Shown here: positions 1-64,000 of the stretch, in pieces
Position numbering within the stretch: the first letter of the stretch is position 1
How the letters are laid out: the number at the start of each line of letters is the position of its first letter
Origin: Natrinema longum
GTDB taxonomy: Archaea; Halobacteriota; Halobacteria; Halobacteriales; Natrialbaceae
Assembly: GCF_017352095.1 (NCBI RefSeq)
Contig: NZ_CP071463.1
Location: 2,604,001 to 2,668,000, forward strand
Length of the DNA: 64,000 bases
Direction of reading: 5' to 3'
Notes under the pieces: model-generated
What the model saw: only the letters and a program-made list of their open reading frames with translations
Told to the model about the DNA's origin: nothing
Database searches by the model: none
Program-made: the position numbers and the translations under genes

Positions 1-617
1 CCGACGAAGCCGGGATGCGGGCGAGTCACGCCCTGCTCGGCGACGAGGGCGGCGTCTGGCTGTTCGACCCGCTCGAGGCACCCGGAACCGACGAGGCGAT
101 CGACGCCCTCGGTGAGGTCGCGGGTGTCGTCGTCTGCTCGGCCTACCACGCTCGCGACGCCGATCGGTTCGCCCGTCGGTTCGACGTTCCCGTGTACGTT
201 CCGCGGTGGCTGGAGCGGGTTTCCGAGCGACTCGACGCGCCCCGCGAGCGGTTCGACGGCGAACTCGAGGGGTCGGGGTTCGCTGTCCGCGAAGTGAGCC
301 CGGTACCGGGCTGGTCCGAAGCGATCGCATACCGGCGCTCCGATGGCACGCTGTACGTCCCCGACCTCCTCGGAACTGCACCGCCGTATCTCGCCGGCGA
401 CGAACGGCTCGCGGTCTACCTGCTGCTTCGGCCCATCGTCCCGACGGACGTCTTCGAGGGGATCGCGCCGAAACGAATCCTTCTCGGGCATGGCACTGGG
501 GTCTTCACGGACGCCACGGCTGTTCTCGCCGACGCGATCGCGACTGCACGACCGCGGTTTCCCCGTGCCCTGCTCGAGGGGCGGTCCCAACTACGGGCCC
601 TGGTCGACGCTCTCTGA
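1..617 (+). CDS. Degenerate metallo-beta-lactamase-like protein (5' partial)
   Basis: The reading frame is open to the left edge of the window, so the true start probably lies upstream; the first visible ATG is at 15. The protein resembles the haloarchaeal MBL-superfamily proteins that lack the full HxHxDH zinc signature. The region 'GGVWLFDPL' is followed by 'VVVCSAYHARDADRFARRF', where a metal-binding histidine cluster would normally be, and then 'VPVYVPRW'. Near the C terminus 'ILLGHGTGVF' matches the conserved Gly-His-Gly turn of the family. With most zinc ligands missing it may not be a hydrolase. The substrate is unknown. It is followed by the convergent alpha/beta hydrolase gene. Confidence 0.6.
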   Translation, partial: DEAGMRASHALLGDEGGVWLFDPLEAPGTDEAIDALGEVAGVVVCSAYHARDADRFARRFDVPVYVPRWLERVSERLDAPRERFDGELEGSGFAVREVSPVPGWSEAIAYRRSDGTLYVPDLLGTAPPYLAGDERLAVYLLLRPIVPTDVFEGIAPKRILLGHGTGVFTDATAVLADAIATARPRFPRALLEGRSQLRALVDAL

Positions 618-731
618 GCGGGTCGCCAGTGGTGGGATATCGAACGGAGTTATCCGGATTCCTGTCAGTCAGTGCCGGCGCACCCACGACCCGCCCTGCA
701 AGTATGCGGGACCCAGTGACAGCAGCCCGGA

Positions 732-1451
732 TCAGGCGGAGCGCCGTTCCCGGTGCTCGACGGCTGCCGAACCCTCCTCGAGTGCGGCGAGCAGGAGGTC
801 GACGTACCGATCGCGACCGGTCGAGGAGAACAGTTCGTGGCCGCCGTTGTAGAGAACGACGTGCTCGGCGGGAACCCGCTCGCCGATCGGCCGGAGGCTC
901 ACGACGGGATCGCGCAGCGAGCAGAAGACGACGGCGTCGTGATCGATCGTCAACAGCTCGTCCTGTGCGCGGCGGGTTTCCCGGACGAAGGCGGGTGAGA
1001 TCCACGACGGCGTCGTTTCGAGTTGGTGGTCGGTCGCCCGCTTGCCGAGTGCCTCCCTGTCGAAGCCGCCCATCGGGAGACAGGGAAACGAGGTCGGGAG
1101 TTTCGAGACCGCGTCCAACACCGGTTCCGGGAAGCCCTCGCCGTAGCCCCACCACGGACTCAGGTAGACGTGGTTGTCCGCACCGTCGAGGGCCTGGGCG
1201 ACGAGCGAACCCGCGCTGTGGCCCAGCAGCTGGTACTCCTCGAGGTCGCGGACGTATTCGGCGACGGGCTCGAGCCAGTCGGCTTTGAAGTCGTCGATGT
1301 TCGTGGGGAGTTCGAACGCGTGAACCCGGTAGCCGGCCTCGGTCAACTGCCCGATGAGCCAGCTGACGTTCTCGTGGGTCCAGCGGTTGCCCCAACCCAT
1401 GACGAAGACGAGTTCCTCGTCGCCGTCCTCGTTGAAGATCCGGTGTCGCAT
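732..1451 (-). CDS. Alpha/beta hydrolase
   Basis: A 239-residue cytoplasmic alpha/beta hydrolase. The nucleophile elbow is GHSAG at residues 77-81 (Ser79). The probable catalytic acid is Asp181 in 'SLRDPVVSL' and the histidine is His205 in 'NGGHELF'. 'FVMGWGNRW' near the N terminus would form the oxyanion side of the active site. I chose ATG at 1451 because the longer frame upstream reads as noncoding, serine/arginine-rich sequence. The RBBP9/YdeN-like shape suggests a small esterase or serine hydrolase, but the substrate cannot be told. It is a single gene, facing away from the next gene. Confidence 0.8.
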   Translation of the reverse strand: MRHRIFNEDGDEELVFVMGWGNRWTHENVSWLIGQLTEAGYRVHAFELPTNIDDFKADWLEPVAEYVRDLEEYQLLGHSAGSLVAQALDGADNHVYLSPWWGYGEGFPEPVLDAVSKLPTSFPCLPMGGFDREALGKRATDHQLETTPSWISPAFVRETRRAQDELLTIDHDAVVFCSLRDPVVSLRPIGERVPAEHVVLYNGGHELFSSTGRDRYVDLLLAALEEGSAAVEHRERRSA

Positions 1452-1611
1452 AGCGTTCCGTTCACCGGGAACGGATAAAAAACCTGATCTCTCGAGCCGG
1501 GTCGCGAGACGGTCCGGTCGCCGTGGGGATCGCCCTGCCGTCTCGTCGTGTCCGACCGCGCTCGCGACAGCGGAAGAAACGACTTTGCGCGTCCACGCCC
1601 AAGGGCGACCG

Positions 1612-2304
1612 ATGACTGGACTGGACCGCAGTGACGCGGTCGACCGCCTCGAGCGGCTCGTGGACACCGTCGAAGCCGATCGGATGCCGGTGCCCGTCCG
1701 CGAAGTGTGGGCCTTCGGCGACGTCGCGCTCGGCCTCGATCCCGTCGAGCGGTTGGACGTGTACGTGACCAAAGATATCCTGCTGGACGACGACGGCGAG
1801 TCCGTTTCCGCGAGTCCCGACGAGGGGGACGCCCGCGAGCCCGCCGCACGATTCCGCGAGTCCCACGGCATCAGTGGCGTCGGCAAATCGGTCCGGGCCG
1901 ATTGGGCCGTGGACTACCCCCACTACCTCCGGGCCAACCGAAACGGCCACGCGGCCCCCGAACGGTGTCTCGCCGCCCACCTCCTCGAGGACGACGAACC
2001 GATTCACCTCGAGGTCTGTAACGCGTCGTTCGAGGACAACGTCACCCAGCGGTTGCGCGGTGCCCGACTGCGCGAGGACTACACGCAGTTGCTCGACCCG
2101 CGTGGGGTCTGCCTCTGGGCCGACGGCACCAGGAGCCACGACGCGTTCCGAAAGCTTCGGGCGGGTGAACTGGCGTTGCCGACGCTGTCGGCCGCGCTCG
2201 AGATGCTCGGAATGGACGGCGACGAGGCCGAAGCGGCGGCTCGGGAGCTGTCCGACTGGCGAGCCCAACAGGACGGGCGGACGGTCCGCGGCGACATCGT
2301 CTGA
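1612..2304 (+). CDS. Conserved haloarchaeal protein of unknown function
   Basis: A 230-residue acidic soluble protein. The N-terminal part ('MPVPVREVWAFGDVALGLDPVERLDVYVTKDIL') reads like a family conserved across haloarchaea that I recall as DUF7095; this is memory, not a search. There is no signal peptide, membrane helix or recognisable catalytic motif. The phrase 'VREVWAFGDVALG' looks slightly like the start of a nucleotidyltransferase fold, but the metal-binding aspartate pair is not evident. ATG at 1612 was chosen because upstream sequence lacks coding character. It converges on the small winged-helix gene with only 6 bases between stop codons. Confidence 0.65.
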   Translation: MTGLDRSDAVDRLERLVDTVEADRMPVPVREVWAFGDVALGLDPVERLDVYVTKDILLDDDGESVSASPDEGDAREPAARFRESHGISGVGKSVRADWAVDYPHYLRANRNGHAAPERCLAAHLLEDDEPIHLEVCNASFEDNVTQRLRGARLREDYTQLLDPRGVCLWADGTRSHDAFRKLRAGELALPTLSAALEMLGMDGDEAEAAARELSDWRAQQDGRTVRGDIV

Positions 2305-2310
2305 CGGAAG

Positions 2311-2670
2311 TTACCGGTCGAGTTGCGTCCCCTGTAGCTCCGCGACGGTCGCACGGACCTGCTCGAGACACGCTTCAGTCGTCGCGCGATCGACGTGAAC
2401 GGCCCCGCTCTCCCGGTCGTATTCGATGAGACCGGCTTCGTCGAGCTTCGGCAGGTGAATATGGCGAAGCTCCGTCGCAACGGCCGTTCGATCCAGGGTC
2501 GTTTCGATCGATGTCGAGACTCGATCGACGACTTCCTCGTGTGTGATGACCGCCGTCTCCGTTTGCATCACGTATCGACAGAGCGACCGGCGGCACGGAT
2601 CTCGCAACACGTCGAACGACTGGTCGATCGAGTCGGGTTCTTTCACTCGCTTCTTGTTCTGGTTACTCAT
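2311..2670 (-). CDS. Small winged-helix protein (DUF7344-like regulator)
   Basis: A 119-residue protein with the typical haloarchaeal DUF7344 arrangement: 'SFDVLRDPCRRSLCRYVMQ' (helix 1), an acidic middle with 'ITHEEVVDRV', then 'ELRHIHLPKLDEAGLIEYDRESGAV', which is the recognition helix and wing of an ArsR-like winged helix. No metal-binding cysteines are seen, so metal sensing is not suggested. It probably binds DNA as a transcription regulator; its target is unknown. ATG at 2670 gives a start 'MSNQNKKRVKEPDSID' usual for the family; upstream in-frame sequence is Arg/Pro-rich and noncoding. Confidence 0.75.
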   Translation of the reverse strand: MSNQNKKRVKEPDSIDQSFDVLRDPCRRSLCRYVMQTETAVITHEEVVDRVSTSIETTLDRTAVATELRHIHLPKLDEAGLIEYDRESGAVHVDRATTEACLEQVRATVAELQGTQLDR

Positions 2671-2997
2671 GGGTGTTCGAGCGGATCGCTGTGCTTTCGG
2701 ACGGCCACAGCACGCGTCGGTTCTGCCGTGTAAACGAGCCGTGACGCATCTCGGCCGCAGGATGGTGCTGACACGTGCACCCGCTTCGACGGGGGTCGAT
2801 GGGGAGACGGTCACGCGTGTGATACGTCAGTACCATGCATGATCTGTAGAGAGCATCGCTCCCGATTATCGTTAGCGTGACCCCTCGGAAACGCGGTTAT
2901 TTTAAACTGTTCCCGGGTGCTGTCGATGGCGCTCCCCGTCGGCCGGTAGCGAAACCCCGTCATCGATCGGGGGAAAGCGGGACCTCCGATAGCCCGA
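2671..2997. other. Intergenic stretch, no gene seen
   Basis: It separates the winged-helix gene from the ferredoxin gene, both on the minus strand. I see no credible ORF. It holds an AT-rich patch 'TTATTTTAAAC' near 2898-2908 that could be a TATA element, and the self-complementary CATGCATG at 2834-2841. Nothing else can be supported. Confidence 0.4.
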
Positions 2998-3303
2998 TCA
3001 GAAGGCGTCGAGACCGAGGAGTTCGTCCTGGACGCGTTCGCCGACTCGAATTTCGCAGTCGGTACGCGGGGACGAACAGCAAAGCAACACGTACCCGTCG
3101 GCTTCCTCTTCGGGGGAGAGTGCCGTTCCGTTGCTCTCGAGTTCGCCCGAAAGTAGTTCGCCCGCACAGGCGGTACACATGCCGTTCCGACAGGAGTGTG
3201 GGAGGTCGAGCCCCGCCCGTTCCGCCGCGTCGAGGACGGATTCGTCCGGGGCGATCGCGACGGTTTCCGCTCCCTCGTCGAGGGAGAACGTAACGTCGTA
3301 CAT
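2998..3303 (-). CDS. Plant-type 2Fe-2S ferredoxin
   Basis: A 101-residue one-electron carrier. The cluster ligands are Cys38, Cys43 and Cys46 ('CRNGMCTAC') plus Cys75 or Cys76 in 'LLCCSSPRTDCEI', the plant-type C-x4-C-x2-C-x28/29-C pattern. It is acidic and lacks the long N-terminal halophilic insertion of the main haloarchaeal ferredoxin, so it is a specialised paralogue. Its ATG follows the stop of the preceding small gene directly (TAGATG). That gene in turn abuts the R2-like oxidase gene, so all three are almost certainly one transcript. The inferred job is electron supply to the di-metal oxidase. Confidence 0.9.
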   Translation of the reverse strand: MYDVTFSLDEGAETVAIAPDESVLDAAERAGLDLPHSCRNGMCTACAGELLSGELESNGTALSPEEEADGYVLLCCSSPRTDCEIRVGERVQDELLGLDAF

Positions 3304-3591
3304 CTAGAGCCGTTGGCGAAGTTTGTACAGTTCCAGCGCCTCGAGACGGGGATCGCCGGTTCCGACCGCGTCGTGTTCCAGGCTGGTACCGCTGATGCTC
3401 TCGTTGAACGACGTGCTGACGCCTTCGTCCTCGAACGTCGAGTCCATGATGTAGGCGACGTTGTCGCGAACGTCCTCGAAGCGCTGATCGAGTTCGTCCG
3501 CGGCTGTTTCGATCGCGTCGCGCACCTCCTCCTCCGAGGCGGTAAACGCTGCGCCGCGGGCCAGCTCGTCGAGGTCGGTCTCGTCGGGCAT
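3304..3591 (-). CDS. Small acidic helical protein between R2lox and ferredoxin
   Basis: A 95-residue protein with no recognised domain. It is very acidic and mostly predicted helix ('SEEEVRDAIETAADELDQRFEDVRDNVAYIMD'), ending in a basic 'LYKLRQRL'. There are no Cys or His clusters, signal peptide or membrane segment. The ATG at 3591 lies two bases beyond the last base of the R2-like gene's stop codon; an alternative ATG at 3606 would overlap that gene by about 14 bases. Its fixed place in the operon suggests a partner or chaperone of the oxidase or a ferredoxin adaptor; this is inference only. Confidence 0.75.
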   Translation of the reverse strand: MPDETDLDELARGAAFTASEEEVRDAIETAADELDQRFEDVRDNVAYIMDSTFEDEGVSTSFNESISGTSLEHDAVGTGDPRLEALELYKLRQRL

Positions 3592-3592
3592 G

Positions 3593-4645
3593 TTATCGCC
3601 CACCATCGGTTTCGACGCCACGCTGGCGCTGGTAGCGGTCCCGGTACTCCCGGACTGCCTCGTCGATGTCCGTCTCCAGACAGTCTTCGTGGCGGTCGGC
3701 GACGAGTTCGAGGATCGTGCGGTGGTCGATATCGAGGTCGAGCGCCTCGTTGAACTGGCCGTCGATGAGATGGCCGACACGAAACAGGAGATCATCGAAC
3801 TCGATCTCGAGGGGGTCGCCGACGGCGTCCGTGAACATGTAGCCGAAGTCCGCGACCGCCCCGACGTTCTCGTAGAGGACGTCGACGATCGCCTCACTGA
3901 CGCCCTGGAACTCGGGTTTACCGGCGCGTTCCTTTTCGATCAGTTCGCCCAACGCCTCGACACCGTGGGTGATGTGACGGCCTTCGTCGGTGCTGATGAG
4001 CTTGAACCCGTGGTTCAACAGCGGGAGCGGCGCGTTCGCCGAGAGCTTGTTGACCGAGTAGAAACCGCCGCGGGCGAGCAGCCCCTCGACGATCATGTGA
4101 TACACCGTCAACGCCTCGGCGATGTCGACGGGATCCTGTGAATGTGCAGCCCGCGCGGTTAGCTGTCCCTGTCGATCGAAGATTTCGCCGAGCCCGGTCG
4201 CCTGTACGATCGGGATTCGGGCACCGCCTCGTTTCGGGTTCAACTCGGCGAACACGTCCTGATCGCCCATCACCTCGTGCATGTAGACGTCGAGGAACTG
4301 CGTGTGTTTGTGTTCGGTCAGCGTAAACATCGTCATATACATCCCCATCTCCTCGCTGTGGTCGAAACACGGCGCTCCGACGATGCGCTGGAGGTGGTGA
4401 CTCGCGTCCTCCCCGACCGCGAACTCGCCGTCGAGAAAGCCCGACAACAGGTATCTGATTTGCTTTCGCTCGTCGGCCTCGAGGGACGCCCAGCGCTCGC
4501 GATCACGCCGGAAGTCGACCTCCTCGAACAGCGTTTCGACGTCCCAGGTTCCGAGTTCGACGCCCTTCTGGAAGAGTTCGTACCACTTGTTCGAGGTATC
4601 GATCCGTTCCGCCCGGAAGTCGGATGATGTGATAGCTTGTGACAC
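3593..4645 (-). CDS. R2-like ligand-binding oxidase (R2lox-like), ribonucleotide reductase small-subunit superfamily
   Basis: A 350-residue ferritin-like di-metal carboxylate protein. Ligands can be placed at Glu74, Glu111, His114, Glu187, Glu221 and His224. It shows the R2lox signature rather than that of a ribonucleotide reductase: 'GEFAV' with Val77 three residues after Glu74, and Tyr182 five residues before Glu187 ('VYHMIVEG'). These positions match the Val-Tyr pair that forms the ether cross-link in known Mn/Fe R2lox proteins. The tyrosyl-radical position of class Ia R2 (His+4) is Leu118. No large subunit gene is nearby. The start is GTG. It will often be annotated as nrdB; I consider that misleading. 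The physiological substrate of R2lox is not known. Confidence 0.8.
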   Translation of the reverse strand: MSQAITSSDFRAERIDTSNKWYELFQKGVELGTWDVETLFEEVDFRRDRERWASLEADERKQIRYLLSGFLDGEFAVGEDASHHLQRIVGAPCFDHSEEMGMYMTMFTLTEHKHTQFLDVYMHEVMGDQDVFAELNPKRGGARIPIVQATGLGEIFDRQGQLTARAAHSQDPVDIAEALTVYHMIVEGLLARGGFYSVNKLSANAPLPLLNHGFKLISTDEGRHITHGVEALGELIEKERAGKPEFQGVSEAIVDVLYENVGAVADFGYMFTDAVGDPLEIEFDDLLFRVGHLIDGQFNEALDLDIDHRTILELVADRHEDCLETDIDEAVREYRDRYQRQRGVETDGGR

Positions 4646-4984
4646 AGACGTAGTTTGACCGAGTCGCTGATCAACCTACTCGCTCGAATAACCAGTCGTT
4701 GAAGGGCAGACGAACGGGTTCGAGCCCACAGTTTTCGTCCTGGTGTGTATTGCTGCCCCGTGTGAGATACCATCAACCCACGTCCGAGCGGAGACGACGT
4801 GATCGCCTTCTCCGTCACTAATAACAGCCCTCGGATGACTGGAGCAACCACAACAAGCGTTCACAGTAATCGTACTCCCGTATGGCCGGTCGCGAGTCGG
4901 TGTGGGGTTCGGCCGAACGGGTGGTCGATCTCCCGTATACGTCTCGGCTCGGCCGTCTCTATCGGGGCAACCCGAACACTCACA
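4646..4984. other. Divergent intergenic region, promoters presumed
   Basis: It lies between the R2lox-like gene (minus) and the SCP2-like gene (plus). No ORF with coding character is present. It must contain both promoters, but I see no strong TATA box or repeat. A short AT-rich stretch near 4685-4695 ('CGAATAACCAG') is the best minus-strand candidate. Confidence 0.35.
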
Positions 4985-5710
4985 ATGAGCACGCAACGAG
5001 TTCGACCGATCGAACAGTACTTCCCGACGGAACCGTGGCTCGAACAGTACCGGCGAGCGATCAACGAGAGCGACGACTACGCCGCTCGCTCGGCGGGGTG
5101 GGGCGTCGATTTCGACGGCTCGTTCGTCTTCCAGATCGAGGACGTGCCACTCGAGACGACGACGCTCGCCGGTCTGCCACCGGAAATCGTCGACGCGATC
5201 GAGGACGAGTTTTCGGATCGCTCGGCGGACGCGATCGAACCGATCGTCGAGGCGGCACCGGCGGACGTCCGCGAGCGGATCGACGCCCGCGAGGGGGCGC
5301 TCGAGGACCGGCTCACTGCCGAACTCTGCCGGACGACGATCGCGGACCTTCCCGCCCGGACCTGGCCGGAACTCCTGGCGGCAGTTCCCGACATCTTCGA
5401 GGACTTGACCGTCCAAGCGACGGAGAACGTCGTGGACGGGACCGTCTACTCGTATCTGGATCTCTACGATGGCGAGTGCCGAGGGGTCGAGGTGCTCACC
5501 GAGCCCGACGAGCACGAATACGGCTTCCGGCTCGCCGGCGAGTACGAGACGTGGACGAAACTCGTTCGGGGCGACGGCGGCATCGTCGACATGCTCATGG
5601 CCGGCGAGTTGGAGCTGGACGGTGACATACAGCGGCTCCTGCAGTACTCCGACGCGGCGGTCGGCCTGGCCGACGTCGCCGCCGATGTCGACTCGCGGTT
5701 TCTGTTCTGA
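4985..5710 (+). CDS. SCP2 sterol-binding-domain-like protein
   Basis: A 241-residue soluble acidic protein. The C-terminal third ('GFRLAGEYETWTKLVRGDGGIVDMLMAGELELDGDIQRLLQYSDAAVGLADVA') has the look of an SCP2-type lipid-binding fold, where a 'weG..eL.GD...l' motif ends the domain. The N-terminal half has no recognised domain and is helical and acidic. No signal peptide is visible, so the protein is cytoplasmic. It might bind an isoprenoid or other hydrophobic ligand. ATG at 4985 was chosen because translation upstream is low-quality. Assignment rests on motif resemblance only. Confidence 0.6.
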   Translation: MSTQRVRPIEQYFPTEPWLEQYRRAINESDDYAARSAGWGVDFDGSFVFQIEDVPLETTTLAGLPPEIVDAIEDEFSDRSADAIEPIVEAAPADVRERIDAREGALEDRLTAELCRTTIADLPARTWPELLAAVPDIFEDLTVQATENVVDGTVYSYLDLYDGECRGVEVLTEPDEHEYGFRLAGEYETWTKLVRGDGGIVDMLMAGELELDGDIQRLLQYSDAAVGLADVAADVDSRFLF

Positions 5711-5721
5711 GTGCGTGGCCC

Positions 5722-5806
5722 CTATCGTAGCCACTGACCGTCACTGCACACCGACTCGGACGACAGCGTTGCGAGTCGTGTGGACTCGTTTCGGGGGCTC
5801 CCATCG
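5722..5806 (+). repeat. Family A inverted-repeat element, diverged copy
   Basis: This aligns over 85 bases with the three other copies in the window. It keeps the start CTATCGTAGC, the middle GACGACAGCGTTG and the end. The inner stem differs from other copies on both sides (CGACTCG pairing with CGAGTCG), so pairing is preserved by compensatory change. The outer right arm is degraded (GGGGGCTCCCATCG). Confidence 0.7.
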
Positions 5807-5840
5807 TTCGAATCCCTGGCCCGCGACGAAGCGACGGTTC

Positions 5841-5921
5841 ATACGGTCTCCCGTCCGTCAGTGTCGGTGGGACCGGGACCGGTCTGCGGTTCCACCGGGA
5901 ACTCGGGACAGCAAACCGTCT
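5841..5921 (+). repeat. Family F inverted-repeat element
   Basis: It begins ATACGGTCTCCCGTCCGTCA and ends GGGACAGCAAACCGTCT, giving imperfect terminal inverted repeats. It matches the reverse complement of the element at 60438-60502 over GTCCGTCAGTG-CGGTG and both ends, with a longer interior here. It ends at the stop codon of the neighbouring minus-strand membrane protein gene and sits 34 bases after a family A copy. Confidence 0.65.
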
Positions 5922-6541
5922 CAGTGCTCGAGGAGCAGCCCGTATACCAGCCCGAGCGTGCCACCGTAGACGGTCCACGCGACGACGGCGACGACTCTCT
6001 CGAGCGCGAGGATGGGAACGGTCGTCGGAACGCCCAGTACGACCGTCACCCACAGGGGCTGTAGGAGCACCCCGAAGCCGACTCCCACCGCGGCTCCATA
6101 GCCGTTGCCGAGTCCGAACGTGATCGTCGCGAGGGCGGATCGATCGAGGAGTGCCACGAGTGCCGCCCGAAGGGATGCGTTCTGGCGGACGATTCCCAGC
6201 AGCCACTCCACGAACGGGTCGAGACAGATCGAGACGAACGCGATAAACGGCAGCGAAAACAGGACCCCGAGGGCGAACATCGCGAGCCAGCCGCCGTCGA
6301 GCGTCGGGGTACCGAAGACCGCACCGACCCGTCTGATCGCGTCGGTATCCCACCGCTGGATCAGCAACGCCGCCGGAAACGCCCCGGCGAGTCCGCCGGC
6401 GATCGCGGCTTCGACCTCGCGAGGGTCGAACGAGACCGAGTCGGCCGCCTCGGAGAGCGGGGCCAGTGCCACGCGGTACGGCGGCCGATCCCCGACTGCG
6501 TTCGAACCGTCGGTTTCGGTGCTGGCGTCGGCGTCTGTCAT
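5921..6541 (-). CDS. Multi-spanning membrane protein of unknown function
   Basis: A 206-residue protein with a 40-residue acidic cytoplasmic-type N terminus followed by about four to five hydrophobic segments ('AAIAGGLAGAFPAALLI', 'LAMFALGVLFSLPFIAFVSI', 'GAAVGVGFGVLLQPLWVTVVL', 'VVAVVAWTVYGGTLGLVYGLLL'). It resembles a group of haloarchaeal integral membrane proteins without assigned function. No catalytic motif is visible. Its stop codon touches a dispersed repeat, which may act as its 3' end or terminator. The next gene is the HTH-10 regulator in the same orientation about 100 bases downstream of that gene's stop; co-transcription is uncertain. Confidence 0.65.
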   Translation of the reverse strand: MTDADASTETDGSNAVGDRPPYRVALAPLSEAADSVSFDPREVEAAIAGGLAGAFPAALLIQRWDTDAIRRVGAVFGTPTLDGGWLAMFALGVLFSLPFIAFVSICLDPFVEWLLGIVRQNASLRAALVALLDRSALATITFGLGNGYGAAVGVGFGVLLQPLWVTVVLGVPTTVPILALERVVAVVAWTVYGGTLGLVYGLLLEH

Positions 6542-6638
6542 ACTCGCCTCCCGTCGTCGTTCGTCGGTAACGTGTCTCAGTGTTGGTCCGGGTATCGACG
6601 GTGGTTTATACGACTCGGCGGAGCGACCGTGAGCCGAC

Positions 6639-7289
6639 TCACGGAACGATCTGTGAGAGGATCTTGGCCTCGATTTTCCGCAGGTGACCGCCGACCGTCC
6701 CGCCCGTACAGTCCAGTTCCTCGCCGATGGCGTCGTGGGTCGCTTCTCGAGGAACGTTGTAGTAGCCCATATCGACGGCGGTCCGAAGGATCTCCTGTTG
6801 TCGGTCGGTGAGCTGGGAGAACAATCGGTCCGTGTTCGGTTCGTAGGTCCCGGTCTTGAGGAGCTTGAGCGTGATCCCGTCGGGAATGTTCGGCACGGCG
6901 TTTTGAAAACTCACCACGTCGCCGATCAGCGTGACACAGAGCCCACCGCGTCGCGTGTACTCCAGGGGCGTATCGATGATGAATTCGAACTGTCTGAGCA
7001 TTTTCATCAGTCGGACGAGTCTGTCGTATCGCTCGAGATGGAGATAGGCGTGTATCGTGTCGTCCCGCCCCGAGAGGTGAAACTTCCGGACCATCCGGGA
7101 GTCGGTCAGGATCTCCTCGAGGGCCGTTCGGTCACCCGACAGTTGAAAGAGGGTCACGATCGTTTCGTCCCCGAGGAGACTGACGTTGTGAAGGAGTTCA
7201 CGCGTGATGTCCGTGTGTTCGGCGATCCGCTTGTCGACGGGATGTAATCCCGCCTCGTCGGTAATGATGATGCACTTTGCGTATCTCAT
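6639..7289 (-). CDS. HTH-10 (bacterio-opsin activator-type) transcription regulator
   Basis: A 216-residue protein with a C-terminal HTH-10 domain, residues about 155-212: 'LFSQLTDRQQEILRTAVDMGYYNVPREATHDAIGEELDCTGGTVGGHLRKIEAKI'. This is the DNA-binding domain of haloarchaeal Bat-like regulators. The N-terminal 150 residues form the usual sensory-like module without an identifiable ligand site. ATG at 7289 begins 'MRYAKCIII', a common family start. It lies downstream of a truncated methyltransferase gene in the same direction, an arrangement that might mark a former regulator-target pair. Confidence 0.85.
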   Translation of the reverse strand: MRYAKCIIITDEAGLHPVDKRIAEHTDITRELLHNVSLLGDETIVTLFQLSGDRTALEEILTDSRMVRKFHLSGRDDTIHAYLHLERYDRLVRLMKMLRQFEFIIDTPLEYTRRGGLCVTLIGDVVSFQNAVPNIPDGITLKLLKTGTYEPNTDRLFSQLTDRQQEILRTAVDMGYYNVPREATHDAIGEELDCTGGTVGGHLRKIEAKILSQIVP

Positions 7290-7384
7290 GGCCCGATACT
7301 CACCACGTTTCGAACTCGCCGGCCGCTGGGATGGGGCTGCTCCGTGTCGCCTCGAGCGGTCGTTGCTGTCATCATCGGTATCAC

Positions 7385-7681
7385 CTACGCCGGGAGCTCC
7401 GCGGTGAAGTCGCCGTGAACCGCGATCCCGCACTCGGCCGCGACCCGCGTGGGAACGCCGCCACGTCCCGTCCCGACGTCCAGCAGCGTCTCCGTCGTGT
7501 CCACGTCGAATTTGGCGGCGTAAACGCCGTTGGAGCGTTCCATGGCCTCCCGATGGCTCGTGTGATCGTCGTCGTAACAGCCATAGTGGCGGGTGGCGTC
7601 GCTCCAGAAGAAGCGATATTCCCACGCAGTGTCGTTGGAGAAGTCGACGATTGCTTCGGTGTCGAACCGCGTCCGTTGCAT
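7385..7681 (-). pseudogene. Truncated SAM-dependent methyltransferase
   Basis: Only 98 residues remain. The N-terminal part matches class I methyltransferases of the sarcosine/tocopherol/cyclopropane-synthase-like group: 'FYRFFWSD'-like 'WEYRFFWSDATRHYGCYDDDHTSH' and the SAM-binding motif I 'LLDVGTGRGG'. It stops 25 residues later at TAG, before motifs II-IV and the rest of the usual roughly 250-residue fold, and no continuation is visible in other frames before the next gene. The final residues 'GDFTAELPA' suggest a deletion junction. It is unlikely to be active. Confidence 0.65.
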
Positions 7682-7996
7682 GCTCCCACACGGGCCACTC
7701 TCTTCAATAGTTATTATCCCGTAAATACACGTTTTTTTATAATATTCACTCGAGCGACGAGCCGAGCGGTCCCGCGTTGTCCCGTACTGAGGCGGGGAGA
7801 ATGGCGCTATCAGTCGCGCAGTGATTCGGCCATACCACAGTATAAACTCCCCCGTATCCGAGGGGGAAAACAGATTGGAGGTTGCGTTGTGTGTGGTTCT
7901 GTGCCATGCGAGCGAAGTACCGATTCAGCCAGCGTGTGAACGGATCCTACAATCGTCTGGGGACGACGAACTCGTCGATCGAACGGAGGACGGAGT
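7682..7996. other. Intergenic region with AT-rich promoter and stem-loop
   Basis: No ORF is supported. The first 70 bases are strongly AT-rich (7704-7755, including TTTTTTTATAATATT) and probably hold the divergent promoters. A TATAAA at 7841-7846 is followed directly by a stem-loop: TCCCCC at 7848-7853 pairs with GGGGGA at 7862-7867 around an 8-base loop. The element lies about 130 bases before the downstream start codon. Confidence 0.45.
7848..7867. other. GC stem-loop in a 5' region
   Basis: TCCCCC and GGGGGA flank GTATCCGA, directly after TATAAA. It may be a leader-RNA hairpin or a binding site; the distance to the next start codon leaves about 130 bases of possible leader. Confidence 0.35.
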
Positions 7997-8620
7997 ATGT
8001 ATGAAACGAAGCGGCTAGTGGCCGGGACCGGGATCTCGATTCTCGCTGTTGCGATCGTGGGACTCATTATTCTCTCCTCGGCAACGGCGTACGCTGCACC
8101 GCTGGCCGGTGCTGGCGGGTTCACCGTCGAAGCCGACGAAATCAGATCCGATGAGTTCCTCCTCTATCCCGGCGTCGGAGAGAGCGATAACGCGGAAGCG
8201 ACGCCAGCCCTCATCGTCGAACAACGGGATGTCGAAATCGACGGACTGAGACTGACCAGAGAACAATCGGTCGACGAACTGCCCGGACTCAGCGGCACGA
8301 TGGAGATCTCGTTTACTGCCGACGAGACTGTCGAGGCGGATCAGCAGTACATCAAGATGACGGGACTCGACGCCGAGGAGGCGTCGTTCAACGGACAGGT
8401 CATCAAGACCCAGTACCACGACGATCCCAACCGGCAGTTCCAGCAGGCGGCCGGGGAGAACGCCGATCCCGAAGACGGCTTCATCACCGATATCGAAGGT
8501 GAGAGCCCCGGAACGGTACAGAAAGACGCCGAGATCGATATGCTGTACCTCGCCTCGAACGAGATTACGCTCCCGGGTCTCAGCGTCGACCTGAATTACA
8601 ACCCCGATGGTGACAAGTGA
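7997..8620 (+). CDS. DUF6230-like envelope protein
   Basis: A 207-residue protein with one N-terminal membrane anchor ('LVAGTGISILAVAIVGLIILSSATAYAAPLAGAGGFTV') followed by an extracytoplasmic beta-rich domain. 'PLAGAGGFTVEADEI' and later 'DIEGESPGTVQKDAEIDMLYLASNEITLPGLSVDLNYN' resemble the DUF6230 family, best known in actinobacteria, where it also neighbours DUF6114 genes. The next gene overlaps or follows by a few bases and is DUF6114-like, supporting the assignment. The function is unknown; a surface or lipid-associated role is inferred. Assignment is from memory of the family. Confidence 0.65.
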   Translation: MYETKRLVAGTGISILAVAIVGLIILSSATAYAAPLAGAGGFTVEADEIRSDEFLLYPGVGESDNAEATPALIVEQRDVEIDGLRLTREQSVDELPGLSGTMEISFTADETVEADQQYIKMTGLDAEEASFNGQVIKTQYHDDPNRQFQQAAGENADPEDGFITDIEGESPGTVQKDAEIDMLYLASNEITLPGLSVDLNYNPDGDK

Positions 8621-8625
8621 TTCCG

Positions 8626-9168
8626 ATGGCAACGAAAGACGGTCGGGATGACTCCAGGCTCCCCACTCAGTGGGTCGCGACTCGATGGCAGCGGTTCACA
8701 CGCTGGCGGTTGCAGCGGCCGTTCCTCGGCGGTCTGTTGCTGTGCATTGCCGGGGTTTTGATCGCGTGGGTCCCGCTGCAGATCCTGCCGGATATCATCT
8801 TCATCGGTGGTGAGATGGCGGGCTTTCTCGCTATCGGAGCGGCGTTCGGGGTGTTCGTCTTTCTGACGGGGGTATTCGCGCTGTACCGACCGGAGCTCGC
8901 CGACGTGATCGGTGTCGTCGGCGTCGCCCTCTCGATCCTCTCGATTTTCGGTTCGCTCGGCGGACTACTGGTCGGCATGCTGCTCGGGATCATCGGCGGG
9001 AACCTCTGTCTCGCGTGGAAACCCGAGGACGAGAGCACGACGGACCCGAGCAAAGTCGACGCGACAGTTGCGCGAGTGTGTCGCCCGTTCCGATCGGTCG
9101 CCGCGAGGGCAGCCTCGCAACTGCGCGAGCGCGTCGAACACATCAAACGGCGGACCATGGGTAAGTGA
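8626..9168 (+). CDS. DUF6114-like membrane protein
   Basis: A 180-residue protein with the DUF6114 start 'RFTRWRLQRPFLGGLLLCIAGVLIAWVPLQI' and four membrane segments, followed by a basic cytoplasmic tail ending 'HIKRRTMGK'. In actinobacteria such proteins sit beside DUF6230 genes, as here. ATG at 8626 is preferred; a GTG at 8617 would overlap the upstream stop and add three residues. The upstream gene and this one are surely co-transcribed. The function is unknown; together the pair looks like a membrane-anchored envelope complex. Confidence 0.65.
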   Translation: MATKDGRDDSRLPTQWVATRWQRFTRWRLQRPFLGGLLLCIAGVLIAWVPLQILPDIIFIGGEMAGFLAIGAAFGVFVFLTGVFALYRPELADVIGVVGVALSILSIFGSLGGLLVGMLLGIIGGNLCLAWKPEDESTTDPSKVDATVARVCRPFRSVAARAASQLRERVEHIKRRTMGK

Positions 9169-9259
9169 AGGGAGATCGACCGCATCGATGGGCGCGTTCA
9201 CCGCGCGGGATCGGCGTGTATCACCAGTACTCCGTTCGAGTATCCGACGAGGGGTACGA

Positions 9260-9685
9260 ATGACTGAATCCGAGGTGATCGACACGTGGATCATCGTCGG
9301 GGCGACTCTCGTCGGAATCCTCATCAATCTCAACGCGTTGCTGGTGCCGTTGCTCACTCGTATCGGGGGTGGCGTCGTCGCCGGATTCATCGCCGCCTAC
9401 GCCGCCGGCCGGGTCACGTCCGGCATCGTTCACGCGGCGATCGCGAGCGCGCTCGTCGGCGGCGTCGCAGGAACGGTGACCGCCTCTCTCGGAACGCTGC
9501 TGGGACTATACAACGAACCGCCGCTGTTGATATTCGCATCCATCGGTCCGATCAGCCCGATGCTTTCGGGACTCGGGTTGCCGAGTATCGTCCTGATCGC
9601 ACTCGCGTTCTCGCTGCTGACCGTCGTCGACGGACTCGTCGGCGGCGTCGTGGGGAGCGTGTTGCGCGCACTGCTCCCGTGGTGA
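9260..9685 (+). CDS. DUF5518-like small membrane protein
   Basis: A 141-residue, very hydrophobic protein with about four membrane helices and a glycine-rich repeat character: 'IGGGVVAGFIAAYAAGRVTSGIVHAAIASALVGGVAGTV'. Such 'GG.VAGF..G' segments are typical of haloarchaeal DUF5518 membrane proteins. There are no charged catalytic residues in the helices. It lies 91 bases after the DUF6114-like gene on the same strand, so it may belong to that cluster. ATG at 9260 is the only reasonable start. Confidence 0.6.
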   Translation: MTESEVIDTWIIVGATLVGILINLNALLVPLLTRIGGGVVAGFIAAYAAGRVTSGIVHAAIASALVGGVAGTVTASLGTLLGLYNEPPLLIFASIGPISPMLSGLGLPSIVLIALAFSLLTVVDGLVGGVVGSVLRALLPW

Positions 9686-9700
9686 CCCCTTCCGATCCGC

Positions 9701-10498
9701 TCACGGCATCCGACCGACCGTCACGAAAAACGGCACGACCTCCTCGCGGCGGTACTCCCGTGTTTCCATCTGGTCGATTACGTCCCGCCCCATCTCCCGC
9801 CACGAACCGCGAAGTTCGTCGTACTCCGATTCGGTCAACGCACCCGAAAGCATCGTCGCCCGGTCGTCGGCCAGCCCCTCGCCGGTCGCCTTCCGACGGG
9901 CGGCCGTCAGTGCGCCGGTGCTGTAGGGCGGCTCGACCGTTCGAACGTGATCGTACCGGCGGGTCGCGAGTACGTCCAGTCCCGCCGCTTCGAAGGCCTC
10001 GCGGGCGTCGGCCCCGAGCGTGACGTCCGTGTCCACCCCGTCGATGTAGGCCCGCCGTGCCCGGCCCTCGAGTCGACCTTCGGCGTCGACGCTCGAGTCG
10101 ATCTCGACTGCGGCGTTGTCCGGCTCGACCGCCGCGACGAGGTCACTCGAGACGCGAGCGAACTCGGCGACGGCGCGTGCGGGCTCGGGGAGGTTGATCA
10201 ACAGCGCCTGACAGACCACGAGATCGAACGCATCGTCGGGAAAGGGCAGCCGACCGGCGTCGCCGGCCACGACCGGGACGCGCTCGCTCGCGGCCCCGAG
10301 CAGGTCGGGATCCGCATCGCAGCCGATCACCTCGCCCGGCGACTCCGCCGCGAGCACGCGACTCAACTCGCCGGTTCCACAGCCCACGTCGAGGCTCCGA
10401 TCGCGGGACTCGAGTTCGAGTGGCTCGAGCGCGTCGCGGGAATCGGCCCACATCCCCTCGCGGGTCCGGCTGAGATAGGATTCGGAGAACTCGCGCAC
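9701..10498 (-). CDS. Class I SAM-dependent methyltransferase
   Basis: A methyltransferase of about 265 residues with motif I 'LDVGCGTGELSRVL', an acidic end of strand 2 'VIGCDADPDLL', and motif III-like 'FDLVVCQALLINLPEP'. The substrate is unknown. I prefer GTG at 10498, giving 'MREFSESYLSRTREGMW', over GTG at 10561. A TATA-like run TTTTTAT on the minus strand at about 10521-10528 lies 25-30 bases ahead, the right distance for a leaderless transcript. It follows the endonuclease IV gene on the same strand, but this promoter suggests separate control. Confidence 0.75.
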   Translation of the reverse strand: MREFSESYLSRTREGMWADSRDALEPLELESRDRSLDVGCGTGELSRVLAAESPGEVIGCDADPDLLGAASERVPVVAGDAGRLPFPDDAFDLVVCQALLINLPEPARAVAEFARVSSDLVAAVEPDNAAVEIDSSVDAEGRLEGRARRAYIDGVDTDVTLGADAREAFEAAGLDVLATRRYDHVRTVEPPYSTGALTAARRKATGEGLADDRATMLSGALTESEYDELRGSWREMGRDVIDQMETREYRREEVVPFFVTVGRMP

Positions 10499-10589
10499 GG
10501 CTCCGGATACGGCGTCTCGAATAAAAACGGGTCGGTTTCTCGAACGGCCGAGACGGAACACGTGGTCGTGGGCCTCGCCGAATCGAGGG

Positions 10590-11459
10590 TTACGACTCCC
10601 GCAGTTCCTTGACCTTCTCGATGTTCCACGCGAAGCCGCGGCCGTCTTCGGTCGGCGTCTCGAGTGCGAAGGGCAGCTCCCGCAGGTCGGGATGGTTCAC
10701 GATGGCCTTCATCCCGTCCTCGCCGATGAAGCCCTCGCCGATGTGGGCGTGTTCGTCCTTGTGCGTGCCGACGTCGTGTTTCGAGTCGTTGAGGTGGATG
10801 TACTCCAGATACTCGAGGCCCACCTCGTCGTCGAACCGGCCGATCGTCTCGTCGACCGCCTCGGGCGTGGTGAGGTCGTTGCCCGCGACCAGCGTGTGGG
10901 CGGTGTCGATACAGATGCCGATGTCCGTGTCCGTGCGATCGACGATCCCCGCGAGGTGCTCGAACTCGCCGCCGAGCTTCGTGCCGCTGCCCGCGTCGGA
11001 CTCGATGAGGATCGTTACGTCCTCGGGGACCTCGAGGTCGTCGATGACGCTCGCGGCGTTGTCGAGGCCACCCTCGACGCCGGCACCCGTATGCGCCCCG
11101 AGGTGGACGTTTACGTACGGGATACCCAGTGTGTCGGCGGCGTCGAGTTCGGCCTGCATGCTCTCCGTGGACTTCCGCCGGAGGTCGTCTTTTGGCGTAC
11201 AGAGGTTCACGAGGTACGCGGAGTGGATCACCCACGGCCCCTCGAGTCGCTCGTCGCTCTCCGCGCGAAAGCCCTCTGCGGCCTCGTCGCTGAGTTCGGG
11301 CTGGGCCCAGACCTGCGGCGAGGTCGTGAAGATCTGCCCGCAGTTGCCGCCGAACGCGACTTGGCGGTGGACGGCGTTGCGAACGTCGTCGTAGGGCGGC
11401 GTTTCGTCGTCCGAGGAGACGCGCGAACCGGAAATCGAAACGTGTGCTCCGACTTTCAT
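10590..11459 (-). CDS. nfo: Endonuclease IV (AP endonuclease)
   Basis: A 289-residue zinc-dependent AP endonuclease that cuts DNA 5' to abasic sites. Family metal-site motifs are all visible: 'HLGAH', 'ILIESDAG', '[11 protein letters not shown]', '[23 protein letters not shown]' and 'FALETP'. The length matches the family. ATG at 11459 ('[11 protein letters not shown]') is the usual start; a GTG two codons upstream is less likely. It is divergent from an SRAP-domain gene that also handles abasic sites, separated by about 136 bases, suggesting a shared control region. Confidence 0.93.
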
Positions 11460-11595
11460 GGCCACTCGTCAGTACCCGTTCGTGATAGGTACTTCGGAGC
11501 GGATTCACGCGGTGGTTCCGAGCAGGCCCGCGTGCTCGACTCGTTTGCAGTCGTGACCGGACAGGCCTTTGGGCCAGCGCTCCGAGGACTCCAGT

Positions 11596-12345
11596 ATGTG
11601 CGGTCGCTACACGCTCACCGTCCCAGACGAGGACCTCGAGGCCCGGTTCGACGCCCGGTTTCGGACCGCTGAGTCCGACTCGGGATCGGACGCGACGTTT
11701 ACGCCGCGGTACAACATGGCACCCGGCCAGGAGCTGCCGGTGATCACGAACGAGGAGCCGGAGACGATCCAGCGCCTCGAGTGGGGACTGGTGCCGTCGT
11801 GGGCCGACGACGACAGCGGCGGGCTCATCAACGCGCGGGCGGAGTCCATCGACGAGAAGCCGAGCTTCGAGTCGGCCTACGAGCGGCGGCGATGCATCGT
11901 TCCTGCGGACGGGTTCTACGAGTGGGTCGAGACTGCGGACGGAAAACAGCCCTATCGGGTGACCTTCGAGGACGATCGCGTGTTCGCGATGGCCGGCCTC
12001 TGGGAGCGCTGGGAACCGGCAACGACCCAGACGGGGCTCGACGCTTTCGGTGGCGGCGTCGAGGAGGCATCCGAGAGCGGCCCCCTCGAGACGTTTACCA
12101 TCGTCACGACCGACCCCAACGACCTCGTCTCGGAACTCCACCACCGGATGGCCGTCGTTCTCGAGCCGGCTGCGGAAGAACGGTGGCTGTCGGGCGACGA
12201 GCCCCGAGCACTGCTCGAGCCCTATCCGTCCGACGGGATGACGGCGTATCCGGTCTCGACGGCGGTGAACGACCCGGCGACGGACGAGCCGTCGCTGATC
12301 GAGCCGATCGAGGTCCTCGAGCGGAGCGGTGACCGAGGGTTATAG
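11596..12345 (+). CDS. SRAP/HMCES-type abasic-site processing protein
   Basis: A 249-residue SRAP domain protein. ATG at 11596 was chosen because the family needs Cys at position 2 ('MCGRYTL'), which becomes the N-terminal nucleophile forming a thiazolidine cross-link to abasic sites in single-stranded DNA. A longer frame would bury this cysteine. Other conserved features are 'PRYNMAPGQ', 'NARAES', the active-site Glu in 'DGFYEW', and the His in 'SELHHRMAVVL'. It acts in replication-linked repair. The last 6 bases overlap the convergent ABC permease gene. Its divergent neighbour is endonuclease IV. Confidence 0.9.
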   Translation: MCGRYTLTVPDEDLEARFDARFRTAESDSGSDATFTPRYNMAPGQELPVITNEEPETIQRLEWGLVPSWADDDSGGLINARAESIDEKPSFESAYERRRCIVPADGFYEWVETADGKQPYRVTFEDDRVFAMAGLWERWEPATTQTGLDAFGGGVEEASESGPLETFTIVTTDPNDLVSELHHRMAVVLEPAAEERWLSGDEPRALLEPYPSDGMTAYPVSTAVNDPATDEPSLIEPIEVLERSGDRGL

Positions 12346-13974
12346 CCCCTCACGCCCGCCCTGGGTGAGGAGGACGAGCAACGAGAGCCCGGAGACGGCG
12401 AGCAACAGCAGTGCGGGGATGACGGCGTACTGGAAGAACGCCTCGCCCTGTGCCTTCCAGATGATCGTGACGAGGGTTTCGAAGCCGGTCGGCCGAAGGA
12501 GTAGCGTCGCCGGGAGTTCCTTCATCGTCGTCAGGAAGACCAGCGCCGCGCCGGCGGTCACGCCCGGGGCGATGAGCGGCAGCGTCACCTTTCGGAACGT
12601 CCGCAGCGGCGTCTCGCCGAGCGTGTGTGCAGCTTCGACCAGTTTCGTATCGACCTGTAGCGTCGTCGTCCGGATCGAGCCGACGGCCTGGGGCATGAAT
12701 CGGACGACGTAGGCGAACACCAACAGCGGAATCGTCTGGTAGAGCGCCGGGAGGGTGGTCAGGCCGTACGACTGTCGAAGGGTCTCGTAGGTCGTCGCAA
12801 ACGAGACGAGTGCGAGCCCGAGTACGATACCCGGCACGGCGAAGCCGACGTAGGTCGATCGCTCGAACAGCGTCGACAGCGGCGACTCGTCTCTGGCCGC
12901 GACGTACGCGACCGGCAGGGCGACCAGGACGGCGACGAACGCGGCCGCGCCGGCCACCAGCAGGGAGTTCAGCGCGTACTCGAGTTCGAACGCGAGTTCG
13001 GGCCGTGCGTCCGGATCGGCGGTCACGAGCCAGAGGCCGAGGATCCACAGCGGCACCAGCAACGCGATCCCGGTCACGCCGGCGGGAAGGAGCGTCGCCG
13101 GCCAGCGCCATCGCCCGAGTTCCACGACGGGGCCGCCGGTCCCCTCCGACCCGTCGCCCTGGACCGTCCGGTCGGGTCGGACCCACCACTCGAGAACCAG
13201 GACGACGAGGACGATGACGAGCAGTTGCAACGAGAGAAAGGCGGCGTAGTCCCGGCCGAAGGAGCGATATTCGACGTAGATCTGCTGGGTGAAGACGGGC
13301 AGACGCATGATCGCCGGCGTCCCGAAGTCGGAGACGGCGTACAGCGCCGCGAGCAACGCCCCGGCGACGACGGCGGGTCGGATCTGTGGGAGCGTCACGC
13401 GGCGAAACGCCGTCCACGTATCGTGGTTCAGGGTGCGGGCGGCATCGAGCAGCGTCGTGTCGAACGACAGCAACGCGGCCCGGACCGTCAGGTAGACGTA
13501 GGGATAGGTGTAGAGCGTGATGACCAGGGTCGCACCGGGGAGGCCGTAGATTTCGGGCAACTGCTGGATCCCCAGTGGCTCGAGGATCGACTGGAACTCG
13601 CCCTGTGGTCCGAACGCCGAGACGAACGCGAACGCGCCGATGTAGCTCGGGACGACCAACGGGAGGGCCGCGACGACGGACCAAAAGCGGCGAAACGGGA
13701 GGTCCGTCTGGACGGTGAGCCACGCCAGGGGGACGCCGAGCAGCGCAGAGAGGACCGTGACGCCGGTCATTAACAGGAGGCTGTTCGTAACGATGGTCGC
13801 GGTTTGCGGGCGGACGAGCATCTCCCAGAGCCGGCCCGTGTCGACGGTCATCGCCTCGAAGAGGAGGTACGTAAGCGGGAACAGGACGATGACGGCGATG
13901 GCACCGGACAGGAACAACAGCCCGAGCGTCGGTCCGTCGGTCGTGTCGCGTCGTCGTGAGAGCAGAGATTTCAT
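12340..13974 (-). CDS. Fe3+-type ABC transporter permease (FbpB-like, two fused modules)
   Basis: A 544-residue permease with about twelve membrane helices in two halves. Each half carries an EAA loop contacting the ATPase: 'LDAARTLNHDTWTAFRRVTLPQIRP' and 'VEAAHTLGETPLRTFRKVTLPLIAPG'. Fused double permeases of this kind belong to the Fe3+ (FbpB/SfuB) family. No ATPase gene adjoins it, and the matching binding protein gene lies about 7 kb away. Its start is 207 bases from the divergent lipoprotein gene; the iron-box-like repeat in that gap is close to the other promoter, and I see no copy beside this start. Iron is the likely substrate but thiamine-type relatives exist. Confidence 0.85.
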   Translation of the reverse strand: MKSLLSRRRDTTDGPTLGLLFLSGAIAVIVLFPLTYLLFEAMTVDTGRLWEMLVRPQTATIVTNSLLLMTGVTVLSALLGVPLAWLTVQTDLPFRRFWSVVAALPLVVPSYIGAFAFVSAFGPQGEFQSILEPLGIQQLPEIYGLPGATLVITLYTYPYVYLTVRAALLSFDTTLLDAARTLNHDTWTAFRRVTLPQIRPAVVAGALLAALYAVSDFGTPAIMRLPVFTQQIYVEYRSFGRDYAAFLSLQLLVIVLVVLVLEWWVRPDRTVQGDGSEGTGGPVVELGRWRWPATLLPAGVTGIALLVPLWILGLWLVTADPDARPELAFELEYALNSLLVAGAAAFVAVLVALPVAYVAARDESPLSTLFERSTYVGFAVPGIVLGLALVSFATTYETLRQSYGLTTLPALYQTIPLLVFAYVVRFMPQAVGSIRTTTLQVDTKLVEAAHTLGETPLRTFRKVTLPLIAPGVTAGAALVFLTTMKELPATLLLRPTGFETLVTIIWKAQGEAFFQYAVIPALLLLAVSGLSLLVLLTQGGREGL

Positions 13975-14173
13975 ACGTAATTCGTCGTTGGTGGTACTGT
14001 TGGACGGGATCGGCGACCGTTGTGGGATAATCGGTCCGACAGTGCGGAATAGTTGGCGGTTCCACGTCGACCATCACCGACTCGTTCCCCGAGGGCGGCC
14101 GTCGCCCTCGGGCCGACCGGAAGCCGTTCCGCCGTGTGGGTGACCCATTATTGGAGCGTCTCGTTCCAACGGG

Positions 14174-14195
14174 TATAAGGTTTAGGTTTACCTAA
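14174..14195 (+). promoter_or_regulatory. TATA box plus iron-box-like operator TTAGGTTTACCTAA
   Basis: TATAAG starts at 14174 and the perfect inverted repeat TTAGGT-TT-ACCTAA occupies 14182-14195, 9 bases before the ATG of the Tat lipoprotein gene. The spacing implies a leaderless transcript, with the operator between TATA box and transcription start, where a bound repressor would block polymerase. The half-site TTAGG is that of DtxR/IdeR boxes. Confidence 0.75.
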
Positions 14196-14204
14196 TCCGC
14201 TCGC

Positions 14205-14750
14205 ATGGAGCTGACCAGACGGGACGCGGTCGCCGCACTGGCTGCGCTCGGCGGGGGGACGCTGGCGGGCTGTGCCGCTCCCAGAGGAGCGCCTCCCGAC
14301 GGGAACGGCACCGATTCGGGGGCCGACGTCGATACCGAACTGATTCGGGAGACGATGGTCGCGGCCGCCGAGGTCGTCTATCCAAGCGCGGTTACCGGGA
14401 CGCGGCCGTTCGTCGAGCGGTTCCTCGAGGGTCGACTGGCTGATCCGACACACGCCGCCGAACTGGACGCGGTGGTCGCGGAACTGGACGAACTCGCCGA
14501 CGCGTGGTACGCCGACGGCGTCGCGGCGCTGTCCGTGGCCGAACGCGATCGGTTCTTTCGAGAACTCCGCGCCGATACCGCCGAGGAGAACCCGGACGGG
14601 ACGACCGCCCAACGGGTCCGGTACTACGTCGTCAACGAACTCCTGGTGGCACTGTACGCCTCGCCCACGGGCGGGGAACTGGTCGGCATCGAGAACCCGC
14701 AAGGCCACGCGGGTGGAATCGAAAGCTACCAGCGGGGGCCACGATCGTGA
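14205..14750 (+). CDS. Tat-exported lipoprotein, gluconate 2-dehydrogenase subunit 3-like
   Basis: A 181-residue protein with a twin-arginine signal ('ELTRRDAVAALAALGGGTLAGC') whose lipobox cysteine is residue 23. The mature part, with 'MVAAAEVVYPSAVTGTRPFVERFLEGR' and 'NELLVALYASPTGGELVGIENPQGHAGG', matches the small subunit family of membrane-bound gluconate-type dehydrogenases. Its stop overlaps the GTG of the GMC oxidoreductase (GTGA), so translation is coupled. The small subunit probably carries the flavoprotein across the membrane in a folded complex. It is driven by the iron-box promoter just upstream. Confidence 0.8.
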   Translation: MELTRRDAVAALAALGGGTLAGCAAPRGAPPDGNGTDSGADVDTELIRETMVAAAEVVYPSAVTGTRPFVERFLEGRLADPTHAAELDAVVAELDELADAWYADGVAALSVAERDRFFRELRADTAEENPDGTTAQRVRYYVVNELLVALYASPTGGELVGIENPQGHAGGIESYQRGPRS

Positions 14751-16384
14751 GCGAGGCTCGATCGCCCCCCGAATCGGCAGCCCCCATCACTGACGAGGCT
14801 GTCGACCGAACGCCCGTCGCGGACGCAGACGTCTGCGTGATCGGGGCGGGCCCCGCGGGTGGGATCGTCGCGGACCGACTCGCCGAGGCCGGGCGCGAGG
14901 TCGTGATCCTGGAGGCCGGGCCGCGGTTCGATCCGGCCGACAGGCTCGCCAGACAGGAACGGGCGATCCGGCCGTTCTACGACCGGCCGGACGTCTGGGA
15001 CGGCGATCCCGAACGCGATGCGTACTCGGCGTCGGGCGACCGACACTACCCGCTGAACCGCGCCCGGGTCAAGGGCGTCGGCGGCTCGACGCTCCACTGG
15101 CAGGGGATGGTGATGCGGCTCCACGAGGCGGATTTCAACTCTCGGAGCGTCCGCGGAGTCGGCGCGGATTGGCCGATCGACTACGCGGACCTCCAGCCAT
15201 ACTACGCCGAGGCCGAGCGGGAACTGGGGATCGCCGGTGCCGCCGACAATCCCTTCGCGCCGCCCCGGGAAGAACCGCATCCGATGCCGGCGTTTCCGCC
15301 ATCCTACAGCGACAGCCTGTTCGCCGAGGCCTGCGACGAACTCGAGATCGCGATGCACTCCGTGCCGAACGCGCGCAACTCCGAGAGCTACGACGACCGA
15401 AGCGCCTGCGTCGGCTACGGCACCTGTCGACCGGTCTGCCCCTCCGGTGCGAAGTACGACGCGACGGTCCACGTCGAGCGCGCCGAGCGCAAGGGCGCGA
15501 CCGTGATCGATCGTGCGCCGGTCCAGCGTCTCGTACACGACGCCGACGAGATCGAGGCGGCCGTCTACGCAACCCCCGACGACGAGCGCCACCGCCAGGA
15601 AGCCGACGCCTTCGTCGTGGCCTGTGGCGGCGTCGAGACGCCCCGCCTGCTGCTCCTCTCGGAGTCGAGTCACTACCCCGACGGACTGGCCAACTCGAGC
15701 GGCCTCGTCGGCCGGTATTTCATGGAACACTCGTTTGCGGGCACGTTCGGCGTCCTCGACGAGCCGACCCGGCAGAACCACGTCGGCTTCCTGACCAGCG
15801 AGTCCCACCAGTTCTACGACGACGCCGACGCGGAGTACGCCCCCTTCAAACTCGAGTTCTTCAACTTCGCCGGCCCCTCGCCCGTCGGCATGGCGCTGAC
15901 CGGCGACGACTGGGGCGACGACTTGCTCGAGCGAATCCGCGGCGACTACGGCACTCACATCGCCATGGGCGCGCTGATCGAACAGCTCCCCCGCGAGGAC
16001 AGCTACGTCGGGCTCGACCCCGAGCGGACCGACGATCACGGCAACCCCGTCCCCCACGTCCACTTGACCGTCGGCGATCGAGCGCGCCGGACGATGGAGC
16101 GGGCAAACGAGATCCAGCGGGACGTCTTCGAGGAGCTGGGTGCCGAGATCGAGTGGCAGGACGGCCCCGAAAACACGATTCCGACCAATCATCACATGGG
16201 AACGACCCGCATGGGGAACGACCCCGCCGAGAGCGTCGTCGATCCCACGCTGCGAACGCACGACCTCGAGAACTGCTGGATCGCCTCGAGCAGCGTCTTC
16301 CCGACCGGCGGGGCTATGAACCCGACGCTGACGATCGCGGCGCTCGCGCTCAAGGCCGGAGACCACGTCCTCGAGTCGGTTTAG
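14747..16384 (+). CDS. GMC-family FAD oxidoreductase (gluconate dehydrogenase large-subunit-like)
   Basis: A 545-residue flavoprotein. The Rossmann motif 'VIGAGPAGGIVADRLAEAG' binds FAD, 'GVGGSTLHWQGM' is the GMC signature, and 'NHHMGTTRMG' carries the catalytic His. The insert 'CVGYGTCRPVCPSGAKYDA' has three Cys found in gluconate/sorbitol-type dehydrogenases. The protein has no signal peptide, so export as a hitchhiker with the upstream Tat lipoprotein is inferred. The start is GTG at 14747, overlapping the upstream stop. The sugar or polyol substrate and the electron acceptor are unknown. An iron-box-like promoter suggests metal-responsive expression. Confidence 0.85.
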   Translation: MSEARSPPESAAPITDEAVDRTPVADADVCVIGAGPAGGIVADRLAEAGREVVILEAGPRFDPADRLARQERAIRPFYDRPDVWDGDPERDAYSASGDRHYPLNRARVKGVGGSTLHWQGMVMRLHEADFNSRSVRGVGADWPIDYADLQPYYAEAERELGIAGAADNPFAPPREEPHPMPAFPPSYSDSLFAEACDELEIAMHSVPNARNSESYDDRSACVGYGTCRPVCPSGAKYDATVHVERAERKGATVIDRAPVQRLVHDADEIEAAVYATPDDERHRQEADAFVVACGGVETPRLLLLSESSHYPDGLANSSGLVGRYFMEHSFAGTFGVLDEPTRQNHVGFLTSESHQFYDDADAEYAPFKLEFFNFAGPSPVGMALTGDDWGDDLLERIRGDYGTHIAMGALIEQLPREDSYVGLDPERTDDHGNPVPHVHLTVGDRARRTMERANEIQRDVFEELGAEIEWQDGPENTIPTNHHMGTTRMGNDPAESVVDPTLRTHDLENCWIASSSVFPTGGAMNPTLTIAALALKAGDHVLESV

Positions 16385-16403
16385 TGTCGAATCCCCCTGC
16401 CTT

Positions 16404-16428
16404 TTAGGCAAACCTAAAAATATAAATA
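16404..16428 (+). promoter_or_regulatory. Iron-box-like operator TTAGGCAAACCTAA and TATA box
   Basis: TTAGG-CAAA-CCTAA spans 16404-16417 and extends to a longer match (TTTTAGG ... CCTAAAA). TATAAATA follows at 16421-16428, about 30 bases before the glycosyltransferase ATG. Here the operator sits at the BRE position just upstream of TATA, instead of downstream of it. Confidence 0.75.
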
Positions 16429-16450
16429 CGGAGGGCAGAGAGTACCGCCA

Positions 16451-17200
16451 ATGAGTAGCGGAGAGCAAACCGAGACGACGACCGAAACCGGCGAGGCGGA
16501 GTACACGTTCAACGATCTCAGCGTCGTCATGGGGACCTACAACGAGGAGGAAGCGATCGGCAAAGTGCTCGCGGACATCGAGGACGTCACCGACGGGAAG
16601 GCGGAGGTCGTCTGCGTCGACGGCTCCTCGGATCGAACGCCCGAGATCGCCCGCGAGCACGGTGCGACAGTCATCGAGCAAGAACCGCAGGGGTACGGCG
16701 TCGCCGTGCGCGCGGCGATCCTCGAGCCCGATCGCCCGATCGTCGTGACGACCGACTGTGACGACACCTATCCGATGGAGCAACTGCCCGAGTTCCTCGC
16801 GTTGATCAACGACGGACACGACGTCGTCAGTGGCGATCGGCTCTACCACGGTGCCGACGCGATGCCCGGATTCAATCGCTTCGGCAATCAGGTCTTCGCG
16901 GCGGTTGCGAGCGTCCTGATGGGCACTCGCGTCCACGACACGACGACCGGAATGCGGGCCTACCGCCGCGACGTTGTCGAATCGATCGAGTGGACCGAGA
17001 ACACCGGCCTGTCGGCCGAACTCCTGATCCGCCCGCTGATGCGAGGCTACGACGTCCGCGAGCACCCCATCGAGTACCGCGAGCGCGCCGGTCAGACGAA
17101 GCTCGATCCGCTGCAAGGCGGCGTCGAAATCGCGCGATCGATCGTCAAAGTCTCGCTCGAGGAGCGGCTCCGAGAGTTGCCCCACCGGCCGACGCAGTAA
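16451..17200 (+). CDS. GT2 glycosyltransferase, dolichol-phosphate mannosyltransferase-like
   Basis: A 249-residue GT-A enzyme with 'LSVVMGTYNEEEAIGKVLADIED' at the N terminus, the nucleotide-metal motif 'VTTDCDDTYP', 'GDRLYHGADAMPGFNRFGNQVFA' and 'LSAELLIRPLMRGYDVREHPIEYRER'. These fit polyprenyl-phosphate (dolichol-phosphate) glycosyltransferases, which load a sugar on a lipid carrier for later use outside the cell. There are no membrane helices, as in soluble DPM1. The nearby GT39-like enzyme would be the natural user of the lipid-linked sugar. The promoter carries an iron-box-like operator. Confidence 0.85.
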   Translation: MSSGEQTETTTETGEAEYTFNDLSVVMGTYNEEEAIGKVLADIEDVTDGKAEVVCVDGSSDRTPEIAREHGATVIEQEPQGYGVAVRAAILEPDRPIVVTTDCDDTYPMEQLPEFLALINDGHDVVSGDRLYHGADAMPGFNRFGNQVFAAVASVLMGTRVHDTTTGMRAYRRDVVESIEWTENTGLSAELLIRPLMRGYDVREHPIEYRERAGQTKLDPLQGGVEIARSIVKVSLEERLRELPHRPTQ

Positions 17201-17297
17201 GCACCGAGTCGAGCGTCGGTGATCCCTTTCGACCGAACGCACTCCAGCCCGCTCGACTGATTCCCCCGAAGACCGATCGTCGGCGGATCAGCGTCGC

Positions 17298-18341
17298 TCA
17301 ATAGTGGACGCTCCTCGTCAGGACGAAAACGAGCAACGCCATCAGGACCGAGCCGAGCAAGGTCTCGATGCTGGCGATCGCGCGAGCGAAGCCGGCGACG
17401 GGCTGGATGTCGCCGTACCCGAGCGTGGCGAACGTGATGATGCTGAAGTAGAGGCTCTTGAGGAACGCTCGAACGAGAACAGGGCCCGGCGTCTCGGCAG
17501 GGTCTTCGATCTGGTAGGTGACCGCGGTCTCCGTCCCGACTTCCTGAATGCCGCCGGTCAGCGGGTACAACGCGGCACAGACGAGAATCAGGAGCACCGA
17601 CGTCGCCACGACGCGCCACGGGCTCGTCCCGTAGTGCATGACCCAGCGCGAGCCGGCGAGCTTTATCCCCTGGAGGTACGCACCGACCCGCCACGCCTGT
17701 CGCCGGCGAAGGTCCATCTCACGCACGTAGTATGCGTGGACCTTCTCCGGAAACGCGTTCTCGTCGTACAGCCGCTGTAGCTCACGATACACCCATTTTG
17801 CGGAGTCGACCGGTTCGGTTCCCTCGTCGCTCGGCGGCGACCCGACGATGTCGTCCTCGTACACCGACCGCTCGTCGAACGCCGTCTCGAGGTTCAGCCG
17901 GACGTCGGTCAAGCCCGCACGATAGAGCCTCGCACCGCGGAAATCAGCACCGCGGAGATCGGCGAAGACGAACACCGCGTCGTGGAGGTTCGCGTTCCGG
18001 AACGACGTTCCGTGGGCGTCGATGTCCCGAAACGTGGCCCGCCGGAGATCCGTCTCCGAGAGGTCGGCACCGTCGAGGACCGCGTTCGTGAAATCCGCCT
18101 CGAGGAGTGATCGGCCCGCGAGGAACGACGCGCCGCTCAACGTCGTTTCTCGAAAGTTCGCCCCGTCGAGCCGTTCGTCTGGCTCCGGGGTGTTGCGCTC
18201 GTACTCGTCCCTCGGAACGACGCGCTCGGTGTGCCAGAGACAGCAGTCGGTCTCCCCCCACGTGGGCCGCCAGCAACAGATCGCCCCCACTTCGTCGACG
18301 CCGCTGCTGTTCGTCACGTGACCGCAACGCCTCTCGGTCAT
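17298..18341 (-). CDS. Pentapeptide-repeat ion channel with Cys-rich N terminus
   Basis: A 347-residue fusion of three parts. Residues 1-38 hold a Cys/His cluster (CGH, then CCW, CC and WH) that may bind zinc. Residues about 55-155 are pentapeptide repeats (A(D/N)LXX type: 'ANFRETTLSGASF', 'ADLSETDLRRATF', 'ADLRGADFRGARL'). After a helical linker come two membrane helices around a K+-channel pore, 'FATLGYGDIQP', with the selectivity filter LGYGD. It is thus a two-helix K+ channel with an unusual cytoplasmic sensor. It lacks the iron-box promoter of its neighbours and may be unrelated to them. Confidence 0.85.
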   Translation of the reverse strand: MTERRCGHVTNSSGVDEVGAICCWRPTWGETDCCLWHTERVVPRDEYERNTPEPDERLDGANFRETTLSGASFLAGRSLLEADFTNAVLDGADLSETDLRRATFRDIDAHGTSFRNANLHDAVFVFADLRGADFRGARLYRAGLTDVRLNLETAFDERSVYEDDIVGSPPSDEGTEPVDSAKWVYRELQRLYDENAFPEKVHAYYVREMDLRRRQAWRVGAYLQGIKLAGSRWVMHYGTSPWRVVATSVLLILVCAALYPLTGGIQEVGTETAVTYQIEDPAETPGPVLVRAFLKSLYFSIITFATLGYGDIQPVAGFARAIASIETLLGSVLMALLVFVLTRSVHY

Positions 18342-18405
18342 AGGCGTTTTGCGGGAAGTCGGCTCCTAACGTTGCTGCCTGAATAACCCCACTCCTGTTG
18401 ACGGA

Positions 18406-20613
18406 CTATTCGGGCTCGCTCGCCTCGAGTCGGGTCTCGAAGCGCTCCCACTCGCTGTGGCTGTCGGGCCGGTCGGGAAGGTAGGTCCCGTCGGCCCCGC
18501 AGTCGGTCACGAGCGGACAGGCAGTCCGTTCGGGCGGCCAGACCGCTTCGACGCCGTCGTCGGTCGTCCGGACGGGTATCTCCTGACGGTAGGTGTGGGT
18601 CGCCCCCTCCGGCTGGACCTGTGTGATCGTCAGGACGACCTCGTCGGCCCCGTCGAACGACACCGTCTCGGTCGTCGATCCGTTCAGCCGAGCGATACCG
18701 CCCTCTCCGGCGCTCGCGTTCCCATCGGTTTCGGAGCCTGCAGCGCGCTCGAGCGACCACGCGATAGACAGTTCGTCGTCGGGATTCACGATCGTCTCGC
18801 TGGCGACCTCGCCGTCGTTCTCGAGGCGAACGTGTGCCCGGTCGACCCGACGGGCGATCCCGACGGTGGTTTCGCCGTCGAGGCGCTCGCCCGACCGGAC
18901 CGACAGCTCCTCGAGTCGGGCGACGACCTCGTCGTCCGGTGTCGCCGTCCACTCGCCGCGGTAGCTGTAGCGGTAGTAGTTTCGGTCGGGGTAGGAATCT
19001 AGTACCGCGAAATCGCGGGCAGGGGGACCCTCGAGTGCGTAGACGACCTCACCGTCGAGACCGCCGTCGTTCCGGAGTGCCTGGAAGGGGTGGCCCTGCC
19101 ACTGGCCGTAGGGTGTCGGGAGGAAGACCAGTGCGTTCTCGAGGTCGCGCTCCTCGAACGGCTCGTAGGCGGACTCGAACCGCTCGGTGTGGGCAGCGTT
19201 GCGCTCGACCGGAGCCGAGAGGAGGGCGGCGTTCGCCGCGCCGGCGACGAGCACGCTCACGAGCAAGGCGGCGAGAACGACGGCTCGAGCCGTCCGCGGG
19301 GACGCGACGGTGGCGATCCGGTTTCGGATCGCGACGTTGCGACACTGCCGCCAGCCAGCGACGACGGCGAACGCGGCGAAGATCGACAGCGGGACGAGGA
19401 GGTCGAAGTGATAGAACGGACCGAACTTCGAGAGGAGACCGGTGGTCGGATCGGCGATTCCGGCGTGGACGTTGTAGTTGCCCCAGAACGCGAAATTGCC
19501 GAGCGAGACGGTGACGAAGAGGCCGGCCAGAAGCAGGCCCGCAGTTCGGTCGCTCCGGCGGTCACGCTCGCCGTCGGCGTCGCGACCGGGGAGCCAGTGC
19601 CACAGCGCGAGGGCAAGACCTGCGAGTGCGGTGACCGTTCCGATCAACCCCGCAGTGAACCACCGCGTGGCGAAGTACCAAAGGGCGGCGCTGTTCGCCT
19701 CGAAGGCGACGGCCGGCGTGTACTCGAGCGAATGATCGAGCAGTTCGCGATGACCGAAGCCGGGGCCATCGAGCGGGGCGAAGGCTGCGTACGGAAAGGT
19801 GAGGGGTGACCCCGTGACCCGGACGTTGTACGCGAGCGTCAGACCGACGAACGCGAGTCCGGCCGCGGCGGTGACGGCGTTTCGCCGAACGGGATCCGGA
19901 AGCGGTCGGAGCCGGTTGTCCCGCCAGCGATGGCGGACGGACCGCAGGATCGTCCAGGCTGCGTGACAGATGAACGGACCGGCGAACAGGACGGCAGTGT
20001 ACGGTCGGGCGAAGAAGGCGAGTCCGATCGCTGCCCCGGCGACGGCGGCATCCCGAAGCCTGCCAGTACGGAGGCCACGGAGGTACCACACCGCGAAGAC
20101 GAGATTCAACACCGTCGTCGGCGCGTACGGGAGAAACGCCGACGACGTCAGGAGCGTCATGGGGGCGGCGGCGAAGACGGCCGCAGCGACGACGCCGACC
20201 TGTCGATCGAAGACCATCGATCCGAGGACGTAGACGAGCGCAGCGTTCCCCATTGCGACGGCGACGAGCGTCACACGCGGCTCGCCGAACAGCGCCATCG
20301 CCACGGCGTACATCGCGGGGATAACCGGCGAGTACTTCGAGTAAAGCCGGCCGCCGTCCTCGACGAAAAACCACGGTCGGAACGCGTCGGCCAACTCGCC
20401 GGCGTGTATCTCGAGTTGCCCCTCGAGCAGCATGGCTGCTTGCAGGAGGTAGACTCCCTCGTCGTCGTTGCTCGAGTGGTAGGGAAAGAGCTCGGTTGCG
20501 AGTATCGCCACTGCGAAGCCGGCGAGACAGACGACGGCGAGTGCGGCCAGGTCGAGACGGCGTTTCCGGTTGTCCATTACCGACCGGACCGTACGAACGG
20601 GATCGCGGATCAC
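18406..20613 (-). CDS. GT39/PMT-like membrane glycosyltransferase
   Basis: A protein of about 735 residues with ten or more membrane helices followed by a C-terminal extracytoplasmic domain of about 250 residues rich in beta structure. The first loop holds 'SSNDDEGVYLLQAAMLLEGQL', the acidic pair expected of GT-C enzymes, and 'RLYSKYSPVIPAMYAV' follows, as in the ArnT/PMT fold. Such enzymes transfer sugars from polyprenyl-phosphate carriers to acceptors outside the cell. The start is GTG at 20613; ATG at 20577 is an alternative. It begins 18 bases after the binding-protein stop, so the two should share the iron-box promoter. Confidence 0.75.
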   Translation of the reverse strand: MIRDPVRTVRSVMDNRKRRLDLAALAVVCLAGFAVAILATELFPYHSSNDDEGVYLLQAAMLLEGQLEIHAGELADAFRPWFFVEDGGRLYSKYSPVIPAMYAVAMALFGEPRVTLVAVAMGNAALVYVLGSMVFDRQVGVVAAAVFAAAPMTLLTSSAFLPYAPTTVLNLVFAVWYLRGLRTGRLRDAAVAGAAIGLAFFARPYTAVLFAGPFICHAAWTILRSVRHRWRDNRLRPLPDPVRRNAVTAAAGLAFVGLTLAYNVRVTGSPLTFPYAAFAPLDGPGFGHRELLDHSLEYTPAVAFEANSAALWYFATRWFTAGLIGTVTALAGLALALWHWLPGRDADGERDRRSDRTAGLLLAGLFVTVSLGNFAFWGNYNVHAGIADPTTGLLSKFGPFYHFDLLVPLSIFAAFAVVAGWRQCRNVAIRNRIATVASPRTARAVVLAALLVSVLVAGAANAALLSAPVERNAAHTERFESAYEPFEERDLENALVFLPTPYGQWQGHPFQALRNDGGLDGEVVYALEGPPARDFAVLDSYPDRNYYRYSYRGEWTATPDDEVVARLEELSVRSGERLDGETTVGIARRVDRAHVRLENDGEVASETIVNPDDELSIAWSLERAAGSETDGNASAGEGGIARLNGSTTETVSFDGADEVVLTITQVQPEGATHTYRQEIPVRTTDDGVEAVWPPERTACPLVTDCGADGTYLPDRPDSHSEWERFETRLEASEPE

Positions 20614-20631
20614 GAGGTCTGTGGCGGGTGG

Positions 20632-21756
20632 TTAGACGTTGATGCCCTCGACGCTGCGCATGAGATCCAGCGTCGGCTGGAGGTCGGACAGTTCGGACGG
20701 GTCGAGGTCCGGAACGTCCAGTTCGGGGATCGTCGGGAGTTCGCCGACCGGATTGCCCTCGGGGATGAGCGGATATTCGAACGTTTCGACCGCGAAGTAC
20801 TCCTGGACTTCCGCCGAGAGCAGATGTCGGACGAAGTTCTCCGCCAGATCGGGCACGTCTGTGTTTTCGATAACGGTTGCGCCCGCGATGTCGAAGGTAG
20901 CGCCCGCGTCACCGTCGGTAAACACGGTTTCGAGGGGTGCGTCGGGCGATCCCTCGAGAACGCGCTGGATGTAGTAGTGGTTGGTGAAGCCGGCGTCGAT
21001 CTCGCCGTCCGCGACGGCCTGACAGACCGCCATCTCGTTGTTGTAGGCCGAGATTCCCGCATCGACGACGCCCTCGAGCCACTCGCGGGTCGCCTCCTCG
21101 CCCTCGAGCAGTCGCATCGCAGTGACGAACGACTGGCAGGAGCCATAGGAGGGGGCCCAGCCGAGGTCGCCCTCGAAGTCGGTGTAGGCGTCGATGCTCG
21201 TTGGCATGTCGCTCTCGGAGAACGCGTCCGTGTTGTAGGGCACCGTCCGGATACGGCCGGAGGTCCCGACCCACTGGTCGGTTCGGAACTCCTGGGGAAC
21301 CATCTCCAGGACGTCGTCGGAGAGCGACCGCGACAGGCCCTCGTTCGCGATCTCGCCGAGCGCGGCCGAGTCGACGGTAAAGAAGACATCTGCGTCCGTT
21401 CCCGACCCCTCCTCGGCGATCTGGTTTGCCAGATCCGAGGAGTCGTTGTATCGCGGCCCGACGACCTCGAACCCGTCGTACATGTCTTCGAGGCTGTTGA
21501 TGAGCGTCCCGACGAGGAACTCGTTTCGCCCGGAGTAGATGTGGAGTTCCCCCTCGAGTTCGGGGAGGTCCGCCATCGGCGTCCCCCCAGGCTGGTCGCG
21601 ACCCGCGCGGCCGGAGCCGATCTGATTGAACACGTTCTCGTCGTCTTCCTCTTCGCCCCCGATCAGGCCCGTACAGCCGGCCAGACCGGCCGTACCGAGC
21701 GCGGCAGAGCCGGCGAGAAACGCCCGTCGGCCCGCGGAATCGTATTCCTTCGTCAT
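20632..21756 (-). CDS. Fe3+-type ABC transporter substrate-binding lipoprotein (FbpA-like)
   Basis: A 374-residue Tat lipoprotein: 'AGRRAFLAGSAALGTAGLAGC' gives the twin-arginine motif and the lipid-anchored Cys. The mature protein begins with an acidic linker, then 'LHIYSGRNEFLVGTLINSLED', 'DVFFTVDSAALGEIANEG' and 'TVPYNTDAFSESD', the class of periplasmic ferric-binding proteins. 'GDAGATFDIAGATVIENT' near the end is also typical. It would capture ferric iron at the cell surface for the permease gene 6.7 kb away. The promoter has TATAAG, an iron-box-like operator, then 5 bases to the ATG. The GT39-like gene follows immediately. Confidence 0.87.
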   Translation of the reverse strand: MTKEYDSAGRRAFLAGSAALGTAGLAGCTGLIGGEEEDDENVFNQIGSGRAGRDQPGGTPMADLPELEGELHIYSGRNEFLVGTLINSLEDMYDGFEVVGPRYNDSSDLANQIAEEGSGTDADVFFTVDSAALGEIANEGLSRSLSDDVLEMVPQEFRTDQWVGTSGRIRTVPYNTDAFSESDMPTSIDAYTDFEGDLGWAPSYGSCQSFVTAMRLLEGEEATREWLEGVVDAGISAYNNEMAVCQAVADGEIDAGFTNHYYIQRVLEGSPDAPLETVFTDGDAGATFDIAGATVIENTDVPDLAENFVRHLLSAEVQEYFAVETFEYPLIPEGNPVGELPTIPELDVPDLDPSELSDLQPTLDLMRSVEGINV

Positions 21757-21761
21757 GGGTT

Positions 21762-21787
21762 TTAGGCTGGCCTAAATACACTTATAG
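21762..21787 (-). promoter_or_regulatory. Iron-box-like operator TTAGGCTGGCCTAA with TATA box
   Basis: The operator spans 21762-21775, a perfect TTAGG-N4-CCTAA repeat (in fact TTAGGC-TG-GCCTAA). On the minus strand CTATAAG lies at 21787-21781, and the ATG at 21756 follows 5 bases after the operator. This repeats the layout of the promoter at 14174 and implies a leaderless transcript. Confidence 0.78.
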
Positions 21788-22948
21788 TCATCGATTCCCC
21801 ACAACGGCCGCGGGTCGCTCGAGGGCCGAGAGACACTCGAGCCAGTCGAGCATGTGTTCGCCGACGTAGTTGAAGAACGCGCCGTTGTTGTACGCGTCCC
21901 AGTCGCCGTCGGCGAGTTCGATGGCCATCGCTTCGAAGACGTCGGCGTAGTCGTCTGCGTCGCCGCCGACACCGTCGATTACGCGCCAGAGGTGCTCGTT
22001 GAGTTCGAGGCCCGGCACTTCGTTGTTGAGGTCGTCGAACGTGCTCCGGGGAGCCTTGTTGTGCTCACAGAGGGGCGCGCCGTTGTAGATGCGTTTGCCC
22101 AGCACGTCGCAGGCCCGTTTGAGGAAGACGCCCGACCAGATGTCGTCGAAGCGGCCGACCTCCCACTCGTTGTCGTCCATCGGCAGCTGGTAGAACGCGG
22201 GGATCACCTCGCGCCGGAAGGCGAGGTTCATCGAGCAGACGGTGAGGTAGTTGCCGCGAGCGGCGACGAAGTCGTCGCCGAAGTCGTCGCTCGAGGTACG
22301 GGTCTGGGCCTGGCCCTCGAGGTCGCCGTCCATGAGGATGCGGACGGCGTCGAGATCGGGGACGTTGGTCCACAGCCCCTGGGAGGCGACGACGTCGCCG
22401 CCGTCGATCTCGGTCGTCCCAGTTTCGACCGTTTCGTTCATCGCCGAGTAGGGGTAGCCACGCGGGTAGAGGCCGTGGTCGTCGGCGTTCTGGTAGAGGA
22501 CGTTGACCCACTGCTCGTCGGAGGAAACTTCCTCGATCTCGCCCTCGAACGCGATGTTTTCCATGTGCATCCCGAAGAAGTCCTGATCCTCGTGGGGAAG
22601 CGTGTCGTCGTCGATGAAAAAGCCGTAGTCGAACTCGTCGTGGGCCCACATGTAGAGCAGGCCGAAACTCGTCTCGGCGTGGCTGGCGGCCGGAACGACG
22701 TGGCCGTACTCCGCCACGTCGTGGTCGTCGTACCACTCCTCGCGACGGCTGCCATCGAAGACCTCACCCGAGACACCCTCGTCCTCGAGCATCGCTTCCA
22801 TCTCGTCGGTGTCACAGAAGTCCTCGGTGACGAGGACGACGTGCAACCGTGAGAGGTCGAAGCCGTGGGTGCGAGCGTTCGCGAAGTACGAGCGCATACA
22901 CTCGTACTCCCGGATCGTCGGGACGATCACGCAGATATCCTGACTCAT
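21788..22948 (-). CDS. GT75/RGP-like glycosyltransferase (alpha-1,4-glucan-protein synthase family)
   Basis: A 386-residue soluble acidic protein. 'VIVPTIREYECMRSYFANARTHGFD' at the N terminus and the metal-binding 'YGFFIDDDTLPHE' give a GT-A fold close to the reversibly glycosylated polypeptide (UDP-arabinopyranose mutase) family; 'GRFDDIWSGVFLKRACDVLGKRI' is a further conserved block. Members interconvert or transfer nucleotide sugars. ATG at 22948 was preferred to a GTG at 22972 because the latter lies inside the operator. It follows the flippase-like gene and has its own iron-box-like site overlapping that gene's 3' end. The exact reaction is unsure. Confidence 0.65.
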   Translation of the reverse strand: MSQDICVIVPTIREYECMRSYFANARTHGFDLSRLHVVLVTEDFCDTDEMEAMLEDEGVSGEVFDGSRREEWYDDHDVAEYGHVVPAASHAETSFGLLYMWAHDEFDYGFFIDDDTLPHEDQDFFGMHMENIAFEGEIEEVSSDEQWVNVLYQNADDHGLYPRGYPYSAMNETVETGTTEIDGGDVVASQGLWTNVPDLDAVRILMDGDLEGQAQTRTSSDDFGDDFVAARGNYLTVCSMNLAFRREVIPAFYQLPMDDNEWEVGRFDDIWSGVFLKRACDVLGKRIYNGAPLCEHNKAPRSTFDDLNNEVPGLELNEHLWRVIDGVGGDADDYADVFEAMAIELADGDWDAYNNGAFFNYVGEHMLDWLECLSALERPAAVVGNR

Positions 22949-22955
22949 TGCACCG

Positions 22956-24113
22956 TTATTTTTTAGGCTCACCTAAAAACGTATCGGTCCCCCGCGTCGC
23001 GTCCGGGTTCGACTCCGCAGCGTCGGAAAGCGAAATCCCGAGCGAGGCGACGGAACCGGCACCGCCGACCAGCGTGACGCCGTTTTTCAGTGCGTGATCG
23101 ACGATCGCCGCGGCCAGGGCCGTGCTCGCGCCGATCGGCGTCAGTCCGACGACCAGTGCCGTGAACGCGGCCTCGTAGAGCCCGACGCCGCCCTGGGACA
23201 GCGGCAGGACCTTCGCGAGGTTCCCCACGCTCACCGCCAGCGTTCCGACCGCCAGCAGCGGGCCGACTGCGAGCCCGCTGCCAAGCGCCGCGAGGACGAG
23301 GACCGCCGTGAGCACGTCGAGTATCCACACCAGTAGACTCCCCATCCCGATGGTTGCCAGCGCTCGCGGCTGCCGGGCGACCACCTGTACGTCGCCCGCG
23401 AATCGGAGCGCCGTCTCGAGCAGTCTTTCGAGGCGCGATCGACCGTCGACTCGCCTCCGAAGCCACGACCCCAGACCGTGATCGGCTCGAGCGGACGTCA
23501 CGACCACGAACCCGACGCCGACGGTCGCCGTACTCACGGCGGCTGCAGCGACGAGCGCGGTCCGCGCGCCGCCGGCCTCCGCGAGGATCTCGAGGGGACC
23601 GGCCGCGCCGCCCAGTACGAGCCACGTCGTCGCGAGCCCCGCGAGGGCGGCGATCGTCGCCAGATCGAAGACCCGTTCGACGGCCAGCGACGCGAAGCCG
23701 GCGGTGTAGGGAACGTCGCGGTAGGTGTTCATCACGTACGCGCGAACCGCGTCGCCTCCCCGCGCCGGGATCACGAGGTTCGCCGTCTGGCTCACGAAGA
23801 CGGCTCCCGTGGCAAACGCCGTCCCCCCGCGGTGGCCGATCGCGGCCAGCACGTCGCCGTACCGGCGACCCCTGAGCGGCCACGAGGCGACGTACACCGT
23901 GACTGCCGCCACGAGCACGAGCGGATCGGCACTCGAGATCTCGGCGGCGACGGTCCGGAGGTCGATCTCCCGGAGGGCGACGAGCAGGCCGAGTACGACG
24001 AGGACGGTTCCCGCAATCGTCAGTCGACGGCGGGTCAACGCCCCGGCGAGCCCGCCGCTCCCGGAGCCGTCGGCGGGCGCTTCCGATCTCGATCGCTCCC
24101 CCCCGTCGTTCAT
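22956..24113 (-). CDS. Flippase-like / LPG-synthase-type membrane protein
   Basis: A 385-residue protein with eight to ten membrane helices of the lysylphosphatidylglycerol synthetase TM family (UPF0104, also found in AglD). Typical blocks are 'WPLRGRRYGDVLAAIGH', 'VSQTANLVIPARGGDAVRAYVMN', 'AVERVFDLATIAALAGLA' and 'VLPLSQGGVGLYEAAFTALVVG'. Such proteins handle lipid-linked substrates and often accompany glycosyltransferases. The acidic N-terminal 30 residues are cytoplasmic. Its last codons encode 'FLGEPKK' across an iron-box repeat that serves the next gene, and a slightly imperfect box lies before its own start. Confidence 0.8.
   Translation of the reverse strand: MNDGGERSRSEAPADGSGSGGLAGALTRRRLTIAGTVLVVLGLLVALREIDLRTVAAEISSADPLVLVAAVTVYVASWPLRGRRYGDVLAAIGHRGGTAFATGAVFVSQTANLVIPARGGDAVRAYVMNTYRDVPYTAGFASLAVERVFDLATIAALAGLATTWLVLGGAAGPLEILAEAGGARTALVAAAAVSTATVGVGFVVVTSARADHGLGSWLRRRVDGRSRLERLLETALRFAGDVQVVARQPRALATIGMGSLLVWILDVLTAVLVLAALGSGLAVGPLLAVGTLAVSVGNLAKVLPLSQGGVGLYEAAFTALVVGLTPIGASTALAAAIVDHALKNGVTLVGGAGSVASLGISLSDAAESNPDATRGTDTFLGEPKK
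22963..22976 (-). promoter_or_regulatory. Iron-box-like operator TTAGGTGAGCCTAA within upstream gene's 3' end
   Basis: On the minus strand this reads TTAGG-TGAG-CCTAA, flanked by T and A runs. It lies 15 bases before the RGP-like gene's ATG and inside the last codons of the flippase-like gene. An AT-rich run (GTTTTTA) overlapping its upstream edge could serve as the TATA element. Confidence 0.7.
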
Positions 24114-24133
24114 AGCGATCCCTCTCGAGGCCA

Positions 24134-24152
24134 GATATTTAAGCCCACCTAA
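24134..24152 (-). promoter_or_regulatory. Imperfect iron-box-like operator TTAGGTGGGCTTAA with TATA box
   Basis: The minus strand reads TTAGG-TGGG-CTTAA over 24152-24139, one base away from the consensus, running into TTAAATATC at 24142-24134, a good TATA element. The flippase-like ATG is 20-25 bases further on. Operator overlap with the upstream edge of TATA resembles the 16404 promoter. Confidence 0.65.
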
Positions 24153-24224
24153 AACAGGATCGGAGAGGCTCGACTGTCGCTCTCGGGTCAGATTCCATCG
24201 GAAACGATGCGACGGAATTCGCGC

Positions 24225-25154
24225 TTACTGCAGTTCGTCGATGATCTCGCGCGTCGACCGGCGGACCGCCTCGTCGCTCGCGTAGCGGGGCTCCCAGCCA
24301 AGCGCCGAGAGCTTCTCGATCGAGAGGCGCATCTTCGGGACGTCGCCGGTCCAGCCCCGCTCGCCGCCGGTGTACTCGTGGTCGGGATCGACGCCCAACT
24401 CGTCGGCCACGATGGCCGCGATCCGGTCGACGGAGGTCGTCGTCCGCGTCCCGAGGTTGTAGGTGTTCATCGCGTCGTCGGCGTGCTCGATCGTGTGGAG
24501 GATCGCATCGAGGCAGTCCTCGACGTGGAGGTAGGACTTCTCCTGCCGGCCGTCGCCGAGAACCGTGAGGGTCTCCGGGTTCTCCCGGAGCTTCTCGATG
24601 AAGTCGGGGATCACCGCTCCCCGCAGGCGCGGCCCGACCACGTTCGCGAACCGGAAGTTCCAGACCGTCAGCTCGTGGCTGTGGGCCCGCGCGGAGAGTA
24701 AGCCCTCGTCCGCGAGTTTGCTCGCCCCGTAGGCGCTGATCGGCTCGAGGGGCGCGTAGTCCTCCGGCGTCGGCCGCGGTGCCTCGCCGTAGACCGTCGA
24801 GGAGGAGGTGTACGCGATCTCCGTGACCCCCGCGTCGGCCATCGCCTCGAGAACGGTGCGGGTCATCCGCGTGTTGTCGTCGAACTGGGCGTGGGGCCGG
24901 TCCGTGTCGACGTGTTTCGACGCCGCGAGGTGGACGACGAGGTCGACGTCCTCGAGGTGGCCCCCGAGGGCGTCGGGATCGGTGAGGTCGGCCTCGAGGA
25001 ACGTGGCCGCCTCGGGCACGCGGTCGCGGTCCCCGTTCGAGAGGTCGTCGACGACCGTCACGGTCGCGCCGTCCGCGAGCAAGCGCTCGGTGAGATGCGA
25101 GCCGATGAACCCGGCACCGCCCGTGACGAGCACGTCTCGGTTCGAAATGGGCAT
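24225..25154 (-). CDS. NAD-dependent sugar-nucleotide epimerase/dehydratase
   Basis: A 309-residue extended SDR enzyme. NAD-binding 'VTGGAGFIGSHLTERL' is at residues 10-25, 'VHLAASKHVD' follows, the catalytic Ser/Thr is in 'YTSSSTVYG', and the catalytic Tyr-Lys pair is in 'SAYGASKLADE'. 'FRFANVVGPRLRGAVIPDFI' is typical of UDP-glucose 4-epimerase relatives. It would produce a nucleotide sugar for the glycosyltransferases upstream. The start 'MPISNRDVLVTGG' at 25154 is clear. No iron-box repeat is visible before this gene. Confidence 0.88.
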   Translation of the reverse strand: MPISNRDVLVTGGAGFIGSHLTERLLADGATVTVVDDLSNGDRDRVPEAATFLEADLTDPDALGGHLEDVDLVVHLAASKHVDTDRPHAQFDDNTRMTRTVLEAMADAGVTEIAYTSSSTVYGEAPRPTPEDYAPLEPISAYGASKLADEGLLSARAHSHELTVWNFRFANVVGPRLRGAVIPDFIEKLRENPETLTVLGDGRQEKSYLHVEDCLDAILHTIEHADDAMNTYNLGTRTTTSVDRIAAIVADELGVDPDHEYTGGERGWTGDVPKMRLSIEKLSALGWEPRYASDEAVRRSTREIIDELQ

Positions 25155-25346
25155 ACTCGACTGTTCACGGACGTGGTGTTAACGCTGTTGTGTTCCGGCG
25201 TCGGCGGAGCCTGAAACCGACGACGGCCGTTTTACCACGGTCGCCGTTTCTCGATGGCGAGTGTTTCGTCGCCGTGTGTGCTCTTTGGATATACCGCCCC
25301 GAACGACATCGGAATTACCCGACGCACCCGGTCTCGACCCCTTCAC

Positions 25347-26204
25347 CTACCATTCGACATAGGTGATATACGCAACACGCTCGTACTCTATGAGCCACGT
25401 CCCGTAGAAATCCTCCACGTCTATCCCCTCGTGTTTCCGAATGCGGTCGACCACCGACCGGAAGTCGTCGTCGTCTTCGAAGTACCCGCCGTCGATCGCC
25501 TCCTCGACGACCTCCCTTTCGGCGTCGGAAAGACCCTCGAGCGTGAACAGGTACTGCTCTCGAACCTGCTCGGCGAACGTGTCGACGTCGGACGCGACTT
25601 CGGTCACCTCGTACCGATACTCGGCCTCGGTCGTGGTTCGCGAATCGACCGTGACTCGAGACCGATCCCCATCGTGGACGACGATATCGTACTCGGGCTC
25701 CGGCACGAACACCGACCCGTTCCCGACCTCCTCGGCGGTTCCGTACTCGACGCCGATATCGTCTCCGTCCTGCGTCGGCGGGTCGTCTTCCGAGAAGAGT
25801 CGCTCGAGGCGCTTGCGGTCCGCCTCGGGGAGGTCGCCGTACTCGATCTCGCCGCGCTCGGGCGTGGAATCGGCGGGGTCGAAATCGATGCGGAGTTCGT
25901 AGACGGTCACCTCGTTGCTCCCGAGTCGAGTCTCCGAGACGTCGTAGAAGGCGTCGTCGACTCGAACCGTCTCGGTACGATCGAACAGTTCGGACCGCCC
26001 TCTCCGCGTTGCCGAGCCGTTCTCACGGGCCGACGAGACGACCGAGTATTCCTCGGAATCGGGCTCGACCGTCGTCGAGACTTCGTTGGCGATGTCGTCT
26101 GCCGTCGCTTCGTCCATATCGAGGACGACCGGCGGGTGGCCACAGCCGGCGAGAGCGACGGTGAGGAGGGCTGTTCCGCTCGCGAGGAACTGACGGCGTC
26201 GCAT
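25347..26204 (-). CDS. Tat lipoprotein of unknown function (paralogue of the one at 47.1-48.1 kb)
   Basis: A 285-residue secreted protein: 'MRRRQFLASGTALLTVALAGC' is a twin-arginine signal with a lipobox. The mature part is acidic and has no enzyme motif. 'LSDAEREVVEEAIDGGYFEDDDDFRSVVDRIRKHE' and 'FVPEPEYDIVVHDG' also occur, diverged, in the second lipoprotein of this window, so both belong to one haloarchaeal family. It faces the same way as the aRF1 gene upstream but has a separate start region. The function is unknown. Confidence 0.75.
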   Translation of the reverse strand: MRRRQFLASGTALLTVALAGCGHPPVVLDMDEATADDIANEVSTTVEPDSEEYSVVSSARENGSATRRGRSELFDRTETVRVDDAFYDVSETRLGSNEVTVYELRIDFDPADSTPERGEIEYGDLPEADRKRLERLFSEDDPPTQDGDDIGVEYGTAEEVGNGSVFVPEPEYDIVVHDGDRSRVTVDSRTTTEAEYRYEVTEVASDVDTFAEQVREQYLFTLEGLSDAEREVVEEAIDGGYFEDDDDFRSVVDRIRKHEGIDVEDFYGTWLIEYERVAYITYVEW

Positions 26205-26269
26205 ACCACAACTGACAGCGAACCGGAACGAAAGCGTTCCGATTCGCCGATCGGGAGCGAAGGGAGTGG

Positions 26270-27529
26270 TTAGACCCCGGTCGAGTAGCGCAGGAGACCG
26301 GCGAAGCCGCCGAAGGCGTTGAGGAGCTGTTCGCCCTTCTCGAAGTCCGTCGAGATGAACTTGGTCTCGGTGCCGCGCTGTTCGGCGATCTCGATGAGGT
26401 GGTCGATCGCGTCCTCACGGTCCTCCTCGCCCCCCTCGACGTCGGTGCCACACTCGGTACAGGTGTGGGTCGGCGTCGACTTGCGCCGATCGATCACCTC
26501 GCGCTCGGTGGCCCCGCATTCGGGACAGTCGTAGGTGATGACGTCCTTCCGGAGGTCCTCGCTGATCAGGAGTCGGTCGACCGACCCCATCATGAGGTTT
26601 CGCCGGGTCTGCTCGAAGCCGTAGGTCGCCAGCTCGCCGGCGTTGAGCTCCTCGAAGAACTCCTCCATCACCTTCTTGTCCTTCATCACCTCGGCGTCGG
26701 CCAGCGCGTCTTCGGCGTTGTCGACGAGGTCCTTCAGACCGGATTCGTCGGTGTAGGCGACGTCGAACTTGCCCAGTACGGTGTCCTGCAGTTCGTGATG
26801 GAGGTAGTCGCCGTCGAGGAACTCGTCTTTGGTCGGCGAGGGACCGCCCACGAGGATGCCGTCGAGTTCGTGGCGGCGGGGGACGAACAGGTCGTTTGCC
26901 ATCCCCGCGACCTCCTGGTAGAAGTTGTCGATGGCTTCGAGTCGCAGGCGGGCGAATCGCTGAGCGGACTGGCCACCTTTGCGCTGCTTGCCGGGGACCA
27001 GCGAGGAGGCGGACTTGACCGGCTCGATGCGTTTCCCCTTCAGCCAGCCGACGTTCGCCTCGCGGCGATCGAGGACGATCAGGCCGTAGAGGCCCTTGTC
27101 GGCCAGCATTTCCTCTAACGGTTCGGTCAGGAAGTCCGAGTCGCAGTGATAGCGGAACGATTCGATGGGCTGGGGCGGGCTCTCGAGGACCTTCGTGACC
27201 ATGTCGGTCCGGCCGCCACCGGAGTCGACGGCACCCGAAAACAACACGATGCCGTTGTCCGGTGGATAGGTGTCGTAGTATCGCAGCCGGTCTTTGATAC
27301 TCGTCAGCGCGTCCTGAACGGCCGTTCGCGTCTGCTTCGATTTGATGTTGGCCGCTTCGCTGTGTTCCTGGGTGACGTGTTGAACGACGTCACTGATCTG
27401 TCTGTCGTCGGGAACGTAGATCGTCACGAGCTGCGTTCCGGAGCCGTCGTAGTCCTTGAGGTCCTCGATGACCTTCCGGAACTCGTACTTTTTCCGGTCG
27501 GATTGCTCCTGTGCGGCCTCCTGGCTCAT
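26270..27529 (-). CDS. prf1: Peptide chain release factor aRF1
   Basis: A 419-residue translation termination factor. The stop-codon recognition motif NIKS is at residues 61-64, and the peptidyl-tRNA hydrolysis motif GGQ is at 185-187 ('RKGGQSAQRF'). A C-terminal zinc-ribbon-like segment 'CPECGATEREVIDRR...CTECGTD' is present, as in archaeal members. The length is as expected. ATG at 27529 was chosen because the upstream in-frame extension is not coding. It is transcribed away from the MinD-like gene. Confidence 0.95.
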   Translation of the reverse strand: MSQEAAQEQSDRKKYEFRKVIEDLKDYDGSGTQLVTIYVPDDRQISDVVQHVTQEHSEAANIKSKQTRTAVQDALTSIKDRLRYYDTYPPDNGIVLFSGAVDSGGGRTDMVTKVLESPPQPIESFRYHCDSDFLTEPLEEMLADKGLYGLIVLDRREANVGWLKGKRIEPVKSASSLVPGKQRKGGQSAQRFARLRLEAIDNFYQEVAGMANDLFVPRRHELDGILVGGPSPTKDEFLDGDYLHHELQDTVLGKFDVAYTDESGLKDLVDNAEDALADAEVMKDKKVMEEFFEELNAGELATYGFEQTRRNLMMGSVDRLLISEDLRKDVITYDCPECGATEREVIDRRKSTPTHTCTECGTDVEGGEEDREDAIDHLIEIAEQRGTETKFISTDFEKGEQLLNAFGGFAGLLRYSTGV

Positions 27530-27736
27530 TAGCCGTATAAAACGGGGCTGTGGGTAAGAATCCTTTGACACACCGGTTGACGCGGGACCGGTGACGCTGC
27601 AGACGTACTCGGCGGTGCTGGGCGGCCAAGCGACCACGTTGCCGTCGCTCACGATTTGTCGGCCACTCGCCACGACTCGTCGGGTGAGGTCACGATTTAA
27701 GGTGTTGCCGTTCTAGGCTCCGGACAGTATCCGAAT

Positions 27737-28588
27737 ATGTCTCAGGAGACGGTCTACGCTATCGCGAGCGGGAAAGGCGGTGTCGGGAAGACGACGACGA
27801 CGGTAAACCTCGGGACGGCGCTGGCCGAGGCCGGCAAGCGCGTCGCCGTCGTCGACGCCGACCTCGGCATGGCGAACCTCGGCGGGTTCGTCAGCCTCTC
27901 CCCCGACTCGACGACCCTACACGACGTGTTAGCCGGAGATGCATCGGTCGACGACGCCACTTATCGACTGGCGGAGAATATCGTCGCGGTTCCAAGCGGC
28001 ACCAGCCTCGACGACTACGCCGAAACCTCCCCCGAAGGGCTGCGGGAGGTCGTCGCGGATCTCCGATCGAGGTTCGACTACGTCTTTCTCGACGTCGGTG
28101 CGGGCGTCAGCCACGAGACGGTCCTCCCCCTTGGGCTGGCCGATTCCGTCGTCCTCGTCTCGACGCCCGAACCCGCTGCCGTCCACGACACGAAGAAAAC
28201 CGTCGAGTTGACCGATCGCTCGGGCGGTGCCGTCGCTGGACTCGTCCTCACCCGGACCCGCCCGGACAGCGATATCTCCCACACCGAAATCGCCGACCGC
28301 CTCGAGGTGTCCCTGCTGGGAACGATCCCCGAAGATCCTGCGGCCCGCGATAGCGTCTACGCCGGGACGCCGCTGGTCGTCTTCGAACCCCACGGACCCG
28401 CCGCGGTCGCCTACCGCCGTCTCGCAGCGGAGTTGACTGGGGTCGATATCCCGGTCTCGACGGCGGGCGAGGAGACCGACTCGACGGACGCTTCCGCGCC
28501 AGCCGATTCGGATTCCGACGCCGACGAACGGGAGGCTGCACACGACGACGTCTCGAGTGCGATCACGGAAGCCGAGTCCGACCACTGA
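27737..28588 (+). CDS. MinD/ParA-type P-loop ATPase
   Basis: A 283-residue ATPase with the deviant Walker A motif 'SGKGGVGKTTTTVNLG' at residues 11-25, and 'VVDADLGMANLG' as the A' motif. 'YVFLDVGAGVSH' replaces the usual Walker B 'DxPxG'. The last 50 residues are a low-complexity acidic Ser/Asp/Glu tail and lack an obvious amphipathic membrane-targeting helix. In haloarchaea several MinD paralogues exist, affecting motility and polar placement; which role this one has is not shown. TTTAAGG near 27693 is a plausible TATA element. Confidence 0.85.
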   Translation: MSQETVYAIASGKGGVGKTTTTVNLGTALAEAGKRVAVVDADLGMANLGGFVSLSPDSTTLHDVLAGDASVDDATYRLAENIVAVPSGTSLDDYAETSPEGLREVVADLRSRFDYVFLDVGAGVSHETVLPLGLADSVVLVSTPEPAAVHDTKKTVELTDRSGGAVAGLVLTRTRPDSDISHTEIADRLEVSLLGTIPEDPAARDSVYAGTPLVVFEPHGPAAVAYRRLAAELTGVDIPVSTAGEETDSTDASAPADSDSDADEREAAHDDVSSAITEAESDH

Positions 28589-28873
28589 ACCGCGAAATCG
28601 GTCGGTAAGCGGTGCCTTCCGCGTTCGAGTCGTCGCACGATGGCGTCACTGCCGTCGAATGCGACGATTACCCTCAACTCGTGACAGTCATCGTCTCTCA
28701 CCCGATGGACCGATTCTCCGCCGGTTCCGACACGGAACGCGCTCGCCTTGGACGCGTTTGTCCGCCGTTTCCGCTCCCCGTTCCGCGAGCGCAAGTGGCC
28801 GAATTCGTCGGTCGCGAGGACAGAAACGGTAACGAACTGATTACTAATCATGACTCTTCTCGATGGGCCGTCC

Positions 28874-29395
28874 ATGGAGCGACGAAAGATCCTCCTCGGC
28901 AGTGGCGCAGCGCTCGCAACCGTCCTCGCGGGTTGTTCCAGTGACGAGACCGGCGACGACTCCGACCCGAACGACGACGACGAATCCCTCAACGACGACG
29001 GGGGAGACGATACCGACGGCACCGACGATGGCGACGACGAACCCGAGGTTCCGGGGCTCGACCGGGACAAACTGAAATTCGACAGCGACAAACTATCGAT
29101 CAAGGACGTCAACAAGGACGGCGACGAAGTCGATATCGTCGCGACGACGACCACGACGGATCCCGAGACGCTGGCCGCGGAACTGGAGTCACTCGGGGAG
29201 ACTATCGCCGCGGCGATCACCGATCCCGACGCGTTCAAAGCCGCGATCAAGAGCGTCACGTGGGTGCTCGAAAACGACGGTGCGAAAGTGATGTCGTTCT
29301 ACGTCGACGTCCAGTGGGCGATCGCGTACATCAACGACGAGATGAGCGAGGACGAGTTCGTCGAGACCGTCCTCGAGACCAGCGACGAGACGTAG
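28874..29395 (+). CDS. Tat lipoprotein of unknown function
   Basis: A 173-residue protein with 'MERRKILLGSGAALATVLAGC', a twin-arginine-like signal (RRK) and lipobox, then about 45 residues of Asp-rich linker. The remaining 110 residues form a small alpha/beta domain ('VDIVATTTTTDPETLAAELESLGETIAAAITDPDAFKAAIKSVTWVLEND') seen in other haloarchaeal lipoproteins. ATG at 28874 places the twin arginine near the N terminus; ATG at 28850 is eight codons earlier. It is followed by the convergent argS gene. The function is unknown. Confidence 0.7.
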   Translation: MERRKILLGSGAALATVLAGCSSDETGDDSDPNDDDESLNDDGGDDTDGTDDGDDEPEVPGLDRDKLKFDSDKLSIKDVNKDGDEVDIVATTTTTDPETLAAELESLGETIAAAITDPDAFKAAIKSVTWVLENDGAKVMSFYVDVQWAIAYINDEMSEDEFVETVLETSDET

Positions 29396-29500
29396 TCCGT
29401 ACGGGAGCGCCTGCAGACGGTGTTCTTTCGGTCGTAACGGCGACCAGCCGTATGGCCACCCGGCCTCAGGGAGGCAGTGACGGCGGCGAGGGGCGGCCGC

Positions 29501-31279
29501 TTACATCGACCGCGGCGCAGCCACGCCGAGGATCGAGAGCGCGTTCGCGACTGCGTGTTTCGAGGCCGCGACCAGCGCCAGCCGCGCCTCGCGGACCTCG
29601 GGATCGACGTCGTCGGCCAGCACCGGACACTCCCGGTAGAAGCCGTTGAACCGATCGGCGAACTCGCGGGTGTAGGTCGCGATCCGGTGGGGCTCGAGGT
29701 CGTCGGCGGCCTCGTCGACGACCGCCGGGAACCGCGCGATCGTCTCGAGGAGGTCCCGCTCGGCCTCCGTCTCGAGGCGGTCGGCGTCGACGGCGGTCTC
29801 GACGTCGTCCATTCCGGTTTCGGGGTCGATGCCCGCTTCCTCGAGGATGCCACAACAGCGCGCGTGGACGTACTGGACGTAGGGGGCAGACTGGGCCTCG
29901 AAATCGAGTGCCTGCTCCCACTCGAAGGTAATCGCTTTCGTGGGCTGTTTCGAGACGATGTCGTAGCGGACCGCACCGATACCGACCTGGTGGGCGATGC
30001 GCTCGATGTCCTCGTCGTCGAGTTCGTCGTCGCGGATGCGGTCGTCGAGTCGATTCTCGACTTCCTCGCGGGCGCGATCGATCGCTTCGTCGAGCAGATC
30101 GTCGAGGTCGACGCCGGTTCCGCGGCGGGTGCTCATCTTCCCCTCGGGGAGGTTGACGTACGAATAGAGGACCTGCCGGAGCTGGTCCGTCTCGTTGCCC
30201 AGCAGTTCGAGCGTCGTCCGGACCTGTTTCGCCTGGAGCTTGTGGTCCTCGCCGAGCACCGTCACCGCGCGGTCGTAGTTGCCGAACTTCCACTCGTGGT
30301 GGGCCAGATCGCGCGTGGCGTACAGCGAGGTGCCGTCCGAGCGCAGGAAGACGAGGTTCTTGTCGATGCCGTGATCCTCGAGTTCGAGCTGCCAGGCGTC
30401 CTCCTCGTAGACCGATTCGTCGAGTTCCTTGAGGCGATCGACGAGGTCGTCGGTCGCGCCGTTTCGCATGAACCGGGTTTCCTTGACGAACTCGTCGAAC
30501 TCCGCGGGCAGGCGCGCGAGACACTCCGTCATCCCGCCGAGCACCTGGTCGACGACCTCGCTGACCCGCTCGTAGGCCTCGTCCTCGCCGGCCTCCAGTC
30601 CCTGCATGATCGACTCGATTTCGGCCTCGGCGGCCTCGACGTCCGCCTCGGGGGCGTTCTCGAGGTAGGCGTTGCCCTTGCGGTAATACCGGACGAGGTC
30701 GTACTCTTTGCGGTCGCGCTCGGGTTCTCCCTCGAGGTCGTCCTCGTCGAAGGTCTCGTAGGCCCAGGTGAAGACGGCCATCTGCCGGCCGGCGTCGTTG
30801 ACGTAGTAGTGGCGGTCGACGTCGTAGCCGGCGAAGTCGAGCAGATTCGCGACGGCGTCACCGATGATCGGGTTCCGGGCACGACCGACGTGGACCGGCC
30901 CCGTCGGGTTCGCGCTCGTGTGCTCGACGACGACCGATTCCTCGCGGTCGGCGAGGTGGCCGTACGCCTCGTCGGTCGCTTCGGCGAGCGTGTCGGCGAG
31001 ATAGGCCGCGCTCGGCAGGAAGTTGAGATAGGGTCCCTGCGTTTGGACGTCCGAGACGTAGCTCAACTGGTCGGCATCGATTTCGTCGGCGATCTGCCCC
31101 GCAACCTGCGGCGGCGGCGCGCCGGCCTCGCTGGCGAGGCGAAAGGCGACGCTCGAGGCCAGGACGCTTTCGACATCCTCGGGCGGTTCTTCGATTCCCA
31201 GATCGTCCGTCGGAAAGGCAAGCGTCGAGAGCGCCCCCTCGAGGGCGTCCTCGACCTCCGCGCGTAGGGAGAGGAACAT
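29501..31279 (-). CDS. argS: Arginyl-tRNA synthetase
   Basis: A 592-residue class I aminoacyl-tRNA synthetase that charges tRNA-Arg. The N-terminal additional domain is followed by the HIGH-type motif '[15 protein letters not shown]'. '[21 protein letters not shown]' and the KMSKS-type 'EGKMSTRRG' follow. The C-terminal DALR anticodon-binding domain contains '[13 protein letters not shown]' and ends '[17 protein letters not shown]'. The length matches archaeal ArgRS. It heads the minus-strand housekeeping run with uridine kinase upstream. Confidence 0.96.
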
Positions 31280-31364
31280 ACCCGCCCGTATTCAGGGCCG
31301 GAGTAAAGGAATGTCGGGTTCCGTCTCGGTGCTGTCGTGGACCATCGCTCCGAACCGACGGTCG

Positions 31365-32042
31365 TCAGTCCATCGACTGGTCGGCAACGGAACGTTCGCG
31401 GTCGGCGTCGTCGGGCCGTTGCGAGTCGTCCGACAACTCGGACTGGATTTTCTCGATCAGGAGATCGAGCGCCACCCGGTTTGCACCCTCGGGAATGATT
31501 ACGTCCGCCTGCTTCTTCGTCGGGGCCACGAACTGCTCGTGCATCGGTTTGACCGTCTCGAGGTACTGGTCGATGACGCCCTCGAGATCGCGCCCGCGCT
31601 CGACGACGTCGCGTTCGATTCGACGCAAGATGCGGACGTCGGCGTCGGTCATCACGTACACTCGCAGGTCGAGCATCTCGCGGATCGCCTCGTCGTGGAG
31701 GGCGAGGATCCCCTCGAGGATAATGATGTCGGACGGCTCGACCGTGACGCGCTCGTCCGTCCGGTTGTGCAGTTCGAAGTCGTACTGGGGCATCTCGATC
31801 GACTGGCCGGTCAACAGTGCGTCGAGTTGCTCCCGGAGCAGGTCCCACTCGAACGCGTCGGGGTGGTCGTAGTTGATCTCCTCGCGCTCCTCGAACGTCA
31901 GCTGCGAGCGGTCCTTATAATAGTTGTCGAGTGTGATCAGCGTGACGGCCTCGCCGACGGTCTCCGCGACCGTGCGTGCGACCGTCGTCTTCCCGGCTCC
32001 CGTGCCGCCAGCGATCCCGATGGCGAACGACGGTCCACTCAT
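31365..32042 (-). CDS. udk: Uridine kinase
   Basis: A 225-residue pyrimidine salvage kinase with P-loop 'IAGGTGAGKTTVA' (residues 10-22), substrate-site 'LDNYYKDRSQLT' and 'NYDHPDAFEWDLL', and 'IILEGILAL' preceding the catalytic region. 'RRIERDVVERGRDLEGVIDQY' is the lid. The C-terminal 25 residues are a halophile-type acidic tail. It phosphorylates uridine or cytidine using NTP. It is likely expressed with argS or on its own promoter; the 85-base gap does not decide. Confidence 0.93.
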   Translation of the reverse strand: MSGPSFAIGIAGGTGAGKTTVARTVAETVGEAVTLITLDNYYKDRSQLTFEEREEINYDHPDAFEWDLLREQLDALLTGQSIEMPQYDFELHNRTDERVTVEPSDIIILEGILALHDEAIREMLDLRVYVMTDADVRILRRIERDVVERGRDLEGVIDQYLETVKPMHEQFVAPTKKQADVIIPEGANRVALDLLIEKIQSELSDDSQRPDDADRERSVADQSMD

Positions 32043-32129
32043 CGTCCGGATCTGGATCGGGTCGCTAATGAATCCCCTGATCCCGTCGTGTGCCGGTTCG
32101 TCGGACGGGGTCGACCGCCGGCCACGGTC

Positions 32130-32666
32130 CTACTCGAGCGCCGCGGCGGCCTCGCGGAACCGCTCCTCGTGGACCGGTCGAAACGTCTCCTCGGAGGCGT
32201 CGAACGCGGCCGGGGTCCAGAACCGGGCGTCCGTGGCGTCGCTGCCCGCGACCGGTTCGCCGTCGGCGTCGGCGCAGTCGGCCACGTAGTGGACTGTCAC
32301 GACGTGTTTGCCCGCTCGAGGCGGCATCGCCGACGCGGCCAGGATCTCGAGGTCGGCCGGGTCGACGGTGACGCCGGTCTCCTCTCGGAGTTCGCGCGCG
32401 GCCGCCTCGGGGGGCTCCTCGCCGGTCTCCATGTGGCCCCCGGGAATCGTCCACTCGCCGACGCCCGGCGGGACGCCGCGTTCGACACAGAGCACGGCGG
32501 GCGCTGGACCCGAGCGGTCGACCACTGCGACGCCGGCACAGGGGACCGGGTTGTGCCAGACGATCGCTTCGCAACGGGGACAGCGCATCCGGTCGCGGTC
32601 CTCGATCGTCGTCGACTCGAGGGAGCGTCCGCAGTCGGGGCAAAACGTCGGCGGGCGGCTTACCAT
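32130..32666 (-). CDS. NUDIX hydrolase with N-terminal zinc ribbon
   Basis: A 178-residue protein. Residues 9-32 hold a four-Cys ribbon ('CPDCGRSL' and 'CPRCEAIV'). The NUDIX box begins in 'GGHMETGEEPPEAAARELREETGV', with the usual REEx2E core. The layout resembles NADH pyrophosphatase-like NudC relatives, but the SQPWPFPxS motif of NudC is absent, so the substrate is unassigned. The gene starts 25 bases after the threonine-synthase-like stop and is likely co-transcribed with it. Confidence 0.88.
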   Translation of the reverse strand: MVSRPPTFCPDCGRSLESTTIEDRDRMRCPRCEAIVWHNPVPCAGVAVVDRSGPAPAVLCVERGVPPGVGEWTIPGGHMETGEEPPEAAARELREETGVTVDPADLEILAASAMPPRAGKHVVTVHYVADCADADGEPVAGSDATDARFWTPAAFDASEETFRPVHEERFREAAAALE

Positions 32667-32691
32667 CTACCGGGGTATGTGAACTCGACCG

Positions 32692-33849
32692 TCAAAGGGT
32701 TTTCAGTCCGCTGCCGGTCAACGGAACGACGACGTCGTCGTCGGCGTCGATGACGCCGGCCTCGCGATACTGCTCGAGGGCCGCGGGCGCGACCGCACAG
32801 GTCGGCTCGACGTAGAACCCGTTGCGGTGGAGTCGATCGAGTGCGGTCTCGATCGGATCCGAGCCGATCGCGATCGCGTCGCCGCCGGTTTCCTCGATCG
32901 CCTCGAGGATCTCGGTACCGCGGGCGGGTTCGGTGATCTGGATCCCGTCGGCGATTTCCGTTCGCTTGTCGTCCGCGTCGGTAGACTCACCGCCGAGTGC
33001 GGCGACGATGGGCGCGTAGCCGGCCGCCTGTGCGCCGAGCAATCTGGGCATTTCGTCGACGATACCCGCCTCGTTCAGCAGCGAGAACCCCCGGTATGCG
33101 CCGAGGAAGAGGGTCCCGTGGCCGATCGGGAGGACGAGGGCGTCGGGGGTCGTCCAGCCCTGCTGGGCGGCCACCTCGAACGCGAACGTCATCGTCCCGG
33201 CGTAGAACGCGGGGTTCCAGGCGTGGCTGGCGTACCAGCCCGGTCCCGTCTGATACGGGACGTCGCGCCCGCCGGCCGCCGTCTCGTCCGTCCTCGAGTC
33301 GCCCTCGACGGCGTCGAGACAGGCCGCCGTGACGTCCTCCCGTGACCCCTCGATGCGAACCGGCCGGGCGTCGGCCCGCTGGATCGCCATCAGTTTGGAC
33401 TGGTTGACGTCCGCTGGCATGTATATCTCGGCGTCGAGCCCCGCCCGAGCAGCGTAGGTCGCGATCGACGCGCCCGCGTTTCCGGAGGAGTCTTCGATCA
33501 CCGTCTCGACGCCGAGTTCGACGGCCCGCGAGAGGGTCGTCGTCGCGCCCCGGTCCTTGAACGAGCCCGTCGGGAAGACGTACTCGAGTTTGAACTGGGC
33601 GTCCCACGCGGGGGCGTCGACCATCGGCGTAAACCCCTCGTAAAACGTGACGTGTTGTTCGATCGGGAGGAACTCGAAGAACGTCCACAGTCCCTCGGTG
33701 GTGTCGAGACTCTGCAGCGGGAGCGGGTCTCCCTGTGGATGGGGGCGTTCGGTAAACTCCAGGGCGCGACCACAGGCACAGCGCCACGGTTCGTCCGGAC
33801 CGGCCTCATAGACGGCACCACAGTCGGGGCAATCGAGATCGGCGGGCAT
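32692..33849 (-). CDS. Threonine synthase-like PLP enzyme
   Basis: A 385-residue fold-type II PLP enzyme. The N terminus has a small Cys cluster ('CPDCGAVY', 'CACGRALEF'). The PLP lysine is in 'PTGSFKDRGATTTLSRA', with 'EDSSGNAGASIATYAARAG' as the substrate and phosphate loop. 'VVPLTGSGLKTL' closes the site. It fits the archaeal ThrC family, which turns O-phosphohomoserine into threonine, but haloarchaea have several paralogues so the exact reaction is unsure. Its ATG shares one base with the aspartoacylase-like gene's TGA (TGATG), giving coupled translation. Confidence 0.85.
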   Translation of the reverse strand: MPADLDCPDCGAVYEAGPDEPWRCACGRALEFTERPHPQGDPLPLQSLDTTEGLWTFFEFLPIEQHVTFYEGFTPMVDAPAWDAQFKLEYVFPTGSFKDRGATTTLSRAVELGVETVIEDSSGNAGASIATYAARAGLDAEIYMPADVNQSKLMAIQRADARPVRIEGSREDVTAACLDAVEGDSRTDETAAGGRDVPYQTGPGWYASHAWNPAFYAGTMTFAFEVAAQQGWTTPDALVLPIGHGTLFLGAYRGFSLLNEAGIVDEMPRLLGAQAAGYAPIVAALGGESTDADDKRTEIADGIQITEPARGTEILEAIEETGGDAIAIGSDPIETALDRLHRNGFYVEPTCAVAPAALEQYREAGVIDADDDVVVPLTGSGLKTL

Positions 33850-34805
33850 CAGTACTCACCGATGTCGGTTCCGACCGAGCAGACGTACTCACCCGTCGCG
33901 ACCTGCGGGAGCCGCCGTGCTCGCCAGAGGATGCCGTTGCCGTCGGCGGTCACCTCGGCTTTCGGTTCGCCGAAGGGGGTGGTGACTTCGAACAGCGTCT
34001 CGCCGGGCCGGACCGGATCGCCGAGCTCCTTTTGCAGGGTCACCAGCCCGCCCGCGGGAGCGCCATACTGTTCGAACCCCGTGGCACGGGTCTGGGTCTC
34101 GAGGGAGTGGCTCCCCTGGAGGAAGTCGTAGTACCGGAGCACGTTGAACACGCCGTCGACGCCTTTCCGAATACTCCGCTCGTCCCAGCCGACGGCCCCG
34201 CCGAGTTCGGGGTCGACGGTCGGGATCCCATCGTCGGGGGCTGCACGGGCCAGCTGTCCGTCTGGCCCCTTCTGATCGAGGATGTAGCCACAGCCAAACG
34301 CCTTCGCGAGTTCGAGACACTGCTCGTGAAGGCGATGTCGGTTCCCACACCGGACGCGGACCTCGTCGAGCATCCGACTGGTCGATCCCTGATGGAGGTC
34401 GAGGATCAGGTCCGCACGGGTGGCGATGTCGAACGTCGCGGCGGCGATCCGCTCGCTCGAGGTGCCCCCCTCGTTGCCGGGGTAGGCGCGATTCATCTTC
34501 GTGTCGTCGATCGGGTTGCGGTGTTCGGCGACCTGAAACGCGTGGTAGTTGACGATCCCCACGATGAGGATCGTCCCCGAGATCTCGGCAGGATCGAGCC
34601 GTGGGACGACCCGCTGGATGACGCCGACGCCGTTGAGTTCGTCGCCGTCGCTCGCTGCCTGCATGTAGAGGGTCTTCCCCGCGGCTGCCCCGTTGACCAC
34701 GGCGACCGGAAGCCCGACTGGACTTCCGTCCCGCGTCTCGCCGACCTCGAGACGGCCCGTGTCGATCTCGCCGGGCCCCGCGCTCGCCGTTCCGAGCGTC
34801 GTCAT
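33849..34805 (-). CDS. Succinylglutamate desuccinylase/aspartoacylase-like protein
   Basis: A 318-residue M14-like amidohydrolase. The usual zinc motif H-x-x-E appears as 'QAASDGDELNG', so the first His is replaced by Asp; 'IVNYHAFQVAEHRNPID', 'KMNRAYPGN' and the third ligand in 'LILDLHQGS' are present. The C-terminal domain ends 'EVTADGNGILWRARRLPQVATGEYVCSVGTDIGEY', a biotinyl-like barrel typical of the group. The replaced ligand may still bind metal or change the substrate. It overlaps the following threonine-synthase-like gene by one base. ATG at 34805 gives the natural start. Confidence 0.8.
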   Translation of the reverse strand: MTTLGTASAGPGEIDTGRLEVGETRDGSPVGLPVAVVNGAAAGKTLYMQAASDGDELNGVGVIQRVVPRLDPAEISGTILIVGIVNYHAFQVAEHRNPIDDTKMNRAYPGNEGGTSSERIAAATFDIATRADLILDLHQGSTSRMLDEVRVRCGNRHRLHEQCLELAKAFGCGYILDQKGPDGQLARAAPDDGIPTVDPELGGAVGWDERSIRKGVDGVFNVLRYYDFLQGSHSLETQTRATGFEQYGAPAGGLVTLQKELGDPVRPGETLFEVTTPFGEPKAEVTADGNGILWRARRLPQVATGEYVCSVGTDIGEY

Positions 34806-35034
34806 GTCCCTGACGTAGCACCCGCTCGCCTTTATACTATCCTTTGCCGTCGAGTCCGCCGCTACCTGGGAAGCGACGATGGGAGTGCGAATCGAACGAC
34901 GGCGTCGCGACCGCACCGGCGCGATTAGGCCGGTCGTGGCGATCGCATCGTCTGTCGAACCGGCGCGCTCGATCCGTGTCGATAGGTCTCACATAACAGA
35001 ATATATAACTCGAACTCGCCGAATAGCAGACGTT

Positions 35035-36279
35035 GTGGACGACAACGATCGGTCGATCGTCGGGTTCGTTACCGTCGGGCACGCGATGGTTCACACCTAC
35101 GAGCTATCGATTCCGATCCTGATGACGATCTGGCTGCTGGAGTTTTCGACGACGGCGGCGGTGTTGGGCGTCTCGGTCGCGATCGGCTACGGACTGTTCG
35201 GCGTCGGCGCGCTCCCGGCCGGGCTGTTGGTCGACCGGTTTGGCTCTCGAACGCTGATTACCGCCTGTCTCGCCGGGATGGGGCTCTCGTTTCTGGCCCT
35301 GAGTCTGGCACCGGGCGTCGTCGGCGTGACGGGCGCACTGGCGCTGTGGGGAGCCACGGCGAGCGTCTATCACCCGGCGGGGCTCACGCTCATCAGCAAC
35401 GGCGTCGAGGAACGCGGACGGGCGTTCGCCTACCACGGAATGGCCGGGAACGTCGGCATCGCTGGCGGACCGCTCGTGACCGCCGTCCTGTTGCTCAGAT
35501 TCGACTGGCGGCTCGTGGCGGTCGTCCTCGCGGTTCCAGCCCTGGTCGCTGCCGCCCTCAGCCTGACCGCCGATTTCGATCCGACCGCGGCGGTCGAAGT
35601 GTCGCACGACGGTGGGCAGCGTCGGACCCCCACGTCGCCCGCCGAGTTCGTCGGTGAGACGCGACGCCTGTTCACGTTCGGCTTTCTGCTGGTCTTCGTA
35701 ATCGTCGCGTTCAATGGGCTCTACTACCGCGGCGTGTTGACGTTCCTTCCCGATCTCCTCGGTGACTTCCTGACGGCGGCTGTCGGCGACGTCCGGCCCG
35801 GGTTCTTCGACCCCGACAGCCCGGTTGCCGAGGAGTTCGACCTCGCACAGTACCTCTACGCCGGACTGTTGACCGTCGGCATCGGCGGCCAGTATCTCGG
35901 GGGCCGGCTCACCGACGCGATCGAACCCGATCGCGGACTGATCATCATGCTGACCGCCCTCACCGTCGTCGCGTTGCTGTTCCTGCCCGCAGCCCAGGTG
36001 GGTCTCTGGGGACTGTTGATCGCCAGCTTCGTCCTCGGATTCACGATCTTCGCGATGCAACCGCTCACGCAGGCGACGATCGCGAAATACTCGATCCCGG
36101 AATCCAGGGGGCTCTCGTTTGGCTACACCTACCTCGCCATCTTCGGGATCGGTGCCCTCGGAGCGGCCGTCGTCGGGACGGTGCTCACCTACGCCTCGGT
36201 TTCAGTTATGTTCGTCGTCCTCGCAGGGTTCTCCACCATTGGAGGGCTGCTGGCGGTCGAACTCGTCACGAGAGCGTAG
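35035..36279 (+). CDS. MFS transporter
   Basis: A 414-residue transporter with twelve predicted membrane helices. The MFS loop motif appears as 'GLLVDRFGSRTLI' between helices 2 and 3, and 'GGRLTDAIEPDRGL' is the second-half counterpart. A central soluble loop separates the halves. The substrate is unknown; it resembles the oxalate/fosmidomycin-resistance type. I chose GTG at 35035, since ATATATAAC at about 35001-35008 lies about 30 bases ahead, which fits a leaderless transcript. It is divergent from the aspartoacylase-like gene. Confidence 0.85.
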   Translation: MDDNDRSIVGFVTVGHAMVHTYELSIPILMTIWLLEFSTTAAVLGVSVAIGYGLFGVGALPAGLLVDRFGSRTLITACLAGMGLSFLALSLAPGVVGVTGALALWGATASVYHPAGLTLISNGVEERGRAFAYHGMAGNVGIAGGPLVTAVLLLRFDWRLVAVVLAVPALVAAALSLTADFDPTAAVEVSHDGGQRRTPTSPAEFVGETRRLFTFGFLLVFVIVAFNGLYYRGVLTFLPDLLGDFLTAAVGDVRPGFFDPDSPVAEEFDLAQYLYAGLLTVGIGGQYLGGRLTDAIEPDRGLIIMLTALTVVALLFLPAAQVGLWGLLIASFVLGFTIFAMQPLTQATIAKYSIPESRGLSFGYTYLAIFGIGALGAAVVGTVLTYASVSVMFVVLAGFSTIGGLLAVELVTRA

Positions 36280-36350
36280 ACGGGGTGTCCGAATCGAGGG
36301 TCGGAGACCACGTGTCCGTCTTGTCCGATGCCCCTTTCTTCTGAGGCCGA

Positions 36351-36364
36351 TATAGTGTACTATA
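36351..36364. promoter_or_regulatory. Palindrome TATAGTGTACTATA before an ABC-2 operon
   Basis: This is a perfect inverted repeat, TATAGT-GT-ACTATA, 38 bases before the ATG of the ABC ATPase. It overlaps the only good TATA element of the region. Its position suggests a regulator site for the two-gene ABC transporter operon. Confidence 0.5.
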
Positions 36365-36402
36365 ACCAACACAACCAAACCGAACGGTCACGTAGCTATC
36401 AC

Positions 36403-37317
36403 ATGGCTGCCATCGAGCTCGAGGGGCTCACGAAGGACTACGGGGAGGTCCTCGCCGCGGACGAACTGGCGTTCGACGTCGAGGCCGGCGAAATCTTCGG
36501 TTATCTCGGCCCGAACGGGGCGGGCAAGACGACGACGATTCGGTTGCTCCTCGGGTTCATCTCGCCGACGGCGGGGACCGCGCGGGTGCTCGGCCACGAC
36601 GTCCGGGATCGAAGCGGGCTGATCGAGGCGAAACGACGCATCGGCTACCTCTCTGACGAACCTGGGTTCGACGAACGGGCGACCGGTGCCGAGGTGCTCG
36701 ACCTCCACGCGTCGGTCAAAGGCGACGACCGGCGGGCCGAACTCCTCGAGTTGTTCTCTCCTCCGCTCGATCGCCCGGTCCGGGAGTACTCCAGCGGGAA
36801 CGTCCAGAAGCTGGGGCTGGTGACGACGTTCATGCACGATCCGGACCTCGTCGTGCTCGACGAGCCAACTAGCGGGCTCGATCCGCTCATGAAACAACGG
36901 TTCGCCGAGTTTCTCCGCGCGGAAAACGAACGCGGCGTCACGGTGTTTTTCTCCTCACACGTCCTGAGCGAGGTGCGGCGGCTCTGTGATCGCGTCGGCA
37001 TCGTTCGCCAGGGGCGTCTCGTCACGGTCGAGCCCGTCGAAACGCTGCTGACTCGCAGCGGGAAGGCGGTTCGTCTCCACAGTGCGACCCCGATCCCGAC
37101 GGCGGTGCTCGATCTCGAGGGGGTCCACGACCTCGAGACGAGCGGTCCGGACGACCCCGACTCGACCGGGACGTTCACCGAGTGTGCGTTCACGTTTACG
37201 GGCGATATCAACGCCCTGCTCGAGGCGCTCTCGACGCACGACCTGCTTGACTGTTCGATCGAAGAAGCACCCCTCGAAGACGTGTTTCTGCGGTTTTACG
37301 GGGCCGACGATGCTTGA
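36403..37317 (+). CDS. ABC-2 type transporter ATPase
   Basis: A 304-residue ATPase of the drug/antibiotic or lipid export type. Walker A is 'GPNGAGKTTTIRLLLG', the signature is 'YSSGNVQKLGLVTTF' (replacing LSGGQ), Walker B is 'LVVLDEPTSGLDP', and the H-loop is 'FFSSHVLSEV'. The C-terminal 80 residues are the accessory domain. The stop overlaps the permease start by 8 bases. A perfect palindrome sits in the promoter. The exported substrate is unknown. Confidence 0.92.
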   Translation: MAAIELEGLTKDYGEVLAADELAFDVEAGEIFGYLGPNGAGKTTTIRLLLGFISPTAGTARVLGHDVRDRSGLIEAKRRIGYLSDEPGFDERATGAEVLDLHASVKGDDRRAELLELFSPPLDRPVREYSSGNVQKLGLVTTFMHDPDLVVLDEPTSGLDPLMKQRFAEFLRAENERGVTVFFSSHVLSEVRRLCDRVGIVRQGRLVTVEPVETLLTRSGKAVRLHSATPIPTAVLDLEGVHDLETSGPDDPDSTGTFTECAFTFTGDINALLEALSTHDLLDCSIEEAPLEDVFLRFYGADDA

Positions 37318-38095
37318 ATTCCTCCGGTACGACGGTCGCAAGCGGCTCACGGAGAGTGCGTCGCTGACCGTCGGGATGGCGCTCCTGGCCGCGATGATAC
37401 TCTGGGTCTACCCCTCGTTTCGGGCGTCGTTCGCCGCGGACGAACTCCTGGCGGCGTATCCCCAACAGCTCATTCGACTGTTCGACGTCGAGACGATGAC
37501 CTCCCTCGAGGGGTTTCTCGCGTTCGAGCTGTACGTGTTCGGCTGGGTGATCCTACTTGGCCTCTATTTCGCCTACAGCGGGGCGGGCGTGATCGCCGAC
37601 GACGTCGATCGGGGCCGGATGGATACCCTGCTGGCGATGCCGGTCTCCCGACGGCGGCTCCTCGCGGAGAAGTTCGCCGCGCTCGGCGTTCCGATCGTCA
37701 CGGTAAACGTCGTCCTTCCGCCCGTGATGCTCGTCGGCAGCCGGCTCATCGACGAGCCCCTCTCGATCGCCGACGTGTTCGTAGTCCACCTCCTGTCGAT
37801 CCCGTACCTGTTCGCCTGTGCCGGCATCGGGATCCTCTGTTCCGTCGTCTTCGACCGGGCGAGTATCGCACAACGGGTCGCGATCGGAGCCACGTTCGGC
37901 CTGTTCTTGCTCGAGTCGCTGCTCGAGGGAACCGCCTACGAGGTCCTCGGGGCGCTGGCACCGATGCGGTACTTCGATCCCAACGAGATCCTCCTCGAGG
38001 GGACCTACGACCTCGTCGGGGCGGCGATCGGGATACTGATGACGCTCCTCCTCCTCGGTGTCAGTCAGTTCTGGTTCACTCGCAGAGACATCTGA
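37310..38095 (+). CDS. ABC-2 type transporter permease
   Basis: A 261-residue permease with six membrane helices. After the first helix comes an extracytoplasmic loop ('SFRASFAADELLAAYPQQLIRLFDVETMTSLEGFL'), and 'GAGVIADDVDRGRMDTLLAMPVSRRRLLAEKFAAL' is the cytoplasmic coupling segment typical of NatB/YhaP-type exporters. It partners the ATPase just upstream, with coding overlap. The substrate is unknown. Confidence 0.87.
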   Translation: MLEFLRYDGRKRLTESASLTVGMALLAAMILWVYPSFRASFAADELLAAYPQQLIRLFDVETMTSLEGFLAFELYVFGWVILLGLYFAYSGAGVIADDVDRGRMDTLLAMPVSRRRLLAEKFAALGVPIVTVNVVLPPVMLVGSRLIDEPLSIADVFVVHLLSIPYLFACAGIGILCSVVFDRASIAQRVAIGATFGLFLLESLLEGTAYEVLGALAPMRYFDPNEILLEGTYDLVGAAIGILMTLLLLGVSQFWFTRRDI

Positions 38096-38240
38096 TCGAG
38101 TGGCGGGTCGCCTCGCGATCTCGGTGCAGCCGCCGCTCGACGGTCAACAACTATTTGCCCCCCACGAACGAACTCGTATATAAATCGGTCTCTGTACGCG
38201 ATTCCCGCGTCACCGCACCCCTCGCGGGGACAGATCTCCA

Positions 38241-39725
38241 ATGGAAGACACGTCGAAATACCTCATTCACGCGGACGTCACGGCTGACGGGGTCGTCGAG
38301 CGAAGCGACGTCGTCGGTGCGATCTTCGGCCAGACCGAAGGCCTCCTCGGCGACGACCTCGATCTCCGCGACCTCCGACAGTCCGGCAAAGTCGGCCGTA
38401 TCGATGTCGAAATCGCAAGCACACAGGGCACATCCCACGGTAGCGCGACGATCGCGACCAGCCTCGACAAGGTCGAAACCGCCACGCTCGCAGCCTCCCT
38501 CGAGACGATCACCCGCGTCGGCCCCTGCCGGGCCGACCTCGAGATCCGAGAGATCGAGGACGTCCGTGCGGCAAAGCGAAAGGAAGTCGTCGATCGCGCC
38601 AAGGAACTGCTCCGGACGGGCTTCGACGATACGATCATGTCCTCCGAAGAGATCCTCGCGGAGGTCCGCCAGCAGGTTCGCGTCGAGGACATCACCGAGT
38701 ACGAGGGGCTTCCCGCGGGCCCGCGGGTCACCGACAGCGACGCCATCATCGTCGTCGAAGGCCGTTCCGACGTGCTCACCCTGCTCAAGTATGGCGTCAA
38801 AAACGCCATCGCCGTCGAGGGGACGAACGTCCCCGACGCGGTGGCCGAACTGACCCGCCACCGGACCGTTACGGCCTTTCTCGACGGCGACCGCGGCGGC
38901 GACCTCATCCTCGAGGAACTCGTGCAGGTCGGCGACATCGATTACGTCGCCTTCGCACCCGCCGATAGCTCCGTCGAGGATCTCGACCACCACGAACTGT
39001 TCGCCGCGTTGCGGAACAAGGTCCCCTACGAGACCGTCTCGGAACTGAACGAACCGCGGGAGGCGGTCGCCGCGACTGACGGGAGTACGACGCCGGCACC
39101 GCCGCCGTCCGAACCCAGGGCCGCGTCGCCCGCGACCATCGACGAGGAACCCGACCGGCCCGACGCCGACTCCATCGAGACGGAGACGACGGCCGATTCG
39201 GGCGGGGAGACGGCACCCGACTCGAGTAGCGATTCCACGGCGGCCGAGGCTGCCGACGGACCGACGGCGAAAGCGAAGACCGAACGGGCGGACGCGAACC
39301 CGGCGTCGGTCCGGACGCAGCCACCGGCAGAGCCCGGCGACGGAACCGACGCCGAACCGGCCCAACGACACGGTGAGACGCCGGGGTCGCAGGCGGAGTC
39401 GGATCGGAGTTCCGAAACCGTCTACGATCACGCAGCCGCGATCGTCCGCGCCGAAACCGACCGCGTCCGGTTCCTCGACGCGGACAACGAGCCGATCGCG
39501 GACGTCGACGCGAGCGATGCCTACAGCACGCTCGAGTCGCTCGAGTCGGTGCCGACGACGGTCGTACTCGACGACATCCTCGGCCAGCGGCTGCTCGATC
39601 TGGCGGCCGATCGCGGCGTCGATCGGATCGTCGCGCGCTCGCTCGGGCAGTTCACCAAGCGGCCGACCGCGGTCAGCATCCACGCGATCGACGATATCGC
39701 GGAGCGACCGCCGGAGACGGGCTGA
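38241..39725 (+). CDS. dnaG: Archaeal DnaG primase-like protein
   Basis: A 494-residue archaeal DnaG. The N-terminal region ('MEDTSKYLIHADVTADGVVERSDVVGAIFGQTEGLLG') is highly conserved. The Toprim domain shows Glu173 in 'VVEGRSD' and 'FLDGDRGGD' with Asp215 and Asp217. Residues about 275-395 are a low-complexity acidic and Pro/Thr/Ser linker. The C-terminal 100 residues begin near 'ETVYDHAAAIVRAETDRV'. Archaeal DnaG is tied to primase activity and to the exosome. A TATATAAAT element near 38176-38184 leaves a leader of roughly 35-40 bases. Confidence 0.93.
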   Translation: MEDTSKYLIHADVTADGVVERSDVVGAIFGQTEGLLGDDLDLRDLRQSGKVGRIDVEIASTQGTSHGSATIATSLDKVETATLAASLETITRVGPCRADLEIREIEDVRAAKRKEVVDRAKELLRTGFDDTIMSSEEILAEVRQQVRVEDITEYEGLPAGPRVTDSDAIIVVEGRSDVLTLLKYGVKNAIAVEGTNVPDAVAELTRHRTVTAFLDGDRGGDLILEELVQVGDIDYVAFAPADSSVEDLDHHELFAALRNKVPYETVSELNEPREAVAATDGSTTPAPPPSEPRAASPATIDEEPDRPDADSIETETTADSGGETAPDSSSDSTAAEAADGPTAKAKTERADANPASVRTQPPAEPGDGTDAEPAQRHGETPGSQAESDRSSETVYDHAAAIVRAETDRVRFLDADNEPIADVDASDAYSTLESLESVPTTVVLDDILGQRLLDLAADRGVDRIVARSLGQFTKRPTAVSIHAIDDIAERPPETG

Positions 39726-39815
39726 GTCCGCGTCACGGTAGCAAGGCGTCTCCGGTCGGGAGCCGATCGACGGAAACGGAAGCTACATTTTCTCGAACCC
39801 GAAGAAAATACTAGG

Positions 39816-40613
39816 ATGAACGAACCGGGGATCCAGTCGCTGCTGGACCAGGAAACGCTCGATCAGCGCGTTCGGACCGGACGGGCACCGGAGTGGGTGG
39901 CCGATCACTGGCACTCCTTTCAGGACGGACTACTCGGCGAGCGAAACGAGACGCCGTTTCCGTGTTTTTTCGGCGCTGAATCCGTCGAGAACGGCGACCC
40001 GCTCTACACCGCAGTCCCATCGATGAGCGATGCGGACGCGTTGTTGACGCTGCGGGATCGAATCCTCGAGTACCTCGCGGTCTACGAGGACCACTCGGAG
40101 CGGGCCTCGCTGGTCACGTTTTTCAAGCCGCCCGCGGAGCCGCTGTCCGAACGGGAGTACCACGACGCGCTGTGGCACATCCTGCAGACGCTCCACCTCC
40201 ACGATCCCGAGCCCTGGCCCGCGGAGATCCCGACCGATCCCGACGACCCTTACTGGGAGTTCTGTCTCGGCGGTGAGCCCATGTTCCCCACCTGCCGGGC
40301 ACCGTTCTACGACACGCGCAAGAGCCGATACTGTCCGGTCGGCCTCGAGATCACGTTTCAGCCGCGGGCACTGTTCGAGTCGCTCGGCGTCACGGCCGAG
40401 ACCGAAGCCGGCCAGCACGCCCGGGACGTGATTCAGAATCGACTCGAGGACTACGATGGAGTCTGTCCACACGCCGACCTCGGCGACTGGGGCGTCGACG
40501 GCGACCGGGAGTGGCCCCAGTACATGCTCTCGGCGGACGACGAACAGGCCCCGTCGACGTGCCCCATTACGGTGACCCGTACGCATCCCAAACCCGCGGC
40601 AAAACTCCCATGA
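39816..40613 (+). CDS. YqcI/YcgG family protein
   Basis: A 265-residue protein with the family's start '[41 protein letters not shown]', then '[41 protein letters not shown]' and '[19 protein letters not shown]'. The biochemical role of the family is not established; conserved Cys and His suggest cofactor or metal binding. The end of the gene overlaps the isochorismatase-type hydrolase by the ATGA arrangement, so the pair is translated in a coupled way. Confidence 0.8.
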
Positions 40614-41209
40614 CGAACGGCGAGCAGCCGACTGCCAACAGGAGCCGAGACGAACGACGACTCGCGGACGCCGCGCTCGTCCTGATCGACTTCCAGCAGG
40701 GGTTCGACGACCCCTCGTGGGGCGAGCGGAACAACCCGGACGCCGAAACCCAGGCGGCGCGACTGCTCGAGCACTGGCGCGAGCGAGCGCGGCCGGTAGT
40801 CCACGTTCGCCACGACTCGACGGACCCGGAGTCGCCGCTCCGGGCCGACGGGCCGGGCTTTGCGTTCGCGCCCGAGACGGCACCGGCCGAAGACGAGCCG
40901 ACGCTGGTCAAGGACGTCAACAGCGCGTTCATCGGGACCGGCCTCGAGGACTGGCTGCGTGAGACCGGCGTCGAGACGGTCGTCATCGTCGGTCTCACGA
41001 CTGACCACTGCGTTTCGACGAGTACGCGGATGGCCGAGAACCTCGGGTTCGAGCCGATCGTCGTCAGCGACGCGACCGCGACCTTCGATCGGCGCTTCGA
41101 CGGCGAGCGCTTCGACGCGACGACGGTTCACCGGACCGCGCTGGCCCACCTCGAGGGCGAGTTCGCGACGGTGACGAGGACCGCCGACCTGCTCGAGCGC
41201 GACTCCTGA
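40610..41209 (+). CDS. Isochorismatase-like cysteine hydrolase
   Basis: A 199-residue cysteine hydrolase. The triad can be placed: Asp in '[10 protein letters not shown]', Lys in '[10 protein letters not shown]', and nucleophile Cys in '[14 protein letters not shown]'. These enzymes hydrolyse isochorismate, nicotinamide, carbamoyl groups or similar; the substrate here is undetermined. The start is ATG overlapping the upstream TGA. The first 15 residues are a polar extension before the core fold. Confidence 0.87.
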
Positions 41210-41308
41210 TTCCGGCGGCTCGGGACGGCGATCGGCGACTGACGGTCGATTCGACTGGCGGGGTGTTCCGCCCCATACTTATAACCCCGTTCCTGCTCGA
41301 CACCTCGT

Positions 41309-41776
41309 ATGCGAGTCGCAGTCGCCGGCACGTTCGGGCCGCTCCACGACGGCCACCGAACCCTCTTCGAGCACGCGCTCCGATTCGGCGAGGACGGCAT
41401 CGTCGTCGCCCTGACCAGCGACGAACTGGCGGTCGAGACGCGCCACGAACCCCGCTCCGTTCCGTCCCTCGCGGAGCGAACGCGGGGCGTGACGGACGCT
41501 ATCCGCGACCTCGACGAGTGGGGCCGCGACGTCGAACTCCGCGTCCTCGAGAGCGAGTACGGGATCGCGACCGACGAGCCGTCGATCGACGCGCTGGTGG
41601 TCTCCCTCGAGACGGCCCCCGAACTCGAGGCGATCAACGATCGCCGCAGGGACCGCGGTTTCGAGCCGCTCTCGGGGATCGTCGCTCCATACGTCTACGC
41701 CGCCGACGGCGAACGGATCTCCTCGACACGAATCGTGAACGGTGAGATCGACGCGCACGGACGGGTGCTCGAATAG
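41309..41776 (+). CDS. coaD: Pantetheine-phosphate adenylyltransferase (archaeal type)
   Basis: A 155-residue nucleotidyltransferase acting in coenzyme A synthesis: it joins 4'-phosphopantetheine to AMP. 'VAVAGTFGPLHDGHRTLFEHAL' contains the (H/T)xGH motif, and 'GERISSTRIVNGEID' corresponds to the ISSTxI motif. The size suits the archaeal COG1019 branch. TTATAAC at about 41279-41285 lies some 28 bases before the ATG, indicating a leaderless transcript. Confidence 0.9.
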   Translation: MRVAVAGTFGPLHDGHRTLFEHALRFGEDGIVVALTSDELAVETRHEPRSVPSLAERTRGVTDAIRDLDEWGRDVELRVLESEYGIATDEPSIDALVVSLETAPELEAINDRRRDRGFEPLSGIVAPYVYAADGERISSTRIVNGEIDAHGRVLE

Positions 41777-41851
41777 CCCTGTCCGAGCCGTACGGCCCTG
41801 AACGAGTCGATGACACAACAATAATAGCACGGGAGACAGTCTGCGTAGCCA

Positions 41852-42256
41852 ATGAGCGGAGATCAACGACCGCTGTTGGTCGTGTTGCTCGGGAGCGCGC
41901 TACTCGTAACGGTGGCCGTCCACGTCTCACTGGTGCCCCGATACGTTCCCAACGAGCCGTTTTCGGGCGGGCTGGCGCTCGTCGCCGGCTGGGTGAGCTA
42001 CGCGCTCGTCTTTTATTCGATCGGGCGACTGCAGGCGGATCCCCAGGAGTTGCCAACCATGCGATTCGCGGACATCGGGATCGCGCTCTTCCTCATCTCG
42101 TTGCTGCTCGCGCTCGCACTCGACGCGGTCGGCGTCCCGCTCGAGTCGATCGTCGGGCCGTACGTCCTGCCCGCGAGTGGGGTCTACGCCGGGCTCGCAC
42201 TGATCGGCTGGTCGATCGGCCACCGGACGGCGGCGATCAACGAGATCGCGCGGTGA
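41852..42256 (+). CDS. Small four-helix membrane protein
   Basis: A 134-residue protein with four hydrophobic stretches ('LLVVLLGSALLVTVAVHVSLV', 'LALVAGWVSYALVFYSIG', 'IGIALFLISLLLALALDAVGV', 'YVLPASGVYAGLALIGWSIGH'). There are no motifs that suggest a function. It lies downstream of coaD on the same strand, 75 bases apart, with its own ATG preceded by the weak TATA 'AATAATAGC'. Possibly specific to haloarchaea. Confidence 0.65.
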   Translation: MSGDQRPLLVVLLGSALLVTVAVHVSLVPRYVPNEPFSGGLALVAGWVSYALVFYSIGRLQADPQELPTMRFADIGIALFLISLLLALALDAVGVPLESIVGPYVLPASGVYAGLALIGWSIGHRTAAINEIAR

Positions 42257-42291
42257 TCGACGGCGGTCGGTGCCGTCCGCGACCGCGATGC

Positions 42292-42735
42292 TCACTCCGA
42301 CTGTGACTCCGAGTTCGCGACGAAGACCGGAATATCGCCGAATCGGATCACGTGATCGGTGACACTCCCGAGTGCCATCCGGTGGACGCCGCCACGACCG
42401 CGTGTTCCCATGACGATCAGATCGGCGTCGATCTCGCGAGCGTACTCGAGGAGTGCCTCCTCCGGTGGTCCATCGAGTACCGTCCCGGTGACCGCGAGTC
42501 CGGCTGCGTCGGCTCGTTCGACGATCGCGTCGACGTACTCTTGAGCTTGGCCGCGGATCGCGTCTTCGGCGCTTGCGGCATCGCCCGGAAGACGGAGGTC
42601 TCCCAGCGGGCCGGTATCGGCGACACAGGCGACGTGGACGGCCGCGTCGTGGGCCGCCGCGAGGTCGATACCGGTTTCGGCGGCCGCTCGTGCGTGTTCG
42701 CTGCCGTCCGTCGGGAGCAAGATCGTGTCGAACAT
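42292..42735 (-). CDS. Universal stress protein UspA family
   Basis: A 147-residue cytoplasmic protein starting 'MFDTILLPTDGSEHARAAAETGIDLA'. The ATP-binding loop G-x2-G-x9-G-(S/T) is complete: 'MGTRGRGGVHRMALGSVTDHV'. It thus belongs to the ATP-binding class of UspA proteins. Upstream lies a family A repeat element (42783-42867), which could influence its promoter. ATG at 42735 is preferred over the longer frame. Confidence 0.92.
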   Translation of the reverse strand: MFDTILLPTDGSEHARAAAETGIDLAAAHDAAVHVACVADTGPLGDLRLPGDAASAEDAIRGQAQEYVDAIVERADAAGLAVTGTVLDGPPEEALLEYAREIDADLIVMGTRGRGGVHRMALGSVTDHVIRFGDIPVFVANSESQSE

Positions 42736-42782
42736 CGTACCGGTCGTACGGCGAGGACCGTAAAATTCCTGCCGAATTGGCA

Positions 42783-42867
42783 GGTTAATAGCAACTGAAA
42801 GCCACTGCACACCTGACCGCATGACGGCGTTGCGATCAGTGTGTAACTCTTTCAGTGGCTACGATAA
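42783..42867 (+). repeat. Family A inverted-repeat element
   Basis: It includes TAGCAACTGAAAG on the left and CTTTCAGTGGCTACGATA on the right, with inner arms ACCTGACCGCA and TGCGATCAGTGTGT. It lies between the UspA gene's start and the ZIP transporter gene's stop, so it occupies UspA upstream DNA. About 80 percent of positions look shared with the 60543 copy by eye. Confidence 0.75.
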
Positions 42868-42897
42868 CTCTCGACTGCTGGAAGCCCCGTCACCGGG

Positions 42898-43695
42898 TCA
42901 GACGAACGTCAGCGGCACCATCACGAGAATCCCGACGACGATACCGCCCGCGAGTTCCGGCTTGCCGCCGCTTGGCAACCGCTCGCCGATATCCAGCGCT
43001 TCGGGGACGAACTCCGTGAGCACGAGGTAGATCATCGCACCCGCGGCGAAGCCAAAGCCATAGGGGAGGAACTCGCGGGCGTAGCGGACGAACCCGAACG
43101 CGAGGACGGCCCCGATCGGCTGTGGCAGACTCGAGAAGACCGCCCACCAGACGAGCTTCCAGTTCGCGACGTCCATCGAGCGCAGGGGAATCGAGATCGC
43201 AGTTCCCTCCGGAATATTGTGGATCGAGATCGCGATCGTCATGAAGATCGCCAGCACCGGAACGGTAAAGCCGAGGAACTGGGTCCCGCCCTCGAGCCCG
43301 AGATCGGCAAAGGAGACGCCGATCGCGACCCCTTCCGGAAAACTGTGGACGGTCAGGATACCGAGGATGAGGACGAGCTTCTTGAAATCCGCCGTCTCGT
43401 ACTGCTGAGGGTCGATATCGGTGTCCATCAGTACGTCGTGGGCGACGACGACGAGCGCGACGCCGGCCGCCATGCCGATCGCGATCTCGAGGGGCGTCCC
43501 CTCGGCCAGTCCTTCCTCGACGAGGCCGAACGTCGACGCCGAGAGCATGATGCCCGAGGACAACCCCCAGAGAATTACGTTTCGTCGGTCGCTGATCCCC
43601 TCGAAGAAGAAAAACGGGAGCGCGCCGATCCCAGTCGCCAGCGCCGTGATCAGGCCGGCAACGAACACCAACAGGAGGTTCTCGAGGAGCGCCAT
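42898..43695 (-). CDS. ZIP family metal transporter
   Basis: A 265-residue transporter with eight membrane helices. The metal-binding motifs are 'HSFPEGVAIGVSF' in helix 4 and 'IHNIPEGTAISIPL' in helix 5, as in the ZupT/GufA branch. It imports zinc or other divalent metals. ATG at 43695 was chosen: on the minus strand TTTATAC at about 43722-43716 lies some 25 bases ahead, suggesting a leaderless transcript. The longer frame upstream is not coding. Confidence 0.9.
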   Translation of the reverse strand: MALLENLLLVFVAGLITALATGIGALPFFFFEGISDRRNVILWGLSSGIMLSASTFGLVEEGLAEGTPLEIAIGMAAGVALVVVAHDVLMDTDIDPQQYETADFKKLVLILGILTVHSFPEGVAIGVSFADLGLEGGTQFLGFTVPVLAIFMTIAISIHNIPEGTAISIPLRSMDVANWKLVWWAVFSSLPQPIGAVLAFGFVRYAREFLPYGFGFAAGAMIYLVLTEFVPEALDIGERLPSGGKPELAGGIVVGILVMVPLTFV

Positions 43696-43928
43696 CTGCC
43701 GGAATATTGCACCCGGCGTATAAATCGTCGGCGAAGGCGGACACGCTGGCCGTATCACCGGCGTCAGACCCTCGATATGGCGGTGCCTACTAGCGCCCGA
43801 CAGGTCACTGCCAGTCCTGTCAGGACCGGTCAACGGCTCAGCCGGTCGTCGGACAGGGGAGACTGTCAGCGGCCGTTCGTCGTCGAACGACCGATACCGT
43901 CAACAGCCGTCCGCCGAATAGATCGTGT

Positions 43929-45569
43929 ATGTCCCTGTGGCGATCCCGCCGCACCCGCCACTATCTCGTTTTGGTGGCCGTGGCGACCGTCGGCTCCACG
44001 TTGCTGTACAATTACGGAATGGCAACGTGGGAAAACGATCCGCAACCGCTCGTTCGATCGCTTGGAATCGTCTTTCAGTCCTTTACGACGACCGGCTACG
44101 GCGAGGACGCAGGGTGGGCGACGCCGCAAATGTACCTGTTGACGATCGGGCTGCAACTCATGGGAATCGGCCTGATCCTCACCGCGGTCGACATCTTCGC
44201 GGTGCCGTGGCTCCGAAACACGCTGGCGGTCACGCCGCCGTCGGCGGTTACCGACCTCGAGGACCACATCGTCATCTGCGAGTACACGTCCCGCGGCGAG
44301 GCGTTCATCGAGGAACTCGAGTCCCGCGGCGAGGAGTACGTCGTCGTCGAATCCGACGAGGAGACGGCGACGGGGTTACACGAGGCCGACCACCGGGTCG
44401 TCCACGGCGATCCGGAATCGACGACGGTGCTCGAGAACGCCGGGATCGAACGGGCGCGGGCGGTGGTGGCCGATTCGGCCGACGATACGAACGCCAGTAT
44501 CGTCCTCTCCGCGCGCGAGGCCAACCCCGACGTACGGATCGTGACGCTGGTCGAGGACCAGCGCCTCGCGGAGTACCACGAAATCGCGGGCGCTGACGAG
44601 GTACTGTCGCCACGCCAGTTGCTCGGCGAGAGCCTCGCCCACCGGGTACCGACGGCAGTGACGACCGCGGTCGACGAGGGGATCGAGATCGGGAACGATC
44701 TCGAGCTGGTCGAGCTCTCGATCGCTGAGGGAAGCGATCTCTGTGGGCGGACCGCGGACGAAATCCAGCCCCGCGAACGGTTCCGCGTCGACGGGATCGG
44801 TGCCTGGATCGACGGCGAATTCGAGAGTCCGATCCCGCCCGGCCGCGAATTCGACACGGGGATGCGGCTGCTCGTCGCGGGCGAGCCAGCGCGGATCGAC
44901 ACCCTGCGGGCGGAAGCGATGTCGACGGTCCATCCGTTTTCGGCCCAAGACGTGATAATCGCCGGCTACGGCGAGGCGGGCGTGGCAGCGGGCGATGCGC
45001 TCGCCGATACGAATACGCGAGTAACCGTCCTCGACAGCGCCGACAGGGACGGCGTCGACATCGTGGGTGACGCCCGCGATCCAGCGGCGATCCGTGAAGC
45101 CGGTATCGACGACGCGTCCGCGGTGATCGTCACCCTCGACGACGACACGACCGCTATCTTCGCGACGCTGGTCGCGCGGGATCTGAACCCGTCGGTCGAT
45201 ATCGTCGTCCGAGCGAACGATACGGAAAACGTCCAGAAGCTGTATCGGGCGGGTGCCGACTACGTCCAGTCGCTGGCGACGGTCAGCGGGCGGATGCTCG
45301 CCTCGACCGTCTTCGAGGACGAGGAGGTCCTGGCGATCGACCGCCAGGTCGACGTCGTCAAACTCCCGGCGGGTCGGCTGGCGGGCCGGACGGTCGTCGA
45401 CGCCGACGTCCGCTCGCGGACGGGCTGTACCGTCCTCGCCGCAGTGAGAGACGGCGAGACGATCACCGAGTTCGATCCGAGGTCCTTCGTTTTCGAGGAG
45501 AGCGACGAGGTCGTTCTCGCCGGGACGGACGAGAGCGTCCGGGCGTTCGAAGAGCGCTTCCTCGCGTAG
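43929..45569 (+). CDS. K+ channel-like protein with two RCK (TrkA-N/TrkA-C) modules
   Basis: A 546-residue protein. The N-terminal 95 residues hold two membrane helices and a pore loop 'QSFTTTGYGEDA', with TTGYGE as a K+-type selectivity filter. Two tandem RCK units follow, each a Rossmann domain ('HIVICEYTSRGEAFIEEL' and 'DVIIAGYGEAGVAAGDAL') with a TrkA-C-like domain. The first Rossmann loop lacks the GxGxxG glycines, so it may not bind nucleotide, whereas the second is intact. It would be a ligand-gated potassium channel. Confidence 0.88.
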   Translation: MSLWRSRRTRHYLVLVAVATVGSTLLYNYGMATWENDPQPLVRSLGIVFQSFTTTGYGEDAGWATPQMYLLTIGLQLMGIGLILTAVDIFAVPWLRNTLAVTPPSAVTDLEDHIVICEYTSRGEAFIEELESRGEEYVVVESDEETATGLHEADHRVVHGDPESTTVLENAGIERARAVVADSADDTNASIVLSAREANPDVRIVTLVEDQRLAEYHEIAGADEVLSPRQLLGESLAHRVPTAVTTAVDEGIEIGNDLELVELSIAEGSDLCGRTADEIQPRERFRVDGIGAWIDGEFESPIPPGREFDTGMRLLVAGEPARIDTLRAEAMSTVHPFSAQDVIIAGYGEAGVAAGDALADTNTRVTVLDSADRDGVDIVGDARDPAAIREAGIDDASAVIVTLDDDTTAIFATLVARDLNPSVDIVVRANDTENVQKLYRAGADYVQSLATVSGRMLASTVFEDEEVLAIDRQVDVVKLPAGRLAGRTVVDADVRSRTGCTVLAAVRDGETITEFDPRSFVFEESDEVVLAGTDESVRAFEERFLA

Positions 45570-45584
45570 AACAGTTGTGCGTTC

Positions 45585-46847
45585 CTATCGACCGATCGAT
45601 AGCAGGGAGCCGAGATCGAGATCCAGCTGCTGTTTCGCGAACCGGGCGAGCAACGGCGCGTCCTCGAGTTCGAGCAGGCGCGTGATGGCGAGGGGATCGC
45701 CCTTGTTCGCCTTGGCCAGCGTGTCGTCGTCGAGCCGCTGGAGGTCCTGCATGAGCCTGTCGTAGCGGTCGTTCGGTGCCAGGTAGAGGAGCTGGGTCAT
45801 CAGCAGCCGACTCTTCGCGTTGGGAGCGACGTCGCGGTGCCAGAGGGTCTCGTACACCTCGAGGTTCTCGGCAGTCGGCTCGACGCTATCGTATTTGAGA
45901 CAGCTGTCGGCGGTGGCGGCGGCCGCGCGACCGGACTGCATGCACTTGTTGATCCCCTCGCCCCAGAGCGGATCGAGGCTCGGGACGGTGTCGCCGATCG
46001 CCATGAACCGATCAGTGTGGAGTGCGCCGGGTGCCTGAATGTGTGCCGAGCCCCGATGTTGTTTGCCCTCGATCCGCTCGGCGTCCTGGAACCGCGGATC
46101 CGTCTCGAGCCAGTGGGAGAGGTAGTCGTCGATGGTGAAATCGTCGCGACTGTACTGGTCATGGCTGCCGTTCTGGATGTAACAGAGGCCGACCTTGGCG
46201 GTGTCCTCGCCGGTGTGGAAGATCCAGGAGTAGCCGCCGGGCGCGATCTCGTGGTCTAACCGTAGCATCATCGCATCGCGCAGGTCCGCGAAGCCGGGCC
46301 GATCGATATCGATCCCCTCGAACTCGTACTCGATCCCGATGGCGTGGTTCTCGCGTTTGAGATCGACGACGCCGAGTTTCTTCGCGAGGGGTGCGCTCGG
46401 CCCAGTTGCGTCGATGACGATGTCGCCGTACACCTCCTCGTCGCCGTTGTAGGTGACGCCGACGATTTCGCCCCCCTCCATGATCGGCGCGGTGACGCGG
46501 GCGTCGAAGCGGTACTCGGCACCGTCGTCGCGGCCGTCGTTCACCAGGAACCGCTTGAAATCGGCGAACTCCAGTACTGCACCGCTCTGTTCGCGGACGT
46601 AGTGTTCCATCGGGGACTCGAGGACGACGCTGTCGGTGAACTGCATCACCACGTCGTCGGGGATCCCGAAGGCGGCCATCATGGAGGGGAACGTCCCCGC
46701 GGTGGACTTGTTACTCTGCCGCGGGAACCCGGCCTCGGCCTCGGTCTCGAGGACGACGACGTCGTATCCCCTGGCGACGAGGTCGCGGGCACACTGTGCG
46801 CCGGCAGGACCGGCACCGGCGATGACTACGTCGTAGCGGTCGTTCAT
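45585..46847 (-). CDS. Geranylgeranyl reductase family flavoprotein
   Basis: A 420-residue FAD enzyme starting 'MNDRYDVVIAGAGPAGAQCARDLVARGYDVVVLE'. 'VIDATGPSAPLAKKLG' and 'FMAIGDTVPSLDPLWGEGINKCMQSGRAAA' are the FAD and substrate motifs of the geranylgeranyl (digeranylgeranylglycerophospholipid) reductase family, which saturates isoprenoid chains of archaeal lipids. Haloarchaea hold several paralogues, and the 'PLWGEGI' block in this one suggests a variant substrate. It ends 15 bases from the convergent channel gene. Confidence 0.85.
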   Translation of the reverse strand: MNDRYDVVIAGAGPAGAQCARDLVARGYDVVVLETEAEAGFPRQSNKSTAGTFPSMMAAFGIPDDVVMQFTDSVVLESPMEHYVREQSGAVLEFADFKRFLVNDGRDDGAEYRFDARVTAPIMEGGEIVGVTYNGDEEVYGDIVIDATGPSAPLAKKLGVVDLKRENHAIGIEYEFEGIDIDRPGFADLRDAMMLRLDHEIAPGGYSWIFHTGEDTAKVGLCYIQNGSHDQYSRDDFTIDDYLSHWLETDPRFQDAERIEGKQHRGSAHIQAPGALHTDRFMAIGDTVPSLDPLWGEGINKCMQSGRAAAATADSCLKYDSVEPTAENLEVYETLWHRDVAPNAKSRLLMTQLLYLAPNDRYDRLMQDLQRLDDDTLAKANKGDPLAITRLLELEDAPLLARFAKQQLDLDLGSLLSIGR

Positions 46848-46977
46848 GTAATCGGGACTGTCGTGGACCTTAATTAGTTTGTCCTGTTACGGTCGCCGGT
46901 ACGTGGCGGAATCCCTTGAGTACCGGCCTTGACACTGGAAGAGCGGAATACTGCGATCACAGCGTCGGTCTCGCGCG

Positions 46978-47063
46978 ATATAGTCGCAACTGAAACGATT
47001 CACACACTGATCCCAACGTTGTCGTTCGATCAGGTGTGCAGTGACTTGCAGTGGCTACTATAT
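46978..47063 (-). repeat. Family A inverted-repeat element, inverted orientation
   Basis: It starts ATATAGTCGCAACTGAAACG and ends CAGTGGCTACTATAT, matching the reverse complement of the copy at 60543-60628 for nearly its full length, including CACACTGATC and GATCAGGTGTG inner arms. It lies between the flavoprotein gene and a lipoprotein gene's stop. Confidence 0.75.
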
Positions 47064-47136
47064 AATCCGTCGCTCGAATGGGTCGAACGACGAGTTATCC
47101 GTCCGACCCAGTTCGCACGCGCCGGATCTGTGAGGG

Positions 47137-48063
47137 TCACTGATACGCTTGTGGAGGCCTGAGCTCCGCTCTGTACTCGCTGCCGTCGTACCGGACGAAC
47201 CAGTCCCCGGTCTCCTCGTCTCGCTCGAGGGCGGGTTGCGAGAGAAACCGTTCGGACAGCGACCGAAATCCGTCGTCTCCCTCATCACCGACGTACCTGC
47301 TCTCCTCGATCGCTTCGGTGACGATTGCCCGCTCGTCGTCCGAAAGCCCGCTTAGATCGAACCGGTATTCCGATCGGAGCCAGGTCAGGAAGTCGTCGTC
47401 CGTCGACGCGACACGCTCGGCCTCGTAGCGATAGGTGTACCCCTGTATTTCCTCGGTACTCGCCAACTCGACCGGATAGCGCTGCCCGTCCCGGACGATC
47501 GCATCGTATTCGGTCTCCGGGACGAGAACTGACGCGTCCATCGCCTGTGTATCGTAGTATGCGTGAGCGGATTCGTACTCCCGCTCTCCGGTTTCCGGCG
47601 GGAGAGCACCGCGAAGTGCTGCGCTGTCGGTCTCCGAAAGCGTCTCGTACTCGACCGCGTTCGTCGCGTCGTCGGACCGCGGTTCCGACGCTTCGACCCG
47701 GAACTCGGCTTTGGTCAACGTCAGTTCGACCGTGTCCGTCACCGAGAGCGTATAGTACGCCCCGTCGTACTCGAGTGGCCGGTCGACCGACGAGCCGGCG
47801 ACCGGCGTCGCGGGCCTCGGGTGTGGCTCCGGGGAGGGACTGTTCCGTTTGTTGGTGCCGTTTTCGATCGTCTCGACGATCGGACGGAGCCTGTCGGACG
47901 TGGTGTCGGCGGGGATCGTACTGACCGCGCTCGAGAGGAGATCCGAGTCGGACGTCTCTCGCATCTCCATGTGCGGCCCGTGACCCGCGCATCCGGCGAT
48001 CGTCGCTGAAATCGCGGCAGTGGCGGCCCCGAGGACCTGTCTTCGGTGGAGGGATGGCGGCAT
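47137..48063 (-). CDS. Tat lipoprotein of unknown function (second paralogue)
   Basis: A 308-residue secreted protein with the signal 'SLHRRQVLGAATAAISATIAGC' (twin arginine and lipobox). The segments 'LVPETEYDAIVRDG', 'YTYRYEAERVAS' and 'LSGLSDDERAIVTEAIEESRYVGDEGDDGFRSLSERF' parallel those of the lipoprotein at 25.3-26.2 kb, so both are one family. ATG at 48063 brings the twin arginine close to the N terminus; ATG at 48084 would add seven residues. The function is unknown. Confidence 0.75.
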   Translation of the reverse strand: MPPSLHRRQVLGAATAAISATIAGCAGHGPHMEMRETSDSDLLSSAVSTIPADTTSDRLRPIVETIENGTNKRNSPSPEPHPRPATPVAGSSVDRPLEYDGAYYTLSVTDTVELTLTKAEFRVEASEPRSDDATNAVEYETLSETDSAALRGALPPETGEREYESAHAYYDTQAMDASVLVPETEYDAIVRDGQRYPVELASTEEIQGYTYRYEAERVASTDDDFLTWLRSEYRFDLSGLSDDERAIVTEAIEESRYVGDEGDDGFRSLSERFLSQPALERDEETGDWFVRYDGSEYRAELRPPQAYQ

Positions 48064-48180
48064 GTCGCGTCCGGCTACGTCCATTCTCAGTAAATATTTG
48101 ACGTTTGACCGTTTCGAGGTGAGATAACGGGCGGTAAACGGTGACCGCGAGGCCGTCGATCGGACGTGTCCGGCCGACCG

Positions 48181-48597
48181 CTAGCGGACGATCGTCACCG
48201 GCACGGGTGCCTGTCGGGCGATCCGCTCCGCGACGCTGCCCAGCAACACCCTCGAGAACCCGGTCCGACCGTGACTTCCGACGATGATTCGATCGACCTC
48301 GTTTTCCACGGCGTAGTCGACGACGGCGTCGGATGGCTGTCCGACGACCGTCTCCGTCTCGATCGCACACCCCTCGTCGGCCGCGCGGTCGTCGGCCGTC
48401 GTGAGGAGTTCCTGTGACGCCTCCTGCTGGCGCTCGAGCAACACCTCCGGCCCCAAGTGTGCCGCCTCACCGTAGCTGCTGTTGGTCGGATCGACGGCGT
48501 GGATCACCGTCACCTCGTCGTCGGGATGTTCCCGACAGGCGAACTCGAGTGCCGCCCACCCCGGTTCCGAGTCGTCGAGTGCGACCAGCAGGTGCAT
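48181..48597 (-). CDS. Universal stress protein UspA family
   Basis: A 138-residue protein starting 'MHLLVALDDSEPGWAALEFACREHPDDEV'. It has the nucleotide loop 'VGSHGRTGFSRVLLGSVAERIARQAPVPVTIV', the complete G-x2-G-x9-G-S pattern. It is a second UspA, distinct from the one at 42.3 kb. The start at 48597 is preferred over an in-frame one seven codons upstream. Confidence 0.9.
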   Translation of the reverse strand: MHLLVALDDSEPGWAALEFACREHPDDEVTVIHAVDPTNSSYGEAAHLGPEVLLERQQEASQELLTTADDRAADEGCAIETETVVGQPSDAVVDYAVENEVDRIIVGSHGRTGFSRVLLGSVAERIARQAPVPVTIVR

Positions 48598-48805
48598 ACT
48601 GACCCGTACGGGGAGCAATTACTTGAGTGTCAGCCACTATCACGTGTTGCGGCCTGGTAGTCACGACCCGGCAACTGTCGGCGGCGACGGCTGCAATTCC
48701 AGGACGCTCGAGTTCCGTCTCTTCACACGGTCTGCTGTCACCAGGTCCCGTCGCATCCCCACAGCGGGCCGGGGCCGGGACGGCACCCACTGACAGGAGT
48801 CCGTC

Positions 48806-48955
48806 TCACTCGGAGTAGCCTTCCTGCAGGAACGCCCCTTCGGTTTCGTACATCGAGACCAGTTCCTCGATGAGTTCCGCCGGCGACTGCCCGTCTTCGC
48901 AGTGGCTGTCGAGTCGGTCCTTCAGATCGTCGCTGATCTCGAGTGTCTGTGTCAT
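48806..48955 (-). CDS. Very small acidic helical protein (antitoxin/RHH-like)
   Basis: A 49-residue protein, 'MTQTLEISDDLKDRLDSHCE' then 'DGQSPAELIEELVSMYETEG'. The beta-strand start, a helix with 'DLKDRLDSH', and a second helix 'PAELIEELVSMYE' fit a ribbon-helix-helix or DUF7557-like antitoxin fold. No toxin gene lies beside it, so this is probably a stand-alone regulator. It is too short for strong assignment. Confidence 0.6.
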   Translation of the reverse strand: MTQTLEISDDLKDRLDSHCEDGQSPAELIEELVSMYETEGAFLQEGYSE

Positions 48956-49109
48956 GGGTGGTGTCGTGGGTCGAAACGCGTCGACCGTACCGTCGGGGTG
49001 CAGCGCTAAATAGCCCTGGGGCGCGTATGCAGCCGGCGTCGACGGGCCGGACCCACACTGGCACGGGACGGCCGTTCGGTTATCCGGTTCGTCGCGGTAG
49101 TGTTCAACG

Positions 49110-49349
49110 ATGACAGCGCAACTGACCGACGACGACGTCGGCAAAACGGTCGTCGACGCCGAGGGAAAGGAACTCGGGATCGTCGCGACCGTCGAGAACG
49201 GGCGGGCCGCCGTCGATCCGAACCCGAGTCTGGCCGAACAGGTGCTCGCGTCGATCGGCTGGGGTGGCGAGGACGAAGAAGACTACGTCGTCACCGAAGA
49301 CATGCTCGAGCGAGTCGACGCCGACGTCGTGTTACGCGGTGAACTCTGA
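49110..49349 (+). CDS. PRC-barrel-like small protein
   Basis: A 79-residue acidic protein beginning 'MTAQLTDDDVGKTVVDAEGKELGIVATVENGRAAVDP', which is a PRC-barrel type start ('GK.V.d.dG..lG.V..v'). The C terminus 'DYVVTEDMLERVDADVVLRGEL' is common in haloarchaeal members. Such proteins are small ligand or RNA-binding barrels without established function. It has no obvious operon partner. Confidence 0.75.
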   Translation: MTAQLTDDDVGKTVVDAEGKELGIVATVENGRAAVDPNPSLAEQVLASIGWGGEDEEDYVVTEDMLERVDADVVLRGEL

Positions 49350-49391
49350 GACGCCCCCACGCCTCGTCCGTCGGACCGCACGGGGAGTGAC

Positions 49392-50183
49392 TCATTCGAT
49401 GGAACCGTCGTCGAACGACTGTTCGCGCCAGGTCGTCCAGTCGTAGAGTCGCTCGAGTTCCCCGCCTTGCTGGCGGATCGCGACGGCGGTGTTGAACAGG
49501 AAGGCGGCGACGAGCGTCGTCCCGACGAGCCAGGCGGCGTCGGCGAGCGCGCCGTATCCGGCCGCGTAGCTCGTCAGCAGGTCGACGAAGATGACCGCGG
49601 TGACACAGACGATCGCCGGCAGCAGGTGTCGGGTCAACGCGGCGAACGTCGTTCCCTCGTGGACGCGGACGGCTCGAACACCATAGAGGACCGCCCACGC
49701 GGAGGTGACGACCCAGCCGATCGCGACGACCAGCCGAGTCGAGGAGGTCTCGACGAGGAACGTCCCCCACCAGGCGGCGACGAAGCCGACGATGACGACG
49801 TAGTCCGCCCACGCGGGTAGCAACCGAGAGCGGTCGCCCCCGGTCGGCTGGTCGTGGTACATCGCGCGGATCGCCAGCGCGAGAAAGAGGATGAAAAAGA
49901 GGATCGCGCCGTCGACGAACCGGCCGATCCAGTCGGGCTCGAGCAGCAGTGAGGCGACGCCGGCGGTGGCGTAGACGATCGCCGCGCCGATCCCGATCAG
50001 GAGATACCACTGTTCGGTGGCCGCATCGACCGCGAGGACCTCGCGGACGTAGATTCGAGCGTAGTAGAGCAACACCACTGCTGCGACGCCCATCGCGAGA
50101 TACGCGAACAGCCGTCCGATCGCGACCGTCGTGGCCGGATCGCTGGCATCGAACGTGATCGACGGAACCGGGGCGAACACCAT
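49392..50183 (-). CDS. Seven-helix membrane protein of unknown function
   Basis: A 263-residue protein with seven membrane segments resembling a rhodopsin in topology. Helix 7 ('ALADAAWLVGTTLVAAFLFNTAVAI') lacks the retinal-binding Lys, and the DxxxxR-type pump motif is missing, so it is not a functional rhodopsin. It ends with an acidic tail. On the minus strand a TATA element TATATAC near 50219-50212 precedes the ATG by about 28 bases, so it has its own promoter although it follows nirK on the same strand. Its role is unknown; a link to NirK is only positional. Confidence 0.7.
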   Translation of the reverse strand: MVFAPVPSITFDASDPATTVAIGRLFAYLAMGVAAVVLLYYARIYVREVLAVDAATEQWYLLIGIGAAIVYATAGVASLLLEPDWIGRFVDGAILFFILFLALAIRAMYHDQPTGGDRSRLLPAWADYVVIVGFVAAWWGTFLVETSSTRLVVAIGWVVTSAWAVLYGVRAVRVHEGTTFAALTRHLLPAIVCVTAVIFVDLLTSYAAGYGALADAAWLVGTTLVAAFLFNTAVAIRQQGGELERLYDWTTWREQSFDDGSIE

Positions 50184-50324
50184 CGGGTGAAACTGGCGGC
50201 CGAACCGATATAAGTATATAGCCCCGTTTCCGGCGGTCGGGAAGTCATCGGCGTTCGCCGCCCGCTGGCCCCCACGCGAGCAATCGAATACTGGAAAAGA
50301 GCCGACGGTGTGCGGGGCGATCGC

Positions 50325-51413
50325 TTACGGATCCTCGTCGTAGACGTCTCGAGTGGGCTCGCCGTCGACGTCGATGACGCCGAGGGCACCACGGCGAGTG
50401 GCCCGCGTCAGCGCGTGGTCGACGATTTTGACGGGACCGGGGACGGGGAACTCCATCTCGCCAGCCGTGGTCGTCCCGGGGGCGACGGGCGCGGTCTCGA
50501 TGTTCTGGTCGGGTTCGCTCAGGAGGTCGCCGTCGCGGTAGTAGCGGCTCCAGACGTTGCCGATGGGGTGGAGCGAGCTCAGCAGGTTGGGCCCGCCGTT
50601 GGCGAAGTACACGCGTGCGGTGTCGCCGGTTTCGGCCGTCATGGGCCCGACCCCGTTCTCGGTGAAGCCGTAGGCCTGGCCGTTGAAGACGACGTAGGTC
50701 GGCGACTCCTCGAGCATGGCGTCGAAGTCGAAGCTGTGGTGGCCGGCTTCGCCGACGTCGCCGTCGGTGTAGATCTCGTGTTGGCCGAGGTAGTACTCGT
50801 GGTCGACCTCGGGGAGGCCGTCTTCGGGCTCGACGAGGATCGAGCCGAACATCCCCGAGCTGATGTGTTGATCCATGTTCGGGATCGCACAGTGGTAGAT
50901 GAACACGCCGGCGTAGTCGGCGGTGAAGCTGATCCGGGCCGGGTCGTCGCCGGGTGCGATCGTGGTCGCCTCGGCTCCGCCGCCGGGGCCATAGACCGCG
51001 TGGAAGTCCATATTGTGAGCCGCCATGTTCAGGTCCTCCGGGACGTCGAACGTGAGGTTCACGCGGTCACCGCGCCGGACGCGGATCATCGGCCCCGGCA
51101 CCTGCCCCTCGAAGGTCATGTACTCGAACGTGACGCCGGGCTCGATCTCGGCCGTCTGGCGGACCGTTTCGACGGTCACGTCGTGCTCGCGGGGCTCGTT
51201 CCAGTCGACCGGCGGGGGGATGTCCGTCGGATCCCGTGCGATCCGGTCGACGTCGACCGCCTTCGCTTCCGGCAGTCCCTCCCCATCGGCCGACTGGTTG
51301 GTTTCGGCCTCGTTCCCCGCTTCGTTGCCATCGAGGCAGCCGGCAACCGCCAGCGCGCCGGTCGCCCCGATCGCCTGCATCACCCGTCGTCGGCTGAGTT
51401 GCGGTTGGGTCAT
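50325..51413 (-). CDS. nirK: Copper-containing nitrite reductase
   Basis: A 362-residue two-domain cupredoxin enzyme that reduces nitrite to nitric oxide outside the membrane. 'SRRRVMQAIGATGALAVAGC' is a Tat signal with lipobox. Type 1 copper ligands are His133, Cys175, His183 and Met188; type 2 ligands are His138, His174 and His333. The catalytic Asp is 136 in 'HNMDFH' and the catalytic His is 282 in 'SSLHPIG'. No other denitrification gene is in the window. ATG at 51413 is the natural start; a longer frame begins outside the signal peptide. Confidence 0.95.
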   Translation of the reverse strand: MTQPQLSRRRVMQAIGATGALAVAGCLDGNEAGNEAETNQSADGEGLPEAKAVDVDRIARDPTDIPPPVDWNEPREHDVTVETVRQTAEIEPGVTFEYMTFEGQVPGPMIRVRRGDRVNLTFDVPEDLNMAAHNMDFHAVYGPGGGAEATTIAPGDDPARISFTADYAGVFIYHCAIPNMDQHISSGMFGSILVEPEDGLPEVDHEYYLGQHEIYTDGDVGEAGHHSFDFDAMLEESPTYVVFNGQAYGFTENGVGPMTAETGDTARVYFANGGPNLLSSLHPIGNVWSRYYRDGDLLSEPDQNIETAPVAPGTTTAGEMEFPVPGPVKIVDHALTRATRRGALGVIDVDGEPTRDVYDEDP

Positions 51414-51647
51414 CGTCCTACCTGGGTATAGCGGTGGACGTATGATCAACGATCGCGACGATTCCCGCAGAACAATAATTCATTCGGCGAATCCCCGCAT
51501 ATCGTGGTCATTTAAATGCCCTTTCGGTCGATCGTGTGTCCAGAACGGATACCGGCCCCTCGTCGTCCAGTGATCGACCGCTCACTGTCGGTCAGCCATT
51601 CGAGAGCGACCGTCAGAACGAACACGAATCCGACGCACAGTCATCGT

Positions 51648-52754
51648 ATGGAACCGAGCGAGCTTCGCGAGACGATGCCTGCCCTCGAGTCGACCGTCTA
51701 CTGCAACTGGGGGGCCGGCGGTCCAAGTCCGCGCCGCGTCGTCGACGCGGCCGAATCGGCGCTCGAGTACCACGAGTACGAGGCCCCCGCGGCGGAAGGG
51801 GTGTATCCCGCCGCGTTCGACGCGTACGACGATGCGCGGGCTGCCGTGGCCGACCTGCTCGGGGCTGCACCGAGCGAGATCGCGCTCACTCAGAGCACGA
51901 CCGACGGGATCAACCGAGTCGCGGGCGCGTTCGACTGGGCAGACGGCGACGTCGTCGTCCGAACGGATCTCGAACACTCCGCGGGGACTTTACCCTGGCA
52001 GCGCCTCGAGCGGGAGTTCGGAGTCGACGTTCGGGTCCTCGAGACGGAGTCGGGGCGGGTCGATCTCGAGGCGGTGAAAGCGGCGGCCGACGACGCGAGG
52101 CTGTTCTGTGTGAGTTCGCTCACCTGGACCCACGGTACTCGGTTACCGATCGCCGATATCGTCGATGTCGCTCACGACGCGGGGGCGCAGGTACTCGTCG
52201 ACGCCGTCCAGTCCCCCGGCCAGGTACCCGTCGACGTCGGCGAGTGGGGTGCCGACTTCGTCGCCGGGGCGGGCCACAAGTGGCTGCTCGCCCCGTTCGG
52301 TGCCGGATTTCTCTACGTTCGCGACGGGCTCGAAGCCGACCTCGTCCCGGCCGCGATCGGCTACCGAAGCGTCGCGGACGCAAACGCCAGTGATTATCAG
52401 TACGCCGCCGGGGCGCGGCGGTTCGAGGTCGGGACCACGAGTCCGGCACCCCACGCCGGACTGTCGGAAGCGATCGGGGTCCTCGAGGCGGTCGGGATCG
52501 AGACGATTCAACGACGCATCGAGACGCTCACCGATCGGCTCAAGGACGGCGTTCCGGACGAGCGACTGCTGAGTCCACGGGGATACGAGTCCGGGCTGGT
52601 GACGATCGCCGACGACGAGCCGGCGGCGACCGTCGAACGGCTCGCCGACCGGGGAATCGTCGTTCGGTCGTTGCCGTTTCCGGACGCCATCCGCGCGTCG
52701 ATCCACGCGTTCAACAGCAGCGAAGACGTGGACGCGCTGCTCGAGGCGCTGTAG
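51648..52754 (+). CDS. Class V aminotransferase (cysteine desulfurase-like)
   Basis: A 368-residue PLP enzyme with the family's start 'STVYCNWGAGGPSPRRVVDAAESAL', the cofactor ring-stacking region 'TQSTTDGINRVAGAFDW', 'VLVDAVQSPGQVPVDVGEWGADFVAGAGHKWLLAPFGAGFLYV' containing the PLP Lys, and 'RFEVGTTSPAP'. It is of the CsdA/isopenicillin-epimerase-like type and need not be a desulfurase: no conserved Cys on a mobile loop is evident. It is divergent from nirK. ATG at 51648 is chosen since upstream in-frame sequence is low-quality. Confidence 0.85.
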   Translation: MEPSELRETMPALESTVYCNWGAGGPSPRRVVDAAESALEYHEYEAPAAEGVYPAAFDAYDDARAAVADLLGAAPSEIALTQSTTDGINRVAGAFDWADGDVVVRTDLEHSAGTLPWQRLEREFGVDVRVLETESGRVDLEAVKAAADDARLFCVSSLTWTHGTRLPIADIVDVAHDAGAQVLVDAVQSPGQVPVDVGEWGADFVAGAGHKWLLAPFGAGFLYVRDGLEADLVPAAIGYRSVADANASDYQYAAGARRFEVGTTSPAPHAGLSEAIGVLEAVGIETIQRRIETLTDRLKDGVPDERLLSPRGYESGLVTIADDEPAATVERLADRGIVVRSLPFPDAIRASIHAFNSSEDVDALLEAL

Positions 52755-52789
52755 CCGCCCCCGAGCGCGAGATCGACGGTGCAGCCGTC

Positions 52790-53719
52790 TCAGTCCGCAG
52801 CCTGGCGTTCCTCGAGGGCGGCGCGAACGTCGCCGTAGCGCTCGAACCGATCGGCCCCGATGTAGTCGACGGTGTCTTGCAGGTACTGAGTGAGCTGCTT
52901 GCCGATTTTCCGCTGGTCGTAGCCGTCGAAGGGCTGCTCGTCGTAGACGGGATCCGCGAGCAGTCGGTTCTCGACGTACTCCTCGATGCGGGGCTCGTAG
53001 ACGTCCGTGACGATGGCCGGTTCGGCCTCGGCCAGTTTGGCCAGGATCCAGCGCCCGTTCTCGATGTGGCGGGTCTCGTCCTGCCGGACCTTGCCGATGG
53101 CTTCCTGGAACGACTCGAGGACGATGTCTCGCCCCATCTCCTCGGCTTTCAGTTCGATCATCTGATCGAAGCTGAGGTAGCCCCCGCGGGCGAGTTGCGC
53201 CTCGACGATCCCCATGTAGTTCAGGTAGGCCTCGCCGAGGGTGGAGACGAGTTCGGTCCGGTCGCCGCCGTCGATCGCCGCGAGGAGGTCGTCCGCGGTG
53301 TCGTAGAGGTCGTCCGTGCTGTACCCCTGCTCCTGATAGCCGCCCTCGCGGTAGGGGGACGTCTCCTGAGTGCCGAAGACTTCCTCGAAATAGCGGCTGA
53401 AGAGGTCGGTGTGCTTGGCTTCTTCGTACACCTGCTGGGCGAGGTAGATCTCCTCTTGAACGGTGTCGAACGGCATCTCCTCGTTCGGCAGGGCGTCTAA
53501 GGCCATCATGTACGGCGCGAGCGTCCGCGTGACGTCCTCTTCGCCGTCGTAGAACCCAGCACACGTCGCGAGGAACCGCTGTTGCTCGGCCTCGGAGAAC
53601 TGGTGCCAGTCCTCGCGGTCCGTTTCGAAGTCGTACTCGTCGGGGTCCCACGTTCCCTCTCGCTTGCCCTTTCGGTAGAGTTCGTAGGACTTCTCGCGCT
53701 CGCTGTAGTCGATCGCCAT
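52790..53719 (-). CDS. Second R2-like ligand-binding oxidase (R2lox-like) paralogue
   Basis: A 309-residue di-metal carboxylate protein. Ligands are Glu60, Glu100, His103, Glu173, Glu215 and His218. It carries the R2lox cross-link pair: Val63 three residues after Glu60 ('GEEDV') and Tyr168 five residues before Glu173 ('YMGIVEAQ'). The radical-Tyr position of class Ia R2 (His+4) is Phe107. Unlike the copy at 3.6-4.6 kb it has no ferredoxin neighbour; it is shorter and convergent with the aminotransferase gene. ATG at 53719 was chosen over GTG at 53746. Its function is unknown. Confidence 0.78.
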   Translation of the reverse strand: MAIDYSEREKSYELYRKGKREGTWDPDEYDFETDREDWHQFSEAEQQRFLATCAGFYDGEEDVTRTLAPYMMALDALPNEEMPFDTVQEEIYLAQQVYEEAKHTDLFSRYFEEVFGTQETSPYREGGYQEQGYSTDDLYDTADDLLAAIDGGDRTELVSTLGEAYLNYMGIVEAQLARGGYLSFDQMIELKAEEMGRDIVLESFQEAIGKVRQDETRHIENGRWILAKLAEAEPAIVTDVYEPRIEEYVENRLLADPVYDEQPFDGYDQRKIGKQLTQYLQDTVDYIGADRFERYGDVRAALEERQAAD

Positions 53720-53836
53720 ATGTTGCCCGCACAACACGATCGACAATGAATATTTGGGAGAGAGTCACTATCGGGGTGAATTCGAGCGACGACCGATCCG
53801 CCGATCACGTCCGTCGGCGTCCGGTCCGCTCTCCGG

Positions 53837-54340
53837 CTATTCCGGTCCGGAGTCGGCCGACTCGGCCGCGATCTCGACCATCGTCTGTCGCTCGTCGAAG
53901 TACGCCGGTGCGTCGGCGTCGGCCTCGAACTCGACGATGCGGGTCAGCGCTTCCTGGTCGTCCTCTACCTCCGAAACCAGCTCCGCGGCGAGCTCCGTGT
54001 ATTCCGAGGCCAGGTCCTGAAAGGCCTGCATCCGTGCCTGTTTGGCTTCCACGAGGAGTTGCTTCTCCTCGAGTTCTTCCTGGAGTTCCTCGATCGCCGC
54101 CACGTCGACCTCCGCGGCGTCCGGGACGTCCGCGGTCGACGGCGTTTCGGTCGCCGGGACTTCCTCGGGCAACGTCTCGAGGCGCGATCGGATGTCGGCC
54201 ATCTCCTGGTCGATCTCGTCGAGGAGTTCGTCGGCCTCCTCGCCCATCGTCTCGACGTGTCCCGAGAGCAGGCCGGCCTGGGTGCGACAGTACTCGACGA
54301 ATTCCTCGACCGCGAGTGTCTCCGCGGCGTCCTCGCTCAT
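53837..54340 (-). CDS. Acidic coiled-coil protein of unknown function
   Basis: A 167-residue cytoplasmic protein, almost entirely predicted helix, with about 100 residues of Glu/Leu-rich heptad pattern ('AIEELQEELEEKQLLVEAKQARMQAFQDLASEYTELAAEL'). There is no domain signature, signal or membrane segment. It could be a structural or scaffold protein. It lies upstream of the second R2lox gene on the same strand, with a 117-base gap, so co-transcription is possible but not shown. Confidence 0.65.
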   Translation of the reverse strand: MSEDAAETLAVEEFVEYCRTQAGLLSGHVETMGEEADELLDEIDQEMADIRSRLETLPEEVPATETPSTADVPDAAEVDVAAIEELQEELEEKQLLVEAKQARMQAFQDLASEYTELAAELVSEVEDDQEALTRIVEFEADADAPAYFDERQTMVEIAAESADSGPE

Positions 54341-54756
54341 AGGCGTCCTTGGGACTGCCAGCCGAAGTCACTTTGGTCCGGTTGCCGCTCGAGACCCACG
54401 CAGTCAGCAGCTGCTTTCCGTATTCGGAATCGGCCGTCAGCCGGTAAAGGGCGTTCAGAGACGGCGTATTCGATCAGCTATCGGTACAGCGGTGTTCGAT
54501 CTCGAGCGAGTCGATTTCCTCGCCGTGTTGCGTTTCTCCGAGTAACGTGAGGCGACCGTGATGGGGTGGCCAGCCGATCGCGAGTCTCGGTCGCGGAGAC
54601 TTGGTCTCTCGGGAGACTTCCAGGGGACGGACTCCCACAGAGGGTCGTACATACGGGGCTGTACGACTCATCCTCTCCGATTGATGCGTATGGCCACATC
54701 GGTGGATTGAGGACACCGGGAGACCGTCGGAGACAGTACTACCGACAGACACACGC
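54341..54756. other. Gene-poor stretch with a possible degraded small gene
   Basis: No intact gene is supported. On the minus strand, from 54652 'MYDPLWESVPWKSPERPSL' reads as coding, and after a frame change 'RLAIGWPPHHGRLTLLGE' then 'TQHGEEIDSLEIEHRCTDS' reads as coding to a stop at 54474. This looks like one small acidic protein broken by a frameshift near 54585-54605, but it could be chance. Confidence 0.35.
54474..54652 (-). pseudogene. Possible frameshifted small haloarchaeal gene
   Basis: Two adjacent frames each give plausible haloarchaeal protein sequence (acidic, with codons ending mostly in G or C): an N-terminal part starting 'MYDPLWESVPWKS' and a C-terminal part containing 'IGWPPHHGRLTLLGE' and ending 'LEIEHRCTDS'. 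Joined they would give about 58 residues. No family is recognised and it might be spurious. Confidence 0.25.
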
Positions 54757-55416
54757 ATGGAATACGAGGCCATACTCTTCGACAACGACGGCGTACTGCT
54801 CGAGCGAACGTCGAGCGATCGGTCCGTTTTCGAGGCTGCCATACGCGACGCGTTCGGTGAACACGGGGTGACAGCGCCCGATCCGGAGCACGTCGCCGAC
54901 CTCGTCTACGGTGTCACGGTCTCTCGCTTGACCACCATCTGTGAAACGTACGGGCTCGACACCGACTCGTTCTGGCTCTCCCGCGATCGAGCGTGTTCGC
55001 AGGTCCAACGCGATGCGATCGCGGCAGGGGAAAAAGGACTGTATCCCGACGTGAGCGCTCTGGACGAACTCGAGCGGCCGACGGGTGTCGTCAGTACCAA
55101 TCAGCACCCGACGCTCACGTTCGCGTACGATCGTCTGGATACTCCCTCGTTCGACGTCGTTCAGGGACGGCCCATGACCGTCGAGAGCCTTCGACGCAAG
55201 AAACCGAACCCCTACTACCTCGAGAAAACGCTACACGACATCGGTACCGAGGCCGCTCTCTACGTCGGAGACTCCGAACACGACGTGATCGCTGCACGGA
55301 ACGCGGGGATCGACGCCGCGTTTTTGCGACGAGACCACAACGACGACGTGTCCCTGTCCGTCACGCCGGACCACGAACTCTCCAGTCTGTACGGCCTGTC
55401 TGCGATACTGGAGTGA
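54757..55416 (+). CDS. HAD-superfamily hydrolase
   Basis: A 219-residue phosphohydrolase. Motif I is 'ILFDNDGVLL' (nucleophile Asp9, Asp11), followed by a helical cap with 'YPDVSALDELERPTGVVSTNQHP' (motif II Ser/Thr), Lys in 'RRKKPNPYYL' as motif III, and 'YVGDSEHDVIAARNAG' as motif IV. It looks like the phosphoglycolate phosphatase or beta-phosphoglucomutase branch. The substrate is unknown. Confidence 0.9.
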   Translation: MEYEAILFDNDGVLLERTSSDRSVFEAAIRDAFGEHGVTAPDPEHVADLVYGVTVSRLTTICETYGLDTDSFWLSRDRACSQVQRDAIAAGEKGLYPDVSALDELERPTGVVSTNQHPTLTFAYDRLDTPSFDVVQGRPMTVESLRRKKPNPYYLEKTLHDIGTEAALYVGDSEHDVIAARNAGIDAAFLRRDHNDDVSLSVTPDHELSSLYGLSAILE

Positions 55417-55471
55417 ACGGGTTGCTCGCTCGGCACGGACTCGAAAAGACGGGCTCGACAGCACTGGACCG

Positions 55472-55705
55472 TTACTTCTTGTGCGTGAAGATGACCGCCT
55501 GACCGTCCGCCGATCCCACGCACAGATCCAGTTGTCTCGAGAGGTTGAGACTCGTCGGGTTCTCCTTGCACACGATGAGGTCGTCGAACCGCGCGTCACA
55601 GGCCGGACAGGACACTGCCACCGTGTTCTGGTAGCTCTTAATCGCCTGATTTTCCTCACGGAGCGTCAACGATGCCACGAGTTCCTCGAGGTCGATGTCG
55701 TCCAT
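55472..55705 (-). CDS. Small conserved haloarchaeal protein with CxxC pair
   Basis: A 77-residue acidic protein. The N terminus 'MDDIDLEELVASLTLREENQAIKSYQNTVAVSCPACDARFDDLIVCKENPTSLNLSRQLDLCVG' has the CPAC knuckle and two further Cys, suggesting one small zinc site. Similar proteins appear in haloarchaea, sometimes under DUF7385 or as 'flagella cluster' proteins; this is recollection. ATG at 55705 was chosen. It is convergent with the HAD gene. Confidence 0.65.
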   Translation of the reverse strand: MDDIDLEELVASLTLREENQAIKSYQNTVAVSCPACDARFDDLIVCKENPTSLNLSRQLDLCVGSADGQAVIFTHKK

Positions 55706-55873
55706 ACGCACCCTTCTGATCGAGCACGCATAAAAACAGGTGACGGTAGCGACCCCCTCGACGGGACGGCTCGTCCACCGCTGGTCGGACCGATCCCCCA
55801 CCGGTTGCTAGTTGTTGCCATGTCATCGGCCTTTCAGACTCGTTAAGGTCTTCCGGCCACTGACTCAGACACA

Positions 55874-55930
55874 ATGAATCTGGAACCGTATCGACAGGAG
55901 AGACAGTCCCGATCCCGGATCGAACGATGA
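55874..55930 (+). CDS. Possible 18-residue leader peptide before uvrA
   Basis: An ATG at 55874 opens a short frame, [18 protein letters not shown], whose TGA overlaps the uvrA ATG (ATGA). If transcription starts near 55870 this ATG would be the leaderless start and uvrA translation would depend on re-initiation. The peptide is basic, unlike typical haloarchaeal proteins. It may be chance. Confidence 0.3.
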   Translation: MNLEPYRQERQSRSRIER

Positions 55931-58890
55931 GCAAGGACTACATCGAAGTACGGGGCGCGGAGGAGCACAACCTCAAGGACCTCGACGTCACGATCCCCCG
56001 CGAGGCGTTTACGGTCGTTACCGGCCTCTCGGGCTCGGGGAAGTCCTCGCTGGCGTTCGAGACGGTCTACGCGGAAGGGCAACGCCGCTACATCGAGAGC
56101 CTCTCGGCGTACGCCCGGAACTTCCTGGGGCAGATGGACAAGCCCCAGGTCGAAACCGTCGAAGGGCTCTCGCCGGCGATCTCGATCGACCAGAAGAACG
56201 CCGCGAACAACCCCCGATCGACCGTCGGGACGGTCACGGAGCTCCACGACTACCTGCGCTTGCTCTACGCCCGCGTCGGCACGCCCCACTGTCCCGACTG
56301 TGGCCGCGAGGTCGGCGAGCAGAGTGCGCAAAACATGGTCGAGCGCATTCTCGAGCTCCCGGAGGGAACCAAAGCCAAACTCGCCGCCCCGGTGGTCCGC
56401 GACCAGAAGGGTGCCTTCGAGGACCTCTTCGAGGAACTCGTCTCCGAGGGGTACGCCCGCGTCGAGATCGACGGCGAGGAACACGACCTCACGCTCGACG
56501 AGCCGGACTTAGACGAGAACTTCGACCACACCGTCGACGTGATCGTCGACCGCGTGAAGGTCAGCGCCGAGGACCGCCCGCGTATCATCGACAGCGTCGA
56601 GACGGCGCTGGACGAGGCCGAGGGCGTCCTGAAGGTCATCCTCCCGGACGCCTCGGAAGCAGTCGCCGCGGACCTCGGCGAGGAAGCCCGCCGAACCGGC
56701 GCGCTCGGCGAGGAGACCGAAGAGAACGACCGCTTCGTCGTCGAGTTCTCGAAGGACCTCGCCTGCACGCACTGCGGGATCGACATCCCGGAGATCGAGA
56801 CCCGATCCTTCTCGTTCAACTCCCCTCACGGGGCCTGTCCCGAGTGTGAGGGACTGGGCGAGACCAAGGAAGTCGACGAAGACCTCGTCCTGCAAGACGA
56901 GTCCAAGCCGCTCAAACACGTCTTCGAACCCTGGAGTTACAACCGCTCGTACTACCAGACCCGGCTGGACGCCGTCGCGGAGCACTTCGGCGTCTCACTC
57001 GAGACGCCGTTCGAAGACCTCGAAGACGATGTCCAGCAGGCGTTCCTCTACGGAACGGACGGCGAAGTGGTGTTCAAACGGAGCACGAAAAACGGCACTC
57101 GCCGGAAACAGAAGCGCTTCGAGGGAGTCATTCCGAACCTCGAGCGCCGCTACATCGAGACCGACTCCGACTCGACCCGCGAGCACATCGAGGACTACAT
57201 GTCCGTCACGGAGTGTCCGGCCTGTGACGGCACTCGCCTGAAGCCGGCCTCGAGAGCGGTGCTCGTCGACGACACGTCGATCACCGAGATCAACGCGATG
57301 AGCATCGGCGACGCCCGCGATCACTTCGAGGCGATGGAAGCCGACCTCACCGAACGCGAGAAGGTCATCGCCGAGGAGATCCTCAAGGAGATCCGCGCCC
57401 GCCTGGGCTTCATGTGCGAGGTCGGTCTCGACTACATCACGCTCGACCGGGAGGCCGCCACGCTGTCGGGCGGCGAGAGCCAGCGGATCCGACTCGCCAC
57501 GCAGATCGGCTCCGGCCTCGTCGGCGTCCTCTACGTGCTCGACGAGCCCTCGATCGGGCTCCACCAGCGGGACAACGACCGGCTGCTGGACACGCTCGAG
57601 GAACTCCGCGATCTGGGCAACACCTTGCTCGTCGTCGAACACGACGAGGAGACGATGCGGCGGGCGGACAACGTCATCGACATGGGACCCGGCCCCGGCA
57701 AGCGCGGCGGCGAGGTCGTCGCCAACGGTCCCGTCGAGGAGGTCAAAGCGGCCGAGGGATCCGTGACCGGCGAGTACCTCTCCGGCCGCCGGCAGATTCC
57801 GGTGCCCGACGAGCGCCGCGAGCCGGAAGGGACGCTGACGATCCGCGGAGCGCGCCAGCACAACCTCAAGGACCTCGACGTGGAGATCCCGATTAGCTGC
57901 TTTACCGCGATTACCGGGGTCTCGGGCTCCGGGAAGTCCACCCTCATGCACGAGGTCTTCTACAAGGGGCTGGCCCGCCAGATGAACGACAACACGTCGG
58001 TGATTCCGGGCGACCACGACGCCCTCGAGGGACTCGACCAGATCGAAACGGTCCGACTGATCGACCAGTCGCCGATCGGCCGCACGCCCCGATCGAATCC
58101 CGCAACGTACACCAGCGTTTTCGACTACATTCGGGAGCTGTTCGCCTCGACGAAGCTCGCGAAACAACGGGGCTACGAGAAGGGGCGGTTCTCCTTCAAC
58201 GTCAAGGGCGGCCGCTGCGAGGAGTGTGGCGGCCAGGGAACGGTCAAGATCGAGATGAACTTCCTGAGCGACGTCTACGTCCCCTGTGAAGAGTGCGACG
58301 GCGCGCGCTACAACGACGCCACCCTCGACGTCACCTACAAGGGCAAGACCATCGCCGACGTCCTCGAGATGTCCGTCGAGGAGGCCTACGACTTCTTCGA
58401 GTCCTCGAGCCAGATTCGCCGCCGACTCAAACTGCTGAAAGACGTCGGTCTCGATTACATGAAACTCGGCCAGCCCTCGACGACGCTCTCGGGCGGGGAG
58501 GCCCAGCGGATCAAACTCGCCGAGGAGTTGGGGAAGAAAGACTCCGGCGAGACGCTCTACCTGCTCGACGAGCCCACCACCGGCCTCCACAGCGAGGACG
58601 AACGCAAACTCGTCGACGTCCTCCACCGGCTGACCGACAACGGCAACACAGTCGTCGTCATCGAACACGAACTCGACCTCGTGAAAAACGCCGATCACAT
58701 CATCGACCTCGGCCCCGAGGGCGGCGAGAACGGCGGCGAAGTCGTCGCGACCGGGACGCCCGAAGCCGTCGCCCGCCTCGAGGACTCCCACACCGGACGC
58801 TACCTGCGGGACCTGCTCCCGAAGATCGACCTCGAGGGACCACGTGGCGAGCGTGTCGAACCCGTGAGTGCGCCGATGGACGACGACTGA
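55927..58890 (+). CDS. uvrA: Excinuclease ABC subunit A
   Basis: A 987-residue UvrA, the damage-recognition ATPase of nucleotide excision repair. Two ABC modules are visible: Walker A '[13 protein letters not shown]' and '[13 protein letters not shown]', signatures '[19 protein letters not shown]' and '[18 protein letters not shown]', and Walker B '[11 protein letters not shown]' and '[11 protein letters not shown]'. Zinc modules are 'CPDC', 'CTHC' with 'CPEC', and 'CEEC ... CEEC'. It ends with an acidic tail. It is not next to uvrB or uvrC here. A tiny frame directly upstream overlaps its start. Confidence 0.97.
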
Positions 58891-58939
58891 TCGCGACAGT
58901 CAGAAGGACTCATTGCGATTCGGGCCAACGAGGAGACAG

Positions 58940-59350
58940 ATGAGTCGACTGAAAGACATCGTTCGTCGCGGGTTCGCCGGTGGCGGGATCGCGACGCTAC
59001 TGCTAGCCGGGCTGTTCGTCCTCGGTGGCCCCGCTCCGTCGACGCTACTGGTGGCCGGCTGGCTCGCCATCGTCGGGCTCTCGCTGTTCCTCGCCGGTAT
59101 CCGCGAGCGAGTCCCCGTTGCCGGCCGGCTCGTCGGCTGGCCCCGCGTTGGCGCTGCCGGCATCGCCGCGTTCGCGATCGGCGCGGTCGGGTTCGGACTC
59201 TCGCAACTCTACACGCTCGAGGTCGCCAGCGGGACGTGGCTGCTCGCTGTCGCGATCACGGTCTTCGTCCCGGGGTATCTCGCGTGGTTCGCCCTCGAGT
59301 GCTGGGCCGGCGGCCGCCGACTAAACGACGAGATGTTCGCGGTCGAGTAA
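58940..59350 (+). CDS. Small four-helix membrane protein
   Basis: A 136-residue protein beginning 'MSRLKDIVRRGFAGGG', then four membrane helices ('ATLLLAGLFVLGG', 'LLVAGWLAIVGLSLFLAGI', 'AAGIAAFAIGAVGFGL', 'WLLAVAITVFVPGYLAWFALECWAGG'). No function can be recognised. It follows uvrA by 50 bases on the same strand, but a shared transcript is not established. Confidence 0.65.
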   Translation: MSRLKDIVRRGFAGGGIATLLLAGLFVLGGPAPSTLLVAGWLAIVGLSLFLAGIRERVPVAGRLVGWPRVGAAGIAAFAIGAVGFGLSQLYTLEVASGTWLLAVAITVFVPGYLAWFALECWAGGRRLNDEMFAVE

Positions 59351-59517
59351 CGCGGCTCCCCGACGCTGCCGTGGTGGGGTCGGATCGACCGTTCCACCGG
59401 CGCTGTTCGAGCCGATAGGAACGCCAACGACCGAGGGCTGTCGACGACGGGCCCTCGCCGGACCCGGCGAACCGGGCCGGGAGCACAGTCAAGGGGGAGA
59501 CTCGCCAAGGAGTACGT

Positions 59518-59889
59518 ATGGCAGACGATTCCACACGCTCCGAGGCGGAGTCGGCACGGACCGTCGAGGATCCGACGGACTCGTTCGATCTGACCCGTTC
59601 AGAGCGCGTTCAGATCGGTGTCACGCGGGGCGAGACCGACCTCGAGATCGGACCGCCGCGTGACTATCCCGACCGGGCCGACATCTCGGTTCGACCGCGG
59701 TCGGACGACGGCCACCGCGTGGTGGTCAGTATCGATGCGATGGCGGGCGACCACGGGACGGGCCACGCCGACGTGGAGTTGACGCCGGCCGAGGCTCGCG
59801 CGCTCCGGGATCGACTCGACGAAACGGTTCGCTGGATGACCGAAGACGACGAGTCCGATCCTTCGGACGAGGCTGCCGATCGAAACTGA
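59518..59889 (+). CDS. Conserved acidic haloarchaeal protein of unknown function
   Basis: A 123-residue soluble acidic protein. The middle ('VRPRSDDGHRVVVSIDAMAGDHGTGHADVELTPAEARALRDRLDETVRWM') is a small beta-alpha unit common to a haloarchaeal family I cannot name. The ends are polar and low complexity. It converges on the CBS gene with 23 bases between. The start at 59518 is preceded by 'AAGGAG', a good Shine-Dalgarno sequence. Confidence 0.65.
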   Translation: MADDSTRSEAESARTVEDPTDSFDLTRSERVQIGVTRGETDLEIGPPRDYPDRADISVRPRSDDGHRVVVSIDAMAGDHGTGHADVELTPAEARALRDRLDETVRWMTEDDESDPSDEAADRN

Positions 59890-59912
59890 TCCCGTCCGGC
59901 GGGTTCGACGGC

Positions 59913-60320
59913 TTACTCGTCGGGGCTGGGCGACTTGACGCGCGAAATGTAGCCGGCCAGATCGGACGTCGTGACCATTCCGATGGCACCTTCCTCGTCG
60001 TCGACGACGGGGATGTGATGGAAGCCCCGTTCGACCATCGCGTCCGCAACGTCGCGGATGCTGTCCTGGGCCGAGGCCGTGACGACGTCCGTACTCATGT
60101 ACTTCGAGACGGGCGTCTGATCCTTCGGTTTCTGCTCGGAAACGATCCGGACGAAGTCCGTCGTCGTCAGGATCCCCTCGAGTCGGTTGTCGTCGTCGAC
60201 GACGACGACCGATCCGATCCCGTTCTCGAGCATCAACTGGGCGGCGTCCTCGACCAGCGTATCGGGCGTTACCGTGTGCAGGGAGGTGGACATGACTCGA
60301 GCGGCGAAAATGTCTTCCAT
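59913..60320 (-). CDS. CBS-domain pair protein
   Basis: A 135-residue protein made of two CBS motifs: 'MSTSLHTVTPDTLVEDAAQLMLENGIGSVVVVDDDNRLEGILTTTDFVRIV' and 'MSTDVVTASAQDSIRDVADAMVERGFHHIPVVDDEEGAIGMVTTSDLAGYI'. Such tandem pairs bind adenine nucleotides or S-adenosyl compounds and act as sensors of energy status. The partner is unknown. ATG at 60320 is the natural start. Upstream is the repeat-rich gap. Confidence 0.9.
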   Translation of the reverse strand: MEDIFAARVMSTSLHTVTPDTLVEDAAQLMLENGIGSVVVVDDDNRLEGILTTTDFVRIVSEQKPKDQTPVSKYMSTDVVTASAQDSIRDVADAMVERGFHHIPVVDDEEGAIGMVTTSDLAGYISRVKSPSPDE

Positions 60321-60437
60321 ATCCCGTGGTAGTCCACACACCCTATAAGAACTGTCGAAGACTCTCGAGACGTCGTCGGACGAACCACCGAGTCGTCGAC
60401 CGCGGAGTCGCGAGCGGAGCCGTTGGTGGATCGCGTG

Positions 60438-60502
60438 ATACGGTCTGCTGTACCTGCGAACCGTCTTGTGGGGCACCGTCACTGACGGACAGCAGACCGT
60501 AT
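60438..60502 (-). repeat. Family F inverted-repeat element (short form)
   Basis: The termini ATACGGTCTGCTGT (60438-60451) and ACAGCAGACCGTAT (60489-60502) form a perfect 14-base inverted repeat. The reverse complement aligns with 5841-5921 at both ends and over GTCCGTCAGTGACGGTG, but the interior is about 16 bases shorter here. Confidence 0.75.
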
Positions 60503-60542
60503 GAGCCCGTAAAGAGCACGCGACGACGCGGCCAGTTGATAA

Positions 60543-60628
60543 CTATAGTAGCAACTGAAAGTCATTGCGCACCTGATCGCACGACAGCGTTGCGATCAGT
60601 ATGTAAATCGTTTCAGTTGCTACTATAG
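60543..60628 (+). repeat. Family A inverted-repeat element, best-preserved copy
   Basis: An 86-base element with perfect 18-base terminal inverted repeats: CTATAGTAGCAACTGAAA and TTTCAGTTGCTACTATAG. A second inner stem pairs CTGATCGCA with TGCGATCAG around CGACAGCGT. No ORF and no clear target duplication are seen. It is MITE-like in structure. Confidence 0.85.
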
Positions 60629-60763
60629 CCGGCCGTCGAGGTGCGGCCATGCGCGTGAGCCATGGCGGTGGTCGAGCGACTGGCGACCGTCCGGTCGGCC
60701 GGGAATCGTCCTGATACTATATTTTAAATAGGAACTGCCCCATACTCGGTGACGTACCGACTG

Positions 60764-63007
60764 ATGACCCCCGAATCGCCCGCCCTCGAGGGCCGCTGCA
60801 AGCTCCTTCCCACACCCGCGCCGACAACCGACGTATTCGCGGCCGTCGCCGCGGAGTACGCCGCGCTCGCGGACGAGTACGGCCCCCGGAACGTCCTGGT
60901 CCTGAAACGGCATCCGGCGGGTCTCGAATCCCTGACGGCGGCGCTTGCCGATGCCGACCGCGAACGGCCGGCCGGTGGCCCCCGCTCTCCCCGCGTCGAA
61001 TCGCTCCCGGAACACGCTTCGAAGACGATCGAGGAGTACGATCCGACGCGATCCCGCCTCGAGTACGAGGAACGGATCGAACTCATCTCGCTGGTGATCG
61101 ACGGCGCGAGCCGAGCGATACCCGACTACCTCGAGCGGGCCGGGGCCCACGAGAGCTTCTCGCGTGACGTGGGGCAGTTGCTGCTCGAGGCGACGCGCCA
61201 GCGGATCCGCCACGACGACCTCGAGACCGACGAGCTCCACGACTGTCTGGCCTTCCTGTACGCGATGAACGACCGGTTCCACGCGGAGCTCGAGGAGCGG
61301 GGCTACGTCGAGCGGGCGGACGTGGTGCCCCAGGCGGTCGACCTGCTCGAAGCGAACGCGGACGGCGTCCGGACACGCGTTACCGCCTCCTTCGACGCCG
61401 TCCTCGCCGTCGAGTTCGAGGAATACCGCCGGCTCGACCGTCGCTACCTCGCAGCCCTCACGAGGGAGGCCGACCTGGTCTGTTTCGGCGAGTGCCACGC
61501 CAGCGTCGAGCGGACGCGAGTCGAACCGGGCGGTATCGCGACCATCGCGACCGACGCGGGCCTCGAGATCGAGACCCTCGAGCCCGCATCCGACCGCGAT
61601 AGGGACGAGACGCAGCCACACCGACCGATCACGCGGTTCCTCGCGACCGGCGACTCGCCGGCTCGAAGCGACGCGACCGGAGGCGAGTCCACAGCGTGCG
61701 ATCCGGCAGGACGGGCCCGACGAATCCGTGCCGAGACCGCCCGCGAGCAGGGCCGGGCGGTCGCGACCGAGATCCAGTCGCTGCACGACCGCCGGGGCTG
61801 GTCCTACGACGAATTCGCCGTCGCCGTCCCGCGGATCGAGCGGGTCCCCGAGACCAGACGGCGACTGCGGGAGGCCGGCGTTCCGACCGCGACGATCGGG
61901 ACCCCCTCGCTGGCGGAGGATCCCGCAGTGAACGAGCTCTACGCGGTCGTCACGCTCCAGTGTGACCGCGAGCGCGACGGGGAACCCCTCTCGCGGACGG
62001 ATCCGACGCGGGATGCGAGCGACCCGCGGGACGTCTCGCTGAACCGTCTCCGGGCCCGCGTTCCGGACTTCTCGCCGGACCTGCTCGCCGACACCGCCGG
62101 CGCGAGCGTTCGTCGATCGCTCGAGCGCTGGATCCGACGGACGGACCTGAAAGGCCGGATCGCTCGCGACGAGGACTGGATCGACGCCCGCGAGGGGTAC
62201 GAGGGCGTCCGCCGCGTGCTCGAGATCGCCCGGTTCGTCGAGGAGACGGACCTCGTGGGGCCGGACTGGCAGGGACTGCGCCGGATGCTCCGACGGACGA
62301 TTCAGTACGACGCGCCCTACGTCCACGCCGTCGAGACGCAGCCGCCGACCGGCGGCGTCACCGTCTGTGCCGTCGACGACCTGAAGTACGACTCGCGCAA
62401 CGCCGTCTTCCTGCTCGATCTGATCGACGAGACCTACCCCGGCGAGCAGTTTCTCACGCAGCTGTTTCCGACGGCGTGGCTCCGGGCGATGCCGTCCTAT
62501 CCCGCGGTCACGGATCCGTCGCTCGAGGCGATCACCGACACGTTCGACACCGTTGCTGCCGCCGACGTCGGGGATCCCTTCGAGAGCTATCACGCCCAGC
62601 GCTCGCGCCGCCGACTCGCGCTCGGTTCCCGCGCGGCCGAACGGCTCCTCTACTGGTGTTCCTACGAACGCGGCTCCGGTGGGCTCCGTCGAACCTACGA
62701 CGAGTCGCGCTATCTGAAACTGATCGAATCGACGCCCGGGCTCGCGCTCGCGGAGCGAGACGACGACGACGCCGCGATCCACGGCGAGACGAACGCGCTC
62801 GACGCGCTGCTCGCCCAGCCCCGCGGCGAACTCGAGCGGGTGCTCCGGGAGGCCAGCACCGGCGGTGAGGCGGATCTCGGCGAGACGGAGACGCTGTTCG
62901 AGGAGATCGCCGTCGTGCTCGAGGACGGCGACGTCGACGACGAACTCGTCGAAGCGGTCCGATCACAGTTCGAGTTCGCCGCCGGCGAGGTGGTTCGCGA
63001 TGACTGA
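60764..63007 (+). CDS. AddB-like protein with inactive SF1 helicase fold, no nuclease domain
   Basis: A protein of about 747 residues. The N-terminal 'RNVLVLKRHPAGLESLTAALAD' and the C-terminal half ('EQGRAVATEIQSLHDRRGWSYDEFAVAVPRIERVPETRRRLREAGVPT') follow the plan of AddB and UvrD-like helicases, in which this block is part of domain 2. The Walker A loop is replaced by 'LLPTPAPTTDVF', without GKT, so ATP hydrolysis is unlikely. It lacks a C-terminal nuclease; the next gene supplies one, overlapping by 8 bases. The start may be ATG 60764 or GTG 60749. A role in double-strand-end processing is inferred. Confidence 0.6.
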   Translation: MTPESPALEGRCKLLPTPAPTTDVFAAVAAEYAALADEYGPRNVLVLKRHPAGLESLTAALADADRERPAGGPRSPRVESLPEHASKTIEEYDPTRSRLEYEERIELISLVIDGASRAIPDYLERAGAHESFSRDVGQLLLEATRQRIRHDDLETDELHDCLAFLYAMNDRFHAELEERGYVERADVVPQAVDLLEANADGVRTRVTASFDAVLAVEFEEYRRLDRRYLAALTREADLVCFGECHASVERTRVEPGGIATIATDAGLEIETLEPASDRDRDETQPHRPITRFLATGDSPARSDATGGESTACDPAGRARRIRAETAREQGRAVATEIQSLHDRRGWSYDEFAVAVPRIERVPETRRRLREAGVPTATIGTPSLAEDPAVNELYAVVTLQCDRERDGEPLSRTDPTRDASDPRDVSLNRLRARVPDFSPDLLADTAGASVRRSLERWIRRTDLKGRIARDEDWIDAREGYEGVRRVLEIARFVEETDLVGPDWQGLRRMLRRTIQYDAPYVHAVETQPPTGGVTVCAVDDLKYDSRNAVFLLDLIDETYPGEQFLTQLFPTAWLRAMPSYPAVTDPSLEAITDTFDTVAAADVGDPFESYHAQRSRRRLALGSRAAERLLYWCSYERGSGGLRRTYDESRYLKLIESTPGLALAERDDDDAAIHGETNALDALLAQPRGELERVLREASTGGEADLGETETLFEEIAVVLEDGDVDDELVEAVRSQFEFAAGEVVRDD

Positions 63008-64000
63008 CGGGACGACGACCGCCGAGTCGCTCTCCGTCGCGGGGCTCAGATCCGCGCTGCACTGTCCCCGGCGGTACGAACTCGCTCACGTCCACGGGAT
63101 CGAGGGCGACGAGGAGGACGCGATCGGCGACCGCGTGGCGCTGCTTCGGACCGCGATCTGTGACGCGCTTCGGAGCGGTGAGACGAACCGCGAGAAGTTC
63201 GAGGTCGTCGCCCGCGATCGACTCTCGGCGCTGTGGACCGACCACGAGGAATCGTTCCACTCCCGTGCCCAGCGTCGCCACGAACGACGGGTGCTCGAGG
63301 CGACGCTCGCCGCGTACGTCGAACGCGTCGGCGGCGACCACGCCAGGGGGATCGAGCGGCTGGCTGCCGACGCGACCCGCGGCGACCTGATCGGGCCGGA
63401 ACTGTCGCTCTCGAGCACGCTCGAGTGCCCCGAACCGGACGGCGGAGCGGAACCCGACCGCGAGGGGGAGACGGTGACGATCGATGCCACGGTCGACTAC
63501 GTCTACGGCGACGGCTCGTCGATCGTCGGCGTCCGGTTCGTCCCGACGCTCGCACCGCTTGGCTCCCTGCGCTACCGCTCGGAGTGGGCGGGCGACGTGG
63601 CGGAGCGATTTACCGACCACTTCGATACCGATTCGGACGCGTTCGAGCCGGACTCCGTCGGCTCGCTCTTCGAAACTGCAGTCGTCCTCGACGGGCTCCG
63701 CCGGCTCCGGGACCGCCTCGAGCTCGGCGACCGGACCTGTCGCTACGTCCAGATTCCGCTGGCCGATCGGTCGGCGACGGCGGTGAACTGGGTGCGAGAG
63801 ACCGTCGAGACGAGCCTCGAGGTCGTCGATCTCACCGACGTCTACGTCGATCACCACACCTACGGAATGACACACGATCATCGAAACGGAACCGTCGACG
63901 ACCGGCTCGGACGGGTCGCTTCGAGCCTGCTGTCCGGCCCCTACGACCCGTCCGATCGATGGGATCGGATCGCGGACCACGCCTGTCCGACGTGTGACTA
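63000..64000 (+). CDS. Cas4/RecB-like PD-(D/E)XK nuclease (3' partial)
   Basis: The frame starts at ATG 63000 inside the AddB-like stop region and runs past the window end, 333 residues visible. An N-terminal Cys in 'SALHCPRRYELAHV' and a late pair in 'HACPTCDY' match the split Cys set that binds an iron-sulfur cluster in AddB and Cas4-type nucleases. The middle holds 'VTIDATVDYVYGD' and 'TCRYVQIPLADRS', in the places where Asp and Glu/Gln-Lys of the nuclease would be, though I cannot assign them firmly. It is coupled to the previous gene and likely completes the split AddB-like enzyme. Confidence 0.6.
   Translation, partial: MTDGTTTAESLSVAGLRSALHCPRRYELAHVHGIEGDEEDAIGDRVALLRTAICDALRSGETNREKFEVVARDRLSALWTDHEESFHSRAQRRHERRVLEATLAAYVERVGGDHARGIERLAADATRGDLIGPELSLSSTLECPEPDGGAEPDREGETVTIDATVDYVYGDGSSIVGVRFVPTLAPLGSLRYRSEWAGDVAERFTDHFDTDSDAFEPDSVGSLFETAVVLDGLRRLRDRLELGDRTCRYVQIPLADRSATAVNWVRETVETSLEVVDLTDVYVDHHTYGMTHDHRNGTVDDRLGRVASSLLSGPYDPSDRWDRIADHACPTCD

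Follow-up and report, generated by a model that had tools for sequence, protein, structure and literature searches.

The iron box of actinobacterial DtxR/IdeR is 19 bp long. The haloarchaeal operator described here resembles it in its TTAGG half-site, its palindromic form, and its presence in the promoters of iron-uptake genes, but is a 16-bp palindrome with a 4-base centre that does not meet the 19-bp architecture, and its proposed reader protein is without the metal ligands of DtxR. Iron regulons under DtxR-family control have been described in haloarchaea before, according to the accessible part of PMC11349517, which cites Leyn and Rodionov (2015) and Martinez Pastor et al. (2024), and the present system is like those of Halobacterium (Idr1/Idr2) and Haloferax volcanii (TroR/Idr/SirR) in having DtxR-family regulators, in having a regulon signal before siderophore ABC transporters (same partial source), and in that a small additional DtxR gene also lies behind the operator. 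What appears to be new is that the regulon includes a conserved glycosylation module. The available part of PMC11349517 contains no mention of a glycosylation/FbpABC locus, that of the published iron-starvation proteome of H. volcanii names no glycosyltransferase, although this organism has an RGP gene, and literature searches turned up no connection between glycosyltransferases and iron starvation in haloarchaea.

The module resembles the polyprenyl-phosphate sugar pathways (ArnC/ArnT, DPM1/PMT, and mycobacterial decaprenyl-phosphoryl-arabinofuranose with Emb/Aft) in combining a GT2 enzyme for loading polyprenyl phosphate with a GT-C transferase, possibly with a pyranose-furanose mutase upstream, and differs from them in being tied to ferric transport and to an iron-box-like operator. 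Haloarcula hispanica AepG, the DolP glucuronosyltransferase of acidic exopolysaccharide (PMC9943897), is likewise a GT2 enzyme from a haloarchaeon that synthesises a DolP-linked sugar outside N-glycosylation, without orthology having been shown; AepG, however, lies in an N-glycosylation-type cluster, and no iron link has been reported for it. A further pair of genes shares with FAD-dependent glucose/fructose dehydrogenase complexes a GMC alpha subunit with a cysteine motif and a small Tat subunit, but lacks an adjacent cytochrome subunit and has an iron-box operator in front.

Operators and genes of the locus

The window, that is, the whole 64-kb stretch of Natrinema DNA analysed, contains four exact copies of the inverted repeat TTAGG-N4-CCTAA (at 14182, 16404, 21762, and 22963) and a fifth copy, at 24139, with one mismatch. 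The features are as follows (no strand is assigned to the operators).

12340..13974, minus strand: FbpB-type ferric ABC permease (PF00528)
14182..14195: exact operator copy (TTAGGTTTACCTAA), preceding the gene pair for the Gluconate_2-dh3 lipoprotein and the GMC enzyme
14205..14750, plus strand: Tat lipoprotein of the Gluconate_2-dh3 family (sugar dehydrogenase small subunit; PF13618)
14744..16384, plus strand: GMC sugar dehydrogenase of the FAD glucose/fructose dehydrogenase alpha-subunit type, with a C-x6-C-x3-C motif
16404..16417: exact operator copy (TTAGGCAAACCTAA), immediately before the GT2 gene's TATA element
16451..17200, plus strand: GT2 dolichyl-phosphate hexose synthase (NF041391, 409 bits, above the cut-off of 375)
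18406..20613, minus strand: GT39-like GT-C glycosyltransferase (PF13231, PF25230)
20632..21756, minus strand: FbpA-type ferric-iron binding lipoprotein (E 1.5e-54 to ferric-binding proteins)
21762..21775: exact operator copy (TTAGGCTGGCCTAA), between the start codon and TATA of fbpA
21788..22948, minus strand: RGP, GT75-like, candidate NDP-pyranose mutase (PF03214; MtdL, E 8e-23)
22956..24113, minus strand: flippase-like membrane protein, LPG_synthase_TM (TIGR00374)
22963..22976: exact operator copy (TTAGGCTCACCTAA), 14 bases ahead of the start codon of RGP
24139..24152: operator, one mismatch (TTAAGCCCACCTAA), in the upstream region of the flippase gene
24225..25154, minus strand: NDP-sugar epimerase/dehydratase, without its own operator, found in 21 of 63 RGP loci

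All five positions given in an earlier note on this DNA proved correct, including the mismatch in the last, and no site beyond them was found in a window scan at up to one mismatch, as that note had judged by eye; at two mismatches, the motif count in the window by itself is not significant. The distances from the operator end to the annotated ATG (9, 33, 5, 14, and 25 bases for 14182, 16404, 21762, 22963, and 24139, respectively) all fall within the proposed limit of about 50 bases. A TATA element had been placed beside each site; clear TATA-like elements accompany the operators at 14182, 16404, and 21762, but the one at 22963, which overlaps the 3′ end of the flippase gene, has no obvious separate TATA. 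The operator at 14182..14195 is 208 bp from the start of the divergent fbpB gene. With the consensus TTTAGGYNNRCCTAAA, the suggested likeness to the DtxR/IdeR iron box holds for the half-site but not for the 19-bp box. Profile matches also upheld the earlier gene assignments (FbpA-like, GT39-like, GMC with Tat lipoprotein, DPM1-like GT2, RGP/GT75-like, and flippase-like). The reading of the operators as an iron regulon rests on no binding or expression data, which counts against it.

With its sequence similarity and its Tyr-Tyr pair, unchanged in 62 of 62 sequences, FbpA qualifies as a ferric-binding protein. The GMC enzyme matches FAD glucose dehydrogenase (E 1e-88) and the large subunit of fructose dehydrogenase (E 2e-85), its cysteine motif being found in 33 of 34 relatives; for the Gluconate_2-dh3 lipoprotein, no relative of solved structure was found by sequence. 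The GT2 protein matches DolP-mannose synthase with an E value of 1e-11. A profile search of the GT39-like enzyme against the PDB gave no convincing sequence relative, and its fold was settled by fold search: the AlphaFold model (pLDDT 87) matches OST, ArnT, PMT, and ALG12 structures (Z 22–27) and adopts the GT-C fold seen in polyprenyl-phosphate-sugar transferases. Asp45–Glu46 are invariant. RGP, when aligned to MtdL, possesses the DDD, the catalytic Ser, the Arg, the Mn-binding His, and the RGP arginine, and these key residues are invariant in all relatives covering them (63–64 of 64); the RGP of the window has Met at the position of MtdL Gln229. Its activity as an NDP-pyranose mutase is inferred from sequence and remains that of a candidate.

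Distribution and conservation of the operator

Pattern searches of the 3.59-Mb Natrinema genome found 22 exact sites, a larger set than the earlier note described, as compared with one for the control, in which the motif is read backwards. Most of them lie 5–9 bases before a start codon and adjoin a TATA element, and several promoters have tandem operator copies, 34–36 bp apart, on both sides of TATA. Outside the window, the regulon consists mostly of iron-siderophore transporters, the targets being Peripla_BP_2 iron-siderophore binding lipoproteins, a FecCD permease, an FbpC-type ATPase, and the small DtxR gene. Because these operators precede siderophore and ferric uptake genes together with a DtxR gene, they are most naturally read as an iron regulon, and the uptake genes downstream of the operator, FbpA among them, qualify the set as such. 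Some of the 22 sites (e.g., L020 and L024) lack a convincing target and may be chance occurrences. One-mismatch copies show no genome-wide enrichment (14 extra versus 41 in the control) and were counted only where conserved. The site at 24139 is thus weak alone, but is rescued by the exact or one-mismatch site found before the flippase gene in 23 of 25 relatives.

Conservation was analysed in 117 genomes across the haloarchaeal order. The 63 RGP loci of relatives contain 187 motif sites versus none for the control, and the gene order RGP–FbpA–FbpB–(FbpC)–GT-C transferase stays together in them, with FbpA near RGP in 61 and FbpB present in 58. Exact or one-mismatch operators were observed before RGP in 62 of 64 cases (exact in 29 of 29 orthologs in a narrower promoter check, which excludes one sequence with a wrong frame), before FbpA, as exact copies, in 54 of 61 relatives, and before GT2 in 42 of 43; the Gluconate_2-dh3 lipoprotein gene has the operator in 33 of 38. 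None was found in the relatives' RGP loci upstream of GT39, GMC, FbpC, the NDP epimerase, MinD, or aRF1. The co-occurrence of RGP and the GT2 DolP-hexose synthase is perfect, both being found in the same 77 of 117 genomes; a search for GT2 in 25 RGP-less genomes gave no match, an absence that is meaningful because the later search included positives. The presence of the glycan genes within the regulon is not a local accident. The claim that the repeat is a promoter operator of an iron-box-like regulon covering uptake and glycan genes has thus withstood both the genome-wide scan, in which the motif is promoter-specific, and the comparison of orthologous promoters, and is supported by the siderophore-transporter targets elsewhere in the genome.

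Candidate regulator

DtxR-family regulators, assumed in the earlier note to exist in haloarchaea, do so, as the iron regulons described in the accessible part of PMC11349517 attest. In the 111 genomes that encode a DtxR-family regulator linked to suf, or a member of its sister clade, 1150 motif sites were counted versus 140 for the control, whereas the six genomes without either have 2 versus 13; because these six are only 58–78% complete, the co-occurrence is merely suggestive. The suf-linked protein is of the TroR type (Fe_dep_repress PF01325, 4e-17; Fe_dep_repr_C PF02742, 6e-12), and its gene adjoins sufB/sufD. Motif enrichment follows this regulator or the sister clade and not the FeoA-type paralog. 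The TroR-type protein is the most likely reader of the motif, its binding being inferred. Its clade lacks equivalents of the canonical DtxR metal ligands M10, H79, H98, C102, and H106 (mostly Q, Y, R, R, and S), which are retained in the sister clade, and four cysteines (Cys77, Cys121, Cys124, and Cys132) are invariant in both (33 of 33). It therefore does not follow that the protein senses Fe2+ as DtxR does. The FeoA-type paralog, present in 5 of the 6 motif-poor genomes, and the small DtxR protein, whose clear orthologs are patchy (about 23 of 117 genomes), were ranked below TroR.

Proposed function and alternative explanations

We consider it probable that the palindrome is the operator of an iron regulon repressed by a DtxR-family protein, releasing ferric uptake and a DolP-sugar pathway when iron is limiting; control by iron is an inference made without binding or expression data. 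In plentiful iron, the repressor would sit over the TATA/start region of the mostly leaderless promoters and keep the genes off. When iron is short, it would leave, and the ferric ABC transporter (FbpA, FbpB, and FbpC) and the dolichol-phosphate sugar pathway would be turned on together: RGP would make an NDP-sugar, GT2 would load the sugar onto DolP, the flippase-like protein may turn the DolP-sugar outward, and the GT-C enzyme would transfer the sugar to a surface acceptor, both the sugar and the acceptor being inferred.

That the palindromes arose by chance or are structural elements such as terminators or repeats deserves next to no credence: the lack of enrichment of one-mismatch copies and the non-significant count in the window alone would permit it, but the exact sites in the genome (22 versus 1) and in the relatives' loci (187 versus 0), as well as the fixed promoter position, would not. 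The glycan genes might instead be co-regulated merely through their position in or near an iron operon, while serving the envelope in a housekeeping role that has nothing to do with iron, as could be said of GT39, which lacks a separate operator and is carried along with fbpA. This is improbable, given that GT2 lies on the other strand behind a conserved operator of its own (42 of 43), that RGP also has its own, that the two genes are gained or lost together over the 117 genomes, and that 61 of 63 loci keep FbpA close to RGP.

Operator function in an iron regulon remains the preferred reading, and the two other alternatives concern what reads the motif and what is sensed. We doubt strongly that the reader is one of the other DtxR paralogs, either the small N-domain protein or the FeoA type; the operator precedes the small gene in four genomes of the genus Natrinema and in several more, but the patchy orthologs of this gene contrast with the general motif, and the FeoA type occurs in five of the six motif-poor genomes. 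Somewhat unlikely, yet possible, is control by manganese or another metal, or by redox or Fe-S status instead of free Fe2+. The loss of canonical ligands with retention of the four cysteines in the TroR clade, the gene's place beside sufB/sufD, and the requirement of GT75 enzymes for Mn2+ or Mg2+ (PMC9937993) speak for this alternative; the targets, however, are ferric and siderophore uptake genes, so that iron supply is controlled whatever is sensed.

For the proposed iron regulon, how the glycan aids iron uptake can only be inferred. Rather speculatively, a low-iron surface glycan or glycoprotein, possibly furanose-containing, may capture Fe(III) or modify the FbpA receptor, with the sugar dehydrogenase, once exported, assisting in the release or reduction of the iron; control would lie with a DtxR-family repressor whose metal site has been replaced by a four-cysteine (thiolate or Fe-S) sensor. 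The usual content of an iron regulon is transporters, siderophore genes, and storage; a DolP-sugar pathway tied order-wide to a ferric ABC transporter and the same operator links iron status to surface glycosylation, and suggests that cells short of iron remodel some of the sugar coat on their surface. The locus also supplies candidate genes for a haloarchaeal glycosylation pathway without an assigned product, and a pointer to an unusual iron sensor. Since H. volcanii, with its good genetics, carries the RGP gene, the link between glycan and iron is testable at once.

Conservation of the operator and the glycan locus

The five inverted repeats claimed in the earlier note were found at their coordinates in the window, with TTAGG-N4-CCTAA exact at 14182, 16404, 21762, and 22963, and a single mismatch at 24139; a scan of the 3.59 Mb haloarchaeal genome with the exact operator gave 22 copies versus 1 for the reversed control pattern. 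One-mismatch copies are not enriched in the genome (14 extra versus 41 in the control), and the sequence requirement is therefore strict. Across 181 distinct exact sites in relatives, the consensus is extended to TTTAGGYNNRCCTAAA.

The regulon proposed in the earlier note is also supported by orthologous promoters, an exact copy lying directly 5' of the GT75-like RGP gene in all 29 orthologs with a readable promoter. RGP, 98% identical to that of Natrinema ejinorense, the nearest named relative found, was identified in 77 of 117 genomes sampled from the order, and the DPM1-like GT2 gene occurs in exactly the same 77 genomes and in 0 of the remaining 40; these counts cover sampled genomes only, and kinship makes the genomes non-independent events. 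The gene order RGP–FbpA–FbpB–(FbpC)–GT39, in which a GT39-like protein follows the ferric ABC transporter, recurs across many families (20 loci) and in named organisms (63 loci), and a convergent GT2 often accompanies it. A flippase-like protein (LPG_synthase_TM), an NDP-sugar epimerase, and the Gluconate_2-dh3 lipoprotein/GMC pair are additions in Natrinema, Halorubrum, and other relatives. A pentapeptide-repeat/ion-channel gene within the locus (window 17298–18341) is found in only 1 of 63 relatives. The relatives' loci (1.28 Mb in total) contain 187 exact operators versus 0 control sites. Copies lie upstream of RGP (46 exact and 16 one-mismatch, n = 64), FbpA (54 and 0, n = 61), GT2 (30 and 12, n = 43), the lipoprotein (32 and 1, n = 38), and the flippase (10 and 13, n = 25). 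Neither exact nor one-mismatch copies were found in these loci upstream of GT39, GMC, FbpC, NDP epimerase, MinD, or aRF1.

Operator placement

Where a downstream gene is clear, the operator at most promoters stops 5–9 bases short of an ATG and is immediately preceded by a TATA-like element. This layout fits leaderless haloarchaeal transcripts, and a repressor bound there would mask the start region. In the GT2 promoter, the operator is on the opposite side of the TATA element. Several promoters have paired operators 34–36 bp apart with the TATA element between them; tandem operators, mostly of this spacing, are at L021:5072/5106, L021:6723/6757, L019:4806/4842, and L026:4658/4694, and also in L016 and L025. 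Pairs at 20–21 bp spacing also occur in other haloarchaea. At L021:6522–6713 and L025:4559, operators precede a short or absent reading frame, possibly decayed binding-protein genes whose promoter was kept.

Regulon members outside the window and candidate regulator

The following genes outside the window lie behind the operator:

L016:4080–6548, DUF5059-cupredoxin lipoprotein (822 aa), a possible electron partner
L017:4493–5023, small DtxR-family gene (128 aa) without metal ligands, operator ~130 bp upstream
L018, L021, L022, and L026, Peripla_BP_2-type siderophore binding lipoproteins
L019:4906–6707, DUF7551/DUF7552 and DUF7260 genes, tandem operator
L022:5937–7037, lipoprotein resembling the siderophore binding ones in N-terminal layout, without Pfam match
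L022:7943–9052, FecCD permease
L023, FbpC-type ATPase

The operator also accompanies orthologs of the small DtxR-family gene elsewhere in the genus and in some genomes beyond it. Because of this gene content, iron is most likely the controlled variable, in the absence of expression or binding data. According to PMC11349517, the regulon signal of Leyn and Rodionov precedes all fhu genes of Haloferax volcanii; thus, a haloarchaeal iron signal is not itself new. It cannot be excluded that the glycan genes described here appear in the target tables of the original motif papers.

Three DtxR-family proteins were found. One, a TroR-type protein encoded beside sufB/sufD (L030:3658–4092; orthologs L096–L107 and L206–L225), is represented by itself or its sister clade in every genome with an enriched operator (1150 versus 140 control sites, 111 genomes); the six genomes lacking both, all incomplete, have 2 sites versus 13 in the control. 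The FeoA-type paralog is unlikely to read the operator, since it is present in 5 of the 6 operator-poor genomes. From suf linkage, we infer that the TroR-type protein is TroR (HVO_0863) of H. volcanii. Its clade has lost five canonical metal ligands and keeps Cys77, Cys121, Cys124, and Cys132 in 28 of 28 proteins; the sister clade keeps both sets. We hypothesize that the TroR-type protein senses iron via these cysteines, possibly with an Fe–S cluster.

Enzymes and pathway

FbpA groups with ferric-binding proteins (E = 1.5e-54), with its tyrosine pair invariant (62/62). RGP is alignable to MtdL, a GT75 NDP-pyranose mutase, and the DDD motif, Ser228, Arg257, and His287 described for MtdL (PMC9937993) are kept, together with the RGP arginine, in all relatives covering those positions; the position of MtdL Gln229 is Met in the window RGP. 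GT2 scores above the NCBIfam cut-off for dolichyl-phosphate hexose transferases, and the model of the GT39-like protein (pLDDT 87) has a GT-C transferase fold (Z 22–27 to OST, ArnT, ALG12, and Pmt). It is plausible that RGP, GT2, flippase, and GT39 combine into one pathway, with sugar and acceptor unidentified, in which an activated sugar would be made, DolP-sugar formed, and the product translocated and then transferred outside the cell.

The GMC protein (window 14744–16384) is similar to the large subunits of FAD glucose and fructose dehydrogenases, and its cysteine motif, kept in 33 of 34 relatives, is a likely Fe–S site by analogy with those enzymes. Such a probable iron-using enzyme under an iron-box operator would be unexpected for an iron-starvation regulon.
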